Below, one piece after another: positions 1 to 64,000 of a DNA stretch of 64,000 nucleotides. Position 1 is the stretch's first letter. The number at the start of each line of letters is the position of its first letter. The DNA lies in assembly GCA_002356435.2 (NCBI GenBank), contig AP018040.2, positions 2,914,001 through 2,978,000 of the forward strand, given 5' to 3'. The notes beneath the pieces are model-generated. The model had not been told where the DNA came from and made no database searches. It saw only the letters and a program-made list of their open reading frames with translations. The translations under genes were made by a program, and so were the position numbers. Source of the DNA: Petrimonas sp. IBARAKI (GTDB lineage Bacteria > Bacteroidota > Bacteroidia > Bacteroidales > Dysgonomonadaceae).

Positions 1-167
1 ACACAGCATTTCAGGCTGCTTCCCAGGACATGTACAATGCTGCCAACGCACAAGCAGGGGCACAACAAGCCGGTCCCCAGGATTTCAGCGGGCAACAGCC
101 CGGAGGCAATCCAAGCGGAAGCCAGGAAGGTGATGTGACCGACGTCGACTTCGAGGAAGTAAAGTAA
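1..167 (+). CDS. dnaK: DnaK (Hsp70 chaperone), C-terminal tail, 5' part outside window
   Basis: The reading frame is open from the window start and stops at 165-167. It encodes an Ala/Gln/Gly-rich tail ending in GDVTDVDFEEVK, the acidic ending that Bacteroidota DnaK proteins share and that resembles the EEVD-type tail recognised by co-chaperones. DnaK is the ATP-driven cytoplasmic chaperone working with DnaJ and GrpE. Only about 54 codons are visible, so the ATPase and substrate-binding domains cannot be inspected. A strong hairpin terminator follows 33 bases after the stop, and the accessory island starts there. Confidence 0.9.
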   Translation, partial: TAFQAASQDMYNAANAQAGAQQAGPQDFSGQQPGGNPSGSQEGDVTDVDFEEVK

Positions 168-196
168 AAGTCGATTAGAATCGATTAGTAAAAATA

Positions 197-240
197 ATTA
201 AACCGCAGCAAACAAATGATTTGCTGCGGTTTTTATTTTT
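197..240 (+). repeat. 44-bp direct repeat, left copy (terminator duplication)
   Basis: All 44 bases are identical to 11559-11602 in the same orientation, and identity breaks on both sides. The pair brackets the defence island, so this looks like a duplicated insertion target or an att-type repeat. The repeat includes the dnaK terminator. Confidence 0.85.
201..240 (+). terminator. dnaK rho-independent terminator
   Basis: Perfect 12-bp stem (201-212 with 220-231, AACCGCAGCAAA and its complement), 7-base loop, then a T-rich run to 240. It sits just after dnaK. An identical copy lies at 11563-11602. Confidence 0.9.
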
Positions 241-300
241 GAATTGCACCCAATTTTTACCGGACATTATTGGCGAGCATATGGTCTTAAAGCACCTTAT

Positions 301-316
301 TGTATCTTATTTGTTC
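301..316 (+). repeat. Inner island repeat, left copy (possible recombinase core site)
   Basis: Sixteen bases (TGTATCTTATTTGTTC) match 11462-11477 at 14 positions in direct orientation. The right copy has the symmetrical form GTAC-N7-GTAC, as expected of a tyrosine-recombinase core. This copy is degenerate. The function is inference. Confidence 0.4.
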
Positions 317-351
317 TTATTTGATGTCAATCTAAACGATGTTATTAAATT

Positions 352-669
352 ATGGGATTTAGCAAACTGAAAATACCAAAATTATGCGAGTGCTGTGGTA
401 AGCCATTTGAAGCAAAAACAGTGACTACTCGCTTTTGTAGTTCTGCCTGCATAAATAAGTCGGCAAAAGAAAGAAAACGTCAGGAACAAGAGAAGGAACG
501 CAAACAAACCATACTGGAAATATCTGTAAATAAAATTGCAGAAGTTAAATCTCGTCCATATATTTCTGTCACGGAAGCGACAGTTCTTTTTGGAATATCC
601 AAAAACACCATCCATAGACTTATCAAAGTCGGAGAAATTTCCGCCCACAACTTCGGACAAAGATTAACA
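352..669 (+). pseudogene. Truncated zinc-finger/HTH (excisionase-like) mobile-element protein
   Basis: Starts with an ATG and encodes a cysteine finger (CxxC near residues 12-15, CxxxC near 29-33), a charged helix and then an excisionase-like helix-turn-helix (ISVTEATVLFGISKNTIHRL, about residues 71-90). After residue 106 (..NFGQRLT) the frame runs into unrelated sequence and stops at 738. Proteins of this design occur in Bacteroidales conjugative and mobilizable elements and are longer. The distal half appears replaced by the relaxase fragment that follows, so a deletion has joined two genes. A small DNA-binding product could still be made, but I call it a remnant. Confidence 0.55.
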
Positions 670-670
670 A

Positions 671-1032
671 GTAACCATCCAAACCCTGCGAAACAAACAA
701 GTCAAAGCCTACGGTTTCCGATTTTTGTACGAAGGTAAAACTTTCAAAGCATCGGAAATCGGGCGAGAGTTCGGCTATCGGTCGCTGTCCGTCAGTTCGG
801 ATTGGAAGACGTGAAACCGCAAATCGGGAAAACCGTTGTGCCAATATACGAACCGCCGATGGAGCAGGAAAACGACCTCGGATTATCCGCAATGGTAGCC
901 ACGGCAAATATCGTGAGCGAAATTTCATCCGGCATCGGCAGTCTGCTGAATGTTCACGGAGAGGATTATGAAGAAACGGCTTTTCAACGGAGGCTGAGAG
1001 CGCAACAGAAGAAGAGGAGAAGGAGGATGTGA
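671..1032 (+). pseudogene. Relaxase (mobilization protein) C-terminal fragment, frameshifted
   Basis: The frame starting near 671 reads TLRNKQVKAYGFRF..FKASEIGREFGYRSL. A single-base loss near 788-792 shifts it, and the +1 frame continues QFGLEDVKPQIG to a basic tail QQKKRRRRM and stop at 1030-1032. The tail and the 'ASEIGREFGYRSL..QFGL' segment resemble the C-terminus of Bacteroidales MobB-type relaxases as I remember them. The nuclease domain (three-histidine motif) is absent, so this cannot nick DNA. It marks the island as derived from an integrative or mobilizable element. Family assignment is from memory and should be searched. Confidence 0.45.
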
Positions 1033-1139
1033 TTTTGTTCGATTTGTTCAATATTTTGCTATGTTCATTGAAAATGAACATGTGGTTTTAGTGAACAGAT
1101 GCGATATTGGTGGAATATTTCCCATTATCGTGTTTTAAA

Positions 1140-1173
1140 TTTGAAGGAAGTTGGGTAAAATTCTGTATTTTTG
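1140..1173 (+). promoter_or_regulatory. Bacteroidota-type promoter upstream of rhuM remnant
   Basis: The -7 element TATTTTTG lies at 1166-1173 and a TTTG at 1140-1143. The 22-base spacer is longer than the usual 19-21. Bases 1145-1174 match 1718-1747 upstream of hsdM with two mismatches in 30. Confidence 0.5.
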
Positions 1174-1195
1174 TAGGAGCTAAGACTTTAATAAC

Positions 1196-1636
1196 ATGAA
1201 CAAAGAACTTCAATTCTTGATATACGACACCCCGCAAGAAAATATAAAAATAATAGATGTGGTGGTAAAAGATGAAACCATTTGGCTTACTCAAAAAGCC
1301 ATGGCATCGCTTTTCGATGTGCAAGTACCCGCAATAAGCAAGCACTTGAAAAACATCTACGCAGAAGGTGAACTCGCTGAAAATTCGACTATTTCCAAAA
1401 TGGAAACAGTCGTCAATCGCGGGTTCATGGGCGAGGTTAAAGAACGGATTGACTTCTACAATTTAGATGCTATTATTTCGGTAGGTTATCGTGTAAATTC
1501 TGCCAAAGCCACGCAGTTTAGGATTTGGGCGAATAATTAAGCTGAAACTGAATACGACGCCTTCAACAAAACCCAAAAAATAATTTCCGATTTTGATAAA
1601 GAAATAAAAGCGTTGCAGGAAAAGAATAAAGCGTAA
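1196..1636 (+). pseudogene. RhuM-family protein gene with large internal deletion
   Basis: The first 114 codons match the start of RhuM-family proteins: KDETIWLTQKAMASLFDV, a helix-turn-helix-like stretch, KNIYAEGELAENSTI, then YNLDAIISVGYRVNSAKATQFRIWA. A TAA stop follows at 1538-1540. Directly after it, in the same frame, 31 codons (AETEYDAFNKTQKIISDFDKEI..) match the C-terminal end of the same family and stop at 1634-1636. Full RhuM proteins are about 330 residues, so roughly 180 central residues are missing. RhuM genes are common riders in type I restriction islands, and their function is not established. A truncated DNA-binding protein could still be expressed from the intact promoter. 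Confidence 0.7.
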
Positions 1637-1656
1637 TCTGCAAATCAAGTATTTAG

Positions 1657-1700
1657 CTTCCCGATTTAAAAGAGATTTTCGGTCGGGAAGTTTTGGTTTT
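1657..1700 (+). terminator. Terminator after rhuM remnant
   Basis: Perfect 8-bp stem CTTCCCGA/TCGGGAAG (1657-1664 with 1683-1690) followed by TTTTGGTTTT. It separates the rhuM remnant from the hsd operon. Confidence 0.7.
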
Positions 1701-1711
1701 AAAAAGCAGCC

Positions 1712-1746
1712 TTTGAGAGGAAGTTGGGGAAATTTCTGTATTTTTG
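1712..1746 (+). promoter_or_regulatory. Promoter of the hsd operon
   Basis: TTTG at 1712-1715 and TATTTTTG at 1739-1746, about 70 bases before the hsdM start. It shares a 30-base box with the promoter in front of rhuM (see 1140-1173), so the two units may respond to one regulator. Confidence 0.55.
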
Positions 1747-1817
1747 TGAGGGAAATAAATAGGGATAATCAAATAAATCTATCTTCACATCGTTGATATT
1801 TACACATCAAGTAAAAC

Positions 1818-4271
1818 ATGGCAGTTAAAAAATCAGAATTATATAGCTCATTATGGGCAAGTTGCGATGAATTAAGAGGCAGTATGGATGCAAGTCAATA
1901 CAAAGACTATGTATTGGTGTTGCTATTCATGAAATATGTTTCCGATAAAAAAGACCCACTTATTGAATTAAAAGACGGGACAAGTTTTTACGATATGCTT
2001 AAATGGCGTGGAAAAGACGATATTGGAAACCAAATAAATATCATCATCGGGGAATTTGCGAAAAACAATGGACTTACAAATATAATCACATCAGCCGATT
2101 TCAATGATGAAACTAAATTAGGGACAGGGAAAGATAAAGTTGATACCTTAACTAACTTACTCAATATTTTCAATAAATCCGAGCTCGATTTTTCGGGCAA
2201 TAGAGCCGATGACGACGACCTGCTTGGCGATGCCTACGAATATTTAATGCGAAATTTCGCCACCGAAAGCGGAAAAAGCAAAGGACAATTCTATACTCCG
2301 GCTGAAGTTTCGCGCATAATGTCTCAATTAATTGAGATTTATAAATCAGAAAGTCAGGAAGATACCATATACGATATGACCTGCGGTTCAGGTTCACTAT
2401 TGCTGAAAGCGGCAGATTTGGCTCCGTACGGCATTACCATTTACGGGCAGGAAAATGATAACGCCACACGTGGTTTGGCTGTGATGAATATGTGGTTGCA
2501 CAATTTTGCCGATGCCGAAATTGCTTTGGGAAATACATTGTCAAATCCGCAATTTCTTAAAGAAGAAACAGGCGAGTTGCAACAGTTCTCTTATGCCGTT
2601 GCAAATCCGCCATTCAGCTACAAAAAATGGATGAATGGTTTAGACCCTTCAAACGATATTTTCAAACGCTTTGAAGGATATGCTACGCCACCTGCAAAAA
2701 ACGGCGATTACGCGTTTCTACTTCATATGATTAAATCGATGAAATCAAAAGGGAAAGGGTGTATTGTTATGCCCTTGGGTGTGCTTTTTCGAGGAAATGC
2801 AGAAGCCGATATACGTAAAAAAATAATCGATAAAGGATACATAAAAGCCATAGTGGGGCTACCTGCCAACTTGTTTTTCGGGACAGGAATAGCGGCTTGT
2901 CTTATTGTATTGGACAAGGAAAATGCCGATAAACGGACGCATATTTTTATGATAGATGCAAGCAAGGGATTTATCAAAGACGGCAATAAAAACCGATTGC
3001 GTGAGAGGGATATTCATAAAATTGTTGATACCTATAAAAGTAAAATCGAAAAAGAGGGATATTCTCGCAACATTCCCATTGCTGAAATTGCCGACCCGAA
3101 AAACGACTACAACTTAAACATTCCGCGATACATTAACAACCAAGACACTGACGACGCACAAGATATTGAGGCTCACTTGCTTGGCGGTATTCCTGTAAAC
3201 GACATCAATGCTTTGAACGAATACTGGTCTGTTTGCCCATCGTTAAAGAATACGCTTTTTGGCATTATAAACAACCGCCCCAATCATCTTAATCTACAAG
3301 TAGAAAAAGACCAGATAATCAGCGCCATATACAATCATGCCGAATTTATTAGTTTTATAAACGACATGGGCGAAGTTTATTCGGCTTGGGAAAAAGAAAC
3401 AGCCGAATACTGCAGACAGCTTGATACAGGCATACGTCCCAAAAAAGAAATTGGGAAGATTGCCGAAAATATGCTTTCCCATTTTGACAAACAACCCCTA
3501 ACCGATAAATATGCCGTTTATCAGCACCTGTTGGACTGTTGGAGCGAAACCATGCAGGACGATTTTTATGAAATAAGCGCCGATGGATGGAAAGCAGGAA
3601 ATGAAATAACTCGCCTGCAAAAGAAAAACCAAAAGGGACAGCTTAAAGACATTGCCGGATTGGAAGGATTGGAAGGGCGACTGATACCGCCCGCTTTGAT
3701 TGTGCAGGAATACTTTGCCAAAGAAAAAGCAAAGATTGACGAATTGAGCGAACAAATAGAAACCGCCAAAGCAAAACAAGACGAACTAATAGAAGAAAAC
3801 GCTACGGAAGAAGGATTGCTTGGCGAGATAGTGGACAATAAAGGAAAAGTATCAAAAACCAACGTGAGAAAACGCCTAAAAGAAATCACACCGAAGAAAG
3901 GCGTAAAAATTGATGCGGACTTGAAAGAGGAATTCGATTTGCTTGAAACCTTGACTTGGCTGTATGAGGAGGAAGAGGATAAAAACAAAAAACTGAAAGC
4001 CGAACAAGCCAAATTAGAGATAAAAGTAATAAAACAATATCCGCTACTTAAGGAAAACGAAATAAAACAACTTGTAATTGATAAAAAGTGGATGGCAACG
4101 GTAAAACAACGCATACAAACCGAAATGGATGCCGTAAGCCACCGTCTTACCCAACGTATAAAAGAGCTTGCTGCAAGGTACGAGAACACACTCTCTGAGC
4201 TGACAAACGAGGTGAATTTACTGACCGCCAAAGTAGAAAATCATTTAAAACAAATGAATTACAAATGGTAG
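1818..4271 (+). CDS. hsdM: Type I restriction-modification DNA methyltransferase, HsdM
   Basis: N6-adenine methyltransferase subunit, 817 residues. The N-terminal helical HsdM domain comes first. It is followed by QFYTPAEVS (about 157-165), the S-adenosylmethionine motif DMTCGSGS (about 186-193) and the catalytic NPPF (about 263-266). Usual HsdM proteins are near 500-550 residues. This one carries some 250-300 extra C-terminal residues rich in Glu/Lys with long predicted coiled-coil stretches (about 590-817). With HsdS it forms the methylase, and with HsdR the restriction complex. It is the first gene of the operon and overlaps hsdS by 7 bases (ATGGTAG), implying translational coupling. All catalytic motifs look intact. 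Confidence 0.95.
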   Translation: MAVKKSELYSSLWASCDELRGSMDASQYKDYVLVLLFMKYVSDKKDPLIELKDGTSFYDMLKWRGKDDIGNQINIIIGEFAKNNGLTNIITSADFNDETKLGTGKDKVDTLTNLLNIFNKSELDFSGNRADDDDLLGDAYEYLMRNFATESGKSKGQFYTPAEVSRIMSQLIEIYKSESQEDTIYDMTCGSGSLLLKAADLAPYGITIYGQENDNATRGLAVMNMWLHNFADAEIALGNTLSNPQFLKEETGELQQFSYAVANPPFSYKKWMNGLDPSNDIFKRFEGYATPPAKNGDYAFLLHMIKSMKSKGKGCIVMPLGVLFRGNAEADIRKKIIDKGYIKAIVGLPANLFFGTGIAACLIVLDKENADKRTHIFMIDASKGFIKDGNKNRLRERDIHKIVDTYKSKIEKEGYSRNIPIAEIADPKNDYNLNIPRYINNQDTDDAQDIEAHLLGGIPVNDINALNEYWSVCPSLKNTLFGIINNRPNHLNLQVEKDQIISAIYNHAEFISFINDMGEVYSAWEKETAEYCRQLDTGIRPKKEIGKIAENMLSHFDKQPLTDKYAVYQHLLDCWSETMQDDFYEISADGWKAGNEITRLQKKNQKGQLKDIAGLEGLEGRLIPPALIVQEYFAKEKAKIDELSEQIETAKAKQDELIEENATEEGLLGEIVDNKGKVSKTNVRKRLKEITPKKGVKIDADLKEEFDLLETLTWLYEEEEDKNKKLKAEQAKLEIKVIKQYPLLKENEIKQLVIDKKWMATVKQRIQTEMDAVSHRLTQRIKELAARYENTLSELTNEVNLLTAKVENHLKQMNYKW

Positions 4272-6043
4272 CCGAGGGATATAAAAATACAGAATTTGGA
4301 GTAATTCCGGAGGATTGGGAAATCATGACCTATGATGATGTTTTTATTTTTCTGAAAACAGCAACATATTCACGAGCAGAACTTACTGAAAACGACAATA
4401 TAGGATATGTACATTATGGCGATATTCATACTAAATGCCAAAGTTATTATTTAGATTTAGATACTATTAAACTTCCGACAATTTCATTTGACCAGTTAAA
4501 AAATTATGCATACATACAAAATGGAGACATTATTGTTGCTGATGCTTCGGAAGATTATTTAGGTGTTGGGAAAAGTGTAGAAATAAAAAACATCCGTAAT
4601 CGAAAAGTTATTTCAGGACTACACACTTTTCTGCTTCGAAGTAAAAATGACAATATTGTGAATGGCTTCAAAGGTTTAATCTTTTACAATAAACTTGTAA
4701 AACAACAGATTGATGTTTATGCAACAGGATTAAAAGTATATAGCATTTCAAAAAACATCCTAAAAACCATACAAATACCTTTTCCCTCATCAAAAGCCGA
4801 GCAAACCGCCATAGCCACAGCATTATGCGATGCCGATACACTGATTACTGCCACCGAAAAGCTGATAGCCAAGAAAAAAGCAATAAAACAAGGCGCTATG
4901 CAGGAGCTGCTTAAACCAAAAGAGGGATGGGTGGAAAAGACGATTGATGATGTTGGAATTATTAATTATGGCACAAGAATAGTACAAAACAAACAAAATG
5001 GTGGACGTTATTATGTCTATGGGGGTGGAGGAAAAACTTTTACAACACATAAATTTAATAGAGAAAATTGTTTAATCATATCAAGATTTGCTATATCGAT
5101 TGAATGTGTTAGGTTTATTAAGGAAAAGTTTTTCTTAAACGATAGTGGATTAACAGTCAAATCTAAAAATAATATAGACCAAAATTTTTTAGATTATGTA
5201 ATTATTTCCAAAGCAAACGAAATTTACAATTTGGGTGCTGGTGGTGCACAACATAATCTAAACATTCAGGACTTTATACAAATTAAACTTTTTGTTCCTA
5301 AAAATATATCCGAGCAAACCCGCATAGCCACTATTCTATCCGATATGGATTCCGAAATATCATTATTAGAACAAAAATTAGAAAAGCAAAAACAGATAAA
5401 GCAGGGTATGATGCAGAATTTGTTAACGGGTAAAATAAGATTTCTTGGGAATATTGAAAAGAGAGCCGAAAAGCCAAAACACAATGAACAGATAAATGAG
5501 GCGGTTATTATCAGTTTTTTGGTAAATAAATTTGGTTCAGAAGGGTTTCCTTTATCTCGTTTTCGTTACACAAAATATTCTTATTTATTACATCGCCAAA
5601 GCGAGAAAGAAGCACGTGGCTTTGGTAAGCATGCCGCTGGTCCTTATAATCCCGCTAACCGATACAAGGGTGCAGAAAACATTGCATTGAAAAACAAATA
5701 CATTTCAAAAGTACAAAACCCGAAAAGCAAAAAAGATGCATTTGTTGTAAATGAAAACATTGAGGGTGCTTTAAATTATTTTACTGAATGGTATGGAACA
5801 GAAATTCAGCAATGGATAGAGCAATTTAAATTTTACAAAAATGAATATTTGGAGGTGCTTACAACCGTAGATAAAGCAATATGCGATTTGAAAAAAGAAA
5901 ATAAAAGTGTTTCTCTGCAAACCGTTAAGGGATTAATAGAGGCAGACAAAGTGTGGAAAAAGAAGTTAGATAAACCTTACTTTTCTGATACAGAGATACA
6001 GAAAGCCATTGATGAAAGTAACAGATTGTTTGGATATGGATAA
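4265..6043 (+). CDS. hsdS: Type I restriction-modification specificity subunit HsdS with extra C-terminal domain
   Basis: Recognises the two half-sites of the target. Two target-recognition domains (about 1-180 and 220-355) are each followed by a conserved helix. The first helix region reads AEQTAIATALCDADTLI..KQGAMQELL (from about 179), the second SEQTRIATILSDMDSEI..KQGMMQNLLTGKIRF (about 351-396). Normal HsdS ends there. This protein continues for about 190 residues (roughly 400-592) with KYSYLLHRQSEK, FGKHAAGPYNPANRYKG and a helical tail. The motif with 'AAGPY' recalls Panacea-type antitoxin-like domains, but that is only a resemblance. It overlaps the end of hsdM, and hsdR starts 28 bases after the stop. 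No second hsdS or invertase is nearby. Confidence 0.93.
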   Translation: MVAEGYKNTEFGVIPEDWEIMTYDDVFIFLKTATYSRAELTENDNIGYVHYGDIHTKCQSYYLDLDTIKLPTISFDQLKNYAYIQNGDIIVADASEDYLGVGKSVEIKNIRNRKVISGLHTFLLRSKNDNIVNGFKGLIFYNKLVKQQIDVYATGLKVYSISKNILKTIQIPFPSSKAEQTAIATALCDADTLITATEKLIAKKKAIKQGAMQELLKPKEGWVEKTIDDVGIINYGTRIVQNKQNGGRYYVYGGGGKTFTTHKFNRENCLIISRFAISIECVRFIKEKFFLNDSGLTVKSKNNIDQNFLDYVIISKANEIYNLGAGGAQHNLNIQDFIQIKLFVPKNISEQTRIATILSDMDSEISLLEQKLEKQKQIKQGMMQNLLTGKIRFLGNIEKRAEKPKHNEQINEAVIISFLVNKFGSEGFPLSRFRYTKYSYLLHRQSEKEARGFGKHAAGPYNPANRYKGAENIALKNKYISKVQNPKSKKDAFVVNENIEGALNYFTEWYGTEIQQWIEQFKFYKNEYLEVLTTVDKAICDLKKENKSVSLQTVKGLIEADKVWKKKLDKPYFSDTEIQKAIDESNRLFGYG

Positions 6044-6071
6044 GTATTCAATAGACTAAAAACTATTTACT

Positions 6072-9000
6072 ATGAGCGACATCGGAAAAATAGAACGAGA
6101 AACCCAAAATAGATTGGTTAAACTGTTTCAAAATGAGCTTGGATACAAATACTTAGGAATTTGGGAAAAACGTGAAGGAAACAGCAATGTTGAAGCTGAT
6201 ATTCTGAAAGATTGGTTGCTGAACAAAAGAAAAATATCAGCGGGTTTAGCTGATAAAGCTATTTTTGAGGTTGAAAAATTTTCCAACGACCAAAGTAATC
6301 TGTATGATGTAAATAAAACGTTTTACTCATTACTTCGGTATGGCGTAAATGTTCAAGCAGCTATTGGTCAGAACAAACAAACAGTTTGGCTTATTGACTG
6401 GGAAAATCCCGAGAAAAACGACTTTTCCATTGCCGAAGAAGTTACCATTGATAGCAAATATTACAAGAAACGTCCGGATATTGTTCTTTATATCAATGGA
6501 ATTGCTATTGGTGTTTTAGAGCTGAAGCGAAGCACAGTTTCGATTTCCGAAGGAATTCGCCAAAATTTAGACAATCAAAAACATATATTCATAAAGCCCT
6601 TTTTCAATACTATTCAGTTTGTTCTTGCCGGAAACGATGTACAAGGTTTGGAGTACGGGACTATCGGAACCAAAGAAAAGTACTTCTTGAAATGGAAAGA
6701 GGTAAACGAAGAAAAAGATAAAGCCTACCCACATCTATTAGAAATCACAAAATCAATCAGAGAAAAATCAGAAAAGTATAGCTATCCATTAGATAAAAGT
6801 ATCATAGAAATGTTTAACAAAGAACGTTTCGTTGAGCTGTTGCGTGATTTTGTGGTTTTCGATAGAGGAATAAAAAAACTTTGTCGTCCCAATCAGTATT
6901 TCGGAATAAAATCGGCACAGGATTTTATCATCCGACGTGAGGGAGGCATTATTTGGCATACGCAAGGGAGTGGTAAAAGTTTAACCATGGTTTGGCTTAC
7001 CAAATGGATTAGAAAACACAATCCGAATGCACGAGTGCTAATCATCACAGACCGTGAGGAATTAGACGAGCAGATTGAAAAAGTTTACAAAGGTGTTGAT
7101 GAAGAGATTTATCGTACGAAAAGCGGAAGAGACTTATTGGAAAAACTAAACAACACTTCGCCTTGGTTGCTTTGTTCGCTAATCCACAAGTTTGGCGGAA
7201 AAGAGGAAGTGGACGAGAAAGATGTGGAAAACTACTTGACAGACCTAAAAAAGAGTATCCCGTCAGATTATAGCGCGAAAGGCGATATTTACGTTTTTGT
7301 AGATGAATGCCACCGCACACAATCGGGAAAACTGCATGATGCTATGAAGGTTTTCGTTCCTGATGCATTGTTTATAGGTTTTACCGGCACGCCACTATTG
7401 AAAACCGACAAGCAGACAAGTTTGGAGATTTTTGGTCGATATATTCATACCTATAAATTTGATGAAGCCGTACAGGATAAAGTTATCTTGGATTTACGCT
7501 ATGAAGCACGTGACGTAAAACAAAACATTACTTCGCACGACAACATAGACCAATGGTTTGAACTGAAAACAGAAGGACTAACCGACTTTAAGAAAACTGA
7601 GCTGAAACAAAAATGGGGGACACTTAAAAAAGTGTTTAGCAGTAAATCGCGATTAGAAAAAATTGTGATGGACATTTTGATGGACATGGCTCGCAAAGAG
7701 CGTTTGCAAAACGGTCATGGCAACGCTATACTCGTTTCCGACAGTATTTACAACGCTTGCAGGTATTTTGAATTATTCCAACAATCTGGTTTTAAACAAT
7801 GCGCCATTATTACTTCTTTTGTACCCAATCATAACGATATAAAAGGAGAGGAATCTGGTGAAGGGTACACCGAAAAATTAAAGCGTTTTGAAATTTATCA
7901 GAAGATGCTTTCTGATTATTTTAACGAACCGTCAGATAAAGCATTGACAAAAATTGATGTTTTTGAAAAGGAGGTAAAAAAGAAGTTTGTAGAAGAACCT
8001 GCTCAAATGAAATTACTCATTGTTGTAAACAAACTACTTACCGGATTTGATGCTCCTCCGGCAACTTATCTTTACATTGACAAAAACCTGCAAAATCACG
8101 GCTTGTTTCAAGCTGTTTGCCGAGTAAATCGTCTTGATGGCGATGATAAGGATTATGGCTATGTTATCGACTATATGGACTTGTTCAAAAGCTTAGAACA
8201 AGCATTTCACGATTATACATCGGAAGCTTTATCGGGATACGAGAAATCGGACATTGAAGGCTTGCTAAAAGATCGACTAAAATCAGGAAAAGAAAGATTA
8301 GACGAAGCTTTAGAAGCTATAAAAGCACTCATAGAACCGGTTGAACCGCCTAAAAACACCATTGATTTTATCCATTACTTTTGTGGCAAAGACACAGGAA
8401 ACAAAGAAGAACTGAAAGAAACAGAGCCTCGCAGAGTGTCGTTATACAGGCTGACTATCTCACTAATAAGAGCATACAGCAACATTGTCGACGAGTTAAG
8501 TAAAGCGGGTTATTCCGACAAGGAAATAGAGCAAATTAGGGCAGACGTAAAATATTTTGAAAATGTTCGTGAGATTGTTCAGTTGGCTAGTGGCGACTAT
8601 GTTGACTTAAAGCAATATGAACCTGCCATGAGGTATTTAATAGATAGCTATATTGATGCAGAAAGCAGTAAAGTACTTGCCAATTTTGATGATTTTAGCT
8701 TAATTGATTTGTTAGTAGAACGAGGAGAAAGTGCATTGGAGGTTTTGCCCGAAGAGATTAAATCTAGTAACGAAGCTATGGCAGAAGCTATTGAAAACAA
8801 CTTACGTAAGGTAATCATTGAGCAAAGTCCTACCAATCCGATGTACTATGAGAAAATGAGCGTTTTGTTGGATGAGATAATTAAGTTAAGAAACTCGGAA
8901 ACATTAGATTATCAAAAATATTTACAAAGAATAATAGCGTTATCTACCCAAGTTAAAAAACCAGAGACAACTACCTATCCTTTTGCCATTAACACAAATG

Positions 9001-9221
9001 CTAAAAGAGCGTTATTCGACAACTTAGATAAAAATGAAGACTTGGCAGTAGCTTTAGATGAAAAAGTTCGCAGAACGAAAAAGCCAGGCTTTAGGCAACA
9101 TAAGCAAAAATCAAGGGCAGTTCGAATAAGCATTCAAGAGGTTTTGGCTAAATTCGGCATAACTGACGAAGAAGAAATACATCGCATTTTTGATTTAGTT
9201 AAAAACCAAGAGGAATACTAA
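6072..9221 (+). CDS. hsdR: Type I restriction endonuclease HsdR
   Basis: ATP-dependent DNA translocase and nuclease, 1049 residues, the usual size. The N-terminal PD-(D/E)xK nuclease is visible as RPDIVLY..VLELKRS (about 134-154). The superfamily 2 helicase motor follows: Walker A TQGSGKS (about 297-303), DECH Walker B (about 411-414), GFTGTP, and motif VI QAVCRVNRLDG. The C-terminal helical region binds the HsdM2S core. All motifs appear intact, so restriction should be active. It follows hsdS by 28 bases. Its TAA shares a base with the ATG of the downstream metalloprotease gene, so that gene is co-translated with the restriction subunit. Confidence 0.95.
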   Translation: MSDIGKIERETQNRLVKLFQNELGYKYLGIWEKREGNSNVEADILKDWLLNKRKISAGLADKAIFEVEKFSNDQSNLYDVNKTFYSLLRYGVNVQAAIGQNKQTVWLIDWENPEKNDFSIAEEVTIDSKYYKKRPDIVLYINGIAIGVLELKRSTVSISEGIRQNLDNQKHIFIKPFFNTIQFVLAGNDVQGLEYGTIGTKEKYFLKWKEVNEEKDKAYPHLLEITKSIREKSEKYSYPLDKSIIEMFNKERFVELLRDFVVFDRGIKKLCRPNQYFGIKSAQDFIIRREGGIIWHTQGSGKSLTMVWLTKWIRKHNPNARVLIITDREELDEQIEKVYKGVDEEIYRTKSGRDLLEKLNNTSPWLLCSLIHKFGGKEEVDEKDVENYLTDLKKSIPSDYSAKGDIYVFVDECHRTQSGKLHDAMKVFVPDALFIGFTGTPLLKTDKQTSLEIFGRYIHTYKFDEAVQDKVILDLRYEARDVKQNITSHDNIDQWFELKTEGLTDFKKTELKQKWGTLKKVFSSKSRLEKIVMDILMDMARKERLQNGHGNAILVSDSIYNACRYFELFQQSGFKQCAIITSFVPNHNDIKGEESGEGYTEKLKRFEIYQKMLSDYFNEPSDKALTKIDVFEKEVKKKFVEEPAQMKLLIVVNKLLTGFDAPPATYLYIDKNLQNHGLFQAVCRVNRLDGDDKDYGYVIDYMDLFKSLEQAFHDYTSEALSGYEKSDIEGLLKDRLKSGKERLDEALEAIKALIEPVEPPKNTIDFIHYFCGKDTGNKEELKETEPRRVSLYRLTISLIRAYSNIVDELSKAGYSDKEIEQIRADVKYFENVREIVQLASGDYVDLKQYEPAMRYLIDSYIDAESSKVLANFDDFSLIDLLVERGESALEVLPEEIKSSNEAMAEAIENNLRKVIIEQSPTNPMYYEKMSVLLDEIIKLRNSETLDYQKYLQRIIALSTQVKKPETTTYPFAINTNAKRALFDNLDKNEDLAVALDEKVRRTKKPGFRQHKQKSRAVRISIQEVLAKFGITDEEEIHRIFDLVKNQEEY

Positions 9222-9937
9222 TGGAGCAAATTAGCATCTCAAATATAACCATTGATGTTGTTAGAAAAGATATAAAAAACATACATCTTGCTGTATATCC
9301 GCCTACCGGAAGGATAAGGCTCGCCGCACCACTAAACGTCTCTGACGATGCTATCCGATTATTCGCCATTTCAAAAATTGCTTGGATAAAAAGAAATCAA
9401 CGAAAATTTGAAGGACAAGAACGAATGGCAGTTAGAGTATATAAACAAAGAGAAAGCCATTATTTTTTAGGGCAAAGATATTTACTGAATATTATTGAAG
9501 AAAATACCACCCCAAAAGTAGTTGTAAGAAGCAAGACTTATATTGATTTGTATATTCGTCCGAATACTCCGACAGAAAAAAGGGAAGAGATAATGAGAGA
9601 GTGGTATCGAAATGAATTAAAAAAACTGATACCGCCAATTATTAATAAATGGGAGAAGGCAACAAAAATTGAAGTAAGTGATTGGCAAGTAAAACTAATG
9701 AAAACAAAATGGGGTTCGTGCAATATTGAGGATAGAAAAATTTGGATAAACCTTGAATTAATTCACAAGCCCATTCATTGTTTAGAATATATTATTTTAC
9801 ATGAAATGGTTCATTTGGTTGAACGCCATCATAATGAGCGATTTCAATATTATATGGATAGTTATATGCCAAACTGGAAATACATTCGTGCTGAATTGAA
9901 TAAACTTCCCGTTAGCCATGCTGATTGGGAGTATTGA
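9221..9937 (+). CDS. YgjP-like (DUF45) zinc metallopeptidase, linked to the type I system
   Basis: A protein of 238 residues of the YgjP/COG1451 family. The zinc motif HEMVH (about 194-198) is followed by ER and HHNERF, and the family hallmark MKTKWGSCN lies about 20 residues before the histidines. Families of this type are often encoded directly after hsdR, but their role in restriction is unknown. Regulated proteolysis of HsdR is one possibility. There is no signal peptide, so it is cytoplasmic. Its start overlaps the hsdR stop (TAATG), which indicates tight coupling. The length is normal for the family. Confidence 0.9.
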   Translation: MEQISISNITIDVVRKDIKNIHLAVYPPTGRIRLAAPLNVSDDAIRLFAISKIAWIKRNQRKFEGQERMAVRVYKQRESHYFLGQRYLLNIIEENTTPKVVVRSKTYIDLYIRPNTPTEKREEIMREWYRNELKKLIPPIINKWEKATKIEVSDWQVKLMKTKWGSCNIEDRKIWINLELIHKPIHCLEYIILHEMVHLVERHHNERFQYYMDSYMPNWKYIRAELNKLPVSHADWEY

Positions 9938-9965
9938 AACCTTTAAAAACAAGAGATTGATTAAT

Positions 9966-11432
9966 ATGCTTACCTACGCCCAACTCACCCAACTCCTTTC
10001 CTCCACCGAAAGCTCACACGTAGAACGCACCGCGTCCACCGACAATATGGACAAGTTCTGCCAAGCTATCTGTGCCTTTTCAAACGATGTTTCGGGAAGT
10101 GGCGAGAACGGCTATTTGATAATCGGTGCGAATGATAACGGAACATTGTCCGGTCTGAAAGTGAATGACAAGTTGCTTTTACAAATATCCAACATTCGCA
10201 CAGACGGAAACATCCTGCCACAACCGGTAATGACGGTAGAGAAATTATCTTTCGACGAAGGCGATGTGCTGGTTGCCGAAGTTCAGCCGTCGGAATTTCC
10301 GCCCGTGCGTTATCGTGGACGAATTTGGGTGAGGGTTGGTCCGCGTAAAAGCACCGCCACGGAAGCGGAAGAAAAGATATTGACCGAACGTCGCCTATCC
10401 AATGTTCACACTTTCGACGCGATGCCCTGCTTGGGAACTACCATCAACGATTTGGACGTGAAACTCATTAAAAAAGAATTTCTACCCAAAGCTGTTGCCG
10501 AAGAAATTTTGGCAGAAGACAAACGCAGTATCGAAGAGCAACTTGCATCACTCGGATTTTACGACTTGCGATACAACTGCCCAACCAACGGCGCCATCGT
10601 TCTTTTTGGCACAAATCCCGAGCGATATCTGCACGGTTCATACATTCAATACGTTCGTTTTAAAGGGAAAGACCGCGCCGGCGACATTATCAACGAGCAT
10701 AAATTTGGCGGGAACTTAACCAAAGAATTACCCAAAATCGACACGTTTATCGAAACCAGCATTTCTCAGAAACGCCCTATACCGGTAAGTGTTTTGCGCG
10801 AAGAAACTGTTTCCAAGTACCCATATTGGGCTACCCGCGAGTTGCTGATGAACGCCATTATGCACCGCGATTACGAAACCAATGCACCCGTGCAGTTTTA
10901 CGAGTACGACGACCGCATCGAAATACAAAATCCGGGCGGATTATACGGCAAAGTAAGTCCGGCTAATTTCCCCAACGTGAGCGATTATCGGAATCCGTTT
11001 ATTGCAGAAGCAATGAAAGTGTTGGGTTATGTCAATCGTTTCAGTCGTGGCGTGTATCGGGTGCAGAAAGAATTGGTTGAGAATGGCAACGGCAAAGCTG
11101 AATTTGATTTTTCGTTAATTACGGCTTTTCGAGTGGTAGAAAAAGTTACGGATAAATACTTTGAAGAAGGATTTGGAACAGAAACTACCCAGAACACAAA
11201 TAGTACTACCCAAGAAACTACCCAAGAAGCGGATGGCACTACCCAAGAAACTACCCAAGAAATTATTTTGAGAATGATAGAGGAAAAACCTGCAGTAACT
11301 CAAAAAGAGTTAGCAGAAATAATCGGGATCAGTATAAATGGTGTAAAATATCATATTCAGAAAATGTCAAAACAAGGCATAATCAAACACGAAGGTGCCA
11401 CGAAATCTGGCAAATGGGTCATAAAAAAGTGA
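9966..11432 (+). CDS. AlbA_2/Schlafen-type ATP-binding regulator with C-terminal winged helix
   Basis: The ATG at 9966 is preferred. An upstream in-frame ATG at 9918 lies inside the previous gene and adds residues without family likeness. The N-terminus (SSHVERTAS..DKFCQAICAFSND) is an AlbA_2 (Schlafen-like) domain. The middle (LLMNAIMHRDYETNAPVQ, then IEIQNPGGL, RNPFIAEAM) matches the C-terminal ATPase-like region of RecG-like transcriptional regulators (COG2865). A Thr/Gln-rich linker built from a repeated TTQE unit joins it to a C-terminal winged helix (TQKELAEIIGISINGVKYHIQKM). Such proteins occur in defence islands and may regulate or sense. It is the last gene of the operon, beginning 28 bases after the metalloprotease stop. 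Confidence 0.8.
   Translation: MLTYAQLTQLLSSTESSHVERTASTDNMDKFCQAICAFSNDVSGSGENGYLIIGANDNGTLSGLKVNDKLLLQISNIRTDGNILPQPVMTVEKLSFDEGDVLVAEVQPSEFPPVRYRGRIWVRVGPRKSTATEAEEKILTERRLSNVHTFDAMPCLGTTINDLDVKLIKKEFLPKAVAEEILAEDKRSIEEQLASLGFYDLRYNCPTNGAIVLFGTNPERYLHGSYIQYVRFKGKDRAGDIINEHKFGGNLTKELPKIDTFIETSISQKRPIPVSVLREETVSKYPYWATRELLMNAIMHRDYETNAPVQFYEYDDRIEIQNPGGLYGKVSPANFPNVSDYRNPFIAEAMKVLGYVNRFSRGVYRVQKELVENGNGKAEFDFSLITAFRVVEKVTDKYFEEGFGTETTQNTNSTTQETTQEADGTTQETTQEIILRMIEEKPAVTQKELAEIIGISINGVKYHIQKMSKQGIIKHEGATKSGKWVIKK
11184..11261 (+). repeat. 12-bp minisatellite encoding TTQE linker
   Basis: The unit ACTACCCAAGAA occurs as two perfect tandem copies at 11205-11228 and two at 11238-11261, split by 9 bases. 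A degenerate copy starts at 11184. Because the unit is a multiple of three, copy-number change would lengthen or shorten the linker without frameshift. Confidence 0.85.
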
Positions 11433-11461
11433 ATGTAACCGATATCAAAAATGCTATTATC

Positions 11462-11477
11462 TGTACCTTATTTGTAC
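11462..11477 (+). repeat. Inner island repeat, right copy (possible recombinase core site)
   Basis: TGTACCTTATTTGTAC contains the inverted repeat GTAC around a 7-base centre, the layout of tyrosine-recombinase core sites. It matches 301-316 at 14 of 16 positions. It lies between the last island gene and the outer 44-bp repeat. Confidence 0.4.
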
Positions 11478-11558
11478 CACACAAGCATATCTAATTGATT
11501 TTCAGCAGCCATTACTTTTGAAGAAGGAAGTAATCTATAGAGTTTATTATTAAATACT

Positions 11559-11602
11559 ATTAAACCGCAGCAAACAAATGATTTGCTGCGGTTTTTATTT
11601 TT
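11559..11602 (+). repeat. 44-bp direct repeat, right copy (terminator duplication)
   Basis: Identical over 44 bases to 197-240. It closes the island. The stretch between the island's last gene (stop 11432) and the next gene (11825) otherwise holds the inner repeat, a promoter and a possible gene fragment. Confidence 0.85.
11563..11602 (+). terminator. Second copy of the dnaK-type terminator, ending the hsd operon
   Basis: Same 12-bp stem, 7-base loop and T-rich tail as at 201-240. It now terminates transcripts coming from the AlbA_2 gene. Confidence 0.85.
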
Positions 11603-11623
11603 CAGAACTACATTTTCTGAAAT

Positions 11624-11655
11624 AACTGAAAATCAATAAAAATGTTGTATCTTTG
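11624..11655 (+). promoter_or_regulatory. Promoter candidate for the nitronate monooxygenase-like gene
   Basis: A canonical -7 element TATCTTTG lies at 11648-11655. The -33 region is weak. It lies 170 bases upstream of the chosen start, so a leader of about 160 bases is implied. Confidence 0.5.
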
Positions 11656-11659
11656 CAGT

Positions 11660-11797
11660 CTAGACAATCAAGTTTATATTGATATCCTTCACAGCAATGC
11701 TTTGCATTATCCTCATCGGGTAAGTCTTTTCATCGTCTAAATCGACCTCAAAATCAGCTTTCTTGTTTGGATCAACCAGGTGTTCATGTGCAATACA
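11660..11797 (-). pseudogene. Possible 3' fragment of an unidentified gene
   Basis: On the minus strand a 45-codon open stretch bounded by stops reads, in part, HLVDPNKKADFEVDLDD, then EKTYPMRIMQSIAVKDIN and a stop at 11660-11662. The residue mix looks like a real soluble protein end, but no start or domain is visible, and it could be chance. If real, it is a leftover of a gene that once lay beyond the dnaK terminator. Confidence 0.25.
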
Positions 11798-11824
11798 TCA
11801 ACATCGTTACACCCATTTACAGAG

Positions 11825-12916
11825 ATGTTCAAATCATTTTTTATTGGAGAAAAAGAAATTATGCTACCCATAATTCAGGGCGGTATGGGTGTTGGTATAT
11901 CACTTTCAGGCTTAGCTTCGGCGGTAGCCAACGAAGGAGGAATTGGAGTGATTTCAAGTGCAGGCTTAGGATTGCTATACCGGCGAAAACCGGGCGATTA
12001 TCTGAAAGACTGCATTTGGGGACTGAAAGAAGAATTGCGCAAATCTCGCGAAAAGTCCAAAGGAACAATCGGTGTAAATATCATGGTTGCTTTGTCAAAT
12101 TTCGCCGATATGGTGCGCACCACAATTGCTGAAAAGGCCGATATAATTTTTGCGGGTGCAGGATTGCCCTTGGATTTACCATCCTACTTATCAACATCAA
12201 GCGATACAAAACTCGTTCCCATCGTATCATCAGCACGTGCCGCAAAAGTGATTTGCGAAAAGTGGCACACCAATTACGATTATCTCCCAGATGCCATTGT
12301 GGTAGAAGGCCCCAAAGCAGGAGGCCACCTCGGTTTTAAGAGAGAAAATCTGGAGGATGCGAATTACTCCTTGGAAAAGCTAGTTCCAGAAGTGCTGGCA
12401 ATTGCCACAAGTTACAAAGACAAGAAAACAATTCCCGTAATTGCTGCCGGCGGAATTTCTACCGGGGAAGATATTCTTCGTTTTATCCAGCTTGGCGCAT
12501 CAGGCGTACAGATAGGAAGTCTCTTTGTGCCAACCGATGAGTGTGACGCTTCAGATGCATTTAAGCAAATTTATGTCAACTCCTTACAATCGGACCTGAT
12601 GATTATTCAAAGTCCGGTGGGTATGCCGGGGCGCGCTTTTCAGGGAGATTTTTTAGATAGCGTCAGTGCTGGCAACGAAATACCCAAATCGTGTCCTTAC
12701 CACTGTATCAAGACCTGCGATTATTCAAAAAGCCCATATTGCATAATCAAAGCGTTGTATAATGCTTCAAAAGGCAGGATGAACCGTGGATACGCATTTG
12801 CCGGAGCAAACGCCTATCTGACAGAAAAAATATCCAGTGTAAGAGAAGTGATTTCAAAACTAAAAAAAGAATTTATTGCTGCTGAATTTCTATCGGGTAA
12901 GGAGATAGCGCATTAA
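11825..12916 (+). CDS. Nitronate monooxygenase-like FMN oxidoreductase
   Basis: A TIM-barrel flavoenzyme of the 2-nitropropane dioxygenase/nitronate monooxygenase family, about 363 residues. Motifs: PIIQGGMGVGIS near the N-terminus, GVNIMVA, VEGPKAGGHLGF (phosphate/FMN loop), PVIAAGGISTG, then GASGVQIGSLF. The C-terminus has a cysteine-rich segment SCPYHCIKTCDYSKSPYC, seen in some anaerobe members and possibly metal-binding. The ATG at 11825 is chosen because it places the usual 10-15 residues before PIIQGGM. The in-frame ATG at 11780 would add 15 unlike residues. The physiological substrate is unknown: nitronate detoxification is the family default, and enoyl-ACP reductase FabK is a relative. 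Cytoplasmic. Confidence 0.85.
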   Translation: MFKSFFIGEKEIMLPIIQGGMGVGISLSGLASAVANEGGIGVISSAGLGLLYRRKPGDYLKDCIWGLKEELRKSREKSKGTIGVNIMVALSNFADMVRTTIAEKADIIFAGAGLPLDLPSYLSTSSDTKLVPIVSSARAAKVICEKWHTNYDYLPDAIVVEGPKAGGHLGFKRENLEDANYSLEKLVPEVLAIATSYKDKKTIPVIAAGGISTGEDILRFIQLGASGVQIGSLFVPTDECDASDAFKQIYVNSLQSDLMIIQSPVGMPGRAFQGDFLDSVSAGNEIPKSCPYHCIKTCDYSKSPYCIIKALYNASKGRMNRGYAFAGANAYLTEKISSVREVISKLKKEFIAAEFLSGKEIAH

Positions 12917-13001
12917 ATGACTCAAAGAACAAAAAAACATCGATTAACGAACGGTGTACCCTTATTACAAACCGGTTTCGGATAATCGCAAATTAAATAA
13001 G

Positions 13002-13427
13002 ATGATTAAAAAAGAATTCGAAAAGAAAAGAAAAGAAAAAAAACAGGAAAAACAGCAGCGCAGAGAACATCGGAAGAAAAGCAACGCAAGTAAATCATTT
13101 GAAGACATGATTGCATACGTGGACGAGTTCGGAAACATTACCGACACTCCACCTGAACCCAAAAAACAAGAAAAAGTCGCGATAGAGAGTATCGTCATTT
13201 CAACGCAAAAAAAAGAAGAAGAGGAAATCACACCGCTGACCGGTAAAGTGGATTTTTTTAACTCCGACAGAGGCTTTGGATTTATAAAAAAAACCAATTC
13301 TGGCGAAAAATATTTTTTCCATATCAACAATGCTTTTGCCTCAATCGAGGAAGGAAATACCGTTACTTTCGATCTGGAACGGGGGAAAATGGGAATGAAC
13401 GCAGTAAATATTACTATCCTTGAATAG
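13002..13427 (+). CDS. Cold-shock-domain protein with basic coiled N-terminal extension
   Basis: A protein of about 141 residues. The first 40 are Lys/Arg/Glu-rich and helical. They are followed by the segment SFEDMIAYVDEFGNITDTPP typical of Bacteroidota members, and then a C-terminal cold-shock OB fold. That fold has GKVDFFNSDRGFGFIKK (RNP1) and KYFFHINNAF (RNP2). It should bind single-stranded RNA or DNA as a chaperone. The ATG at 13002 is preferred over a GTG at 12954 because family members begin just before the basic helix. It is followed 55 bases later by an RRM gene, a common RNA-binding pair. Confidence 0.85.
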   Translation: MIKKEFEKKRKEKKQEKQQRREHRKKSNASKSFEDMIAYVDEFGNITDTPPEPKKQEKVAIESIVISTQKKEEEEITPLTGKVDFFNSDRGFGFIKKTNSGEKYFFHINNAFASIEEGNTVTFDLERGKMGMNAVNITILE

Positions 13428-13482
13428 AAAAATAATAAAGAAACATTATTAAAATTAAACAACAATTTAAAAAAACAAGAAA

Positions 13483-13764
13483 ATGAACATTTATGTATCA
13501 AATTTAAGCTACGACACAACAACGGAAAGCTTACAGGAATTATTCGCAGAATACGGTGAAATCTCTTCTGCCAACATAATAAAAGACAGAGACAGCGGTC
13601 GGTCCAGGGGTTTCGGGTTTGTAGAAATGCCAAACGACGCTAACGCTCAAAAAGCCATCGATGAACTGAACAACAGCGACTTTGAAGGAAAAACAATCAC
13701 CGTAAACATGGCCCGCCCGAAAACGGAAAGAAACGACGGCGGTTACAACAGAAGACGGTATTAA
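13483..13764 (+). CDS. Small RNA-binding protein with one RRM domain
   Basis: A 93-residue protein made almost entirely of one RNA-recognition motif. RNP2 is IYVSNL (residues 3-8) and RNP1 is RGFGFVEM (about 42-49), with the expected aromatic residues for RNA stacking. The short C-terminal tail is basic (NDGGYNRRRY). Such proteins are frequent in Bacteroidota and bind single-stranded RNA, probably acting in post-transcriptional control. It lies just after the cold-shock gene and before a strong terminator. Likely co-transcribed with it, though a separate promoter in the 55-base gap cannot be excluded. Confidence 0.9.
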   Translation: MNIYVSNLSYDTTTESLQELFAEYGEISSANIIKDRDSGRSRGFGFVEMPNDANAQKAIDELNNSDFEGKTITVNMARPKTERNDGGYNRRRY

Positions 13765-13782
13765 TTGTCAACCCATTGAATT

Positions 13783-13819
13783 ACTTCCCGGCTTCAATTG
13801 ATGTAGCCGGGAAGTTTTA
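13783..13819 (+). terminator. Terminator after the RRM gene (possibly bidirectional)
   Basis: Perfect 11-bp stem ACTTCCCGGCT/AGCCGGGAAGT (13783-13793 with 13805-13815), then TTTTAAA. It lies between convergent genes and could serve the IclR gene too. Confidence 0.85.
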
Positions 13820-13822
13820 AAT

Positions 13823-14566
13823 TCAATGAATCTCTTCCATTTTTTCACTAATAAGTTGGGCTGTCCTACTTATTTCCACAAAAATTCTTTCTTGCATTTT
13901 ATAATTAAATCTTACTTCGGGAAGATAAACTCCAATTGCAGCAACTACGGCGCCATTTTTATAAATGGGAGCTCCAACGCCGACAATGAAGGCGCCATCA
14001 AAATGGATAGCCAGTTGTTTCCGCTTAATTTTATCTAATTCATCAATTAAATCTTTTTCATTTATCACTTCAGGCCACATTGATCCAGGTAGGCCATATT
14101 TCTTTATAAAATCAAACTGAGTATTTATATTTTGACATGCAAGAACAATTCTTCCCGTTGCAGTCAAATAAATATTTTTCTCTTCTCCGCTACTAACAAC
14201 TTGCAACTCCTGACTACTTAATTCTTTATGCAAAGTAACCCTCATATTCTCTTTCATAATTGTGAGAATACAACTTTCGTTTAATATATCCCGAAGTTCT
14301 TGCAGTGGAATTACCGAGGCCTTAAGCAACTCTTTTCTATTGGAAAAATTCCCAGTTAAATAATAAGCTTGAACTCCCAATTTATATCCTTGTTTTATTC
14401 CCTTTTGTTCAAGATAACCTCTATTCACTAAAGTTTTTATAATATTCGCACAAGTACTTGCATTCAAATTCAAGCTATTGGCAATTTCTCCTAAAGAAAA
14501 ATCACGGTCTCTCTCTTTTGAAACCAATTCTAAAATGTTTAATGCTCTGTTAATTACCTGTATCAT
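13823..14566 (-). CDS. IclR-family transcriptional regulator
   Basis: A 247-residue protein of normal IclR length. It has an N-terminal winged helix-turn-helix (FSLGEIANSLNLNASTCANI, about residues 23-42) and a C-terminal ligand-binding domain (LTIMKENMRVTLHKE, YLTATGRIVLA, HFDGAFIVGVGAPIYKNGAVVAAIGVYLP). IclR proteins bind small acids or sugars and control neighbouring catabolic genes. It is transcribed away from the SusC/SusD cluster across an 805-bp AT-rich gap that contains palindromic TATTGAAT-type sites, so it is the probable local regulator. Use of IclR here, rather than a hybrid two-component or ECF-sigma/anti-sigma system, is less usual for a Bacteroidota glycan locus. Confidence 0.88.
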   Translation of the reverse strand: MIQVINRALNILELVSKERDRDFSLGEIANSLNLNASTCANIIKTLVNRGYLEQKGIKQGYKLGVQAYYLTGNFSNRKELLKASVIPLQELRDILNESCILTIMKENMRVTLHKELSSQELQVVSSGEEKNIYLTATGRIVLACQNINTQFDFIKKYGLPGSMWPEVINEKDLIDELDKIKRKQLAIHFDGAFIVGVGAPIYKNGAVVAAIGVYLPEVRFNYKMQERIFVEISRTAQLISEKMEEIH

Positions 14567-14767
14567 ATAATTAAGAAATTAGGACTTTAATAAAGAATAT
14601 TCAAAAGATCTTGTAATCCAACAGTCTCTTCAATATTATTTCCAGAATGTTTTAATCAAAATACAAAGTTAAACATTTTTCCATATAAATTCAATATTAT
14701 AAAATCAATTTCATTTAATTGGTAATAATTTGACTTTTGAACAATTATTAGAATCAAAAATAACCCT

Positions 14768-14791
14768 TATTGAATCAAATTTCATTCAATA
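14768..14791. promoter_or_regulatory. Candidate IclR operator (perfect inverted repeat)
   Basis: TATTGAAT (14768-14775) and its exact complement ATTCAATA (14784-14791), 8-base spacer. Further TTCAATA/TATTGAA half-sites occur across the same gap, for example near 14631, 14688 and 14918. Assignment to the adjacent IclR protein is inference. Confidence 0.5.
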
Positions 14792-14820
14792 CAATTTTCA
14801 TTAATTAAACACACTTATAC

Positions 14821-14835
14821 TATTGTATTTCAATA
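14821..14835. promoter_or_regulatory. Second candidate operator palindrome
   Basis: TATTG-N5-CAATA, a shorter inverted repeat sharing the core of the 14768-14791 site, placed about 95 bases before the promoter candidate at 14930. Confidence 0.35.
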
Positions 14836-14929
14836 ATATTATAGCAATAATTTTCAGTCATAATATTAGAACTTTATAGTAATATAATCTTATAATTAAC
14901 TTTTTTTAGTTTTTTATTATTGAAATCTA

Positions 14930-14961
14930 TTTGTCTATATAAAATATTATATATTTCTTTG
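14930..14961 (+). promoter_or_regulatory. Promoter candidate of the SusCD cluster
   Basis: TTTG at 14930-14933, a 20-base spacer, then TTTCTTTG at 14954-14961, close to the TAnnTTTG consensus. It would give a leader of about 400 bases before susC. Confidence 0.45.
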
Positions 14962-14995
14962 CAACAACATTAGTTAAATTTAAGGAGGAGTGCCT

Positions 14996-15013
14996 ATGGA
15001 AAATGTAATTTAA
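14996..15013 (+). other. Five-codon ORF behind a strong Shine-Dalgarno (possible leader peptide)
   Basis: AAGGAGG at 14982-14988 lies 7 bases before ATG GAA AAT GTA ATT TAA (MENVI). Strong ribosome sites are rare in this phylum, which makes the site notable. It could be a leader peptide or the residue of a lost gene. Confidence 0.3.
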
Positions 15014-15371
15014 AGAACTAGGAAAACATCTATATTCCGATCTCATTAATTTAAAAGCATGACGTTTCTTTTCAAATGAAACTCCCTGTCATTGAACGTA
15101 AAAGACTGATAATAACGTAATAAAAGTCTGGAAAAATTAAGCTTTTATTTAGAGTAAAAAACACATGTAACATAAAACTACCTAAAAAAGAAAATTCTGA
15201 GATTATTATTTCTTGAGAACTGAAAACACAAATAATCAACCTATTTATATAAAAATAAAATACAGCATTTTCTTTCACAAACTTTGTAATTTTTCATAGT
15301 CAGTGAATTGATCTGGTAGTTTAGAAACTAAACATTCAAAAATTTTAATCAATTTTAATTACAATAGTAAT

Positions 15372-18300
15372 ATGAATACTATGTTAATAAATTTAAAAAC
15401 ACGCACTACTTATTTTTCTTTACGCAAAATATATTTTGCCATGAAATTGATATTCCTGCTGCTGTTTGTGTCTATTCATCAAATGCATGCTAAACCTATT
15501 TATTCTCAAGACAATAAACCAACCGTCGAAAAAGACGTACTAATACAACAGCAGCCATTGCAAAAGGCTATTACTGGAAAAATAATTGATGAACAAGGAG
15601 AACCGATTATTGGTGTCAATATTGTAGAGAAAGGAACCTCTAATGGTACTGTTACAGATGTTGAAGGCAATTTCTCACTGAAAGTGTCGTCAAATGCTAT
15701 TTTACAAATCTCTTACATTGGATATTTAGCACAAGAAATCCCAACTGATAGAAGAAACTCTTTTTCTATTGTATTGATTGAAGACACCAAGACTCTAGAA
15801 GAGCTGGTCGTAATAGGATACGGAATGGTTAAGAAATCCGATTTAACAGGATCAGTGTCTTCAGTGAAAGCTGAAGATATAAACGCCTTTGCAACCTCAA
15901 ATGTTTTACAAGCCTTACAAGGGCGCAGTTCAGGTGTAATGGTTAAACAGAATAGTGGATCACCTGGTGGTGCTGTAAGTGTTAGAATCAGAGGAACAAA
16001 TTCAATTCAGGGAAGCAATGAACCCTTATATGTAATTGATGGATTTCCATCTTCAAGCTCTAACCCAACCGTTTTAGACAATTCAAATATCGAGAGCCTG
16101 GAAATTTTAAAAGATGCATCTGCTGTTGCAATCTATGGCTCCAGAGGGGCTAATGGCGTAGTATTGATAACAACAAAAAAAGGGAAGGAGGGAAAAACGA
16201 TAGTTGATTATGAAGGGTCTTTGGGTTTCCAATCATTGAGAAATAAGATTGAGATGATGGATGCTACAGAATACGCGAACTTTTATAATCTTCAACGAAA
16301 AAATGATGGTCTTGAACCCTATTTTTCGGAGGATGAAATTCGCAATTTTGGCCAGGGGTTTGACTGGCAAGATTTTGTTTTTTCAACGGCTCCAATTCAA
16401 ACTCATTCATTAAACATAAGAGGGGGTAATGAAAAGACGAAATTTGCCATCATGGGCAACATTTTTGATCAAAACGGGATTATAAAGGGAAGTGGTTACA
16501 AACGGTATGCATTAACCGCCAATATAGATCATAAAATCAGCGATAAAATTGAAGTAAACTATTCATCCACACTTTCAAATAATATATTGGATAATAAAAA
16601 TTGGGGAGGAGCCCGATTCGGAGCATCGCTGATTAGTGTTGCATTATGTGCGCCACCAACTCTTACTCCGTATAACGATGATGGATCATATAGAATTTTA
16701 CACACTACATATCCTTTTCTTTCTGAAGGGTTAACCAATCCTCTTAATTATATTAACGAGATTAATGATGTTACTAAAACAAATAATGTATTGGCTAATC
16801 TTTCCTTTATTTATAAACCGATAGAGGGACTTACTCTTAAAGTATACGGTGGTGTTGAAAATAGCGATTCACGCAATGATTATTACAGGACTTTAAATTA
16901 TTATAATTCACAAGGTAATGCATCTGTATATACTTCACAATTCAGAAGTCTTTTGAATGAGAATACAATTAATTACCACAAAGTTTTTAATGAAAAACAT
17001 GATTTTTCAATAATGGGTGGTTTTACCTATCAGGACTTTATAACTACCTCTCTTGGTGGAAGCGGTACGGGCTTTCTGAGTGATGCAACCAAAACGGGTA
17101 ATATTGGCTCAGCAAACATTCCGGGAATACCAAGTACAGGATTTACAAAGTCAGTTATTCTGTCTTACTTAGGACGACTTAACTACTCATTTGATAATCG
17201 TTATTTGTTTACGTTGAATTTCCGAAGCGACGGTTCATCAAAATATAGTGAAGGAAATAAATGGGGTTTCTTCCCTTCAGGTGCTTTTGCATGGAAAATT
17301 AACCAAGAGGAATTCATGCAAGATATAAAAGCAATATCTAATTTAAAATTCAGGACCAGTTATGGTGAGACAGGAAGTCAGGCAATTAGCGCTTATGCAA
17401 CTCTCAATAATCTTGCATCAGGAAAAACCGTATTGGGAGATGCTCTTTACACAACTTTTGCTCCAGGTTCCAGACTTCCGGGAGATTTAAAATGGGAAAC
17501 GACTTCGCAGTTTGATTTAGGGTTTGACGTAGGAATCCTAAATAATCGATACAATTTTTCTGCAGATTTTTATATTAAAGATACAAGAGATTTGCTTAAC
17601 AATGTTCAATTACCTTCGTCTACGGGATTTACTTCAACTATTAAAAACGTAGGTAGAATCCAAAATAAAGGTATCGAACTTACCATGGATGCAAGAGTAC
17701 TTGAAGGTGATTTTTCTTGGAATTTAAATGGTAATATATCCTTTAATAAAACGAAAGTAGTAAAACTTTATGGTGGAAAAGACATTTATGGCGGTTATGA
17801 AGACATGTTAATCATTGCTGACAATTTAAATCTTTTGCGGGAAGGTGAATCAATGGGTATTTTTTATGGATATATAAGTGATGGGTACGACGATAAAGGG
17901 TTTGAAAAATATGTTGATTTGAACTCCGATGGCGTAGTAAACGCTGATGACAAAACAAAAATTGGTGATCCAAATCCAAATTTCATTTATGGGGTAAATT
18001 CAGTGATGAACTATAAGAATTTTGAATTATCTCTTTTCTTCCAAGGTTCTCAAGGAAATGATCTAGTAAATGTTAGCTCTATTGATAACTCTCTCAATTA
18101 TGGTTACGGTTCTAATATGTATAAGGAGGTATATTATGATCATTGGACAAGTGAAAATCCAAATGCAAAATATCCCAAAATTACAAGAACACAGAAAATG
18201 AAGTTTTCAGACAGAATTGTGGAAGATGGATCATACGTGAGATTAAGAAATATTCAGTTGTCATACAATCTACCATTAAAAGCATGGAATGTAAATTCTA

Positions 18301-18476
18301 TACAGGGTGTTAGATTATATGTTAGTGGGCAAAATTTGTGGACATTGACAAAGTATTCAGGATGGGATCCTGAGGTTAATTCATTGGGTGGTGCAAGTTC
18401 TTTTGCACAAGGTATCGATCATCATTCGTACCCAACAGCAAAATCATTCACTTTTGGGATAAATATTAGTTTTTAA
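15372..18476 (+). CDS. SusC/RagA-family TonB-dependent outer-membrane transporter
   Basis: A protein of 1034 residues. An N-terminal signal segment (hydrophobic core IFLLLFVSI, about 27-35) precedes a carboxypeptidase-D-like regulatory domain (ITGKIIDEQGEPIIGVNI, about 67-140). Next come the TonB box/plug region (LVVIGYGMVKKSDLTGSV) and the plug end SLEILKDASAVAIYGSRGA. The rest is a 22-strand barrel, with the acidic DLNSDGVVNADDK loop common in this family. No STN domain is present, so no anti-sigma signalling is expected. It imports oligosaccharides or glycopeptides together with the SusD lipoprotein that starts 12 bases downstream. First gene of the catabolic cluster. Confidence 0.95.
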   Translation: MNTMLINLKTRTTYFSLRKIYFAMKLIFLLLFVSIHQMHAKPIYSQDNKPTVEKDVLIQQQPLQKAITGKIIDEQGEPIIGVNIVEKGTSNGTVTDVEGNFSLKVSSNAILQISYIGYLAQEIPTDRRNSFSIVLIEDTKTLEELVVIGYGMVKKSDLTGSVSSVKAEDINAFATSNVLQALQGRSSGVMVKQNSGSPGGAVSVRIRGTNSIQGSNEPLYVIDGFPSSSSNPTVLDNSNIESLEILKDASAVAIYGSRGANGVVLITTKKGKEGKTIVDYEGSLGFQSLRNKIEMMDATEYANFYNLQRKNDGLEPYFSEDEIRNFGQGFDWQDFVFSTAPIQTHSLNIRGGNEKTKFAIMGNIFDQNGIIKGSGYKRYALTANIDHKISDKIEVNYSSTLSNNILDNKNWGGARFGASLISVALCAPPTLTPYNDDGSYRILHTTYPFLSEGLTNPLNYINEINDVTKTNNVLANLSFIYKPIEGLTLKVYGGVENSDSRNDYYRTLNYYNSQGNASVYTSQFRSLLNENTINYHKVFNEKHDFSIMGGFTYQDFITTSLGGSGTGFLSDATKTGNIGSANIPGIPSTGFTKSVILSYLGRLNYSFDNRYLFTLNFRSDGSSKYSEGNKWGFFPSGAFAWKINQEEFMQDIKAISNLKFRTSYGETGSQAISAYATLNNLASGKTVLGDALYTTFAPGSRLPGDLKWETTSQFDLGFDVGILNNRYNFSADFYIKDTRDLLNNVQLPSSTGFTSTIKNVGRIQNKGIELTMDARVLEGDFSWNLNGNISFNKTKVVKLYGGKDIYGGYEDMLIIADNLNLLREGESMGIFYGYISDGYDDKGFEKYVDLNSDGVVNADDKTKIGDPNPNFIYGVNSVMNYKNFELSLFFQGSQGNDLVNVSSIDNSLNYGYGSNMYKEVYYDHWTSENPNAKYPKITRTQKMKFSDRIVEDGSYVRLRNIQLSYNLPLKAWNVNSIQGVRLYVSGQNLWTLTKYSGWDPEVNSLGGASSFAQGIDHHSYPTAKSFTFGINISF

Positions 18477-18488
18477 AAAAATACCGTG

Positions 18489-19907
18489 ATGAAAAAAATA
18501 TTATTATTATGCGTAATTGCAATCGCTTTTACAAATTGCGATGATCTTCTGAAAGAAAATCCACAAGCATTAGCTGTTGAAACATTTTACAACACTACAG
18601 GCGAAGTAGAAGCAGGAGTGGCTGCTATATTTGAACCTCTTAGAAGCGCACATACGGCAGAGTATATTTCGTTAAATGAAACATGCTCCGATTTTATGGC
18701 GGGTAGAGCGAGTTGGGAAAATGCAGGGAAACATAGTGAAATTTTGAATACGCAAAATTCAACGCGTGCACAAAACGGTTGGACCAATTTTTACTCTGCA
18801 ATTCGGAATGCTAATTTAATCATAAAGAATGTGCCAAATGGAGTAATTTTAAGTGAAGCAGACAAAAGCAGGTACGTTGGAGAAGCAAAATTTTTAAGAG
18901 CTCTATCATATTTTCATTTAGTAAGAAGTTGGGGAGCGGTTCCTCTGAGAACAGAAGAAAATTCAAGCGAAAACAATCTAGCTAGATCTTCTGTTGAGGA
19001 AGTTTATGCATTAATTGTTTCAGATCTACTTGCTGCTGAGAATGACTTACCCGACATGGCCCCAGTAGCCGGACGTGTATCGAAGTGGGCTGCTAAAACA
19101 CTTCTTGCTGATGTATATTTTTATTTGGGACAGTATGACAAAGCAACATCGAAATCAGAGGAAGTAATACAATCAGGTAAATACTCATTAGTGGAGGTTT
19201 CTGAACCCGAAGATTTTGAAAATTTGTTTGGAGCATCTGTCGTTAACACATCCGAAGAGATTTTTTATTTGAAATATAATAAAGAACGGAATTGGAATTA
19301 TCTTCTATATTTACATGGAGTTGGTGTTCCTTACATTGGTGTTGCAGGATATTATGCTATAACCAGTAACGTCAGTTATACCCAACACAAAAACTGGGAC
19401 GTAAATGATTTGAGAAATCAATTTGGATGGTATCCATATAGTGGATATGATCCTGGAACTATTCTTTGTAAGAAGTTTAACGATTATGGTTCGAAAACAC
19501 CTTCGAACGACTACCCGTTATATAGGTATGCTGATCTCTTATTGATTCACGCTGAAGCATCTTGTAGAGCAAACAATAATCCTACACCTGCTGGACTGGA
19601 ATCCCTAAACAAAATTCATAGAAGAGCGTATGGGTACCCTTCAAATGAGCAATCTCCTGTTGATTTTAAAATTTCCGACTATAATATGAATTCTTTTGTT
19701 GAATTATGTATTCAGGAAAGAGGTTATGAAACCGTTGGAGAAGGGAAAAGATGGTTTGATGTAAGGCGGTTAGGCAAAGATAAAGCAAGAGAAATCCTTC
19801 AGAAAATGAGAGGAGTTACTATACACGATGGAAAATTCCTTTTCCCGATTCCTCAAAATGAATACCAATATAATGAGGCGATAACAGACCAAAATCCTGG
19901 ATATTAA
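18489..19907 (+). CDS. SusD/RagB-family surface glycan-binding lipoprotein
   Basis: A protein of 472 residues. The ATG at 18489 is preferred to the GTG one codon earlier. The signal MKKILLLCVIAIAFTNC places the lipid-modified cysteine at residue 17, and the acidic DD after it fits the Bacteroidota surface-export signal. The body is the alpha-helical TPR-like SusD fold: FLRALSYFHLVRSWGAVPL, WAAKTLLADVYFYLG, YRYADLLLIHAEA, ERGYETVGEGKRWFDVRRLG, and an end DQNPGY. It forms the lid of the adjacent SusC transporter and captures the glycan. The length is at the short end of the family. Confidence 0.95.
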   Translation: MKKILLLCVIAIAFTNCDDLLKENPQALAVETFYNTTGEVEAGVAAIFEPLRSAHTAEYISLNETCSDFMAGRASWENAGKHSEILNTQNSTRAQNGWTNFYSAIRNANLIIKNVPNGVILSEADKSRYVGEAKFLRALSYFHLVRSWGAVPLRTEENSSENNLARSSVEEVYALIVSDLLAAENDLPDMAPVAGRVSKWAAKTLLADVYFYLGQYDKATSKSEEVIQSGKYSLVEVSEPEDFENLFGASVVNTSEEIFYLKYNKERNWNYLLYLHGVGVPYIGVAGYYAITSNVSYTQHKNWDVNDLRNQFGWYPYSGYDPGTILCKKFNDYGSKTPSNDYPLYRYADLLLIHAEASCRANNNPTPAGLESLNKIHRRAYGYPSNEQSPVDFKISDYNMNSFVELCIQERGYETVGEGKRWFDVRRLGKDKAREILQKMRGVTIHDGKFLFPIPQNEYQYNEAITDQNPGY

Positions 19908-19919
19908 GTGTAAAAGATT

Positions 19920-19954
19920 GTTAGTTAGTCGAAAAATAATTTCGACTAACTAAC
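19920..19954 (+). terminator. Hairpin after susD
   Basis: Perfect 15-bp stem (19920-19934 with 19940-19954) and 5-base loop AATAA, followed by CTTCTTC rather than a clean T run. Probably a partial terminator or mRNA-stabilising 3' end that raises susCD levels over the downstream enzymes. Confidence 0.65.
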
Positions 19955-20035
19955 TTCTTCTTCAAATAAGAAGTTCAGCCAAAATTAACATCGTAACGAA
20001 TAGATAAATAATAACCCCAACATAACTCAACAGAT

Positions 20036-21091
20036 ATGACGAACAGACGAAATTTTATTAAGCAATTATCAGCGGCTGCTGTGGCGGGCATGGTTCCCAA
20101 TACGATCTCATCTCAGATTACTGCTACAAAGAAAATAAATACTTCAACATCACCAACAAGTGAGAAAATTTGGGCATGCTTAATGCATCTTTCATTCAAT
20201 TTCGCCGGAGGAATAAAAAGTTGGGGTGGTTTGCGGGCAGAATTTGAAACTGACCAATCTGTATGGGACAATGCAATAAAATCCATGGTAAATAATGGGA
20301 TCAATATGGTTGTAATTAACTTGGACGATTCTATCTTATGGAGAAGCCATCCAGAAATATCTCTAAAAAACTCATGGACTCCTGAAAGATTAAGGGAAGA
20401 GTTGGAAAAAATCAGAAAACAAGGCATAGAACCTATACCTATGTTAAATTTTGCCGCTACTCACGACGCATGGCTTGGTAAATACGCGAAAATGGTATCA
20501 ACTCCTCAATATTACAAGGTTTGTAAAGATCTTATTGCCGAAGCTATTGAATTATTTGATAATCCTCGATTTATCCATTTCGGGATGGATGAGGAAGATT
20601 ATAATCACCAAAAACATTTTGATTACATTGTTATCAGGCAAAACGAACTCTGGTGGAGTGATCTCTATTTTTATATTTCAGAAGCCATGAAGAAAAACGT
20701 TCGACCTTGGGTTTGGTCGGATTACGTCTGGCATCATCCTGAACAGTTTTTCAAAATGATGCCAAAGTCTGTAATACAGAGTAATTGGTATTACGGGGAA
20801 GCATTTGATACTAATCAAACTTACGTTAAAGCATACCTTGATTTGGAAGCTGAAGGATACGATCAAATTCCAACGGGTAGTTATCATGCTGTTCCAAGTC
20901 AAGATTTCAAGGCTTTAAATCCGAAAAACATAGGCAACACGGTTGAATTTTGCTCTAAACACATTTCAGATTCTCGCCTAATGGGTTTTATGCAGACATT
21001 TTGGATGCCCACTACCGTGCAATTCGAACCTACTATCCTAAAGGCTATCGATTTGACTGGAGAAGCTAAGAGAGCTTTTGAAAAAAAATAA
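20036..21091 (+). CDS. Tat-exported GH20-like TIM-barrel protein (function unknown)
   Basis: A protein of 351 residues. The N-terminus NRRNFIKQLSAAAVAGM is a twin-arginine signal. The body starts KIWACLMHLSFNF and contains IHFGMDEED (H181 to about D188), which resembles the HxGxDE active-site strand of GH20 hexosaminidases, and several Trp-rich segments (WVWSDYVWHHPEQFF, SNWYYGEAFD). A paralogue without signal peptide lies at 26515-27453. No described catalytic activity is known to me for this family. A glycosidase or related carbohydrate-binding barrel is likely from the motif and the neighbours. It probably acts in the periplasm and lies 56 bases before the GH20 gene. Confidence 0.7.
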   Translation: MTNRRNFIKQLSAAAVAGMVPNTISSQITATKKINTSTSPTSEKIWACLMHLSFNFAGGIKSWGGLRAEFETDQSVWDNAIKSMVNNGINMVVINLDDSILWRSHPEISLKNSWTPERLREELEKIRKQGIEPIPMLNFAATHDAWLGKYAKMVSTPQYYKVCKDLIAEAIELFDNPRFIHFGMDEEDYNHQKHFDYIVIRQNELWWSDLYFYISEAMKKNVRPWVWSDYVWHHPEQFFKMMPKSVIQSNWYYGEAFDTNQTYVKAYLDLEAEGYDQIPTGSYHAVPSQDFKALNPKNIGNTVEFCSKHISDSRLMGFMQTFWMPTTVQFEPTILKAIDLTGEAKRAFEKK

Positions 21092-21147
21092 ATTGAAAAG
21101 CGTATTGGAGATTTGAATAATGTGTATCAACAATTAAAAATCGAATT

Positions 21148-22737
21148 ATGAGCAATAAGAAAATATTTTCTCGTCGAACCTTTTTGTCGAGTATGGCGGT
21201 AGCCGGAGCCGGCACTGCTTTTAGTGCCGTTAAACTGCCAAAAATCAACATATTAGGAAAAACCGAAGTATCGGGTTACAGAAATATTATTGAAGAAGAT
21301 ACGGATCCTATTTTATTAAAACGTTTTATTCCAAGACCTAAAAATGTTAAACTGAATGATGACAGGGAGGTAATTTTCGATGATAAATTATCTGTGGAGA
21401 TCGAACTGAGAAATGCGGATAATGGTGTAAAAAAGAAGACATCAGATCTCTTTAAACAGTATTTCAATATAATACCTACTGTTAGTGTTATTCAAAAATT
21501 GGATGTACCTGCAGGGGAAGCGTACAAAATAAAAGCATCGGGCACATTCGTTACATTGTCTGCTTCAAATTTTATTGGTATTCGCTACGCATGCAATACG
21601 CTTCGTCAGCTGGCAGAAGTACATAGCAAAACAGGAGACTTTGCTTACTACAGCATTCCTGAAACTGAAATTGAAGATTCACCGGCAATGGCATTTAGAG
21701 GATTGCATCTATGTTGGTTTCCGGAAACTGAGGCTGTTCAGATAGAACAGTACATAAGATGGGCCTCTTATTATAAATTCAATCACATCATCATTGAATT
21801 TTGGGCAACATTTCCGTTCTCTTCTCATCCAGAATTTAATTGGCAGGAATATTCTGCAACTCCAGCTGATATTCGCCGGTTGGTTAAACTTGGTAAAGAA
21901 TTGGGGGTAACACTGATTCCACAATTAAATATTTTCGGACATGCCTCAGGTAGTAGAGGTGGTTCCGGTAAACATGCTCCGCTAGATTTTTATCCGGAAT
22001 TTGAATCACTTTTTGAGCCGAACGGATGGGTATGGTGTTTAAGCAATCCTGCTACGCGCAAACTATTGACTGACATTGTTCTTGAAACTCTTGAGGCTTT
22101 CGATTATCCACCATTTTATCACATCGGTGGAGATGAGGCGGATGGCGCTGCTGAGTGTCGTTTATGCCGACATGCAGACTACAAAGCCCTTCTAATTGAT
22201 CATTTGACCTATTTCCGCAAGTTATTGGCAGAGAAGAACTGTCGGATGATGATGTGGCATGATATGCTCATTCAAGCAAACGACCCGCGATGGAAAGGGT
22301 ATGTAGCTAACGGCACCCCACGCATGAATGATGTACTTGAAGCACTACCTAAAGATATTATTATTTGTGACTGGCAATACGGTGCTCCGAAAGAGAATGA
22401 AACTTGGCCTACAATGCCTTATTTTAAAAATAAAGGTTTCCAGGTTTTGGCGTGCCCCTGGCACAATATTGACAATATTAAATCACTGGGTGAATTTGTG
22501 GGAAAAAACAGCTTGGATGGACTGTTGTGTACAACTTGGCACTCACCCTCTTACAATCAAATGTTACGAATTATGATGTATGGAGCACTGGCCGCATGGT
22601 CAACACCTCCATACGCATCACTTGATGGTACAATGAGTATGCGTCATCTGAGACAAATTGGCTGGGATATTCCCATTAAAAAATACCAAAATACCGGAAT
22701 ACACGAGTGGCAGGTACGTCCGGATGTCTATCCATAG
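21148..22737 (+). CDS. Family 20 glycoside hydrolase (beta-N-acetylhexosaminidase-like), Tat-type signal
   Basis: A protein of 529 residues. The signal SRRTFLSSMAVAGAG has a twin-arginine motif. An N-terminal GH20b-type domain (about 60-175) precedes the catalytic barrel. That barrel begins MAFRGLHLCWFP and carries HIGGDEAD with the catalytic Asp-Glu pair at about 329-330. GH20 enzymes release terminal N-acetylglucosamine or N-acetylgalactosamine by substrate-assisted catalysis. The DxxE-type pair is intact, so activity is expected. Four cysteines after the active site (AECRLCRHADYK) are unusual. Export and position after SusCD place it in trimming the imported glycan in the periplasm. Confidence 0.88.
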   Translation: MSNKKIFSRRTFLSSMAVAGAGTAFSAVKLPKINILGKTEVSGYRNIIEEDTDPILLKRFIPRPKNVKLNDDREVIFDDKLSVEIELRNADNGVKKKTSDLFKQYFNIIPTVSVIQKLDVPAGEAYKIKASGTFVTLSASNFIGIRYACNTLRQLAEVHSKTGDFAYYSIPETEIEDSPAMAFRGLHLCWFPETEAVQIEQYIRWASYYKFNHIIIEFWATFPFSSHPEFNWQEYSATPADIRRLVKLGKELGVTLIPQLNIFGHASGSRGGSGKHAPLDFYPEFESLFEPNGWVWCLSNPATRKLLTDIVLETLEAFDYPPFYHIGGDEADGAAECRLCRHADYKALLIDHLTYFRKLLAEKNCRMMMWHDMLIQANDPRWKGYVANGTPRMNDVLEALPKDIIICDWQYGAPKENETWPTMPYFKNKGFQVLACPWHNIDNIKSLGEFVGKNSLDGLLCTTWHSPSYNQMLRIMMYGALAAWSTPPYASLDGTMSMRHLRQIGWDIPIKKYQNTGIHEWQVRPDVYP

Positions 22738-22838
22738 TACAATACATTATGGTGTGACAACAAATACAGGCAAAAATTTGCTGAAAGATCTAAAAACATT
22801 TATAAAAAAATATTCATAATTTCTAAAAATATAATCAA

Positions 22839-23888
22839 ATGGCTGTAAAAGAAACTGGCGTAAGTTATTACGGATTGAATTATCCCGAACATGCAGAAAG
22901 GGATTTTAAGGAAATGATACAACACAATTGTAACGCTGTAATTCTAGCTTTATCGGAGTTTGACATCGATTTCTGGTTCCCCAATATAGTAAAAATAACA
23001 AAAGTAGCCAAAGACCTGGGTATGAAGGTCTACTTGGATACCTGGGGTATAGGAAAATGGTTTGGAGGAGAACCTCCTAGCAATTTCCTGACCAACAATG
23101 TGAGAAATCGGCAGGTTTCTGCTTTTACTGGAGAACCGCTTCCAGCAGCCTGTTTTAATACAAAGGCTTTCAAGGATTACTTCTACGGTATTTGTGAAAA
23201 ACTGGCAATCCAGGTAGATGCAGATGGTTTCTTTTGGGACGAACCTCACTATGCATTACCTAAAAGCTATGCTTCCATTACAGGTGGACCCGGTGATGAT
23301 TGGGCATGTCGCTGCCCAATGTGTAAAAAAGATTTTGAAGATCTGTATGGGTATGAGATGCCGAAAATCATGACGAAAGAGGTCGTTGAATTTCGAGAAA
23401 ACAAAGCGTTGGAAATACTAACGGAAGCATCAAGAATAATTAAAAGCATACGTCCCGAGAGCCGTATTACTTGCTGTGTTCATGCTACTATAAACACATA
23501 CTATGTAAAAGAAAACCGGGGGTATGACAACTGGGATAAAGTAGGCAAAACGGATGTTTTTGATGTATTCAGCACAACAATATTGAACTATAATTTACCG
23601 CGCAGCTATTTCAAATCAATAACGCAACGTACAGTTGATATTGCAAAAAAATACAATAAGGGATCACAAAGATGGCTCATGAACTATTATAATGAACCGG
23701 AAAAGATTGAAGAAATAAAGGAAATTGTACACCTTTATAAGGAGATGGAAGTGGAAAGCCTTTTTGCCTGGACATATAGAGGAGGGCACGGAACAGTTTT
23801 GGCTGCACCTCATGCACTTGAAATGTGGGACATGCTCGGAGAAGCATATGGAGAAGTACTTGACGACAAATATAAAATAAAACTGTAA
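22839..23888 (+). CDS. Putative cytoplasmic glycoside-hydrolase-like TIM-barrel protein
   Basis: A protein of 349 residues without signal peptide. It begins with a strand and helix pattern of a TIM barrel (GVSYYGLNYPEHAERDF). It contains DGFFWDEPHYALP (Asp134-Glu135), a candidate acid pair, and next a cysteine cluster CRCPMCKKDFEDLYG like the CxC..C..F segments of GH42/beta-galactosidase-type and related barrels, likely a zinc or structural site. A late FAWTYRGGHGTVLAAPHA segment may line the pocket. I do not recognise a named family. It probably processes an imported saccharide. It is followed 11 bases later by the SIS-domain gene, so both are in one transcript. Confidence 0.6.
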   Translation: MAVKETGVSYYGLNYPEHAERDFKEMIQHNCNAVILALSEFDIDFWFPNIVKITKVAKDLGMKVYLDTWGIGKWFGGEPPSNFLTNNVRNRQVSAFTGEPLPAACFNTKAFKDYFYGICEKLAIQVDADGFFWDEPHYALPKSYASITGGPGDDWACRCPMCKKDFEDLYGYEMPKIMTKEVVEFRENKALEILTEASRIIKSIRPESRITCCVHATINTYYVKENRGYDNWDKVGKTDVFDVFSTTILNYNLPRSYFKSITQRTVDIAKKYNKGSQRWLMNYYNEPEKIEEIKEIVHLYKEMEVESLFAWTYRGGHGTVLAAPHALEMWDMLGEAYGEVLDDKYKIKL

Positions 23889-23899
23889 TTAATAAATAT

Positions 23900-24655
23900 A
23901 TGGAAATAAATGACTTAGGATTTCTCGGTAAAGCGATTGACCTTTTGAAAAAAGTGAAAGAAACTCAATCGGAAAATATTGATAAAGCAACAGATTTAAT
24001 GGTTGAAGCGATTGAACGTGACCAGTTGATCCATGTTTACGGAGGGGGTGGACATACAACACTGGTTATGGGTGAGATGTTCTTCCGTGCTGGTGGATTA
24101 GCGAATATCAATCCTATCATGGAGACTGGACTATCAGTATTTAACCAAGCGCTAAAATACCTGGAGTTGGAACGTACTGTTAATTATGGTAGTGCTATTG
24201 TAAAATATTACGAGATCGAAAAAGGGGAACCGTTTATTATTTTTCATAATATCGGGATTAACCCAGCTACTATTGATGCTGCACTTGAAGCCAAAGAAAA
24301 AGGTGCTGTAGTTATTGCTGTGAGTTCTTCATTCTGGCAGAATGAAATGCCTGAAGATCATATTATACGCCATGTCAATAAAAAAAATCTGTTTGACATT
24401 GCTGATGTATGTATTGATGATTATAATCCGGTTGGAGATGCGTTGTTGAAAATTGATGGTTTTGATACACCATTTGGACCGGTATCCAATATAGTTGATT
24501 TTTATATTGCTCATCTGCTTGAGATTATTACAATAAAAAAATGTGTGGATAAGGGTATAACTCCTCCAGTTTGGTCAAGTGCCAATGTTCCCGGTGGCGA
24601 TAAAATTAATGCAGATTATGTTAAGAAATACAGGCGCCGAGTAAAATGCCTATAG
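23900..24655 (+). CDS. SIS-domain phosphosugar-binding protein (COG4821/UPF0309-like)
   Basis: A protein of 251 residues, one sugar-isomerase (SIS) fold. The phosphosugar loop is IHVYGGGGHTTLVMGEMFFRAGG (short pieces: YGGGGHT, GEMFF) at about 47-70. A second strand/loop GAVVIAVSSSFWQ lies near 135-147, and SNIVDFYIAHLLEII forms the late helix. SIS proteins isomerise, deaminate or cleave phosphosugars (for example AgaS, GlmS, MurQ). This subfamily has no settled reaction. Cytoplasmic. Its place between a hydrolase-like gene and Gfo/Idh-type genes suggests action on the internalised monosaccharide. Confidence 0.8.
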   Translation: MEINDLGFLGKAIDLLKKVKETQSENIDKATDLMVEAIERDQLIHVYGGGGHTTLVMGEMFFRAGGLANINPIMETGLSVFNQALKYLELERTVNYGSAIVKYYEIEKGEPFIIFHNIGINPATIDAALEAKEKGAVVIAVSSSFWQNEMPEDHIIRHVNKKNLFDIADVCIDDYNPVGDALLKIDGFDTPFGPVSNIVDFYIAHLLEIITIKKCVDKGITPPVWSSANVPGGDKINADYVKKYRRRVKCL

Positions 24656-24677
24656 TTGTATTAAATAGAGAAAAACA

Positions 24678-25403
24678 ATGGTAAATAATATAGAGAATGC
24701 AGTAAAACTATTATTGCATAAATATGAAGTCAAGGCTAATGTTGAGCTAAATTTGTTGCCGGGATGGAGCTTTTTGAATAAAGAATTAAACGACAACGAT
24801 ATGCCTCTTCTCACCTGGCGTTTAAACAGGAGGTTTATAGAGCTAAAAAAAATTGTTTCGGATGAAGTTGTCGAAAATGTCAGTATGTTGCGTTTTTGCA
24901 GCTTAGGAGACCCAAATATCTGGAGCTTGGAAGCGTTAATATATCGGGAATTTGACCTTTGTGAATTTATTACAGGTAGCAGAATCGCGTATATCCATGC
25001 TACTCTTACCAACGGTTTAGCAGGGAATATAATTGTAAAGTTGGAAAACGGAACGATTGGAAGCGTAGAGATAGGCGTTCAGGCTCCGGCTGGTAAACCT
25101 TTAATCGAGAGACATGAGATTATTGCACGTAGAGGCGTAGCGAGTGACATTGTTGTTGATACACAAGTACCTCAGAGTTCAATCTATACATTTACAGAGA
25201 ATGGAGACATGGAGTATAAGGATGTAGATAATGAATTGTTTGGTATGGATGAATTTCAAGTGGAGTGGGTTCGTGCTGCTTTTCAACACCAGAAAGATCC
25301 GACTCAGTCAGAAAATCTAATTAAACAACACGATCATCTATCACGATTGGTGGAGAGTGCTCTTAAGTCTAATTCCAATAAATTGAAAGTAAAAGTTGCA
25401 TAA
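24678..25403 (+). CDS. Stand-alone Gfo/Idh/MocA C-terminal-like domain protein
   Basis: A protein of 241 residues. No nucleotide-binding Rossmann motif is present. The segment IHATLTNGLAGNIIVKLENG and the following IGSVEIGVQAPAG, HEIIARRGVASDIVVDT, and the final helix with DEFQVEWVRAAF look like the beta-sheet substrate domain and terminal helix of Gfo/Idh/MocA oxidoreductases. It is followed 11 bases later by a complete Gfo/Idh/MocA gene. It may be a partner subunit of that enzyme or a non-catalytic binding protein. Assignment rests on pattern recognition and is tentative. Cytoplasmic. Confidence 0.5.
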   Translation: MVNNIENAVKLLLHKYEVKANVELNLLPGWSFLNKELNDNDMPLLTWRLNRRFIELKKIVSDEVVENVSMLRFCSLGDPNIWSLEALIYREFDLCEFITGSRIAYIHATLTNGLAGNIIVKLENGTIGSVEIGVQAPAGKPLIERHEIIARRGVASDIVVDTQVPQSSIYTFTENGDMEYKDVDNELFGMDEFQVEWVRAAFQHQKDPTQSENLIKQHDHLSRLVESALKSNSNKLKVKVA

Positions 25404-25414
25404 ATTGTAAAAAT

Positions 25415-26491
25415 ATGAAACCAATCAAAATTGCAATACTCTCCTTAACACACGGACATACACGCAAGTATTTTCAAACACTCAACGATAATCCGGGATT
25501 TGAATGGGTAGCTGTCTCCGCTGAATCGAAAAAAGTTCAGGAAATATTTTATAAATATGGTTATGATGTTCCCTGCTACATGAGCGATGAGGAGATGTTT
25601 GAAAAACACCCGGATATAGAGGCGGTAGTAATGGCCTCGGGAAACAGCAGACATTTAGAACAATTCAGGATGTGTGCCGAAAGGGGTATTCATATATTAT
25701 CAATGAAGATACCTACATTTGATATGAATGAATATGACGAGATGATAAAACTCGTTGAAGAATCAGGAATTATATGCCAGGTTGAACTTGAAATGCACTA
25801 TAATCCCGTGGTAAACAGAATGAAAAAGCTTTTCTCAGAAAATCAATTGGGAGTAGTATCCGGAATAAATGCTACTAATATAACACTCTCTCCCGTTTGG
25901 GCATTTCCATGGCAAGGTGTACCGGAAGAAAGTTACGGAAAAAGAGTTCCTCTAAATTCAAACAACACACGATTTAGGGGCGGTGCACTGTGCGATCACC
26001 CACACATATTCGATATGATTCGATGGCTTACTAAAAGTGAGTTTGACTATATTTTTGCAGAGGTCGGTCCAAATATTCGTGAGGAACTAGAAGTTGAGGA
26101 TATCATTCTAGTAAATGGTAAGATGAAAAATGGTGTTAGTTTTCTCCTGGATCCCTCTTGGTCAAGATTGGAAGAGAGGTTGGAAGTGCCAGGGCCCGGT
26201 TGGGAAGTATTTCCAAAACGGATGGAAGTTAATTTCAACATCTCTGGAGAGAAAGGAGTGATGCTGGCTGACTGTTTTGGGCCTAACGTATATCACAACG
26301 GTGCACCCAACGACAGATATACTGTCCAGTACACCTATTTTGATGAATGGATTGGAATGATGGATGAATTTATCCATTGTGTGAGAGAGAATAGCACACC
26401 TAAGATAAATTTAATGTGGCATAAAAAAACAATAGAGGCGATGAATGCTTGTTATGAGAGTATCGAAACAGGCCAGCCTGTCTTTTTGTAG
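25415..26491 (+). CDS. Gfo/Idh/MocA-family NAD(P)-dependent oxidoreductase
   Basis: A protein of 358 residues. The N-terminal Rossmann strand is KIAILSLTHGHTRKYFQTL, where the usual GxGxxG is replaced by a His/Thr-containing loop as in some divergent members. The EKP motif appears as MKIP (about 93-96), keeping the lysine. The second domain contains GGALCDHPHIFDMIRWL, the histidine helix that carries the catalytic His of the family. Members oxidise a sugar hydroxyl, often C3, or carry out related epimerisation and redox-assisted glycoside cleavage. No export signal. Adjacent to the C-terminal-like domain gene and 23 bases before the GH20-like paralogue. Confidence 0.82.
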   Translation: MKPIKIAILSLTHGHTRKYFQTLNDNPGFEWVAVSAESKKVQEIFYKYGYDVPCYMSDEEMFEKHPDIEAVVMASGNSRHLEQFRMCAERGIHILSMKIPTFDMNEYDEMIKLVEESGIICQVELEMHYNPVVNRMKKLFSENQLGVVSGINATNITLSPVWAFPWQGVPEESYGKRVPLNSNNTRFRGGALCDHPHIFDMIRWLTKSEFDYIFAEVGPNIREELEVEDIILVNGKMKNGVSFLLDPSWSRLEERLEVPGPGWEVFPKRMEVNFNISGEKGVMLADCFGPNVYHNGAPNDRYTVQYTYFDEWIGMMDEFIHCVRENSTPKINLMWHKKTIEAMNACYESIETGQPVFL

Positions 26492-26514
26492 TTATCATCT
26501 AACAGAAAATAATT

Positions 26515-27453
26515 ATGAACAATCTTGGCAAAAACAATAAAATTTGGGCCTGTTTACTACATCTTAGCTTCAATATGTGGGAGGAATTTATTTCACCACA
26601 TAGGCCCTTTCGTGGTTTCAGGCCAAACCTGGAATTAAGTGAAGCTTTATGGAATGACGCTATTGATTTAATGGCTAAGCAGGGTGTAAATATGGTGGTG
26701 ATAGATCTGGGCGATGCGGTGAAGTATGAAAGTCATCCTGAAATTGCAGTCAATAATGCTTGGAGCACCACACGACTAAAACAGGAACTGAAAAAAATAA
26801 GAGCATTGGGTATCGAACCGGTTCCAAAATTAAACTTTTCTGCCGGTCACGACACATGGCTGAGAGAGTATTCCAGGATGGTGTCCACGGAAACATATTA
26901 TAAAGTCTGTTCGGACCTCATACAGGAGGTCTCGACACTGTTTGACACCCCCTCATTGTTCCACCTTGGCATGGATGAAGAGAGCATAGGGCATCAAAGG
27001 TATCAAAAACATATAGTGATACGGAAAAATGAGGCGTGGTGGAATGATTTCCTTTTCCTGGTCGAAGAGGTGGAAAAAAGCGGTTCTCGCGCATGGATCT
27101 GGCCGGATTACATGTTATGGAACGAACCCGAACAATTTTTTAAGCATATGCCTAAATCAGTTGTCCAGGGGAATTGGTTTTACGGGGAAGAACTTGATCC
27201 TGGAACAGAACGAGTTAAAGCATACCTTGATCTTGAAAAACACGGGTTCGATCAGATACCCACCGGAAGTTATCACGACTATAACACTGGAAGTATTGGA
27301 AGCACAGTCGCCTTCGGCAAAAAACATATAGATGATAGCAGATTACTTGGATTTTTACAAACTTTCTGGAGGCCAACAATCGAGGAGAACAGGGACAGGA
27401 TAATTGGAGGAATTGAATTACTGGGGAAAGCAAAACAAACATATTACAAGTAA
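26515..27453 (+). CDS. Cytoplasmic paralogue of the GH20-like TIM-barrel protein
   Basis: A protein of 312 residues, clearly homologous along its length to the product of 20036-21091: KIWACLLHLSFNM, NMVVIDLGDAV, FHLGMDEES (D154-E155), RAWIWPDYM, HMPKSVVQGNWFYGEELD, FDQIPTGSYHD and LLGFLQTFWRPT all have close counterparts. It lacks the Tat signal, so it should stay in the cytoplasm while the paralogue is exported. The pair may act on the same linkage in two compartments. It is followed 9 bases later by the first DUF4838 lipoprotein gene. Confidence 0.72.
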   Translation: MNNLGKNNKIWACLLHLSFNMWEEFISPHRPFRGFRPNLELSEALWNDAIDLMAKQGVNMVVIDLGDAVKYESHPEIAVNNAWSTTRLKQELKKIRALGIEPVPKLNFSAGHDTWLREYSRMVSTETYYKVCSDLIQEVSTLFDTPSLFHLGMDEESIGHQRYQKHIVIRKNEAWWNDFLFLVEEVEKSGSRAWIWPDYMLWNEPEQFFKHMPKSVVQGNWFYGEELDPGTERVKAYLDLEKHGFDQIPTGSYHDYNTGSIGSTVAFGKKHIDDSRLLGFLQTFWRPTIEENRDRIIGGIELLGKAKQTYYK

Positions 27454-27462
27454 ACCGGGATC

Positions 27463-29379
27463 ATGAAGCACTTATTATTCAAACCAAGGACAGAATACTT
27501 TGCAGTACTATTATTATGCTTTCTGTTAGCATCTTGTGCAAACGGAATTGGAGGCAAAGAGTCAAAAATTAGTCTGAATGGGGATGAATTAACAACAATT
27601 GCTGTGTCAGCAACAGCATCGTATAGGGAAAAGTTTGCAGCTGAGGAGCTGGCAAGCTACTTAAATAAAATTACGGGTAAAGAGCTATCAGTCATCACGG
27701 TTGACAGCTCCATGGTACCCGATGGAACTATCGCGATTGGTGAGTTATCAGTCAGTTCCGGAATGATTTCGCGAGAAGAGCTTGGCCCTATAGGTGAGGA
27801 TGGATTTGTAATTAACATTGCTGATAATAAGGGAGCTATATGTGGATGGCGTGATTTAGGAACAGTTTACGGGGTATATGAACTTTTAAAACAGGTTGGC
27901 GTGAAATTTTACGCGGAGGATTGCGAAATTATTCCAAGCAAATCTAAGCTTAAAATACCCGAATTGCATCTCGCTATTAAGCCTCATTATGAACTGAGGT
28001 CAATTTTTAAAATGGATGTTTACTATCCTGAGTTTCATTCCTACCTTAAATTTGGATATACTCCTAATGATGATTTAGGATATCATGGTGATCTTGGGGC
28101 ACCAGGTGAAAGAAACTGGGTTCATTCTGCAAGTTATTTGATTCCATTTCGAAAATTTGGTAAAGACCACCCAGAGTACTTTGCACTTAATAATAATGGA
28201 CAGAGATATTCTGGAACTGGATCTCCCGGCCATTTGTGCCTGTCAAATATGGAGATGCGTGAAACGGGAGCAGAACGTTTATTATTGCTTGTAGAACAGC
28301 AAAAAGAAAGATCCTATTTTGTCGTTACTCAAGGGGATGGCGGGCCAACGAACTGGTGTCAGTGTGATGAATGTAAGGCTTTTGACTCTAAGCCAAGTGT
28401 TCACATGACTGACCGCCTCATGGATTATGTTAATTATAATGCAAGGAAAGTAACTGAAAAATTTCCTGAGAAAAAAATACTTACATTGGCCTATACATCA
28501 GCAACCGCAAGCCCACCGGTGCGAGTTGTACCAGATTCTAATGTAATGGTTATGTATTGTCCATTACATCGCCCCGAACCTAATTATGACGGAGAATGTC
28601 ATAGTCATGGGTTAGATTGTATAAATAACTTATGGGCAAAAAAAGATATTGAAAATTGGCTTTCCCTGTATCCTAATAACATGTATATTTTCGACTATCC
28701 GAGAAATTATTTCAGATGGTATCAGCCTTTTGGTGGTTTTTATGCGATGGTTGACAAGATGGATTATTATTCATCCAATAATATTCGTGGAATTACCTTT
28801 TGCGTTGTCCCCGCAAATTTTCGAGATTTATTTATTTATGTTATGGGACATTTGCTGTGGGAACCCGACTCGAATGTTGAAGCACTAATTGATGAATTCA
28901 TGTCAGCTTATTATGGAGCTGCTGCCACATCCATCCGGGAATACTTTGATTTCATGTATAACGAAATTGATGTTCGCGATATACATCAACACTCTGAAAA
29001 ATCAAATCCCGAACTTGTTACTCCTGAATTTTCAGCTTCAGCCCTGAAATTTTTTGAACGTGCACAGAAAGCAGTTGCAGATGATTCAGTTCTTTTATCT
29101 CGTGTGGAATTCGAGAAATTCAGTGTTCTTTGGGCTGATATTGATCAAAGAAATATTATGAAAAACAATCTTTCGATTGACCTTTCTGTACATGCTAAGC
29201 GATTTGGTGAAATGGTCAGAATAGCTAAAAAACATAAAATGATTAATGTAGGAGGAAGAATTACTTTTAAAGATTGGATTCATCAGGTATCACCAATACG
29301 GTTGCAAAATGAATTATGGTATAATGATCCTGCAGTTGATATTTTAATTGATAAACCTGAGAATTTATTCCTACTATAA
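27463..29379 (+). CDS. DUF4838-type lipoprotein, putative glycoside hydrolase (copy 1)
   Basis: A protein of 638 residues. A lipoprotein signal ends in LLASC with the lipidated cysteine at residue 25. The N-terminal domain (about 40-170; KFAAEELASYLNKITGKEL, TVYGVYELLKQVGVKFYAED) resembles the N-terminal alpha/beta domain of alpha-glucuronidases and many DUF4838 proteins. The following barrel has VTQGDGGPTNWCQCDECKAFD with clustered cysteines, typical of DUF4838. Activity for the family is undefined; a glycan-active enzyme on the outer or inner membrane is likely. About 300 bases of its N-terminal coding region are almost identical to copy 2 (29509-31419). Confidence 0.75.
   Translation: MKHLLFKPRTEYFAVLLLCFLLASCANGIGGKESKISLNGDELTTIAVSATASYREKFAAEELASYLNKITGKELSVITVDSSMVPDGTIAIGELSVSSGMISREELGPIGEDGFVINIADNKGAICGWRDLGTVYGVYELLKQVGVKFYAEDCEIIPSKSKLKIPELHLAIKPHYELRSIFKMDVYYPEFHSYLKFGYTPNDDLGYHGDLGAPGERNWVHSASYLIPFRKFGKDHPEYFALNNNGQRYSGTGSPGHLCLSNMEMRETGAERLLLLVEQQKERSYFVVTQGDGGPTNWCQCDECKAFDSKPSVHMTDRLMDYVNYNARKVTEKFPEKKILTLAYTSATASPPVRVVPDSNVMVMYCPLHRPEPNYDGECHSHGLDCINNLWAKKDIENWLSLYPNNMYIFDYPRNYFRWYQPFGGFYAMVDKMDYYSSNNIRGITFCVVPANFRDLFIYVMGHLLWEPDSNVEALIDEFMSAYYGAAATSIREYFDFMYNEIDVRDIHQHSEKSNPELVTPEFSASALKFFERAQKAVADDSVLLSRVEFEKFSVLWADIDQRNIMKNNLSIDLSVHAKRFGEMVRIAKKHKMINVGGRITFKDWIHQVSPIRLQNELWYNDPAVDILIDKPENLFLL
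27673..27966 (+). repeat. Near-identical tract shared by the two DUF4838 genes, copy 1
   Basis: 294 bases match 29716-30009 with a single difference that I can find (27780 G versus 29823 A), although the genes diverge on both sides. This points to recent gene conversion or a partial duplication. Confidence 0.85.
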
Positions 29380-29508
29380 GTCAGATAAGATTTTTTACTA
29401 TTTTTAACATGGCGTAAATCCATAATTGATATTTGAACACACTATACATAAACCTGCTGATTCTTACAACAAGTAACATGCATACAATATTAAATAATAT
29501 TTCATGAA

Positions 29509-31419
29509 ATGAAAACTTTAAAAATTGATCGAAAAGCTTTTATGTTTTTCATGACTCTCCTCATCACGATAACATCTTGTACTACCGGTATTGGTGACGG
29601 CAAGTCGAAAATCAGCCTAAGCAAGGATGAATTAACAACAATTGCTGTGTCAACAACAGCATCTGATAGGGAAAAGTTTGCGGCAGAAGAGCTTGCAAGT
29701 TATTTAAATAAAATAACGGGTAAAGAGCTATCAGTCATCACGGTTGACAGCTCCATGGTACCCGATGGAACTATCGCGATTGGTGAGTTATCAGTCAGTT
29801 CCGGAATGATTTCGCGAGAAGAACTTGGCCCTATAGGTGAGGATGGATTTGTAATTAACATTGCTGATAATAAGGGAGCTATATGTGGATGGCGTGATTT
29901 AGGAACAGTTTACGGGGTATATGAACTTTTAAAACAGGTTGGCGTGAAATTTTACGCGGAGGATTGCGAAATTATTCCAAGCAAATCTAAGCTTAAAATA
30001 CCCGAATTGCGTCTCGCTATTAAGCCTCATTATGATCTAAGGACAATATTTAAGTATGATGTTTACTTCAAGGGAATTACGCCAAGTATGAAATTGGGGT
30101 ACACCCCCAATGATGATATGGGGTATCACGGTGATTTAGGTGCTCCCGGGGAGAGAAACTGGGTACATTCAGCCAGTTTTATGATGCCTTATCGTTTATT
30201 CGGAGAAGAGCATCCAGAGTATTTTGCTTTGAACAAGAGTAGTGAGCGAGTTAAGCCCGGTGAGGGACCTCCTGGACACTTATGCTTGTCGAACATGGAG
30301 ATGCGTGAAACGGGAGCAGAAAGGCTACTCCATTTGATTGAAAAGCAGGAAAATCGAACATCTTTTGTTGTCACTCAGGGCGATGGCAGATCGAATAGTT
30401 GGTGTCAGTGCAGCAATTGCAAAGCGCTTGATGCAATACCCGGAGATCATATGACCGATAGGCTGATGGACTATGTCAATTACAATGCCCGGGTGGTAAA
30501 CGAGAAGTACCCAGGGAAAAAAATATTGACACTCGCTTACACGGAGGCTACCTCACGCCCTCCCGAGAGAGTGATGCCTGATCCGAACGTTATGGTTATG
30601 TATTGCCCCTACCCTCCTCAAACACCATGCCAGAGCCATGGTTTGGACTGCCCTGAGAATAGCCAGGGTTTTGCTGAACTACAAGGCTGGATAGAAAAAT
30701 GTCCTGATAACATGTATATCTATGATTATCCCAGAGGCTACAGGGTATGGTACGAGCCCTTCGGGAGCTTTTATGCCATGGTTGATAAAATGAATTTTTA
30801 TGCTTCTAATGGAATTAAGGGAATCGTTCAGTGTGTAGTTCCTACAAGTTTTACCGATCTGTTCGTTTTTGTGCAGGGAGTACTGTTTTGGGAACCTGAT
30901 GCTGATGTGGAAAAACTTATAGATGAATTCATGGATGCCTACTATGGGGAAGCAGCACCTCATATGAGGGAGTATTTCAATTTCATGCATAATGAAATTA
31001 ATACCCGTAATGTGCATCAAGGTTGTGAAAGTCCAAATCCTGATCTTGTAACTGCTGAATATGCCGACAACGCTTTGGTTATGTTTGATAAGGCACAAAA
31101 TGCTGTTGCAGATGATCCGGCTGCATTATACCGTGTTGAGTTGGAAAAGTTTTGTCTTCTGTTTTCTGATGTAAATCAACGAAACACGATAAATGATGAG
31201 TTGACGATTAGTATGCCTGAACACTCTAAACGTCTGGCTGAAACAGTAAGAATAGCAAGAGAAATGGAGGTTATTCGCGTTGGGAACATGCCCAATATGA
31301 TGAATTTTAAAAATTGGCTTAGAAGCGTTTCCCTATTAACACTTCAGTCAGAACCTTGGTATTACGATCCGGGTGTTGATGCTTTTCTGAACAATCCTGA
31401 GAATATTTTCATTTATTGA
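29509..31419 (+). CDS. DUF4838-type lipoprotein, putative glycoside hydrolase (copy 2)
   Basis: A protein of 636 residues, a paralogue of the preceding gene product with the same layout: lipoprotein signal ending ITITSC (Cys24), GH67-N-like domain, then the DUF4838 barrel with VTQGDGRSNSWCQCSNCKALD. The N-terminal domain is almost identical to copy 1 at the DNA level, while the barrel differs clearly (for example KYDVYFKGITPSMKLG against KMDVYYPEFHSYLKFG). That suggests the two enzymes act on related but different substrates. It lies 129 bases after copy 1 and precedes the symporter gene, separated from it by a hairpin. Confidence 0.75.
   Translation: MKTLKIDRKAFMFFMTLLITITSCTTGIGDGKSKISLSKDELTTIAVSTTASDREKFAAEELASYLNKITGKELSVITVDSSMVPDGTIAIGELSVSSGMISREELGPIGEDGFVINIADNKGAICGWRDLGTVYGVYELLKQVGVKFYAEDCEIIPSKSKLKIPELRLAIKPHYDLRTIFKYDVYFKGITPSMKLGYTPNDDMGYHGDLGAPGERNWVHSASFMMPYRLFGEEHPEYFALNKSSERVKPGEGPPGHLCLSNMEMRETGAERLLHLIEKQENRTSFVVTQGDGRSNSWCQCSNCKALDAIPGDHMTDRLMDYVNYNARVVNEKYPGKKILTLAYTEATSRPPERVMPDPNVMVMYCPYPPQTPCQSHGLDCPENSQGFAELQGWIEKCPDNMYIYDYPRGYRVWYEPFGSFYAMVDKMNFYASNGIKGIVQCVVPTSFTDLFVFVQGVLFWEPDADVEKLIDEFMDAYYGEAAPHMREYFNFMHNEINTRNVHQGCESPNPDLVTAEYADNALVMFDKAQNAVADDPAALYRVELEKFCLLFSDVNQRNTINDELTISMPEHSKRLAETVRIAREMEVIRVGNMPNMMNFKNWLRSVSLLTLQSEPWYYDPGVDAFLNNPENIFIY
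29716..30009 (+). repeat. Near-identical tract shared by the two DUF4838 genes, copy 2
   Basis: Counterpart of 27673-27966 at a constant offset of 2043 bases. Confidence 0.85.
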
Positions 31420-31476
31420 AACTATCTCAGTAAAATACTGTAAAACTGTTTTAATCAATTAATAAGTAACCAAATA

Positions 31477-31502
31477 AAAAGAAAGGAAGTTTTCTTTCTT
31501 TT
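31477..31502 (+). terminator. Hairpin between DUF4838 copy 2 and the symporter gene
   Basis: Nine-bp stem AAAAGAAAG/CTTTCTTTT (31477-31485 with 31494-31502) and 8-base loop. It is AT-rich, so it may act as a weak terminator or processing site rather than a full stop. Confidence 0.45.
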
Positions 31503-31517
31503 ATAAAACACTCTTTT

Positions 31518-33347
31518 ATGATAATAAATTATGTTGATTGGATAATAATTATAGTTTTCCTGTTGCTGCTAACTGCAATTGGAATGATTACAAGCAGAGG
31601 TGGCGCAGATGATTCAACCAGCTATTTTCTTTCTAAACGGAATATGCCATGGTGGCTTTTGGGAGTTTCAATGGTTGCCACAACGTTCTCTCTCGGTACT
31701 CCAAACCTAATAACCGATATGGTCCGTTCTGGAGGCGTGGCGCAAAACTGGCAGTGGTGGTGTTTTTTACTATCGGGGATGCTGACTGTATTTGTTTATT
31801 CAAAGTTATGGAATAGATCGAAGATCATGACTGATCTTGAATTCTATGAAGTTCGATACAGCGGAAAAGAAGCTGCTTTTTTACGTGGATTCAGATCAAT
31901 CTATCTGGGATTTTTTTTCAACATTTTTATATTGGCAAGCGCGGCACTGGCTTTACTCAAATTTGCAGCCATGATGTTGGGAATAAATCCTGTACTAGCG
32001 TTAGTGATAATTTCAGCAATAATTCTTGCATACAGTACAATAGGCGGACTTAAGTCTATTTTATGGACAGATTTCTTTTTGTTTATTGTTGCTATGGCAG
32101 GTGCATTTATTCCAGTTTTTTACATTATAAATTCACCTCAAATAGGGGGATTGGGAAATTTTCTCACCAATGATATTATTGTTGACAAACTTAGTTTTTT
32201 TCCGGATTTCACGAACGCACAAACAGCATTGACAATATTTCTCATCCCAATAACCATACAGTGGTGGGCTTCTTGGTATCCGGGTTCTGAGCCGGGAGGA
32301 GGAGGTTATATTACACAAAGAATCTTGTCTGCAAAATCGGAAAAAGATGCTGTTAAAGGCACTCTTTTTTTTAATGTAATGCATTTTGCTGTGAGACCAT
32401 GGCCCTGGATACTGGTGGGCTTGGCTTCTTTGATAATATTTCCAAATTTAGATTCGATGGTTCAGGTCTTTAAAGATGTAAATCCCAAATATATACAAAA
32501 TGATATTGCCTATTCTGCCATGCTTAGGCATTTTCTTCCCAACGGAGTATTGGGTATAGTTTTGGCATCTCTAATTGCAGCATACATGTCAACAGTATCT
32601 ACTCAAATAAACTGGGGAGCTTCATACTTGGTAAATGATTTTTATTCCCGATTTATCAATCCAAATGCTTCGGAAAAAAAGAAAGTGTTGGTTGGGAGAA
32701 TATGGACTATTGCATTAATCGTACTATCCATCGTTTTAGCGCTCTATTTAGAAAGTGCATTGCAGGTATTTCAATATATGTTATTGATTGGAGCAGGAAC
32801 AGGACTGATATATTTACTGCGATGGTTTTGGTGGAGAATTAATGCTTGGTCAGAAATATCGGCAATGATAGGCGCAATGGTGTTCTCATTGATTGTTATA
32901 GTTTTTGAAAAAACAAGCCTTGTGCTCCTCGATGACCAAACGGTTATGTTTTACGGATTTGAGATGCAAAAGGGATTCTGGGATACCATGAAGTTTGTTT
33001 TTGTAATTGCTTTCAACAGTTTACTTTGGATCACTGTTACATTATGCACTAGGCCCACAGAAGATAAAATATTAGTGAATTTTTATAAGAATATAAGGCC
33101 TGGTGGCCCAGGATGGAAGAAAATTACTCAGGGACATGCTGAACTGGAAAAAAATCGCATGACAAAAGATTGGAATGTACCTACTGGATTATTGTGTATG
33201 AGCATCAGTTGTGTTGGAATTTTAAGTATGTTGTTTTCAATAGGATATCTGATATATGGTAATTATCTTGGATTTGCAATATTATTGGTTGTCACCATCA
33301 TTTCAGCAATTGCATTATTTAAATCATGGAGTAAAATTTTCAATTAG
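31518..33347 (+). CDS. Sodium:solute symporter (SSS family)
   Basis: A polytopic inner-membrane protein of 609 residues with about 14 hydrophobic segments. The N-terminus VDWIIIIVFLLLLTAIGM and the next segment SYFLSKRNMPWWLLGVSMVATTFS are the conserved start of SSS transporters (SGLT/sialate/proline type). The sodium-site helix segment ALIAAYMSTVSTQINWGASYLVNDFY-like region lies near 355-380, given here only in part. It uses the sodium gradient to import a small solute, presumably the monosaccharide or acid released by the exported hydrolases. It stands between the hydrolases and LutABC, linking import to oxidation. Confidence 0.9.
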   Translation: MIINYVDWIIIIVFLLLLTAIGMITSRGGADDSTSYFLSKRNMPWWLLGVSMVATTFSLGTPNLITDMVRSGGVAQNWQWWCFLLSGMLTVFVYSKLWNRSKIMTDLEFYEVRYSGKEAAFLRGFRSIYLGFFFNIFILASAALALLKFAAMMLGINPVLALVIISAIILAYSTIGGLKSILWTDFFLFIVAMAGAFIPVFYIINSPQIGGLGNFLTNDIIVDKLSFFPDFTNAQTALTIFLIPITIQWWASWYPGSEPGGGGYITQRILSAKSEKDAVKGTLFFNVMHFAVRPWPWILVGLASLIIFPNLDSMVQVFKDVNPKYIQNDIAYSAMLRHFLPNGVLGIVLASLIAAYMSTVSTQINWGASYLVNDFYSRFINPNASEKKKVLVGRIWTIALIVLSIVLALYLESALQVFQYMLLIGAGTGLIYLLRWFWWRINAWSEISAMIGAMVFSLIVIVFEKTSLVLLDDQTVMFYGFEMQKGFWDTMKFVFVIAFNSLLWITVTLCTRPTEDKILVNFYKNIRPGGPGWKKITQGHAELEKNRMTKDWNVPTGLLCMSISCVGILSMLFSIGYLIYGNYLGFAILLVVTIISAIALFKSWSKIFN

Positions 33348-33389
33348 AATAGTTTGACGAAACATTAACTAACAGCTAACATCACCTCA

Positions 33390-34130
33390 ATGCAAATTGG
33401 ACTTTTCATTCCGTGTTATATCGACCAGTTTTATCCTAAAGTGGGTATTGCCACGCTGGAGTTATTAGAAAAGCTGGGATTGGAGGTTTATTATCCATCG
33501 GAACAAACCTGCTGCGGACAACCATTGGCAAACAGCGGAGCTGAAGATGAAGCAATTCAAATATATAACAAATTTGTTCGTATTTTTTCTAAATTCGATT
33601 ACGTAGTTTCTCCTTCAGGTAGTTGTGTATATCATGTTCGTGAAAACTACAATATTCTGCCACAAACCGATGAAGTAATCAGAGTCAGACAAAATACATT
33701 TGAACTTTGTGAGTTTATAGTGGACATACTGAAAACTGATGATCTAAAGATTGTTTTTCCCCACAAAGTAGGTGTCCATCAAAGCTGTCATGGTCTCAGG
33801 GGATTAAAGCTGGGGACACCTTCAGAATTGATTATGGAACATTACTCTAAAGTCCATCGTTTATTGAAAAATGCTAAAGGCATTGAGATTATAAACCTTG
33901 ACAGGAAAGATGAGTGCTGCGGTTTTGGAGGTACCTTTTCCATTTTTCAACCGGATATTTCCGTGAAAATGGGAAAAGACAGGTTGGATGATCACAAGCG
34001 AAATGGAGCTGAAGTAATTACAGCTACCGACATGTCGTGTCTGATGCACCTCGAAGGAATTGCCCGCAGGCAAAAGCGGGAAGTAAAATTTATGCACATC
34101 GCTGAAATTCTGAATAGCAACCGATTATGA
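33390..34130 (+). CDS. lutA: LutA/YkgE-type iron-sulfur (CCG-domain) subunit of lactate oxidase
   Basis: A protein of 246 residues with two cysteine-rich CCG domains. The first includes IPCYIDQFYP and TCCGQPLAN (about 50-58), the second HQSCHGLRGL and DECCGFGGTFS (about 172-182). These bind an iron-sulfur cluster and transfer electrons in the LutABC L-lactate-oxidising complex. Its end overlaps the start of lutB by 4 bases (ATGA). The family also handles other 2-hydroxy acids, so lactate is not proven. The location directly after a solute symporter inside a glycan cluster is unusual. Confidence 0.9.
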   Translation: MQIGLFIPCYIDQFYPKVGIATLELLEKLGLEVYYPSEQTCCGQPLANSGAEDEAIQIYNKFVRIFSKFDYVVSPSGSCVYHVRENYNILPQTDEVIRVRQNTFELCEFIVDILKTDDLKIVFPHKVGVHQSCHGLRGLKLGTPSELIMEHYSKVHRLLKNAKGIEIINLDRKDECCGFGGTFSIFQPDISVKMGKDRLDDHKRNGAEVITATDMSCLMHLEGIARRQKREVKFMHIAEILNSNRL

Positions 34131-35515
34131 CAAATCATGCTCATAGAGCTGGCCGTTTTTTGAAAAATGAGGAGCGTGCAGCTTGGCACGACAAAACCCT
34201 TTGGATGATTCGTCAAAAGAGGGATAAGATGGCTCTTGATGTGCCAGGTTGGGAAGAATTAAGAGAACAGGCATCGCAAATCAAAAGGCATTCCTTATCA
34301 AAACTCAATGATTATTTGGTACAATTTGAAGAACAAGCCATAAATAATGGCGCACAGATTCACTGGGCATCAACTGCTGGAAGGCTCAATGAAATTGTAT
34401 ACCGAATCATTAAAGAAAACCACGCTTCAAAGGTTGTGAAAAGTAAGTCCATGTTAACAGAAGAGTGTGGTCTGAACCCTTTTCTGGAAAAAAAGGGGGT
34501 TAAAATTATCGATACCGATCTGGGTGAACGAATTATTCAACTTAAACAAGAACCACCCAGTCACATCGTTATGCCCGCTATTCATGTCAAGAAAGAAGAA
34601 ATAAGTGAGTTGTTTCACCAGAAGCTTCACTCAGAAAAAGGAAATTACGACCCCACTTATCTGACAGCAACTGCTCGTTTACATTTGCGACAAAAATTTC
34701 TCGAAGCTGACGTGGCAATTACCGGCGTCAATTTCGCAATAGCTGAAAACGGAGCCATTGTAGTCTGTACGAATGAAGGGAATGCCGATATGGGTGTACA
34801 TGCTGCACCGATTCAAATACATTGTATGGGAATTGAAAAAATAATTCCCCGTACCTCAGATCTTGCAGTATTCATTCGTTTGCTAGCACGAAGTGCCACG
34901 GGACAGCACATAACCACCTATACCTCACACTACCTAAAGCCTAAGACCAGCGGACAAATGCACATTGTAATAGTGGATAATGGCCGTTCAGAACTAATTG
35001 GTAAAGAAGATTACCGGGATTCACTGAAGTGTATCCGGTGTGGGGCATGCATGAACACGTGTCCGGTCTATAGAAGAAGCGGTGGACATAGCTATCACTA
35101 TGTAATACCAGGACCTATCGGCTCCATTCTCGCACCACACTCAAACAGCAAAAAATACAAGGATCTTCCGTTTGCTTCATCCTTGTGTGGCTCTTGCTCT
35201 GATGTTTGTCCGGTTAAGATTAACATCCATGGACAACTTTACAGATGGAGACAGGATCTGTCACAAAAGGGCGTTCTCTCTCCCATAAAAAAGAGCATCA
35301 TGAAAATTTCAGGTAAAATATTAACTTCAACCAAAATGTATGATTGGTCTGGAAGAATAGCACGTTGGTGTATTGAACACTTTCCGCGAAAATTGATTTA
35401 TAACCGGTTGAATATTTGGGGAAAAGAAAGAGAACTTCCTGAAGCATCCCGAGAGTCATTCAAGCAATGGTATAATAAGAATTACGGTGAGGGAGGTAAA
35501 AATGGACAGAAATAA
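34127..35515 (+). CDS. lutB: LutB/YkgF-type iron-sulfur subunit of lactate oxidase
   Basis: A protein of 462 residues. An N-terminal LUD-type domain (GVNFAIAENGAIVVCTNEGN) is followed by two 4Fe-4S clusters: CIRCGACMNTCPVYRRSGG and LCGSCSDVCPVKINIHG. The C-terminal helical tail is shared by LutB proteins. It forms the catalytic and electron-transfer core with LutA and LutC at the inner face of the membrane. It overlaps lutA by 4 bases and lutC by 14, so all three are translationally coupled. The length is normal. Confidence 0.92.
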   Translation: MTNHAHRAGRFLKNEERAAWHDKTLWMIRQKRDKMALDVPGWEELREQASQIKRHSLSKLNDYLVQFEEQAINNGAQIHWASTAGRLNEIVYRIIKENHASKVVKSKSMLTEECGLNPFLEKKGVKIIDTDLGERIIQLKQEPPSHIVMPAIHVKKEEISELFHQKLHSEKGNYDPTYLTATARLHLRQKFLEADVAITGVNFAIAENGAIVVCTNEGNADMGVHAAPIQIHCMGIEKIIPRTSDLAVFIRLLARSATGQHITTYTSHYLKPKTSGQMHIVIVDNGRSELIGKEDYRDSLKCIRCGACMNTCPVYRRSGGHSYHYVIPGPIGSILAPHSNSKKYKDLPFASSLCGSCSDVCPVKINIHGQLYRWRQDLSQKGVLSPIKKSIMKISGKILTSTKMYDWSGRIARWCIEHFPRKLIYNRLNIWGKERELPEASRESFKQWYNKNYGEGGKNGQK

Positions 35516-36083
35516 AATATTATTAAACATCCAAAGAAATAAAATAAAACCCGTCAAATTACCGGAGCCATTTTATTCCGCTGAGAAAGGAGTCAATAAA
35601 GTTTCTCTCTTTAAAGAAATATTGCTGCAAATAGGAGGGGATTGTATTGAAGTCAACACAACTGAAGAACTAAACTTTCTCCTCCATAATAATTTTAAGA
35701 ATGCAACAGACCTTAGAAGAAATAAGTTACTCGAAAAATTTCCTTCATCCTATTCCAAGGAGAGTCTTGAAGGACTAAAAACTGTTATTCTTGAAGGACA
35801 ATTCGGAGTAGCTGAGAACGGATCAATCTGGGTCAATGATTCAAATTTTCCTAATCGTCTTATTCCATTTATTAGCGAAGAATTAGTGTTGTGTTTGGAC
35901 TCTACACAAATAGTGAGAAATATGCATGATGCTTATTTCAAAATAAATAATGCCATTTCTGGGTTCGGAGTATTTATTTCCGGACCTTCTAAAACATCTG
36001 ATATAGAACAACATTTGGTATATGGTGCACATGGCGCAAAAAAACTGGTTGTAATCTTATCGCATGAAAATATTTTGAAATGA
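35502..36083 (+). CDS. lutC: LutC/YkgG-type LUD-domain subunit of lactate oxidase
   Basis: A protein of about 193 residues. The ATG at 35502 is preferred over a GTG at 35487 because GGGAGG lies 5 to 10 bases before it and the protein then begins MDRNKILLNIQ. It has the LUD fold: EGQFGVAENGSIWVND, LCLDSTQIVRNMHDAY, GFGVFISGPSKTSDIEQHLVYGAHG (shown as short pieces). The GPSKTADIE-type motif is the LutC hallmark. It is the third member of the lactate-utilisation complex. About 160 AT-rich bases without a gene separate it from the LamG lipoprotein. Confidence 0.9.
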   Translation: MDRNKILLNIQRNKIKPVKLPEPFYSAEKGVNKVSLFKEILLQIGGDCIEVNTTEELNFLLHNNFKNATDLRRNKLLEKFPSSYSKESLEGLKTVILEGQFGVAENGSIWVNDSNFPNRLIPFISEELVLCLDSTQIVRNMHDAYFKINNAISGFGVFISGPSKTSDIEQHLVYGAHGAKKLVVILSHENILK

Positions 36084-36243
36084 ATCAACAAATACTCGTA
36101 CATTACAATTTAATAAATTATTTCTATGCATTTATTAAACAGCCAATTACGGATATTTTGAGTTGTAGAGTTAATCTGTTGGTTTACATGATTTTTAATT
36201 ATGTTCGAATTATTAATGTCAAAATATTGATATTGTTCATATT

Positions 36244-37134
36244 ATGAAATATAAATTTTTACAGTTTTCGTTTCTCTTTTTTTATTGTTTTTTAATGATA
36301 TCTTGTTACCCAAAGCACTCAAAAGCATTCATTTCTATTCACTCTTATCCAGGACTTATTGCTCTTTGGGATTTTTCAGAAGATAATAAGGAGCTTATCT
36401 CAGAAGGCAAAGTTAATTTATCACTTCAGAGCAGTATTGGTAACAGTCTTAAATTTATCGATGAAGGTCCATTATCCGGTCATTCAATTATTTTTGACGG
36501 AACTAATTATCTCTTTATTCCACATGAAAAGACTGAAGACCTGAATATTAAAACAAATGAAGTGACGGTTGCTGCATGGGTTAAATGGACAGGAGAACAG
36601 ATTGGTTTTGTTGGTGGTATGTGGAATGAATATGAAGATGGAGGTAAAAGACAATATGGACTATTTGTTTCTCTTCCTCATTATAATGGAAGAAACCAAG
36701 TGTGCGGGCACATATCAAAAAAAGGCGGACCAACTCCGCCTTTTCCATTTTCAATCGATTATTCAGCCAGCAAAGAGGAAGTAACTCCAAATGAATGGGA
36801 ATGTATCGCATTCACCTATGATGGGGAGTTTATCCGGTCCTATTTAAATGGTAAATTTGAAGAAAGAGAACCCGAGTTAATTGATAATACCAAAGGATTT
36901 GAAGGATATCCAGAAGGTCTGATACAATCAAAAAATCCCTATTATTATCCTGACGGAATGGGCAATAATGGTTCTGATTTCACAGTTGGTGCAGTTCAGT
37001 TAAGAGATGGAATGGGTAATTTCTTTAAAGGACAACTTGGAGGACTAGCCGTATTTAATCGAGCACTGACCAGCGATGAAATTCATAAGATATGTAGAAT
37101 CAGGTCCTCTCCGAAAAACATTGAAGATCTTTAA
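36244..37134 (+). CDS. LamG/concanavalin-like lipoprotein
   Basis: A protein of 296 residues. The lipoprotein signal ends MISC (Cys21). The rest is one laminin-G/concanavalin-type jelly roll: LIALWDFSEDNKELI, HSIIFDGTNYLFIP, VTVAAWVKWTGEQIGFVGG, ECIAFTYDGEFIRSYLNG, GQLGGLAVFNRALTSDEI (typical last strand of LamG_3). Such proteins bind or cleave carbohydrate. No catalytic residues are evident, so surface glycan binding is likely. It is the last AT-rich gene of the cluster, and a short hairpin follows its stop. Confidence 0.8.
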   Translation: MKYKFLQFSFLFFYCFLMISCYPKHSKAFISIHSYPGLIALWDFSEDNKELISEGKVNLSLQSSIGNSLKFIDEGPLSGHSIIFDGTNYLFIPHEKTEDLNIKTNEVTVAAWVKWTGEQIGFVGGMWNEYEDGGKRQYGLFVSLPHYNGRNQVCGHISKKGGPTPPFPFSIDYSASKEEVTPNEWECIAFTYDGEFIRSYLNGKFEEREPELIDNTKGFEGYPEGLIQSKNPYYYPDGMGNNGSDFTVGAVQLRDGMGNFFKGQLGGLAVFNRALTSDEIHKICRIRSSPKNIEDL

Positions 37135-37161
37135 GTTGTAAAACATCTATAGATTTACAAC
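37135..37161 (+). terminator. Hairpin at the end of the catabolic cluster
   Basis: Eight-bp stem GTTGTAAA/TTTACAAC (37135-37142 with 37154-37161) directly after the LamG gene stop. No T run follows, so termination strength is uncertain. Confidence 0.4.
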
Positions 37162-37225
37162 ATATTTGATCGTTCAGTTTTGTAAAAATGACAAGAGAAC
37201 CATTTACCGGTGTTTCAGGAGTGTA

Positions 37226-37247
37226 CGTTTACGGGAATTCGTAAACG
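37226..37247. promoter_or_regulatory. Inverted repeat upstream of sialate O-acetylesterase gene
   Basis: Perfect CGTTTACG/CGTAAACG with a 6-base centre, about 125 bases before the start. A possible operator. A -7-like TATTTTTG lies further down at 37329-37336, so the repeat would sit upstream of that promoter. Confidence 0.4.
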
Positions 37248-37372
37248 ACCGACACATCCAACTCATTCAATATGATTGTGAATTTATCCACCAGATATCC
37301 ATTCAAACGGTAATTTTAAAAAAAATGACTATTTTTGCCAACAATTTAATAAAGAAACATTATTCACGTGTC

Positions 37373-38791
37373 ATGAAAAAAATTACAAAACGAGTATTTG
37401 TTATTTTATTCCTGTCTTCCGCCCTGTTCTCATTGAACGCGGAGATCAGGATGCCTGTCATTTTTGGTGATAATATGGTATTGCAGCAACAATCGGAGGC
37501 TGCGATCTGGGGTTGGGCAAAAGCAAACACCTCCGTACGGGTAACCACCTCCTGGAACAATAAAAGCTATTCGGCAAAAAGTGACGGACAAGGGTATTGG
37601 AAGCTGAAGGTAAAGACACCAGCAGCAGGCTATACACCCTATACCATCACCATAAGCGACGGAAAAGCAATTACGTTGAATAATATCCTGATCGGGGAAG
37701 TATGGATTTGTTCTGGACAATCCAACATGGAGATGCCAATGAAAGGATTTGGAAACCAACCGATCGAGGGAGGGCCGGAAGCGATTGCCACCTCCCGGAA
37801 TCCCGGCATCCGATGCTTCACCATGAAAAAGGCTTCCAAGTCAGCCCCTCAGGCCGACGGTGAAGGTACTTGGGAAATAGCGGGACCGGAGACAACACCG
37901 GATTTCACGGCGACAGGCTATTACTTCGGCCGCTTGCTGAATCAGGCGCTGGATGTTCCTGTCGGACTGATCCACACCAGCTGGGGTGGTTCGCGCATCG
38001 AAGCCTGGATGACCCCCTCTTCCATTAAAAGCGTGATTCCCGATGTTCAGATACCCGCAACCGATGCCGACATAAAGTCCCAAAACGGGACACCCACCGT
38101 ATTGTATAACGGAATGCTGCACCCCATAGTGGGATACGGTATCCGCGGTGCTATCTGGTATCAGGGCGAATCCAACCGGGGTGAACCGGACAGATACGTG
38201 GAGCTGTTTGACAAGATGGTACGCGAATGGCGTACGATTTGGCAAGTGGGTGAATTTCCGTTTTATTACTGCCAAATCGCTCCCTACAACTACGGAAATG
38301 GACTTAATTCCGGCTTTATTCGCGAAGCACAGACTAAAGGGATGAAAACCACACCCAACACGGGAATGGCCGTTCTGATGGATTCGGACAGCCCCGCCTG
38401 TATTCATCCCCCCAAGAAGAAAATAGCCGGCGAACGCATGGCGCTTTGGGCATTGGCGAAAACATACGATATGAACAAGATACATTACCGCAGTCCGGAA
38501 GTTCAATCCGTAACCATGGAAGGGCGCGTAGCCATTCTCACGATGGACATTCCTTCGAGCCCGGGACTCACTTCGCACGGGAAAGAGATCCTACAGTTTC
38601 AGGTTGCCGGAGATAACAAATGGTTCCATCCGGCCAAAGCGGCCATTGCCGGAAACCGGATTTTTGTATTCTCTCCGAACGTAGAAAAGCCAGTAGCCGT
38701 CCGTTACTGCTTTAACGATACCGAGGCAACAGAAATCTTTACGGTCGAAGGCAACCTCCCCCTTTCTTCTTTCCGTACCGACAACTGGTAA
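37373..38791 (+). CDS. Sialate O-acetylesterase-like SGNH hydrolase
   Basis: A protein of 472 residues from the ATG at 37373. An upstream in-frame TTG would add 69 unlike residues. A signal peptide (RVFVILFLSSALFSLNA) gives export to the periplasm. A beta-sandwich (about 25-100) precedes the SGNH-type esterase: WICSGQSNMEMP with nucleophile Ser117, IWYQGESN (about 261-268) and a DxxH region with His345 (IHPPKK). The family removes O-acetyl groups from sialic acid and related carbohydrates. No sialidase or sialate lyase is in the window. Its higher GC and codon choice match the core genes downstream, so membership of the catabolic cluster is doubtful. Confidence 0.85.
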   Translation: MKKITKRVFVILFLSSALFSLNAEIRMPVIFGDNMVLQQQSEAAIWGWAKANTSVRVTTSWNNKSYSAKSDGQGYWKLKVKTPAAGYTPYTITISDGKAITLNNILIGEVWICSGQSNMEMPMKGFGNQPIEGGPEAIATSRNPGIRCFTMKKASKSAPQADGEGTWEIAGPETTPDFTATGYYFGRLLNQALDVPVGLIHTSWGGSRIEAWMTPSSIKSVIPDVQIPATDADIKSQNGTPTVLYNGMLHPIVGYGIRGAIWYQGESNRGEPDRYVELFDKMVREWRTIWQVGEFPFYYCQIAPYNYGNGLNSGFIREAQTKGMKTTPNTGMAVLMDSDSPACIHPPKKKIAGERMALWALAKTYDMNKIHYRSPEVQSVTMEGRVAILTMDIPSSPGLTSHGKEILQFQVAGDNKWFHPAKAAIAGNRIFVFSPNVEKPVAVRYCFNDTEATEIFTVEGNLPLSSFRTDNW

Positions 38792-38824
38792 CTGGTAAAA
38801 AAAATACAAATAGATGCCCATAGC

Positions 38825-38856
38825 ATTGACAGTTAAATTTTTATTTTATATCTTTG
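38825..38856 (+). promoter_or_regulatory. Promoter of rpsU
   Basis: ATTG at 38825-38828, 20-base spacer, TATCTTTG at 38849-38856. The 177-base leader to the rpsU start contains a GGGGC..GCCC hairpin-like element (about 38938-38962) but no gene. Confidence 0.65.
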
Positions 38857-39032
38857 CACCCGCAAAACAGAAGGGAGGTTATTGTAACGCTCGGAAATAA
38901 AACAGTATAGAATAAAAGACCATTTATTTCACTCGTCGGGGCAAACGTGCTCTTAGCCCGTGACAATTACACATATGCATATATTTGTGTATATTTTTTC
39001 AAACAAACAATAATCTCAAAAAAAACAAAAAC

Positions 39033-39224
39033 ATGATCATCGTACAATTAAAAGAAGGCGAAAACATCGAAAGGGCCTTGAAAAAATTTAAACGTAAATA
39101 CGAAAGAACAGGTGTTGTGAAAGAACTTCGCGGACGCCAGGCTTTTGCCAAACCTTCAGTTGTAAAACGCAAGAAAAAACAACACGCCGTTTACGTACAA
39201 AAAATGCAAGAAAACGAAGATTAA
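39033..39224 (+). CDS. rpsU: 30S ribosomal protein S21
   Basis: A 63-residue basic protein starting MIIVQLKEGENIERALKKF. The ATG at 39033 gives the normal S21 start, and an in-frame extension upstream to 38985 is not used. Residues such as RKYERTGVVKELRGRQ and the Lys/Arg-rich KRKKKQHAVYVQKMQ segment bind 16S rRNA near the anti-Shine-Dalgarno region. In Bacteroidota S21 takes part in hiding that region, which agrees with the scarcity of Shine-Dalgarno sequences here. First gene of the rpsU-xerC-raiA group. Confidence 0.95.
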   Translation: MIIVQLKEGENIERALKKFKRKYERTGVVKELRGRQAFAKPSVVKRKKKQHAVYVQKMQENED

Positions 39225-39282
39225 TTTTCACAATTAAAAAAAAATTTCCTAACTTCGCATATCAAACCGGCTGAGTTACGAT

Positions 39283-40173
39283 ATGTGGAAGGAAAAATGG
39301 ATACAGCATCTCCGTAATGAGAAAAATTATTCCTCTCATACGGAGATTTCTTATTTGACAGACCTCACGCAATTCCAGCAATTTATTGAGGAGGAGTGTG
39401 GAGAGTTCGATCCGAAACAAATCGACAGCGACCTTGTCCGGCTCTGGATAGCCCACCTGGTAGAAGAAGGCATTAAACCCCGGTCGGCAAACCGAAAACT
39501 GAGTGCAGTAAAAACCTTCTTTAACTACCTGAATAAGATCGGGGCCGCCAACGGAAATCCCGCCGAAAAAATAAGAGGCCCAAAAACACCCAAAAAACTA
39601 CCAGTTTTTGTTCATCATGAAGAGATGATCCGGGTTATCGACGATGAACGTGCATATCCCGATAATTTTGAAGGGCAACGCGACCGGTTTATTATTGAGC
39701 TGTTCTATGTGACCGGCATACGAAAATCGGAGCTCGTCGGCATAAAAAACTCAGACGTAGACAACTATACCAAAACACTTCGCGTCACCGGAAAAAGGAA
39801 TAAGCAGCGCATCATCCCTCTCTCGGACGACACCGTTGAAAAACTGAAAAAATATATACAATTAAGGGATCGGGAAATAGAAAACAAATCGTCATACCTG
39901 TTTGTTAAAAAAGACGGAAACCCCATGTATCCTAAAATGATTTACAACATCGTTCGAAAACATCTCGACAGCATTCCTACCTTATCGAAAAGAAGCCCGC
40001 ACGTACTGCGGCACTCTTTCGCAACCGAGATGCTTAACAACGGTGCCGAAATAAATGCCGTCAAGGAACTGCTGGGCCACTCGAGTCTGGCATCTACCGA
40101 AGTTTACACACACGTAACCTTCGAAGAACTAAAAAAAGTCTATCATAACGCTCATCCCAGAGCAAAAAATTAG
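39283..40173 (+). CDS. xerC: Tyrosine recombinase XerC/XerD-type
   Basis: A protein of 296 residues. The N-terminal SAM-like domain (YSSHTEISYLTDLTQFQQFI, about 17-36) is followed by the catalytic domain. Its residues are Arg147 (TGIRKSEL), His240-Arg243 (HVLRHSFATEM), His266 (LGHSSLAST) and the nucleophile Tyr275 (VYTHVT). Xer enzymes resolve chromosome dimers at dif. The position between rpsU and raiA is a fixed Bacteroidales arrangement, so this is a housekeeping recombinase and not the integrase of the island. Followed 13 bases later by raiA with a clear AGAGGAGG site. Confidence 0.92.
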   Translation: MWKEKWIQHLRNEKNYSSHTEISYLTDLTQFQQFIEEECGEFDPKQIDSDLVRLWIAHLVEEGIKPRSANRKLSAVKTFFNYLNKIGAANGNPAEKIRGPKTPKKLPVFVHHEEMIRVIDDERAYPDNFEGQRDRFIIELFYVTGIRKSELVGIKNSDVDNYTKTLRVTGKRNKQRIIPLSDDTVEKLKKYIQLRDREIENKSSYLFVKKDGNPMYPKMIYNIVRKHLDSIPTLSKRSPHVLRHSFATEMLNNGAEINAVKELLGHSSLASTEVYTHVTFEELKKVYHNAHPRAKN

Positions 40174-40186
40174 AGGAGGAAAGATT

Positions 40187-40483
40187 ATGGAATTACGTAT
40201 TCAGTCTATCAATTTCGAAGCGACAGAACAACTGAAGACCTTTGTTGAGAAAAAGATCAAAAAGCTCGAAAAATTCAGCGACAACATCATTCAAACCGAA
40301 GTGCTCCTAAAAGTAATCAAACCAGAGACTGCAAAGAACAAGGAAGCATCTGTAAAAATCAACTTGAAAAACGGAGAAGCCTTTGCCAGCAAAGTCGCTG
40401 ACACGTTTGAAGAGGCCATTGATTTATGCGCCGAAGCATTGGAAAAACAGATTCTAAAAACAAAAGAGAAAAAGGACAGATAA
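40187..40483 (+). CDS. raiA: Ribosome hibernation promoting factor (HPF/RaiA family, short form)
   Basis: A 98-residue protein with the S30AE fold: MELRIQSINFEATEQLKTFVEKK, then KVADTFEEAIDLCAEALEKQI. Short HPF binds the 30S A and P sites in stationary phase and silences ribosomes. An AGAGGAGG ribosome site ends 8 bases upstream. It directly follows xerC and precedes the promoter of the tRNA-tuf operon. Confidence 0.93.
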   Translation: MELRIQSINFEATEQLKTFVEKKIKKLEKFSDNIIQTEVLLKVIKPETAKNKEASVKINLKNGEAFASKVADTFEEAIDLCAEALEKQILKTKEKKDR

Positions 40484-40507
40484 TCGAAGAAAAAATCATT
40501 TGAAAGT

Positions 40508-40538
40508 TTTGGTTATCCAAAAAATATCACTACCTTTG
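40508..40538 (+). promoter_or_regulatory. Promoter of the tRNA-tuf operon
   Basis: TTTG at 40508-40511, 19-base spacer, TACCTTTG at 40531-40538: an exact fit to the Bacteroidota sigma-ABfr consensus, 53 bases before the first tRNA. Confidence 0.8.
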
Positions 40539-40590
40539 CGACCGTTTCTCTCTTATTTTTGGAGGGGAACGGTTAATTATAAGATAATAA

Positions 40591-40664
40591 GCCTCTTTAG
40601 CTCAGCTGGCCAGAGCACGTGATTTGTAATCTCGGGGTCGTTGGTTCGAATCCGACAAGAGGCT
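40591..40664 (+). tRNA. tRNA-Thr (anticodon TGT)
   Basis: Acceptor GCCTCTT pairs with AAGAGGC; T loop TTCGAAT; anticodon loop TTTGTAA. CCA is not encoded. First of four adjacent tRNAs before tuf. Confidence 0.93.
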
Positions 40665-40674
40665 CAAAACTTTA

Positions 40675-40757
40675 GGGCAGTTACCAGAGTGGCCAAATGG
40701 GGCTGACTGTAACTCAGCTGGCTTACGCCTTCGGTGGTTCGAATCCATCACTGCCCA
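40675..40757 (+). tRNA. tRNA-Tyr (anticodon GTA)
   Basis: Acceptor GGGCAGT pairs with ACTGCCC; long variable arm typical of bacterial tRNA-Tyr; anticodon loop CTGTAAC; T loop TTCGAAT. Confidence 0.93.
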
Positions 40758-40826
40758 CAAAACAATTGACAATGCAAAATGCAGACTTAATATGCATTCT
40801 TGATTATACATTGTAAATTGAATGTT

Positions 40827-40899
40827 GCGGAAGTAGCTCAGTCGATAGAGCATTAGCCTTCCAAGCTGAGGGTCGCGGGTTTGAGTCCCGTCTTCCGCT
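40827..40899 (+). tRNA. tRNA-Gly (anticodon TCC)
   Basis: Acceptor GCGGAAG pairs with CTTCCGC; anticodon loop CTTCCAA; T loop TTTGAGT. About 70 bases without a gene separate it from tRNA-Tyr. Confidence 0.93.
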
Positions 40900-40905
40900 C
40901 TCACC

Positions 40906-40977
<72 letters not shown>

Positions 40978-41089
40978 CATGGAACGAAAAAAATGAAGGT
41001 GCTGAGGGTCTGGCATCTTATTTTAGCTACTTTAAAACGTACAAGATAGAAAATTCAACATTTTATTAAACTAATTAATAGTATATTTT

Positions 41090-42277
41090 ATGGCAAAAGA
41101 AAAATTTGACAGGTCGAAACCGCATGTTAACATCGGGACCATCGGTCACGTTGACCACGGCAAAACCACCTTGACAGCCGCTATTACTACCGTTTTAGCC
41201 AAAAAAGGCCTTTCAGAATTGCGCTCGTTCGATTCTATCGACAACGCACCCGAAGAAAAGGAAAGAGGTATCACCATCAACACATCGCACGTTGAATACC
41301 AAACAGCAAACCGCCACTACGCGCACGTTGACTGTCCCGGTCACGCCGACTATGTTAAAAACATGGTTACCGGCGCTGCTCAAATGGACGGAGCCATCAT
41401 CGTTGTAGCTGCAACAGACGGTCCTATGCCCCAAACTCGCGAGCACATCTTGTTGGCGCGTCAGGTAAACGTTCCCAGACTGGTTGTTTTCATGAACAAA
41501 GTAGACCTGGTTGACGACCCTGAAATGTTGGAACTGGTGGAAATGGAAATGCGCGAATTACTTTCGTTCTATGATTTTGACGGAGACAATACACCCGTTA
41601 TTCAAGGTTCTGCTCTTGGTGGTTTGAACGGCGATCCGAAATGGGAAGATAAAATCATGGAGCTGATGGATGCAGTAGATAACTGGATTCAATTGCCTCC
41701 CCGCGATATTGACAAACCATTCCTTATGCCGGTGGAAGACGTGTTCTCCATCACTGGTCGTGGAACTGTGGCTACAGGCCGTATCGAAACCGGTGTTATC
41801 AATACCAGTGAGGAAGTTCAGATCATAGGTTTGGGTGCAGAAGGCAGAAAATCAGTGGTTACCGGAGTTGAAATGTTCCGTAAGATCCTTGACAGAGGTG
41901 AAGCCGGTGATAACGTAGGGTTGTTGCTCCGCGGTGTCGACAAAGATGAAATCAAACGCGGTATGGTTATAGCTAAACCGGGTTCAGTGAAACCTCACGA
42001 TCACTTCAAGGCTACTGTGTATATCCTGAAGAAAGAAGAAGGTGGCCGCCACACACCGTTTCACAATAAATACCGTCCTCAATTCTACATCCGTACCCTG
42101 GACGTAACTGGAGAGATTGAGTTACCCGAAGGTATAGAAATGGTTATGCCGGGCGACAACTTGGAAATTGATGTGAAATTGATTTATCCGGTAGCTTGCT
42201 CAGAAGGTCTTCGCTTTGCTATCCGCGAAGGTGGACGTACGGTAGGTTCAGGACAAATTACTGCTTTATTAGACTAA
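41090..42277 (+). CDS. tuf: Elongation factor Tu
   Basis: A GTPase of 395 residues that delivers aminoacyl-tRNA to the ribosome. G1 is GHVDHGKT (about 18-25), G3 is DCPGHADY and G4 is NKVD. Domains 2 and 3 are complete, ending [11 protein letters not shown]. Length and motifs are normal. It follows four tRNA genes and precedes tRNA-Trp and secE, so it is in the large translation operon. An imperfect hairpin follows the stop. Confidence 0.98.
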
Positions 42278-42287
42278 AAAGCTTTAC

Positions 42288-42329
42288 AACTCCCAAAAGC
42301 CTCCTCATCAGAGGAGCTTGGAGGGGTTG
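42288..42329 (+). terminator. Imperfect hairpin between tuf and tRNA-Trp
   Basis: Inner stem CTCCTC/GAGGAG and outer stem AACTCCCAA/TTGGAGGGGTT-like pairing with one bulge, followed by GTATTTTA. Perhaps an attenuator or a processing site rather than a full terminator. Confidence 0.4.
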
Positions 42330-42336
42330 TATTTTA

Positions 42337-42408
42337 CGGGTCTAGCTCAGTTGGTAGAGCACTGGTCTCCAAAACCAGGTGTCGGGAGTTCGAGTCTCTC
42401 GACCCGTG
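42337..42408 (+). tRNA. tRNA-Trp (anticodon CCA)
   Basis: Acceptor ACGGGTC pairs with GACCCGT; anticodon loop CTCCAAA; T loop TTCGAGT. It sits between tuf and secE, the conserved place in this phylum. Confidence 0.95.
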
Positions 42409-42428
42409 CAAAACGATCCGAATAATCA

Positions 42429-42620
42429 ATGAAAAAAATAGTTGCATATATTAAAGATGCTTATAACGAACTCGTTCATAAAGTATCTTGGCCATCCAGC
42501 AAAGAATTAGCCGGGAGTACAATAATTGTGATGATAGCTTCCGTCATCATCGCTTTAATCGTATTCGGCATGGACTCTGCCTTTGAGTGGATAGTTAAAT
42601 TTCTTTACGGTATTTTGTAA
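42429..42620 (+). CDS. secE: Preprotein translocase subunit SecE
   Basis: A 63-residue protein with an amphipathic helix (YNELVHKVSWPSSKEL) and one membrane span (TIIVMIASVIIALIVFGM). SecE clamps SecY in the SecYEG channel. The short single-span form is usual for Bacteroidota. It starts 20 bases after tRNA-Trp and precedes nusG by 18 bases. Confidence 0.95.
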   Translation: MKKIVAYIKDAYNELVHKVSWPSSKELAGSTIIVMIASVIIALIVFGMDSAFEWIVKFLYGIL

Positions 42621-42638
42621 ATTCTGAATTGAGAAGAA

Positions 42639-43181
42639 ATGGCTGAAAGCGAAAAGAAATGGTACGTTTTGCGTTCCGTTAGTGGAAAAGAGAATAAGGT
42701 CAAAGAATATCTTGAGTCAGAAATTAAAAAAACCGATTTAGGAAAGTACGTTTCACAAGTTCTCATCCCAACAGAGAAGACTTATACTGTACGTAACGGA
42801 AAGAAAGTGATGAAAGAACGCGCTTATCTTCCCGGATATGTACTTATTGAGGCTGAACTGGTGGGAGAAGTCATTCACCAGCTTAAGAACATCAACTATG
42901 TTGCCGGATTTCTTCCCAACACCACCAACCCACAACCGTTGAGCGAAATTGAAGTGAAACGCATCCTGGGTACAATGGATGAACTGGAGGAAGCAGGCGA
43001 TGAGTTGGATGTAAAATACTACGTAGGCGAAAACGTGAAAGTGACCAGCGGTCCTTTCAGCAGCTTCTCAGGCGTGGTAGAGGAAGTGAACGATGAGAGA
43101 AAGAAACTCAAAGTGATGGTTAAAATCTTCGGACGGGCTCAACTTCTCGAGTTGGGCTATATGCAAGTAGAGAAAGAATAA
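42639..43181 (+). CDS. nusG: Transcription termination/antitermination factor NusG
   Basis: A protein of 180 residues. The NGN domain ([20 protein letters not shown], then [20 protein letters not shown]) binds the RNA polymerase clamp, and the C-terminal KOW domain ([19 protein letters not shown]) contacts Rho or ribosomal protein S10. Normal length. In the secE-nusG-rplK order found in most bacteria. Confidence 0.96.
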
Positions 43182-43254
43182 TCAGAAATTTGGTTACGCA
43201 GATTCTGTAAATTCTTCAAGTGTTTCGAAAACAGTAATTATTAAAATCAAGAAA

Positions 43255-43698
43255 ATGGCTAAAGAAGTTGCTGGACAACTAAAATTACAAATCAAAGGAG
43301 GAGCTGCAAACCCATCTCCCCCCGTAGGACCTGCCTTGGGTTCCAAAGGGATTAACATTATGGAGTTTTGCAAGCAATTCAATGCCAGAACTCAAGACAA
43401 AGCCGGTAAAGTGTTGCCTGTGGTAATCACTTATTATACCGACAAGTCTTTTGATTTTATTGTTAAAACACCACCCGTTGCTATTCAGTTGTTAGAAGCC
43501 AGTAAACAAAAAAGCGGATCGGCAGAACCTAACCGTAAAAAAGTTGCGGAAATTACCTGGGAACAGGTAAAGACCATTGCCGAAGAAAAAATGACCGACT
43601 TAAACTGCTTCACACTCGAGTCTGCAATGAAGATGGTTGCCGGAACGGCTCGGAGCATGGGTATCTCAGTAAAAGGGGAATTTCCCGCCAATAATTAA
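43255..43698 (+). CDS. rplK: 50S ribosomal protein L11
   Basis: A 147-residue protein with the Pro-rich N-terminal domain ([19 protein letters not shown]) and the C-terminal RNA-binding domain ([10 protein letters not shown]). It binds the GTPase-associated centre of 23S rRNA and is required for RelA activation. Followed 20 bases later by rplA. Confidence 0.97.
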
Positions 43699-43718
43699 TT
43701 ATAAACTTCAATTAAGAC

Positions 43719-44417
43719 ATGGGTAAACTTACAAAAAATCAAAAGTTGGCTTTGAGCAAGATTGAAGCGGGGAAAACCTACACGCTGAAAGAAGCAGCGA
43801 AACTGGTGAAAGAAATTACCACCACGAAATTCGACGCTTCAGTAGATATCGATGTGCGCCTTGGCGTAGATCCGCGAAAAGCTAACCAGATGGTCAGGGG
43901 CGTTGTGTCTCTGCCACACGGAACCGGTAAACAAGTAAGAGTTCTTGTATTGTGTTCTCCCGAAGTCGAAGCTGCTGCTAAAGAAGCAGGAGCCGACCAT
44001 GTGGGACTTGATGAATATATCGAGAAAATTAAAGGAGGTTGGACTGATGTGGATGTGATCATCACACAGCCGCAGATCATGGGTAAGATCGGTGCCCTTG
44101 GCCGTATTTTAGGGCCACGCGGACTGATGCCTAATCCCAAGAGCGGAACCGTTACTCCCGATGTAGCTAAGGCTGTTCAGGAAGTAAAGCAGGGAAAAAT
44201 CGACTTTAAAGTAGATAAAGCAGGTATTATTCACACCTCTATTGGAAAAGTATCTTTTGAGCCCGAAAAAATTGTTGAAAACGCAAAAGAATTTATTCAA
44301 ACGTTGATCAAATTGAAACCGACGGCAGCAAAAGGTACCTATGTTAAAAGTATTTATCTTTCAAGTACGATGAGTCCGGGATTAAAAGTGGACAGTAAAT
44401 CGGTAGACGAAATCTAA
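43719..44417 (+). CDS. rplA: 50S ribosomal protein L1
   Basis: A 232-residue two-domain L1 protein: [39 protein letters not shown] (short motif [10 protein letters not shown]) and the final MSPGLKVD. It binds the L1 stalk of 23S rRNA and in many bacteria represses its own operon by binding the mRNA. Normal length and position. Confidence 0.97.
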
Positions 44418-44438
44418 TGGTAAAAAGAAGAAGAATCT

Positions 44439-44963
44439 ATGAAAAAGGAAGATAAAAGCATTATTATAGAGAAGATTGCAGCTAACCTGCAGGAATACGA
44501 AAACTTCTACCTTGCTGATATTGCCACGCTCAACGCGGCAAAAACAAGCATCCTCAGAAGAGAGTGTTCCAAACAGGACATTAAGCTGCTAGTGGTAAAG
44601 AATACCTTGTTGCGTAAAGCATTGGAAAAACTTGAAGGAAACTATGAAGAACTGTATCCCATACTGAAAGGGAACACAGCCATCATGTTTTCCAACGACG
44701 CCAATGCTCCTGCTAAGCTCATTGATAAATACAACAAAAACAAGGAAAAAGTACCTGCACTAAAAGGTGCTTATGTTCAGGAAAGCTTCTTCATCGGGGC
44801 AAATACGCTGAAAGACCTTGTAAGTATCAAGAGCAAAACAGAACTTATCGGAGAAGTTATCAGCATTCTGCAATCACCTGCGAAGAATGTTATTTCGGCT
44901 CTCCAATCCGGCGGTACAATTCTCCACGGAGTGTTGAAAACGTTGTCGGAAAAGCAAAATTAA
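44439..44963 (+). CDS. rplJ: 50S ribosomal protein L10
   Basis: A 174-residue protein. The N-terminal RNA-binding part begins [19 protein letters not shown], and KNTLLRKAL is conserved. The C-terminal helix anchors L7/L12 dimers. L10 with L12 often autoregulates the operon. It lies 21 bases after rplA and 47 before rplL. Confidence 0.96.
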
Positions 44964-45010
44964 TTTTCATACAACAAACAGAATTAGTAATCAATTTAAT
45001 AAATACAAAA

Positions 45011-45388
45011 ATGGCAGACTTAAAAGCATTTGCTGAACAATTAGTTAACTTAACAGTAAAAGAAGTTAACGAACTTGCTGAAATATTAAAAACAGAGTAC
45101 GGTATTGAACCCGCTGCTGCAGCTGTTGCTGTTGCTGCTGGCCCTGCTGCCGAAGCTGCTCCTGCAGTGGAAGAAAAAACATCTTTCGATGTTGTTCTTA
45201 AAAGCGCAGGACAGGCTAAGCTAGCTGTTGTTAAAGCAGTTAAAGAACTTACCGGACTTGGACTTAAAGAATCTAAGGACTTAGTTGACGGCGCTCCCAG
45301 CGAAATCAAAAAAGGTGTAACAAAAGACGAAGCTGACGCTTTGAAAAAACAACTTGAAGAGGCAGGAGCAGAAGTTGAACTTAAATAA
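45011..45388 (+). CDS. rplL: 50S ribosomal protein L7/L12
   Basis: A 125-residue stalk protein. An N-terminal dimerisation helix ([17 protein letters not shown]) is joined by an Ala-rich hinge to the C-terminal domain ([29 protein letters not shown] in pieces: [15 protein letters not shown]). It recruits elongation factors. A strong hairpin separates it from rpoB. Confidence 0.97.
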
Positions 45389-45413
45389 GATTTGCCTTTA
45401 ACCAGGTTAATTT

Positions 45414-45446
45414 GGTTAGGAATCTTCTACCGGAAGATTCTTAACC
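45414..45446 (+). terminator. Attenuator-like hairpin between rplL and rpoB
   Basis: A 14-bp stem with a single G-T wobble (45414-45427 with 45433-45446), 5-base loop, then TTTTG. Its position matches the rplL-rpoB attenuator known in Escherichia coli, which lowers polymerase relative to ribosomal protein output. Confidence 0.7.
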
Positions 45447-45485
45447 TTTTGTGTCAATACATATTAGGTTCAAAAACTTACTCTC

Positions 45486-48400
45486 ATGTCTTCAAATAAC
45501 ACCAACCAACGAATCAATTTTGCGTCTACAAAAAACCCACTCGATTTTCCTGATTTTCTGGAAATTCAACTCAAGTCGTTTCAGGATTTTTTGCAACTTG
45601 ACGCTCCCCCCGAAAGCAGAAAAAATGAAGGATTGTATAAGGTTTTCACGGAAAATTTTCCCATTGCGGACACCCGTAATAACTTTGTCCTTGAATTTTT
45701 AGATTATTTTGTCGATCCGCCACGCTACACTATTGAAGAGTGCATAGACAGAGGGCTTACCTACAGTGTTCCGCTGAAGGCCAAACTTTATTTATATTGT
45801 ACCGATCCCGATCACGAAGATTTTGCACCCGTTATTCAGGACGTTTACCTGGGAACCATTCCGTACATGACCGATAAAGGCACCTTTATCATCAACGGAG
45901 CAGAACGGGTTATCGTATCTCAATTACACCGTTCGCCCGGTGTATTCTTCGGTCAAAGCGTACATGCCAACGGCACGCTCCTCTACTCTGCCCGGATTAT
46001 ACCGTTCAAAGGTTCATGGATTGAATTTGCTACGGACATCAACAACGTGATGTATGCGTACATCGACCGAAAAAAGAAATTACCTGTAACCACTTTGCTT
46101 CGCTCCATAGGTTTTGAAAGCGATAAAGATATCCTTGAAATCTTCGACCTTGCCGAAGAGGTGAAAGTAAGCAAAGCCAACCTGAAAAAGGTTATTGGTA
46201 GAAAACTAGCCGCCCGCGTGCTGAAATCGTGGATGGAAGACTTCGTGGACGAAGACACCGGCGAAGTAACTTCCATAGAAAGAAACGAAGTAATCATTGA
46301 GCGGGAAACTATTCTCGACCAGGGGCATATTGATGACATCCTGGAAGCGGATATCTCCTCCATCCTGTTGCACAAGGAGACTTCCAACTCGTCCGATTAC
46401 TCCATCATATACAACACCCTGCAGAAAGACCCCAGCAATACGGAAATTGACGCCATCCGGCATATTTACCGTCAGCTTCGCAGTGCAGAACCGGCAGACG
46501 ATGCCAGTGCACGCGAAGTGATCAACAACCTTTTCTTCTCCGAGAAACGGTACGATTTGGGAGACGTGGGGCGCTACAGAATGAACAAAAAACTGGGTCT
46601 CGATATCGATGAGAGCATTCGTGTATTAACGAAAGAAGACATTATTGAGATTATTAAATACCTCATCGAACTCGTGAACTCCAAAGCGGTGGTGGACGAT
46701 ATAGATCACCTGAGCAACAGGCGTGTCCGTACCGTTGGGGAACAACTATACTCTCAGTTCGGTGTTGGCTTGAACCGCATGGCGCGCATTATCCGTGAAA
46801 GGATGAACGTGCGTGACAATGAAGTGTTCACCCCCATTGACCTGATCAATGCAAAAACCATCTCTTCCGTTATCAATACGTTCTTCGGCACCCATGCGCT
46901 GTCGCAGTTCATGGATCAGACCAATCCGTTGGCAGAGATCACGAACAAACGCCGTCTTTCTGCGTTAGGCCCCGGCGGCCTCTCACGTGAACGTGCCGGT
47001 TTTGAAGTGCGTGACGTGCATTATACGCACTATGGACGTCTGTGCCCGATTGAAACACCCGAGGGGCCCAATATCGGCCTTATTTCTTCGCTCTGCGTTT
47101 ACGCCAAAATCAACGACCTGGGCTTTATCGAAACGCCCTATCGCAAAGTTGAAGACGGTGTGGTTAATACCCGGAACGAAGAAGTGGTTTATCTTTCAGC
47201 GGAAGAAGAAGAAGAAAAAGTGGTTGCACAAGGAAACGCTCCGTTAAACGAGAGCGGCGAGTTTATTTTACCGCGTGTGAAATCGAGGCTCGAAGCTGAC
47301 TATCCGCTTGCCACACCCGAGGAAGTGGACCTGATGGACGTTTCGCCCATGCAGATCGCTTCTATTGCCGCATCACTTATACCGTTCCTTGAGCACGACG
47401 ATGCCAACCGCGCACTTATGGGGTCGAACATGATGCGTCAGGCGGTTCCGCTTATTAAAAATGAAGCTCCTATTGTCGCCACTGGTATAGAAGGTCGGCT
47501 GGTTAAAGATTCCCGTACACAATTGATGGCCGAAGGAAACGGAGAGATCATTTACGTGGATGCCACCACCATCAAGATAAAATACGACAGGACGGAGGAG
47601 GAAGAGTTTGCCAGTTTTGAGGATTCTATCAAGACTTACGACATTCCTAAATTCCGTAAAACCAACCAGAATACAACCATCGACCTGCGTCCGATTTGCA
47701 AGTTGGGACAAAAAGTTTCCAAAGGCGATATCCTGACCGAAGGTTTTGCTACGGAGAACGGAGAGCTTGCTTTGGGCCGGAACCTGAAAGTGGCGTTCAT
47801 GCCCTGGAAAGGATACAACTTTGAAGACGCTATTGTTTTGAACGAAAGGCTGGTCAGCGAAGATGTATTTACTTCGGTTCACGTGGAAGAGTTCTCTCTC
47901 GAAGTGCGTGAAACCAAACGTGGGTTAGAGGAACTTACTTCCGACATACCCAACGTAAGTGAAGAGGCCACCAAGGATCTCGATGAGCACGGTATTATCC
48001 GTGTGGGTGCACGCGTTAAGCCAGGCGATATTCTGATTGGAAAAATTACTCCGAAAGGGGAATCCGACCCATCACCCGAAGAAAAACTGCTTCGCGCCAT
48101 CTTTGGCGACAAGGCAGGCGACGTGAAAGATGCTTCTCTAAAAGCTTCACCATCACTTAAGGGTGTGGTTATCAATACGAACCTGTTCTCGAAAGCCGCT
48201 AAGAAAGGCAAAAGCAAGTTGTCGAACAAAGCGCTTCTTCCCAAACTCGACGAAGAGTATGAGAACAAGATGGAAGAACTGAGAAAGTTGCTTATCGATA
48301 AACTCCTGCACATTACCGAAGGCAAGACGTCTGCCGGCGTGAAGGATTACACCAATATGGATATTGTTCCCAAAGGAGCTAAATTCACCCTGAAGGTTCT

Positions 48401-49298
48401 TTCGGATATCGATTACCAGTCGGTTCAATTGAGCAAGTGGACAACCGACGCTCACAAAAACCAATTGATCCGCACAACGGTCATCAATTACCTGCGCAAG
48501 TTCAAGGAACTGGATGCAGAGCTTAAGCGCAAGCGTTTCGACCTGACTATAGGCGACGAGCTTCCCTCGGGAATTATGCAGATTGCCAAAGTATATGTGG
48601 CCAAAAAACGCAAAATCCAGGTGGGTGACAAAATGGCCGGACGCCACGGTAACAAAGGTATCGTGTCGAAAATTGTCCGTTCGGAAGACATGCCTTTCCT
48701 TGCCGACGGAACTCCGGTTGACATTGTGCTGAACCCACTGGGCGTACCTTCACGTATGAACCTGGGGCAGATTTTCGAGACGGTGCTCGGATGGGCTGGA
48801 AAAGAACTCGGCGTAAAATTTGCAACACCCATTTTCGACGGCGCATCGTTAGATGACCTGAATGAATGGACGGACAAAGCCGGTATTCCCCGCTACGGGA
48901 AGACCTACCTGTACGACGGAGGAACAGGCGAACGTTTTGACCAACCTGCTACCGTGGGCATCATTTATATGTTGAAACTCGGACATATGGTGGAAGACAA
49001 GATGCACGCCCGGTCCATCGGTCCATACTCGCTCATCACGCAGCAACCCCTCGGCGGGAAAGCCCAGTTCGGGGGACAGCGTTTTGGAGAAATGGAGGTT
49101 TGGGCGCTCGAGGCTTTCGGCGCGTCGCACATCCTGCAGGAAATCCTTACCGTTAAATCCGATGACGTTGTCGGACGTTCAAAAGCTTACGAATCCATCG
49201 TGAAGGGAGAAGCAATGCCGCAAGCCGGCATCCCCGAATCGTTGAACGTACTGCTTCACGAGCTTAAAGGCTTGGGATTGAGCGTAGAACTTGATTAA
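45486..49298 (+). CDS. rpoB: DNA-directed RNA polymerase subunit beta
   Basis: A protein of 1270 residues with all conserved regions. These include the rifampicin pocket ([24 protein letters not shown] in pieces: [19 protein letters not shown]) and the DARS-like and lobe regions. The C-terminal clamp has [24 protein letters not shown], shown as [15 protein letters not shown]. The residues around the rifampicin pocket look like the normal susceptible type. Starts 97 bases after rplL and precedes rpoC by 25. Confidence 0.98.
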
Positions 49299-49323
49299 TA
49301 ATAACTCTTTATAAAACAACAAT

Positions 49324-52300
49324 ATGGCATTTAGAAAAGAAAATAAAATAAAGAGTAGCTTTTCAAAAATAACCATCAGTTTGGCATCTCCCGAACAAAT
49401 ACTGGAAAGTTCATTCGGCGAAGTGTTAAAACCTGAGACCATCAACTACCGCACCTACAAACCGGAGCGCGACGGTTTATTTTGCGAACGCATTTTCGGC
49501 CCCGTAAAAGATTACGAATGCCATTGCGGCAAATACAAGAGAATCCGTTACAAAGGTATTGTCTGCGACCGTTGCGGAGTTGAAGTTACTGAAAAGAAAG
49601 TACGCCGTGAGCGTACCGGACACATCCACCTGGTAGTTCCGGTGGCACACATCTGGTATTTCAGGTCATTACCCAACAAAATAGGTTATCTGCTGGGTAT
49701 TCCTACCAAAAAACTGGATTCTATCATCTATTACGAAAGGTATGTGGTGATCCAGCCGGGCGTACTTGAAGATAAAGTAGCTGAAAAAGACTTGCTGAGC
49801 GAGGAAGAATACCTCAACTTGTTGGATACGCTCCCCAAGGATAACCACCTCCTGGAAGATACCGATCCCAACAAATTCATTGCCAAGATGGGTGCAGAAG
49901 CTATCCTGGACATGTTGGAACGAATCAACTTGGATAAACAGGCCAACCAACTGCGCCACCGCGCAAGCACCGACACCTCTCAACAACGTAAGAACGAAGC
50001 GTTGAAACAACTTCAGGTAGTGGAAGCCTTCAGGGGATCCAAAAGCGTCAATAAGCCGGACTGGATGATCATGAAAGTGATTCCTGTGATTCCGCCCGAC
50101 TTACGCCCGTTGGTCCCGCTGGACGGTGGACGTTTTGCCACTTCCGACCTCAACGACCTGTACCGCCGGGTAATTATCCGCAACAACCGTCTGAAAAGGC
50201 TGATCGATATTAAAGCACCCGACGTGATCCTGCGCAACGAAAAACGCATGTTGCAGGAAGCCGTTGACTCTTTGTTCGACAACTCCCGCAAATCAAGCGC
50301 CATTAAAACCGACTCGAACCGTCCGCTGAAATCGCTTTCAGACAGTCTGAAAGGGAAACAGGGACGCTTCCGTCAGAACCTGCTCGGTAAACGTGTGGAC
50401 TATTCCGCCCGTTCGGTTATTGTTGTCGGACCCGAGCTTAAGATGCACGAGTGCGGGATACCCAAAGACATGGCCGCAGAACTCTACAAGCCATTTATCA
50501 TCCGCAAGCTCATTGAGCGCGGTATTGTAAAAACGGTAAAATCAGCAAAGAAAATCGTTGACAGGAAAGAACCTGTGGTTTACGATATCTTGGAGTACGT
50601 GATGAAAGGACACCCTGTCCTTCTGAACCGGGCCCCCACCCTTCACCGTTTGGGTATTCAGGCCTTCCAGCCTAAACTCATCGAAGGGAAAGCCATTCAG
50701 CTTCACCCGCTATCATGTACGGCATTCAACGCCGACTTCGACGGTGACCAGATGGCCGTTCACTTGCCGCTTGGCAATGAAGCTATCCTGGAAGCACAGG
50801 TACTGATGTTGGCTTCGCACAACATCCTTAACCCCGCCAACGGCGCTCCCATCACCGTTCCCTCACAGGACATGGTATTGGGATTGTATTACATCACAAA
50901 GATACGTCCGGGAGCACAGGGCGAAGGCATGACTTTCTACGGTGAAGAAGAAGCCATAATCGCATATAACGAAGGAAAAGTGGATATTCACGCACTGGTA
51001 AACGTTTTGGTTGATGATATCGACGAAAACGGGAACCCCGTACGCAAAATGCACCAAACCACCGTTGGACGTGTGATTACCAACGAGTATATCCCAAAAG
51101 AAGTAGGATACATCAATGAATTGCTCTCGAAAAAATCGCTCCGCGACATTATCGGAAAGGTCATCAAGACTTGCGGAGTGGCGCGTACCGCCCAATACCT
51201 GGACGACATCAAGGACTTGGGGTACAAAATGGCGTTCAAGGGCGGATTGTCTTTCAATCTCGAGGATGTGATTATCCCGAAAGAGAAGGAAGACCTTATC
51301 CAACAGGGTTACAACGAGGTAGAACAGATCATGGACAACTACAACATGGGGTTCATCACCTACAACGAGCGCTACAATCAGATCATCGATACATGGACGC
51401 ACATCAACTCCAAGTTATCGAATATCCTCATGAAGCAGCTTGCCGAAGACGACAGAGGATTCAACTCCGTGTACATGATGCTCGATTCGGGCGCTCGTGG
51501 TTCACGCGAGCAAATCCGACAGCTTTCCGGCATGCGTGGTTTGATGGCCAAACCGCAAAAAAGCGGTGCCGAAGGGGCTCAAATCATCGAAAATCCCATT
51601 CTTTCAAACTTCAAGGAGGGACTTTCGGTATTGGAGTACTTCATCTCCACTCACGGTGCACGAAAGGGTCTTGCCGATACCGCACTGAAGACGGCCGACG
51701 CCGGTTATCTGACCCGCCGTTTGGTGGACGTTTCCCAAGACGTCATCATCAACGAAGTGGACTGCGGCACCCTTCGCGGATTAGTTGCCACGGACATCAA
51801 GAATAACGACGAGGTAATTGCTTCGCTTTACGAACGTATCCTAGGACGAGTTTCCGTGCACGACGTTCCTCATCCCACCACCGGAGAAATCCTGGTGAAC
51901 GCCGGAGAAGAAATTACGGAAGAGATCGCTGAAAAAATAGACAAATCACCCATCGAACGCGTTGAAATCCGTTCGGTACTTACCTGCGAATCCCGCCACG
52001 GTGTTTGTGCAAAATGCTATGGAAGAAACCTGGCTACCGGACAAATGGTGCAAAAAGGAGAAGCTGTAGGTGTTATTGCTGCGCAATCCATCGGGGAACC
52101 GGGTACACAGCTTACGCTACGTACGTTTCACGTGGGAGGTATCGCTTCCAACATTGCCGCCGAAAGCAGGATCATCACCAAGTACGACGGTATCTTGGAA
52201 TTCGACGAGCTTCGCTTCGTAGAAACCCAAGACGCTGAAGGCAAACCCTACAAGGTGGTAGTGAGCCGTTTGGTGGAAATGCGGATTATTGATCCCAATA

Positions 52301-53610
52301 CCCGGATTGTCCTGCTGTCTCACAACATACCCTACGGCTCCAAGTTGTACTTCAACGATAACGACAAAGTGAAGAAAGGCGACCTGATATGCGAATGGGA
52401 CCCCTTCAACGCAGTAATTATCTCTGAAGCAACCGGTAAGATCAAGTTTGAAAATTTCCTGGAAGGTATTACCTACAAAGTAGAATCGGACGAACAAACC
52501 GGATTGAAAGAGAAAGTCATTATCGAATCGCGCGACAAGACAAAAGCTCCATCGGCCCATATCGTGAATCAGGACGATGACGTACTTCGTACGTACACAT
52601 TGCCGCTCGGCGCTCACATCGTGAAAGGTGAAAACGACGAAATCAAAGTGGGCGACGTACTGGTAAAAATTCCCCGCGCAATTGGAAAATCGGGTGACAT
52701 TACGGGAGGTCTTCCTCGCGTTACCGAATTGTTCGAAGCGCGTAACCCCTCCAATCCAGCTGTCGTTTCCGAAATTGACGGTGAAGTATCGTTCGGTAAG
52801 ATCAAACGCGGTAATCAGGAGATTTCCATCACGTCTAAAACGGGAGAAATCAAGAAATACCTCGTTCCGCTGTCAAAACAGATACTTGTACAGGAGAACG
52901 ACTTTGTACGTGCCGGCATGCCGTTATCCGACGGTGCCATCACTCCGGCAGACATTTTGGCGATCATGGGTCCTACTGCAGTTCAGGAGTATATCGTGAA
53001 CGAGGTACAGGATGTATACCGCTTGCAGGGAGTGAAGATCAACGACAAGCACTTTGAAGTAATTGTCCGTCAGATGATGCGTAAAGTAGAAGTGGTTGAG
53101 CCGGGTGATACCCGTTTCCTGGAGCAGCAATTGGTAGACAAGCACGAGATGATGGAAGAGAACGACCGCATCTGGGGTAAAAAAGTGATCATCGATGCGG
53201 GAGATTCCCAAATCTTCGAACCGGGACAAATTGTTACCGTTCGCAAGCTGCGCGATGAGAACAGTTCGTTGAAACGCCGCGACCTGAAACTGGTTGAAAG
53301 CCGCGATGCAATTCCAGCAACCGCCAATCAGGTGTTGCAGGGTATCACGCGTGCCGCATTGCAAACCACCAGCTTCATGTCAGCCGCTTCGTTCCAGGAA
53401 ACCACCAAGGTACTGAACGATGCAGCCATTAATGGAAAAGTAGATACACTGGACGGGTTGAAAGAGAACGTTATCTGCGGTCACTTGATTCCGGCCGGAA
53501 CCGGCTTGAGGGAATACGATAAAATAATTGTAGGCTCAAAAGAAGATTTCGATAAGATGAATGCTAACAGGCGTTCGCCCTTGTATCAGGAAGTAGAAGA
53601 AGAGGCATAA
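49324..53610 (+). CDS. rpoC: DNA-directed RNA polymerase subunit beta'
   Basis: A protein of 1428 residues. An N-terminal zinc site ([20 protein letters not shown]) and the catalytic magnesium loop [12 protein letters not shown] (about 467-478) are present. A trigger-loop region [16 protein letters not shown] and a second zinc cluster ([13 protein letters not shown]) follow. Length typical of Bacteroidota. Last gene of the operon, followed by a strong terminator. Confidence 0.98.
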
Positions 53611-53642
53611 CGGGACAGGTATCCCGACGCTGTTAAATAAAT

Positions 53643-53682
53643 AAACCCGCAGGATGGTGCGAACCACCTGCGGGTTTTGTTT
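53643..53682 (+). terminator. Terminator after rpoC
   Basis: Stem AAACCCGCAGG(A)TGGT with ACC(A)CCTGCGGGTTT, loop GCGA, then TTTTG. It lies between convergent rpoC and pfp and may serve both. Confidence 0.9.
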
Positions 53683-53718
53683 ATTACACCCCTATCCAGG
53701 TGTGTAGGGTTAAGGGAG

Positions 53719-55365
53719 TTATTGCTGTTCCAGCTTCAATGTTCTGCTCGGCTGATCGCATACTTCGGTCGGCCCGAAATACTGAATGGGCCCCGGATAA
53801 ACATAATCGGTCTCAATCGCCCATTTTTCCCGTTGGCTGGCAAAGTACCGGAACGGATTGCCGTCGAGCTTAACCAGTGCCTTTTGTATAACCGGTTTCA
53901 TCTCCCCGTGACGACGCTCCATGTTCATCATCATCGTAATGGGTATCCCGCCGGCAATCCATTCAGACGCGGGAGCAGTTGTGTTGCGTACCGATGACAT
54001 GTATCCTGTTTTACCCGCTGCAACCAACATCGAAGCAGTATATCCCAACGAGTAGCAGTAATCCGCATCGTAATTCGACGGTGCGGCACAACGGCCTTCG
54101 TATCCGAAAAAGTGGGTTATGGTAGCAAATTTTCCCGAATATTTTCCTTCTTTTTTCCACTCGTCGAGCCGGGTTTTCACCATTTCCGCCAACAGTTTTT
54201 CCGTTTCTATCAGAGAAACCTGTACGTTTCCGTGCGGGTCACGGTCTAGCGTTAACTGGCGCGCAACCGTTTCAGGAAGACTGGCATAAATTTCGGAATT
54301 TTTAGGTGAAAGTTTGCCTATGATGTAATCTCGTTTTCCCGAACGGCGTACCAAATCGAACTCAGCCTGGTTGTGTGCCAGGAAGTCATTCAACTCAGCT
54401 ATCAGCGCCTTCATGGCTGGAATAAACTCAATCAGACCTTCCGGAATCAACACCGTTCCAAAATTCATTCCCTTTTCTGCGCGATGTAACACTACGGTGG
54501 CAATATCGTTAACAACATCGTCGAGCGATTGCTGCTTCGCTTCCACTTCCTCAGACACGATACAAATATTGGGTTGTGTCTGTAACGCACATTCCAGTGC
54601 TATATGTGAGGCGGAACGTCCCATCAGTTTAATGAAGTGCCAGTACTTGCGTGCCGAATTACAGTCGCGTTGGATGTTTCCAATTACTTCGGAGTAGACC
54701 TTACAAGCGGTATCAAAGCCAAACGATGTTTCTATCTGTCCGTTTTTAAGGTCACCGTCAATGGTTTTCGGACAGCCAATTACCTGCACACCAGCATTAA
54801 TGGATTTGTAATATTCGGCCAGCACACATGCATTGGTGTTAGAATCGTCTCCACCAATAATAACCAGCGCCCGGATATTGAGTTTCTTCAGGATTTCCAA
54901 TCCCTTGTCAAACTGTTCTTTCTCTTCGAGCTTTGTACGTCCCGAACCAATAATATCAAATCCACCCGTGTTTCGATATTCATCGATAATATCCGCAGTA
55001 AGTTCTTTATATTCGTGGTTTATCAGTCCTGCAGGACCCAGGATAAACCCATAAAGCCTGCTATCAGGGTTCAGCCGTTTGATCCCGTCGAAAATTCCGG
55101 CAATCACGTTGTGCCCGCCGGGAGCTTGTCCTCCGGATAGAATAACACCCACATTTACGGGATTCTCCAATCCCATTTCTCCCCGGGATTCTTCAAAAGT
55201 GATGATGGGCATTCCGTACGTGTTGGGAAACAGTTTTTTAATCTCCTCCTGATCGCTCACCGATGCAGTAGCTGCACCCTCTCTGGGCTGCACATTACCG
55301 TTCAGGACCTGTGGCATCTTGGGGACATAACTGGCCCTTGCAATTTGTAAAGCACTTTTTGACAT
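53719..55365 (-). CDS. pfp: PPi-dependent 6-phosphofructokinase
   Basis: A protein of 548 residues, the long PFP form. [16 protein letters not shown] forms the phosphate-donor loop. GGDDSNTNA (about 171-179) carries the second Asp of the PPi-using enzymes where ATP enzymes have Gly. [10 protein letters not shown] and MGRSASH are the substrate motifs. It converts fructose 6-phosphate and pyrophosphate to fructose 1,6-bisphosphate, reversibly, in glycolysis. A promoter lies just upstream on the minus strand. Confidence 0.95.
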
Positions 55366-55422
55366 TTTGTTCTAATATTTAATAGATTTATTTCTTATTG
55401 ATGGTTTGCCTGAAAAAGAGTT

Positions 55423-55454
55423 CAAATTTAGCAATTTTTTCTGAGATGCTCAAA
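55423..55454 (-). promoter_or_regulatory. Promoter of pfp
   Basis: On the minus strand TTTG (55454-55451), a 20-base spacer and TAAATTTG (55430-55423), about 58 bases before the pfp start. Confidence 0.65.
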
Positions 55455-55487
55455 CGATTGGTAATGCTATTTTTATCCTCTTCATTT

Positions 55488-57767
55488 TCATTGTACAATT
55501 TTAAATTTAGCAAACTTCAGCAGCAGTTGTTTCTGTCCGGCAGAGTCAAAATCCACAAAAGCCCGTTTATCTCCTCCCGATTGTTCAATGGAAGTGACTA
55601 CTCCCCTGCCGAACCGTTCGTGTTCAATCACGTTTCCCTCTCTCAGTTGTCCAGCCTCTTCGGAGAGCTGCAAGGAAGAATTTTCGGTCCGGTTGACAGG
55701 AATCCGGCTCGACGGTCTGACAAACACGCTGCTTTCCCTTTTTTGCCGCAACGATTCCCAAAAGCCATCGGCCAACTCATCCCGGGCAGGGGTCAACGCC
55801 TTTTGCTCCATCAACAGGAAGCGGGGATCGATATCCTTCAGAAACTGGCTTTCGCGTGTAGCGTTTGTGCTTCCATTCCTAAAACGGCTCCTGGCAAAAG
55901 TAACGGTACACGTTTTTTTTGCCCGGGTGATAGCCACATAAAACAAGCGTCGTTCCTCCTCCAAACCTCGCGGCTCGAATTTTGCCATGCTCGACGGAAA
56001 GAGGTCTTCTTCCATCCCCACCACAAAAACATGATTGAATTCCAACCCTTTGGCAGAGTGCACCGTCATCAGGGTGACTTTCTCGTTGCCTTCATCGTCA
56101 CCGGTGTCTTGATCGGTAAGCAGAGATACTTCCGAAAGGAAGTCCACCAACCGAACGTCTTCCTCTCCCTGTTCCTGCCTTTCAGACACAAATTCGTTTA
56201 TGGCATTCAGCAATTCCTGAATATTTTGTGCCCGGCTCATCCCTTCTGGGGTCAGGTCTTCGTAAGCCTCCTTAACGATACCCGTATTTTTCAGTACCGT
56301 TTGAGCCAGTTCATAAGCGTTCTGCGTTTCGTTACCGGCAATAAATCCGTTTATCAGTTCGTGAAACAGCGCAAGTTTCCGGGCTGTGCCCGTATTCACG
56401 TCCAGGTTATATTGCAGCGGCGACGAGAGTATCTGCCACAAGCTGACGTTATGCAGACGGGCGCTTTCACTTATTTTACCTACCGTAACATCGCCAATTC
56501 CGCGTGTGGGGTAGTTCACTATGCGGCGAAACGCCTCTTCATCTCCGGGATTTACAATAAGCCGGAAATAGCTGATGATGTCTTTTATCTCCTTTCGTTG
56601 ATAAAAAGAAAGCCCCCCATAAATAACATACGGAATATTTTTCTTGCGCAGCGACTCTTCAAAGATACGCGACTGGGCATTGGTACGATAAAGGATGGCA
56701 ACATCCGAAAATCCGGTATGCCCTTCGTAGCGCATCCGTGCGATCTTATTGGCTACGATAAGCCCCTCCTCAAAATCGGAAAAGGCACTCACCACTTCAA
56801 TTTTCTCACCCTCTTCGTTTTCCGAGAAAACCTCTTTGAAGATCTGCTCCTTATTTTTTTTTATAAGACTGTTGGCAGCGTTTACAATGTTTTGCGTGGA
56901 CCGATAATTTTGTTCTAGCTTAAAAATTTGCGTCTGGGGGAACGTGGATTTAAATTTCAGGATATTGTCGATATTGGCTCCGCGAAACGAATAAATGCTT
57001 TGCGCATCATCACCCACCACACAAACCCGGTGATGCAGTTCTGCCAACTGCTTTACGATAAGGTGTTGCGCGAAATTGGTATCCTGATACTCGTCAACGA
57101 GCACAAACTGAAAACGGTTCCGGTAGTCTTCCAGCACATCGGGGTTATCGCGCAGCAGGATATTGGTATACATCAACAGATCATCAAAGTCCATGCTGTT
57201 GGCGGCCTTCAGCCGGTTTTGGTAACGCTGGTAAATTTCGAACAGTTGAGGGCGTTTGGAAGCACGGTCGTACTCAATTATCTCCCTGTTCTGGGCATAC
57301 ATTCCAGGCGTTATCAGACCGTTCTTCGCTCTCGATATCTGGTTATGAACAGCTCCCGGCCTGTACACCTTGTCGTCCAGCTGCATCTCTTTAATGATTA
57401 GGCGTACCAGATTAGAGGAATCGGAAGAATCGAAAATTGTAAAATTAGGAGTGAACCCAATCCGTTCAGCCTCGTTCCGCAATATACGTGAAAAGATGGC
57501 ATGAAACGTTCCCATCCACAACTGACGTGCTTTCTTTTCCCCCACCAAGTCGGCAATCCGCGATTTCATTTCCCGAGCAGCCTTGTTGGTAAAAGTCAGC
57601 GCCAGTATATAATATGGCGGAAGACCCTGTTCCAGCAGGTAAGCAATTTTATAGGTCAGGACACGGGTTTTTCCCGATCCGGCACCGGCAATAATCAGCG
57701 ACGGGCCATCACAGAACTCAACGGCTTCGCGTTGTTTGGAATTTAATTGACTGAGGAGATGCTCCAT
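55488..57767 (-). CDS. UvrD/PcrA-type superfamily 1 DNA helicase
   Basis: A 3'-5' helicase of 759 residues. Motif Q and Walker A: LNSKQREAV and AGAGSGKT (27-34). Motif Ia is LALTFTNKAAREMKSR, Walker B is VDEYQDTN, and the later motifs are QNYRSTQNIV, LMTVHSAKGLEF and YVAITRAKK. The C-terminal tail (VIEHERFGRGVVTSIE) is the Tudor-like RNA-polymerase-binding segment of PcrA. It unwinds DNA in repair and replication-fork rescue. A 506-codon open frame on the opposite strand (55398-56918) is a shadow. Complete and normal length. Confidence 0.95.
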   Translation of the reverse strand: MEHLLSQLNSKQREAVEFCDGPSLIIAGAGSGKTRVLTYKIAYLLEQGLPPYYILALTFTNKAAREMKSRIADLVGEKKARQLWMGTFHAIFSRILRNEAERIGFTPNFTIFDSSDSSNLVRLIIKEMQLDDKVYRPGAVHNQISRAKNGLITPGMYAQNREIIEYDRASKRPQLFEIYQRYQNRLKAANSMDFDDLLMYTNILLRDNPDVLEDYRNRFQFVLVDEYQDTNFAQHLIVKQLAELHHRVCVVGDDAQSIYSFRGANIDNILKFKSTFPQTQIFKLEQNYRSTQNIVNAANSLIKKNKEQIFKEVFSENEEGEKIEVVSAFSDFEEGLIVANKIARMRYEGHTGFSDVAILYRTNAQSRIFEESLRKKNIPYVIYGGLSFYQRKEIKDIISYFRLIVNPGDEEAFRRIVNYPTRGIGDVTVGKISESARLHNVSLWQILSSPLQYNLDVNTGTARKLALFHELINGFIAGNETQNAYELAQTVLKNTGIVKEAYEDLTPEGMSRAQNIQELLNAINEFVSERQEQGEEDVRLVDFLSEVSLLTDQDTGDDEGNEKVTLMTVHSAKGLEFNHVFVVGMEEDLFPSSMAKFEPRGLEEERRLFYVAITRAKKTCTVTFARSRFRNGSTNATRESQFLKDIDPRFLLMEQKALTPARDELADGFWESLRQKRESSVFVRPSSRIPVNRTENSSLQLSEEAGQLREGNVIEHERFGRGVVTSIEQSGGDKRAFVDFDSAGQKQLLLKFAKFKIVQ

Positions 57768-57816
57768 TTTTTCGAATAATATAGTACAAAAATACGATTT
57801 TTAAGCGTACCGTCAT

Positions 57817-57848
57817 AAAAAAACCGCTCTCGGTTGAGAACGGTTTTT
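57817..57848 (-). terminator. Terminator after the outer-membrane protein gene
   Basis: On the minus strand AAAAACCG TTCTC / GAGCGGTTTTTTT form a stem with one mismatch and a T run. It lies just downstream of the gene ending at 57871. Confidence 0.75.
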
Positions 57849-57870
57849 ATAAAGTACCGGAATCTGGTTC

Positions 57871-58341
57871 TTATCTGAACGTGTAGCGTAAACTAAGTGC
57901 TAACCCGGCAAACCAGTAGTCGTTGTAGTCGTTGGTAAAGTTAAACGAGGGTTTCCAGTCCAGTGAAATCGCAAAGGGAGCCGTTGGAAATGCGTACTCA
58001 AGCCCTGCAATTAAATCCCCTCCTAGCAGAAAACGACCGCCGTTATAATCCTTGTAATAGACATTTCCAAGATGAGCTCCCAAACCCACATACCAGTCCA
58101 GGCCAGGTGCTCCCGGTAGCGGTTGCTGGTATTCATACAACCCGGTCAATTGAAAATAACGCGGAGAAGCGCTCAATATACCCTCGAATGCGCTAGCCGG
58201 CGCAAAGAAATGCTTCAGCGTAATACCGCTGTCATAACCTAAGCGGGCACCAAAAGCGGTTTTGTAGTTCTGAGCATTTGCAGTTGTGGTTATGGCTGTA
58301 ACAGCCAAGACTGTAACGATAAATAAGTTTCTAAGTTTCAT
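57871..58341 (-). CDS. Small outer-membrane beta-barrel protein
   Basis: A protein of 156 residues. Signal peptide MKLRNLFIVTVLAVTAITTTANAQ (cleavage after ANA, about residue 23). The mature part shows alternating strands ending in aromatic residues (YFQLTGLYEY, LDWYVGLGAHLGNVYY, GLEYAFPTAPFAISLDWKPSF) and a C-terminal FR-ending strand (ALSLRYTFR) that suits BAM insertion. An 8-strand barrel of unknown role, common in this phylum. A terminator follows. A gap of about 70 bases separates it from tdk upstream. Confidence 0.8.
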   Translation of the reverse strand: MKLRNLFIVTVLAVTAITTTANAQNYKTAFGARLGYDSGITLKHFFAPASAFEGILSASPRYFQLTGLYEYQQPLPGAPGLDWYVGLGAHLGNVYYKDYNGGRFLLGGDLIAGLEYAFPTAPFAISLDWKPSFNFTNDYNDYWFAGLALSLRYTFR

Positions 58342-58409
58342 AAGTTAATGTTTTAATAAATATTTACTCACCATGTATTTAACACTTTTGTCTATATAAA
58401 CACCCCTGT

Positions 58410-59012
58410 TTAAAATTTGTTTATCGGTGGAGTAGAAAATAACTGTTCCTGCAAATAACATTTCCTGCAAAGCGGCTGATATTCATGCATTTCCCCCAAC
58501 ATCACCTGTTTCTCGCCAGCCACTATACGGTGTGAATAGCAGGCCAGTGAACCGCAACGGACACAGATGGCATGAACTTTAGTCACATCATCGGCAATGG
58601 CACAAAGGGCGGGCATCGGCCCGAACGGTATCCGTTTAAAATCCATGTCGAGTCCAGCCACTATTACCCGGATACCTTGGTCGGCAAGCTGCTGGCAAAC
58701 ATCGGTAAGCCCTTTGTCAAAAAACTGAGCTTCGTCTACTCCCACCACTTCTACTTCAGACGCAAGCAGCAGGATGTTACTGGAATGCTCAACGGGTGTT
58801 GAAAGAATAGAGTTTTTGTCGTGCGACACCACCTCCTCCTGCGAATAACGCACGTCGATTACCGGTTTAAATATTTCCACTTTCTGGCGGGCAATTTTCG
58901 CCCGGCGAAGCCTGCGAAGCAGTTCTTCGGTCTTTCCGGAGAACATGGAACCGCAAATGACTTCGATACGCCCTTTGCGCTGGGTTTCGTTGGGATTGTT
59001 TTCGTTGTACAT
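58410..59012 (-). CDS. tdk: Thymidine kinase
   Basis: A type II thymidine kinase of 200 residues. P-loop GSMFSGKT (21-28), Walker [10 protein letters not shown], lasso region, and zinc-binding cysteines ([13 protein letters not shown], then CRKCYL). It phosphorylates thymidine to dTMP in salvage. The gene starts 18 bases after mutS on the same strand, so they are probably co-transcribed. Confidence 0.95.
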
Positions 59013-59029
59013 ACTGAGCGGAGAGCGAA

Positions 59030-61645
59030 TTATTTCCCTTTCACTATTTTCTTAATTTCATTCAATTTATTCAAAGCCTCAATAGGGGTAAGGTTATTGA
59101 CATCCAGATTGAGTATTTCGTCACGAACCTGGCTTAAAACAGGATCGTCCAGCTGGAAAAAACTCAACTGATAGCCCTCCCGTTTTTCAACAATATCCTT
59201 TATCGGCTTTTTGATGCCCTGTCTGCGATTGGCTGTTTCCATCTGTTCCAGGATCGCTTCCGACCGTTTGGTAATGCTCTGCGGCATCCCGGCCATTTTG
59301 GCAACGTGAATACCAAAACTGTGTTCACTCCCTCCCGGCACGAGTTTTCGCAAGAAAATGACTTTGTTGTCAATCTCCTTTACAGCAACATTGTAGTTTT
59401 TGATTCGCTTAAACGATTTTTCCATCTCATTCAACTCGTGGTAGTGGGTGGCAAAAAGAGTCTTGGCTTTTGCCCGGGGGTGCTCATGAATATATTCCAC
59501 GATCGACCACGCAATAGAAATCCCATCGTAGGTACTTGTACCTCTGCCCAATTCATCAAAAAGCACAAGACTCCGTTCCGAGATATTATTGATGATATTG
59601 GCTGCTTCGTTCATTTCCACCATAAACGTGGATTCGCCCAGCGATATATTGTCCGATGCGCCGACGCGGGTAAAGATCTTATCCACCAGTCCTATCTTTG
59701 CGGATTCTGCCGGGACAAAACTCCCTATTTGCGCCATAATAGTGATCAGCGCCGTTTGGCGCAGTAAGGCCGATTTCCCGGCCATGTTGGGACCGGTAAT
59801 AATAATGATTTGCTGTGAATCCCTGTCGAGATACACATCGTTGGCAATATAGGGCTCATCATGCGGAAGCTGTTTTTCGATCACAGGGTGGCGGCCACTC
59901 TTGATATCGATGGCATCCGACTCGTTTATTTCGGGACGGATATACTTGTTCTCCCGAGCTATTTTTGCAAAAGACAACAGGCAATCTGCCCTTGCCATAA
60001 CGGTTGCGTTACCCTGTATAGTTGGAATATACTCTATCAGGCTCTCCACAAGAGCGTTGTATAGCTGTGTTTCCAGCGATACAATTTTTTCTTCGGCACC
60101 CAATATTTTTTCTTCATATTCTTTCAGTTCCTCGGTAATGTAACGTTCTGCGCTTACCAGCGTTTGTTTCCGTATCCACGTTTCAGGGACCTTGTCTTTG
60201 TGCGTATTCCGCACTTCAATGTAATATCCGAAAACATTATTGAAAGCAATCTTCAGAGAGGGTATACCCGTTTCCGTACTTTTACGTTGCTGCAACTGTA
60301 GGAGGTAATCTTTGCCCGAGTAGGCAATTTCGCGAAGCTCATCCAACTGTCCGTTCACTCCTTTTTTAATCACCCCCCCCTTATTCAGCAGAGCCGGCGG
60401 ATCCGGAAAGATCTCCCGTTCAATCCGATCCCGGATAACGAAGCAAGGATCTAATTTCCTACCCATCTCCTGAAGGCCGGCATTTTCGGACGACAGGAAG
60501 GCTTCACGTACCGGTTCTATTGCTGTTAAAGCCACCTTAAGCTGTACCACTTCGCGGGGAGAGATCCTACCGACAGCCGCTTTAGATATGATTCGTTCCA
60601 AGTCACCGATAAGCGAGAGTTTTTCCTCGAGCAGCTCTTTCAATGCTGTTTCGCGGAAAAAGTTTTCCACCACATCCAGGCGTTCTTCAATGGGCCTGAG
60701 ATCCTTGAGGGGAAACACCATCCAGCGGCGTAACATGCGCGACCCCATGGGTGAGATGGTCTTATCGAGTATATCGAGTAAACTTTTTCCACCTTCATTT
60801 ATCGTGGAAATCAGCTCCAGGCTGCGTACCGTGAATTTATCCAGTCGTACGTAACGGCTTTCATCCAGTTGCCTGAGTGAAGTAATGTGGCTGATCTGAG
60901 TGTGCTGTGTTATATCCAGATAATGCAACACAGCTCCGGACGCAATAATTCCAAGGGGCAGGTGCTGTACCCCAAACCCTTTTAGGTTCTTTGTGTTGAA
61001 ATGGTTTAATAAGCGTTCGCGGGCTGCATCATCGGTAAATATCCAATCGTCGAGTTCGAAAAAGAAGTAGTCCGACCCGAAGTATTCTCCAAGCTTACGC
61101 TTACTGCCCCGCTCGATAAGGATCTCCTTGGGTGAAAAGCTGGAAAGCAATTTGTCTGTTTCGTCCTTATTACCTTCGGTAGTGAGAAACTCACCCGTTG
61201 AGATATCGAGAAAAGAGATGCCGAACGTCTTTCCGTTTGCCGAATAAACGGCTGCCAGAAAATTATTCTCCTTGTGATTCAACACATTATCATTAATAGA
61301 TACACCCGGCGTAACTAATTCGGTGATACCGCGCTTAACAATCGTTTTGGTAAGCTTCGGGTCTTCCAGCTGATCGCAGATAGCCACACGTTTCCCCGCA
61401 CGAACCAGTTTAGGCAAATACGTATCAAGAGCGTGATGCGGAAATCCGGCCAATTCCACGAATTGTGCTGCACCGTTTGCTCGGCGCGTCAGCGTTATTC
61501 CCAGGATCTCCGAAGCCGTGATCGCATCATCCGAAAAAGTCTCGTAAAAATCACCTACCCTGAAGAGTAAAACAGCATCGGGATGTTGTTGTTTAATCTC
61601 GTTGTACTGCTTCATCATCGGGGTTTCAACTACCTGCTTACTCAC
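59030..61645 (-). CDS. mutS: DNA mismatch repair protein MutS
   Basis: A protein of 871 residues. Mismatch-recognition domain with the Phe-x-Glu motif (RVGDFYETF, about 29-37), connector, lever and clamp domains. The ATPase has GPNMAGKS (about 618-625), [16 protein letters not shown] and [10 protein letters not shown]. It recognises mismatches and recruits MutL. Length is normal, catalytic motifs are complete. About 240 bases of repeats lie upstream. Confidence 0.97.
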
Positions 61646-61690
61646 TAATCTCTATAAATTAAATTATCCAATAAATTATTACTGTGTTTT

Positions 61691-61784
61691 AGATTGAATG
61701 AGATTGATGGCGGATTGAACAAGATTGAATATGGGCGGCAGTTTATCAATCTTTTTCAATCTTAATTAATCTTTCTCAATCTTG
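61691..61784. repeat. AGATTGA-type interspersed short repeats with inverted half
   Basis: The left half (61691-61730) carries four GATTGA units, and the right half (61745-61784) carries four complementary TCAATCTT-type units, so the two halves could fold. The region lies between divergently placed mutS and the sirtuin gene's 3' end and holds no gene (gap 61646-61883). Confidence 0.6.
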
Positions 61785-61883
61785 ACAAATACGACATTAT
61801 TTTGGATCATCCCTTTATTAAATAATGTGTAATGATTTTTTTCTGAAAAAGGATAACAAAGATACTATTTTTTTATTTACGAT

Positions 61884-62591
61884 TTACACTCGCCCTATCG
61901 TCGGGTCGCCCAATCTCTGGCGCAACTCCTTCACTCCCTCCGATGCCCCTTTTTTTATATGAAATACATCGTACCGGCCGGTATTCACATCTTTGGGATC
62001 AATCAGGTAAACGGGAACATTTTTTTTCACATAGTCCAGTAATCCCGCAGCCGGATACACATTCATTGAAGTGCCTATTATCACAAAAATATCTGCTTTC
62101 CCGGCCAATTCCGCAGCCTCGGTAATCATCGGTACAGCCTCTCCAAACCATACGATATGCGGACGCAGCTGATATCCCTTTTCGCACTTATCGCCCATGT
62201 TGATCTCCGGTTTATCGGCCGGCAACTCATAGATCAACGATTCGTCACCGGTAGACCTCACTTTCATCAACTCACCGTGCAAGTGCAGTACCTTGGTACT
62301 TCCCGCCTGTTCGTGCAAATTATCAATATTCTGCGTAATTACCTGAACGTCAAAATCCTTCTCCATATCTGCAATTCCGGCATGCCCCTCATTGGGCTTT
62401 GCACGGATCAGCTCGCGCCGGCGGATATTATAAAACTCCAACACAAGTGCCGGATTTCTGTGGAATGCTTCGGGAGTGGCGACATCTTCAACGGGGTATT
62501 TATCCCATAATCCACCCGAATCGCGAAACGTCGATATTCCACTTTCGGCACTCATTCCTGCTCCGGTAAGTATAACAAGTTTCTTTTTCAT
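61884..62591 (-). CDS. Sirtuin-type NAD-dependent protein deacylase
   Basis: A 235-residue protein from the ATG at 62591. A longer TTG start at 62627 overlaps the -7 promoter box and is rejected. Motifs: LTGAGMSAESGISTFR (NAD loop), TQNIDNLHEQAG, HLHGEL (catalytic His), RPHIVWFGEAVP and IGTSMNVYPAAGL. The Tyr-x-x-Arg pair (YNIRRREL) is that of class III sirtuins (SIRT5/CobB), suggesting removal of succinyl or malonyl groups. Only one cysteine (DKCEKG) is left where most sirtuins have a four-cysteine zinc ribbon. Confidence 0.9.
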   Translation of the reverse strand: MKKKLVILTGAGMSAESGISTFRDSGGLWDKYPVEDVATPEAFHRNPALVLEFYNIRRRELIRAKPNEGHAGIADMEKDFDVQVITQNIDNLHEQAGSTKVLHLHGELMKVRSTGDESLIYELPADKPEINMGDKCEKGYQLRPHIVWFGEAVPMITEAAELAGKADIFVIIGTSMNVYPAAGLLDYVKKNVPVYLIDPKDVNTGRYDVFHIKKGASEGVKELRQRLGDPTIGRV

Positions 62592-62624
62592 TTTTTGTCC
62601 GTTTAAATGGTTATCCTCCTTATA

Positions 62625-62632
62625 CAAATATA
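62625..62632 (-). promoter_or_regulatory. -7 promoter element of the sirtuin gene
   Basis: On the minus strand TATATTTG, exact TAnnTTTG consensus, about 34 bases before the ATG. An AAGGAGG follows it but lies too far from the start to be its ribosome site. Confidence 0.5.
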
Positions 62633-62674
62633 GTTTTTTATACTCAAAAGAAGAATTATTCCGTATTAAATTCG

Positions 62675-62682
62675 TACTTTTG
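62675..62682 (+). promoter_or_regulatory. -7 promoter element of the FKBP operon
   Basis: TACTTTTG, exact TAnnTTTG consensus, 30 bases before the start at 62713. No clear -33 element. Confidence 0.5.
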
Positions 62683-62712
62683 TGTCCAAATTGAAAAAAA
62701 GAAAAAAGTTGA

Positions 62713-63297
62713 ATGGATAAATTAAGTTACGCGTTAGGAATGAGTATGGCATCGAGTCTTGTTAATTCCGGGCTAAATCAGATTGACACAGACTCGTTTG
62801 TAAAGGCATTCATTGAAGTTATAAACAACGGCGCAGCAGAAATGAGCCCACAGGAGGCCAATCAATACATTCAGGAATATTTGAGCAAAAGGCAAAACGA
62901 GATGCTGGGTGAGAACCTAAGAATCGGACGTAAATTTCTGGAAGAGAACAAGAAGAAGAACGGTGTTATTACCCTTGCCAGCGGATTACAATACGAAATT
63001 CTTAAAGAAGGCTCAGGACCAAAACCCAAAGCAACCGAAAAAGTGAAGTGCCATTATCACGGTACATTGATAAACGGCAAGGTTTTTGATAGTTCCGTAG
63101 AAAGGGGACAACCTGCTGTATTTGGTGTCAACCAAGTGATTAAAGGCTGGGTAGAGGCATTGCAGCTGATGAGCGTCGGCTCCAAATGGAGGTTATATAT
63201 TCCTTCGGAGCTAGCATATGGAAGCCAGGGGGCCGGAAGCTCCATAGAACCCAACTCCACCTTAATTTTCGATGTTGAATTGTTAGGGATAGAATAA
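62713..63297 (+). CDS. FKBP-type peptidyl-prolyl cis-trans isomerase (no signal peptide)
   Basis: A 194-residue protein. A helical dimerisation domain (SYALGMSMASSLVNSGL..) precedes an FKBP fold: VKCHYHGTLINGKVFDSSVERGQP in short motifs (YHGTLINGKVFDSS), VIKGWVEALQLM and PSELAYGSQGAG. This is the FklB/Mip design with the aromatic pocket residues kept (Tyr, Phe, Trp). No export signal, so cytoplasmic. It is followed 30 bases later by a related lipoprotein gene. Confidence 0.92.
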   Translation: MDKLSYALGMSMASSLVNSGLNQIDTDSFVKAFIEVINNGAAEMSPQEANQYIQEYLSKRQNEMLGENLRIGRKFLEENKKKNGVITLASGLQYEILKEGSGPKPKATEKVKCHYHGTLINGKVFDSSVERGQPAVFGVNQVIKGWVEALQLMSVGSKWRLYIPSELAYGSQGAGSSIEPNSTLIFDVELLGIE

Positions 63298-63327
63298 AGA
63301 GAACCCATTAAATAAAAAAGAAAAAAA

Positions 63328-64000
63328 ATGAAACAAAAAAACTTTGTTGTACTTGGCGCATTGGCAGCAGTTTCAATTATGCTGGTATCTTGCGGTGGCG
63401 GCAGTTCTGCTCCTGCGGCATCGTTAAAAAGCGATGTAGATAGTATTTCTTATGCTTATGGCGTAAATCTGGCCGACCAGGGCGGATTGATGCAGTACCT
63501 GGAGCAGTCTGGAATTATCCAGGGTGCATCCAATATCGAATACGATTATCAAATGCGTATTGCTACTGCCGATTCTACCCAGAAACAAGCGTTACAGAAA
63601 GAGATGAATGCAAAAATCGATTCACTGAATAAGGTAAATGCTCCAAAACTTGACGAATTCATCAAGGGATTGAAAGAATCGTTGAAGGGTGGAGAAGAAA
63701 AATCAGCTTATATTCAAGGCTTAAGCATTGGGCATCAGATTTCCCAACAAATGCTTCCTCAATTTGGAACGATGCTGTTCGGCCAGGATTCCACCAAAAA
63801 GATCAACAATGATCAGATGTTGGCCGGCTTAATCAGCACATTGAAAAATCAAAGCACCGCCATTTCCAAGGTGGACGCCAATGGATTGATTCAAAGAAAA
63901 GTAGAACAAGCTCAGGCTAAAGAACAGGCCAAACAGGAAGAAGAGCTGAAGGTTCAATATAAAGACAGTATCGCTGCCGGCGAAAAATTCCTGGCCGATA
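63328..64000 (+). CDS. FKBP-type isomerase lipoprotein, N-terminal part (cut by window end)
   Basis: Open frame from the ATG at 63328 to the window end, at least 224 codons. The signal ends IMLVSC with the lipidated Cys at about residue 22, followed by GGGSS. The helical domain SISYAYGVNLADQGGL, SAYIQGLSIGHQISQQM, and the start of a connecting coil (KVEQAQAKEQAKQEEELK) match the N-terminal dimerisation domain of Mip/FkpA-type proteins. The FKBP domain itself would follow beyond the window. Forms a pair with the preceding cytoplasmic enzyme. Confidence 0.85.
   Translation, partial: MKQKNFVVLGALAAVSIMLVSCGGGSSAPAASLKSDVDSISYAYGVNLADQGGLMQYLEQSGIIQGASNIEYDYQMRIATADSTQKQALQKEMNAKIDSLNKVNAPKLDEFIKGLKESLKGGEEKSAYIQGLSIGHQISQQMLPQFGTMLFGQDSTKKINNDQMLAGLISTLKNQSTAISKVDANGLIQRKVEQAQAKEQAKQEEELKVQYKDSIAAGEKFLAD

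Follow-up and report, generated by a model that had tools for sequence, protein, structure and literature searches.

The window, a 64,000-nucleotide stretch of the Petrimonas sp. IBARAKI genome, opens in the 3′ end of dnaK and runs from there into an island that carries mobile-element remnants and a type I restriction operon. The features of the locus, all on the + strand, are as follows.

1–167 (+): 3′ end of the host gene dnaK, stop codon at 165–167 (whole gene, G000:C1:2912245-2914167)
153–167 (+): putative left attachment core (attL), GAGGAAGTAAAGTAA, the last dnaK codons with the stop; the same core is found at both ends of relatives
168–198 (+): spacer carried by the element, separating dnaK stop and terminator
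200–240 (+): left (element-side) terminator hairpin and T-tract, within the 44-bp repeat copy 197–240, now 3′ of dnaK
241–351 (+): left arm region with CCTTATT-type repeats, from alignment; presumed arm sites
352–660 (+): truncated excisionase-like protein, zinc-finger-like N-terminus and HTH_17 (the ORF extends past the homology to 738)
661–1032 (+): frame-broken C-terminal remnant of a MobA/VirD2-type relaxase (ORF 802–1032)
1196–1540 (+): RhuM-family gene, N-terminal fragment
1818–4271 (+): hsdM, type I methyltransferase (PADLOC MTase_I, 817 aa)
4265–6043 (+): hsdS, type I specificity subunit whose C-terminal extension is long (PADLOC Specificity_I, 592 aa)
6072–9221 (+): hsdR, type I restriction subunit (PADLOC REase_I, 1049 aa)
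9221–9937 (+): YgjP-like metallopeptidase
9918–11432 (+): Schlafen/AlbA_2–RecG-C-like–winged-helix protein
11433–11519 (+): element's right arm; contains ATTTGTACCA at 11470–11479, 40 bp before the core
11520–11533 (+): putative right attachment core (attR), GAAGAAGGAAGTAA, a base short compared with relatives
11559–11602 (+): host-side terminator, the right-hand 44-bp repeat copy, with the original flanking DNA downstream

The restriction operon is complete, with hsdM, hsdS and hsdR all full-length and adjacent. The excisionase-like protein is 74% identical to an intact protein adjoining dnaK in Dysgonomonas sp. 520 (G022), and the two best foreign matches of this HTH gene, one from another genus and one from another family, both lie directly behind dnaK. 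ORF 802–1032 was identified through the congener G007, whose 325-aa relaxase (PF03432) has a C-terminus 84% identical to it; the stub had no match in a plasmid search and no convincing match among the proteins of other elements. Ten proteins of G022 were scanned, and none matched a relaxase family; one is a DUF5712 protein, which we take to be mobilization-related. No integrase was found in the ORF list of the island or in a Pfam scan of its eight main ORFs. The content is thus as the original prediction had described it: mobile-element fragments, a whole type I operon and no integrase. Since the integrase follows the HTH gene in intact relatives, its position in the window falls within the part that is missing. 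With the HTH gene truncated and no integrase found, we term the window copy a relic rather than a member able to move alone; judged by its genes, it is one whose excisionase-like protein is truncated, whose integrase is absent and whose relaxase is reduced to a stub, with the restriction operon intact.

Self-comparison of the window aligns 197–240 with 11559–11602 in direct orientation at 100% identity over 44 bp, and no 44-bp match arose in 100 dinucleotide shuffles of the window, so that the duplication noticed earlier is real. Identity had been said to cease at once outside it; it does so on the right side, but on the left the copies are still 89% identical over 65 bp of an AT-rich stretch. 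Folding the repeat gives a strong hairpin of the terminator type (−22.2 kcal/mol, z −6.5). A search of the 3.69-Mb genome for its 33-bp hairpin core, with up to three mismatches permitted, gives just these two places, and hence no unrelated loci. A dispersed repeat, with any match in 3 of 61 genomes (its own included), was rejected.

Beyond the 44 bp lies a second, shorter direct repeat, at 153–167 and 11520–11533. It corresponds to the target core of a family of related elements, the last dnaK codons and stop, GARGARGTNAARTRA, of which the window holds an exact copy on the left and a decayed one on the right. Both ends carry the core in G022, G239, G322, G038, G257 and G419, and likewise in the congener G004. 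In all of these, the window included, the right end of the element stops at this coding-end core, which in the window is 25 bp short of the 44-bp repeat. Right ends were located by looking at the sequence near the arm motif, after a search with 11-mers taken exactly from the left end had given scattered short matches. The gap from ATTTGTACCA to the core, 40 bp in the window, is 39–41 bp in six of the seven other right ends checked, the motif being absent from the seventh (G419). The right arm of the window outscores all 500 of its 500 shuffles in the match to the right ends of G004, G022 and G239, while its match to that of G291 is at chance level (33 of 500 shuffles equally good). The left arm is about 45 bp shorter in the window than in G022, the gap lying directly after the T-tract.

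We had expected the 31-nt left spacer to be host sequence, but it matches instead, at 30 of 31 positions, the left spacer of the Dysgonomonas hofstadii dnaK element (L186). A hairpin stands 25–40 nt past the dnaK stop in 69/69 named element loci measured, and its stem strength was matched by shuffles in 0/69 (one shuffle per locus). Two elements at non-dnaK sites, L203 and L227, retain such a spacer and hairpin, those of L203 being the same as those of L202 at dnaK. Spacer and hairpin travel with the element, and we therefore assign the left terminator to it. There is indeed one terminator behind dnaK and another at the far end of the island, as originally proposed, but the ownership is different: the left one is the element's and the right one the host's.

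The congener G008 represents an empty allele, in which dnaK is followed by a single hairpin and then by a flank that agrees with the window past 11602 at 388/397 positions, the joined arrangement that had been predicted for an island-free relative. The right spacer of the window (11534–11558) is unlike the G008 spacer even though the flank beyond it matches, which indicates that the host side has been altered too. In G008 the hairpin stands in inverted orientation and has one changed base. Since G005, G007 and the right end of G004 have another terminator type, the G008 site may not be the pristine ancestral state.

Integrases provide the link between these elements and dnaK. Members of one integrase clade occur in 14 of 393 genomes of the order, and all 14 have one behind dnaK. 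For the named relatives, 374 in all, 80 loci were examined; the integrase lies at dnaK in 72 of them, and of the eight misses five are cut by contig ends and three are elsewhere (two of the 14 order-genome loci are the same places as named loci). Of the clade members in the tree, 38 of 41 rows, or 37 of 40 distinct loci, lie at dnaK; none of the 20 outgroup rows, which stand for 19 distinct loci, does. Both the excisionase-like gene and the integrase gene lie directly behind dnaK and in the same direction in the loci seen. A 110-aa integrase C-terminal fragment is present on contig 1 of G253. On this comparative evidence, there is, across several orders of Bacteroidota, a family of dnaK-site mobile elements with an integrase directed at the final codons of this gene, and membership in it accounts for the position of the island at the very end of dnaK.

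Dysgonomonas sp. 520 (L179, the G022 element) and Parabacteroides sp. PF5-6 (L185, G239) carry elements of the same family, in the order dnaK core, left terminator, HTH gene, integrase, right arm, core; unlike the window, they have a full-length integrase. Their cargo is either GmrSD together with AbiEii and DrmA/DrmB genes, or type I restriction-modification with OLD. The congener G004 has an 11.5-kb island behind dnaK that resembles the window in site, kind of right end and restriction cargo, and in which HTH and integrase queries likewise gave no match. It differs in having an MmeI-type IIG enzyme and a helicase gene in place of the type I system, and in its two terminators, which by eye are not alike. 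Among the proteins tested, seven of eight both-ended elements gave a defence or candidate-defence match. PADLOC was run on hand-picked long ORFs; those without a match were three of the four from G004 and one each of the three from G419, the two from G257 and the three from G022. None of the four long proteins tested in G322 had a PADLOC match; they include an AcrB-type pump and an outer-membrane efflux protein, and cargo is thus not always defence. Varying cargo and frequent defence matches make dnaK a hotspot, with different islands at the same spot as had been anticipated.

We consider it very probable, from these sequence comparisons, that positions ~168 to ~11519 of the window are what is left of an integrative, probably mobilizable, element that a tyrosine integrase inserted at the end of dnaK. 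With no integrase in the window and a base missing from its attR core, the mechanism is read from the relatives. The integrase, presumably acting with the arm sites, would recombine the element's copy of the last dnaK codons with the real ones. The element would thereby rebuild the final codons and stop of dnaK and then provide its own ~30-nt spacer and terminator, so that dnaK retains a proper 3′ end, and the first element genes (excisionase-like HTH and integrase) lie behind a terminator. The host's old terminator would remain at the right end. Mobilization would be in trans. Deletion after integration would have removed the integrase and most mobilization genes and kept the type I restriction cargo.

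This model does not by itself predict identical terminators, and a second event is needed. The hairpins may have been homogenised by copying after insertion, or the element may have come from a donor of the same lineage with an identical terminator; we give the two even weight. The terminator pairs are non-identical in 6/6 other both-ended elements measured (clearly in G022, G239, G322, G038 and G257, and at 30/36 in G419), the similarity of left to right and of right to G008 changes at the hairpin, with unlike spacers, and the ~45-bp loss in the left arm begins where the 44-bp identity ends, all of which favor copying. Against this, copying could have run in either direction, no intermediate was seen, and the inverted G008 hairpin with its one changed base permits other histories.

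Whether the island was site-specific or a product of homologous exchange had been left open. That exchange or ordinary transposition brought it without a dedicated integrase is improbable: it would fit the lack of an integrase in the island, and conserved flanks would permit swaps of whole alleles between strains, which could have moved the island once already inserted, but the element-type ends, left and right, and the tie between an integrase clade and this site argue for a site-specific tyrosine-integrase element that has lost its integrase. Least likely, to the point of being nearly discounted, is the earlier reading of the dnaK terminator itself as the attachment site and the 44 bp as the integration duplication, since, despite an exact direct repeat with just two genomic copies and a short-loop hairpin similar in shape to a tyrosine-recombinase core, both-ended relatives repeat the dnaK 3′ coding end and have differing terminators, spacer and hairpin accompany the element to other sites, and the right end reaches only to the core. 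On these alignments, the 44 bp is not the attachment repeat, and the target is the dnaK 3′ coding end.

Mobile elements at gene 3′ ends are already known. SGI1 inserts at trmE/mnmE. NBU1 and NBU2 insert at tRNA 3′ ends, and another element at the yicC 3′ end, as described in sections of a review whose main text does not contain the word dnaK (PMC5704250). The dnaK family shares with such elements and islands, SGI1 among them, a tyrosine integrase, a 3′-end direct repeat, a gene product left (nearly) unchanged, cargo in between and an excisionase-like gene; it differs in its dnaK target and in the replacement spacer and terminator that it carries. We found no report of dnaK as an attachment site in the literature searched, although an unlisted or subscription paper may exist; the portions consulted of PMC5704250, PMC4755523, PMC4589449, PMC5714932, PMC5524665, PMC9826266 and PMC4978471 do not mention it, and one of them places a DnaK protein inside a predicted Flavobacterium island.

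The longest direct repeat of an island is therefore not always its attachment site. Across several orders of a single phylum, mobile elements that carry defence genes dock at the end of dnaK, an essential stress gene, and the element would protect this host gene by bringing its last codons and a terminator. We speculate, with little confidence, that read-through of the replacement terminator under stress couples dnaK induction (heat, phage infection) to element expression, and that hairpins shared by host and element recombine and edit the site; if so, a defence-bearing element would read the host stress response from its docking site. The region behind dnaK is a place to seek new defence systems in Bacteroidota, and the integrase and its attachment site could serve as a pair in Bacteroidota genetics.

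The 44-bp repeat behind dnaK occurs as two exact copies in the same orientation (197–240 and 11559–11602). No such match arose in 100 shuffles of the window, and its hairpin is absent elsewhere in the 3.69-Mb genome, allowing up to three mismatches.

Features of the island and its flanks (window positions).
153–167: left core copy, last dnaK codons and stop (dnaK ends at 167)
197–240: left copy of the 44-bp repeat, with the element-side hairpin
352–660: truncated excisionase-like HTH gene
1145–1174 and 1718–1747: 30-bp direct repeat, 93% identical, flanking the RhuM fragment
4265–6043: hsdS
11470–11479: right-arm motif
11520–11533: right core copy, followed by the host-side terminator
11834–12916: nitronate monooxygenase gene

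Between the repeat copies lie the HTH gene, a relaxase stub, the RhuM fragment, a complete hsdM-hsdS-hsdR operon, a YgjP metallopeptidase and an AlbA_2 protein. HsdS has a long C-terminal extension, with a weak match of residues 354–583 to the NCBIfam DarG antitoxin model (E 2.7e-6, 26.9 bits, cut-off 250). The 30-bp repeat may be a small scar from an insertion or a set of repeated promoters.

The dnaK end is found twice in related elements with both ends known, and the window fits this arrangement. Sequence comparison therefore places the insertion target at the 3' coding end of dnaK, with the terminator 25–30 bp beyond.

Duplicated dnaK ends, by genome compared (G).
G022 (Dysgonomonas sp. 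520): 191705/214118
G239: 406884/389348
G322: 145398/190048
G419: 278569/313033
G257: 62440/56484
G038: 118561/155259
G004 (congener): dnaK end to L057:15470

The motif ATTTGTACCA lies 39–41 bp before the right core copy in the window, G004, G022, G038, G322, G239 and G257, and is absent from the G419 right end. The alignment contains seven other right ends, and four of them were put to a shuffle test: the window right arm scored better than 500/500 shuffles against G004, G022 and G239, and better than only 467/500 against G291. Host DNA with its own hairpin stands to the right of the core in the elements with both ends, except in G419, where by eye the sequence looks like the left end of another element.

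The original prediction expected an empty allele in a related genome, and the congener G008 carries one. Its dnaK match stops at C108:29289, followed by a single hairpin (29324–29356) and, from 29596, a nitronate monooxygenase gene 98% identical to that on the right flank of the island. The flank past the terminator is identical to the window at 388/397 positions, and dnaK at 1702/1794. The G008 hairpin is inverted relative to that of the window and differs by one base, and its spacer is unlike the window's right spacer. A search of seven other congeners, several of them incomplete, gave no hit to the monooxygenase gene at E 1e-80, so this flank may be acquired DNA too. A G008-type hairpin also adjoins 204 aa of monooxygenase sequence, 98% identical to the flanking gene, on contig 64 of G015 (L061), a bin from another genus whose own dnaK is 88% identical; this contig is probably misbinned.

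The two best foreign matches of the HTH gene, one in G022 (74%) and one in G038, from another family (60%), both sit immediately behind dnaK and are followed by a tyrosine integrase. The G022 integrase (domains Arm-DNA-bind_5, SAM_5 and Phage_integrase) was used as query against 393 genomes of the order, 86 of which matched at E ≤ 1e-30. Matches of at least 56% identity were present in 14 genomes (two being N-terminal pieces), each with one behind dnaK (14/14; 12 placed from fetched loci, G257 and G240 from sequence around the core). For the fetched loci at or below 53% identity, the visible 1.1–1.5 kb upstream contained no dnaK (0/18). Among named genomes, the best 80 of 374 integrase relatives were kept, and 72 lie no more than 2 kb downstream of a dnaK end with the same orientation. 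Five of the other eight are cut by contig ends (L200, L204, L244, L253, L256), and three occupy non-dnaK sites (L201, L203, L227). Because L203 and the dnaK-site locus L202 have identical integrases, these three are read as elements of the same kind that went astray on insertion. Some loci appear in both samples (G239 is L185, G384 is L243 and the query G022 is L179). Host genera include Dysgonomonas, Parabacteroides, Bacteroides, Prevotella, Porphyromonas, Tannerella, Draconibacterium, Flavobacterium and Epilithonimonas.

A tree was built from 61 integrases: G022, 30 loci from the order, two from the HTH-gene search and 28 of the 80 named loci, picked so as to take in the three exceptions. 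The integrase clade (SH-aLRT support 100) holds 38 dnaK rows and three others, while all 20 outgroup rows are at other sites. As two pairs of rows represent the same place, the distinct loci at dnaK number 37/40 in the clade and 0/19 in the outgroup.

The left terminator is itself part of the element and moves with it. Among the best 80 named loci, a hairpin of at least 11 paired bases starts 25–40 nt behind the stop in all 69 measurable loci. Of these, 68 have a T-rich tail, and one shuffled control per locus gave 0/69. Three dnaK loci where the dnaK match stopped short (L194, L195, L226) were left out of this count. Elements at non-dnaK sites retain the spacer and hairpin, and the window left spacer matches the one in the D. 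hofstadii element at 30/31 positions. Left and right hairpins are non-identical in all six other elements measured (G022 28/51, G239 22/39, G322 25/46, G038 26/35, G257 18/37, G419 30/36), compared to 35/35 in the window.

The identity of the window's terminators lies outside the prediction of the basic model. Copying or recombination between the hairpins after insertion could explain it: about 45 bp are missing from the left arm exactly where the 44-bp identity stops, and the host-side sequence switches from similar to dissimilar to G008 at the same hairpin. A donor of the same lineage, whose terminators were already identical, would account for it about equally well.

Defence or candidate-defence matches occur in seven of the eight elements with both ends known, judged from hand-picked long ORFs.

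Cargo by element (both ends known).
Window: type I RM
G022: GmrSD, AbiEii, DrmA/DrmB
G038: SspB, SspC, SspD
G239: type I RM, OLD
G419: DrmMI, DpdE/DrmD-like
G257: candidate PDC-S01
G004: type IIG MmeI-like
G322: no defence match in four proteins tested; AcrB-type efflux pump and outer-membrane channel (L170 11023–15545)

Further candidate cargo genes lie near the integrases of G177 (type I REase, Argonaute and candidate PDC-S68, at 11–20 kb) and G094 (helicase and type IIG enzyme, at 7–14 kb); as neither right end is known, these may be outside the element. In G177, the prokaryotic Argonaute adjoins the type I restriction gene downstream of the dnaK-site integrase (L174 7001–12263). By eye, elements seem to be in tandem or stacked at G253, G333, G006 contig 11, G291 contig 2 and G419. 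At L165 (G006 contig 11, near 245449, minus strand), the left end of a dnaK-site element is preceded by only ~39 bp of dnaK-like sequence. No dnaK match is present in the 10 kb fetched, and the G006 dnaK gene sits on contig 14; L165 probably marks either a junction inside a stack of elements or a stray insertion.

Mobile elements at gene 3' ends are already known, with sites listed in a review of IMEs (PMC5704250), the main text of which does not contain the word dnaK. What appears to be new is dnaK as an attachment site, for which no report was found in the literature searched. Position, ends, joined site, family and cargo are established by comparison. For the mechanism, we propose that the integrase would bind at the arm sites and mediate exchange within GARGARGTNAARTRA. 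In the window, a deletion between the HTH gene and the relaxase gene likely removed the integrase, and mobilization would occur in trans. The element may also be coupled to dnaK transcription.
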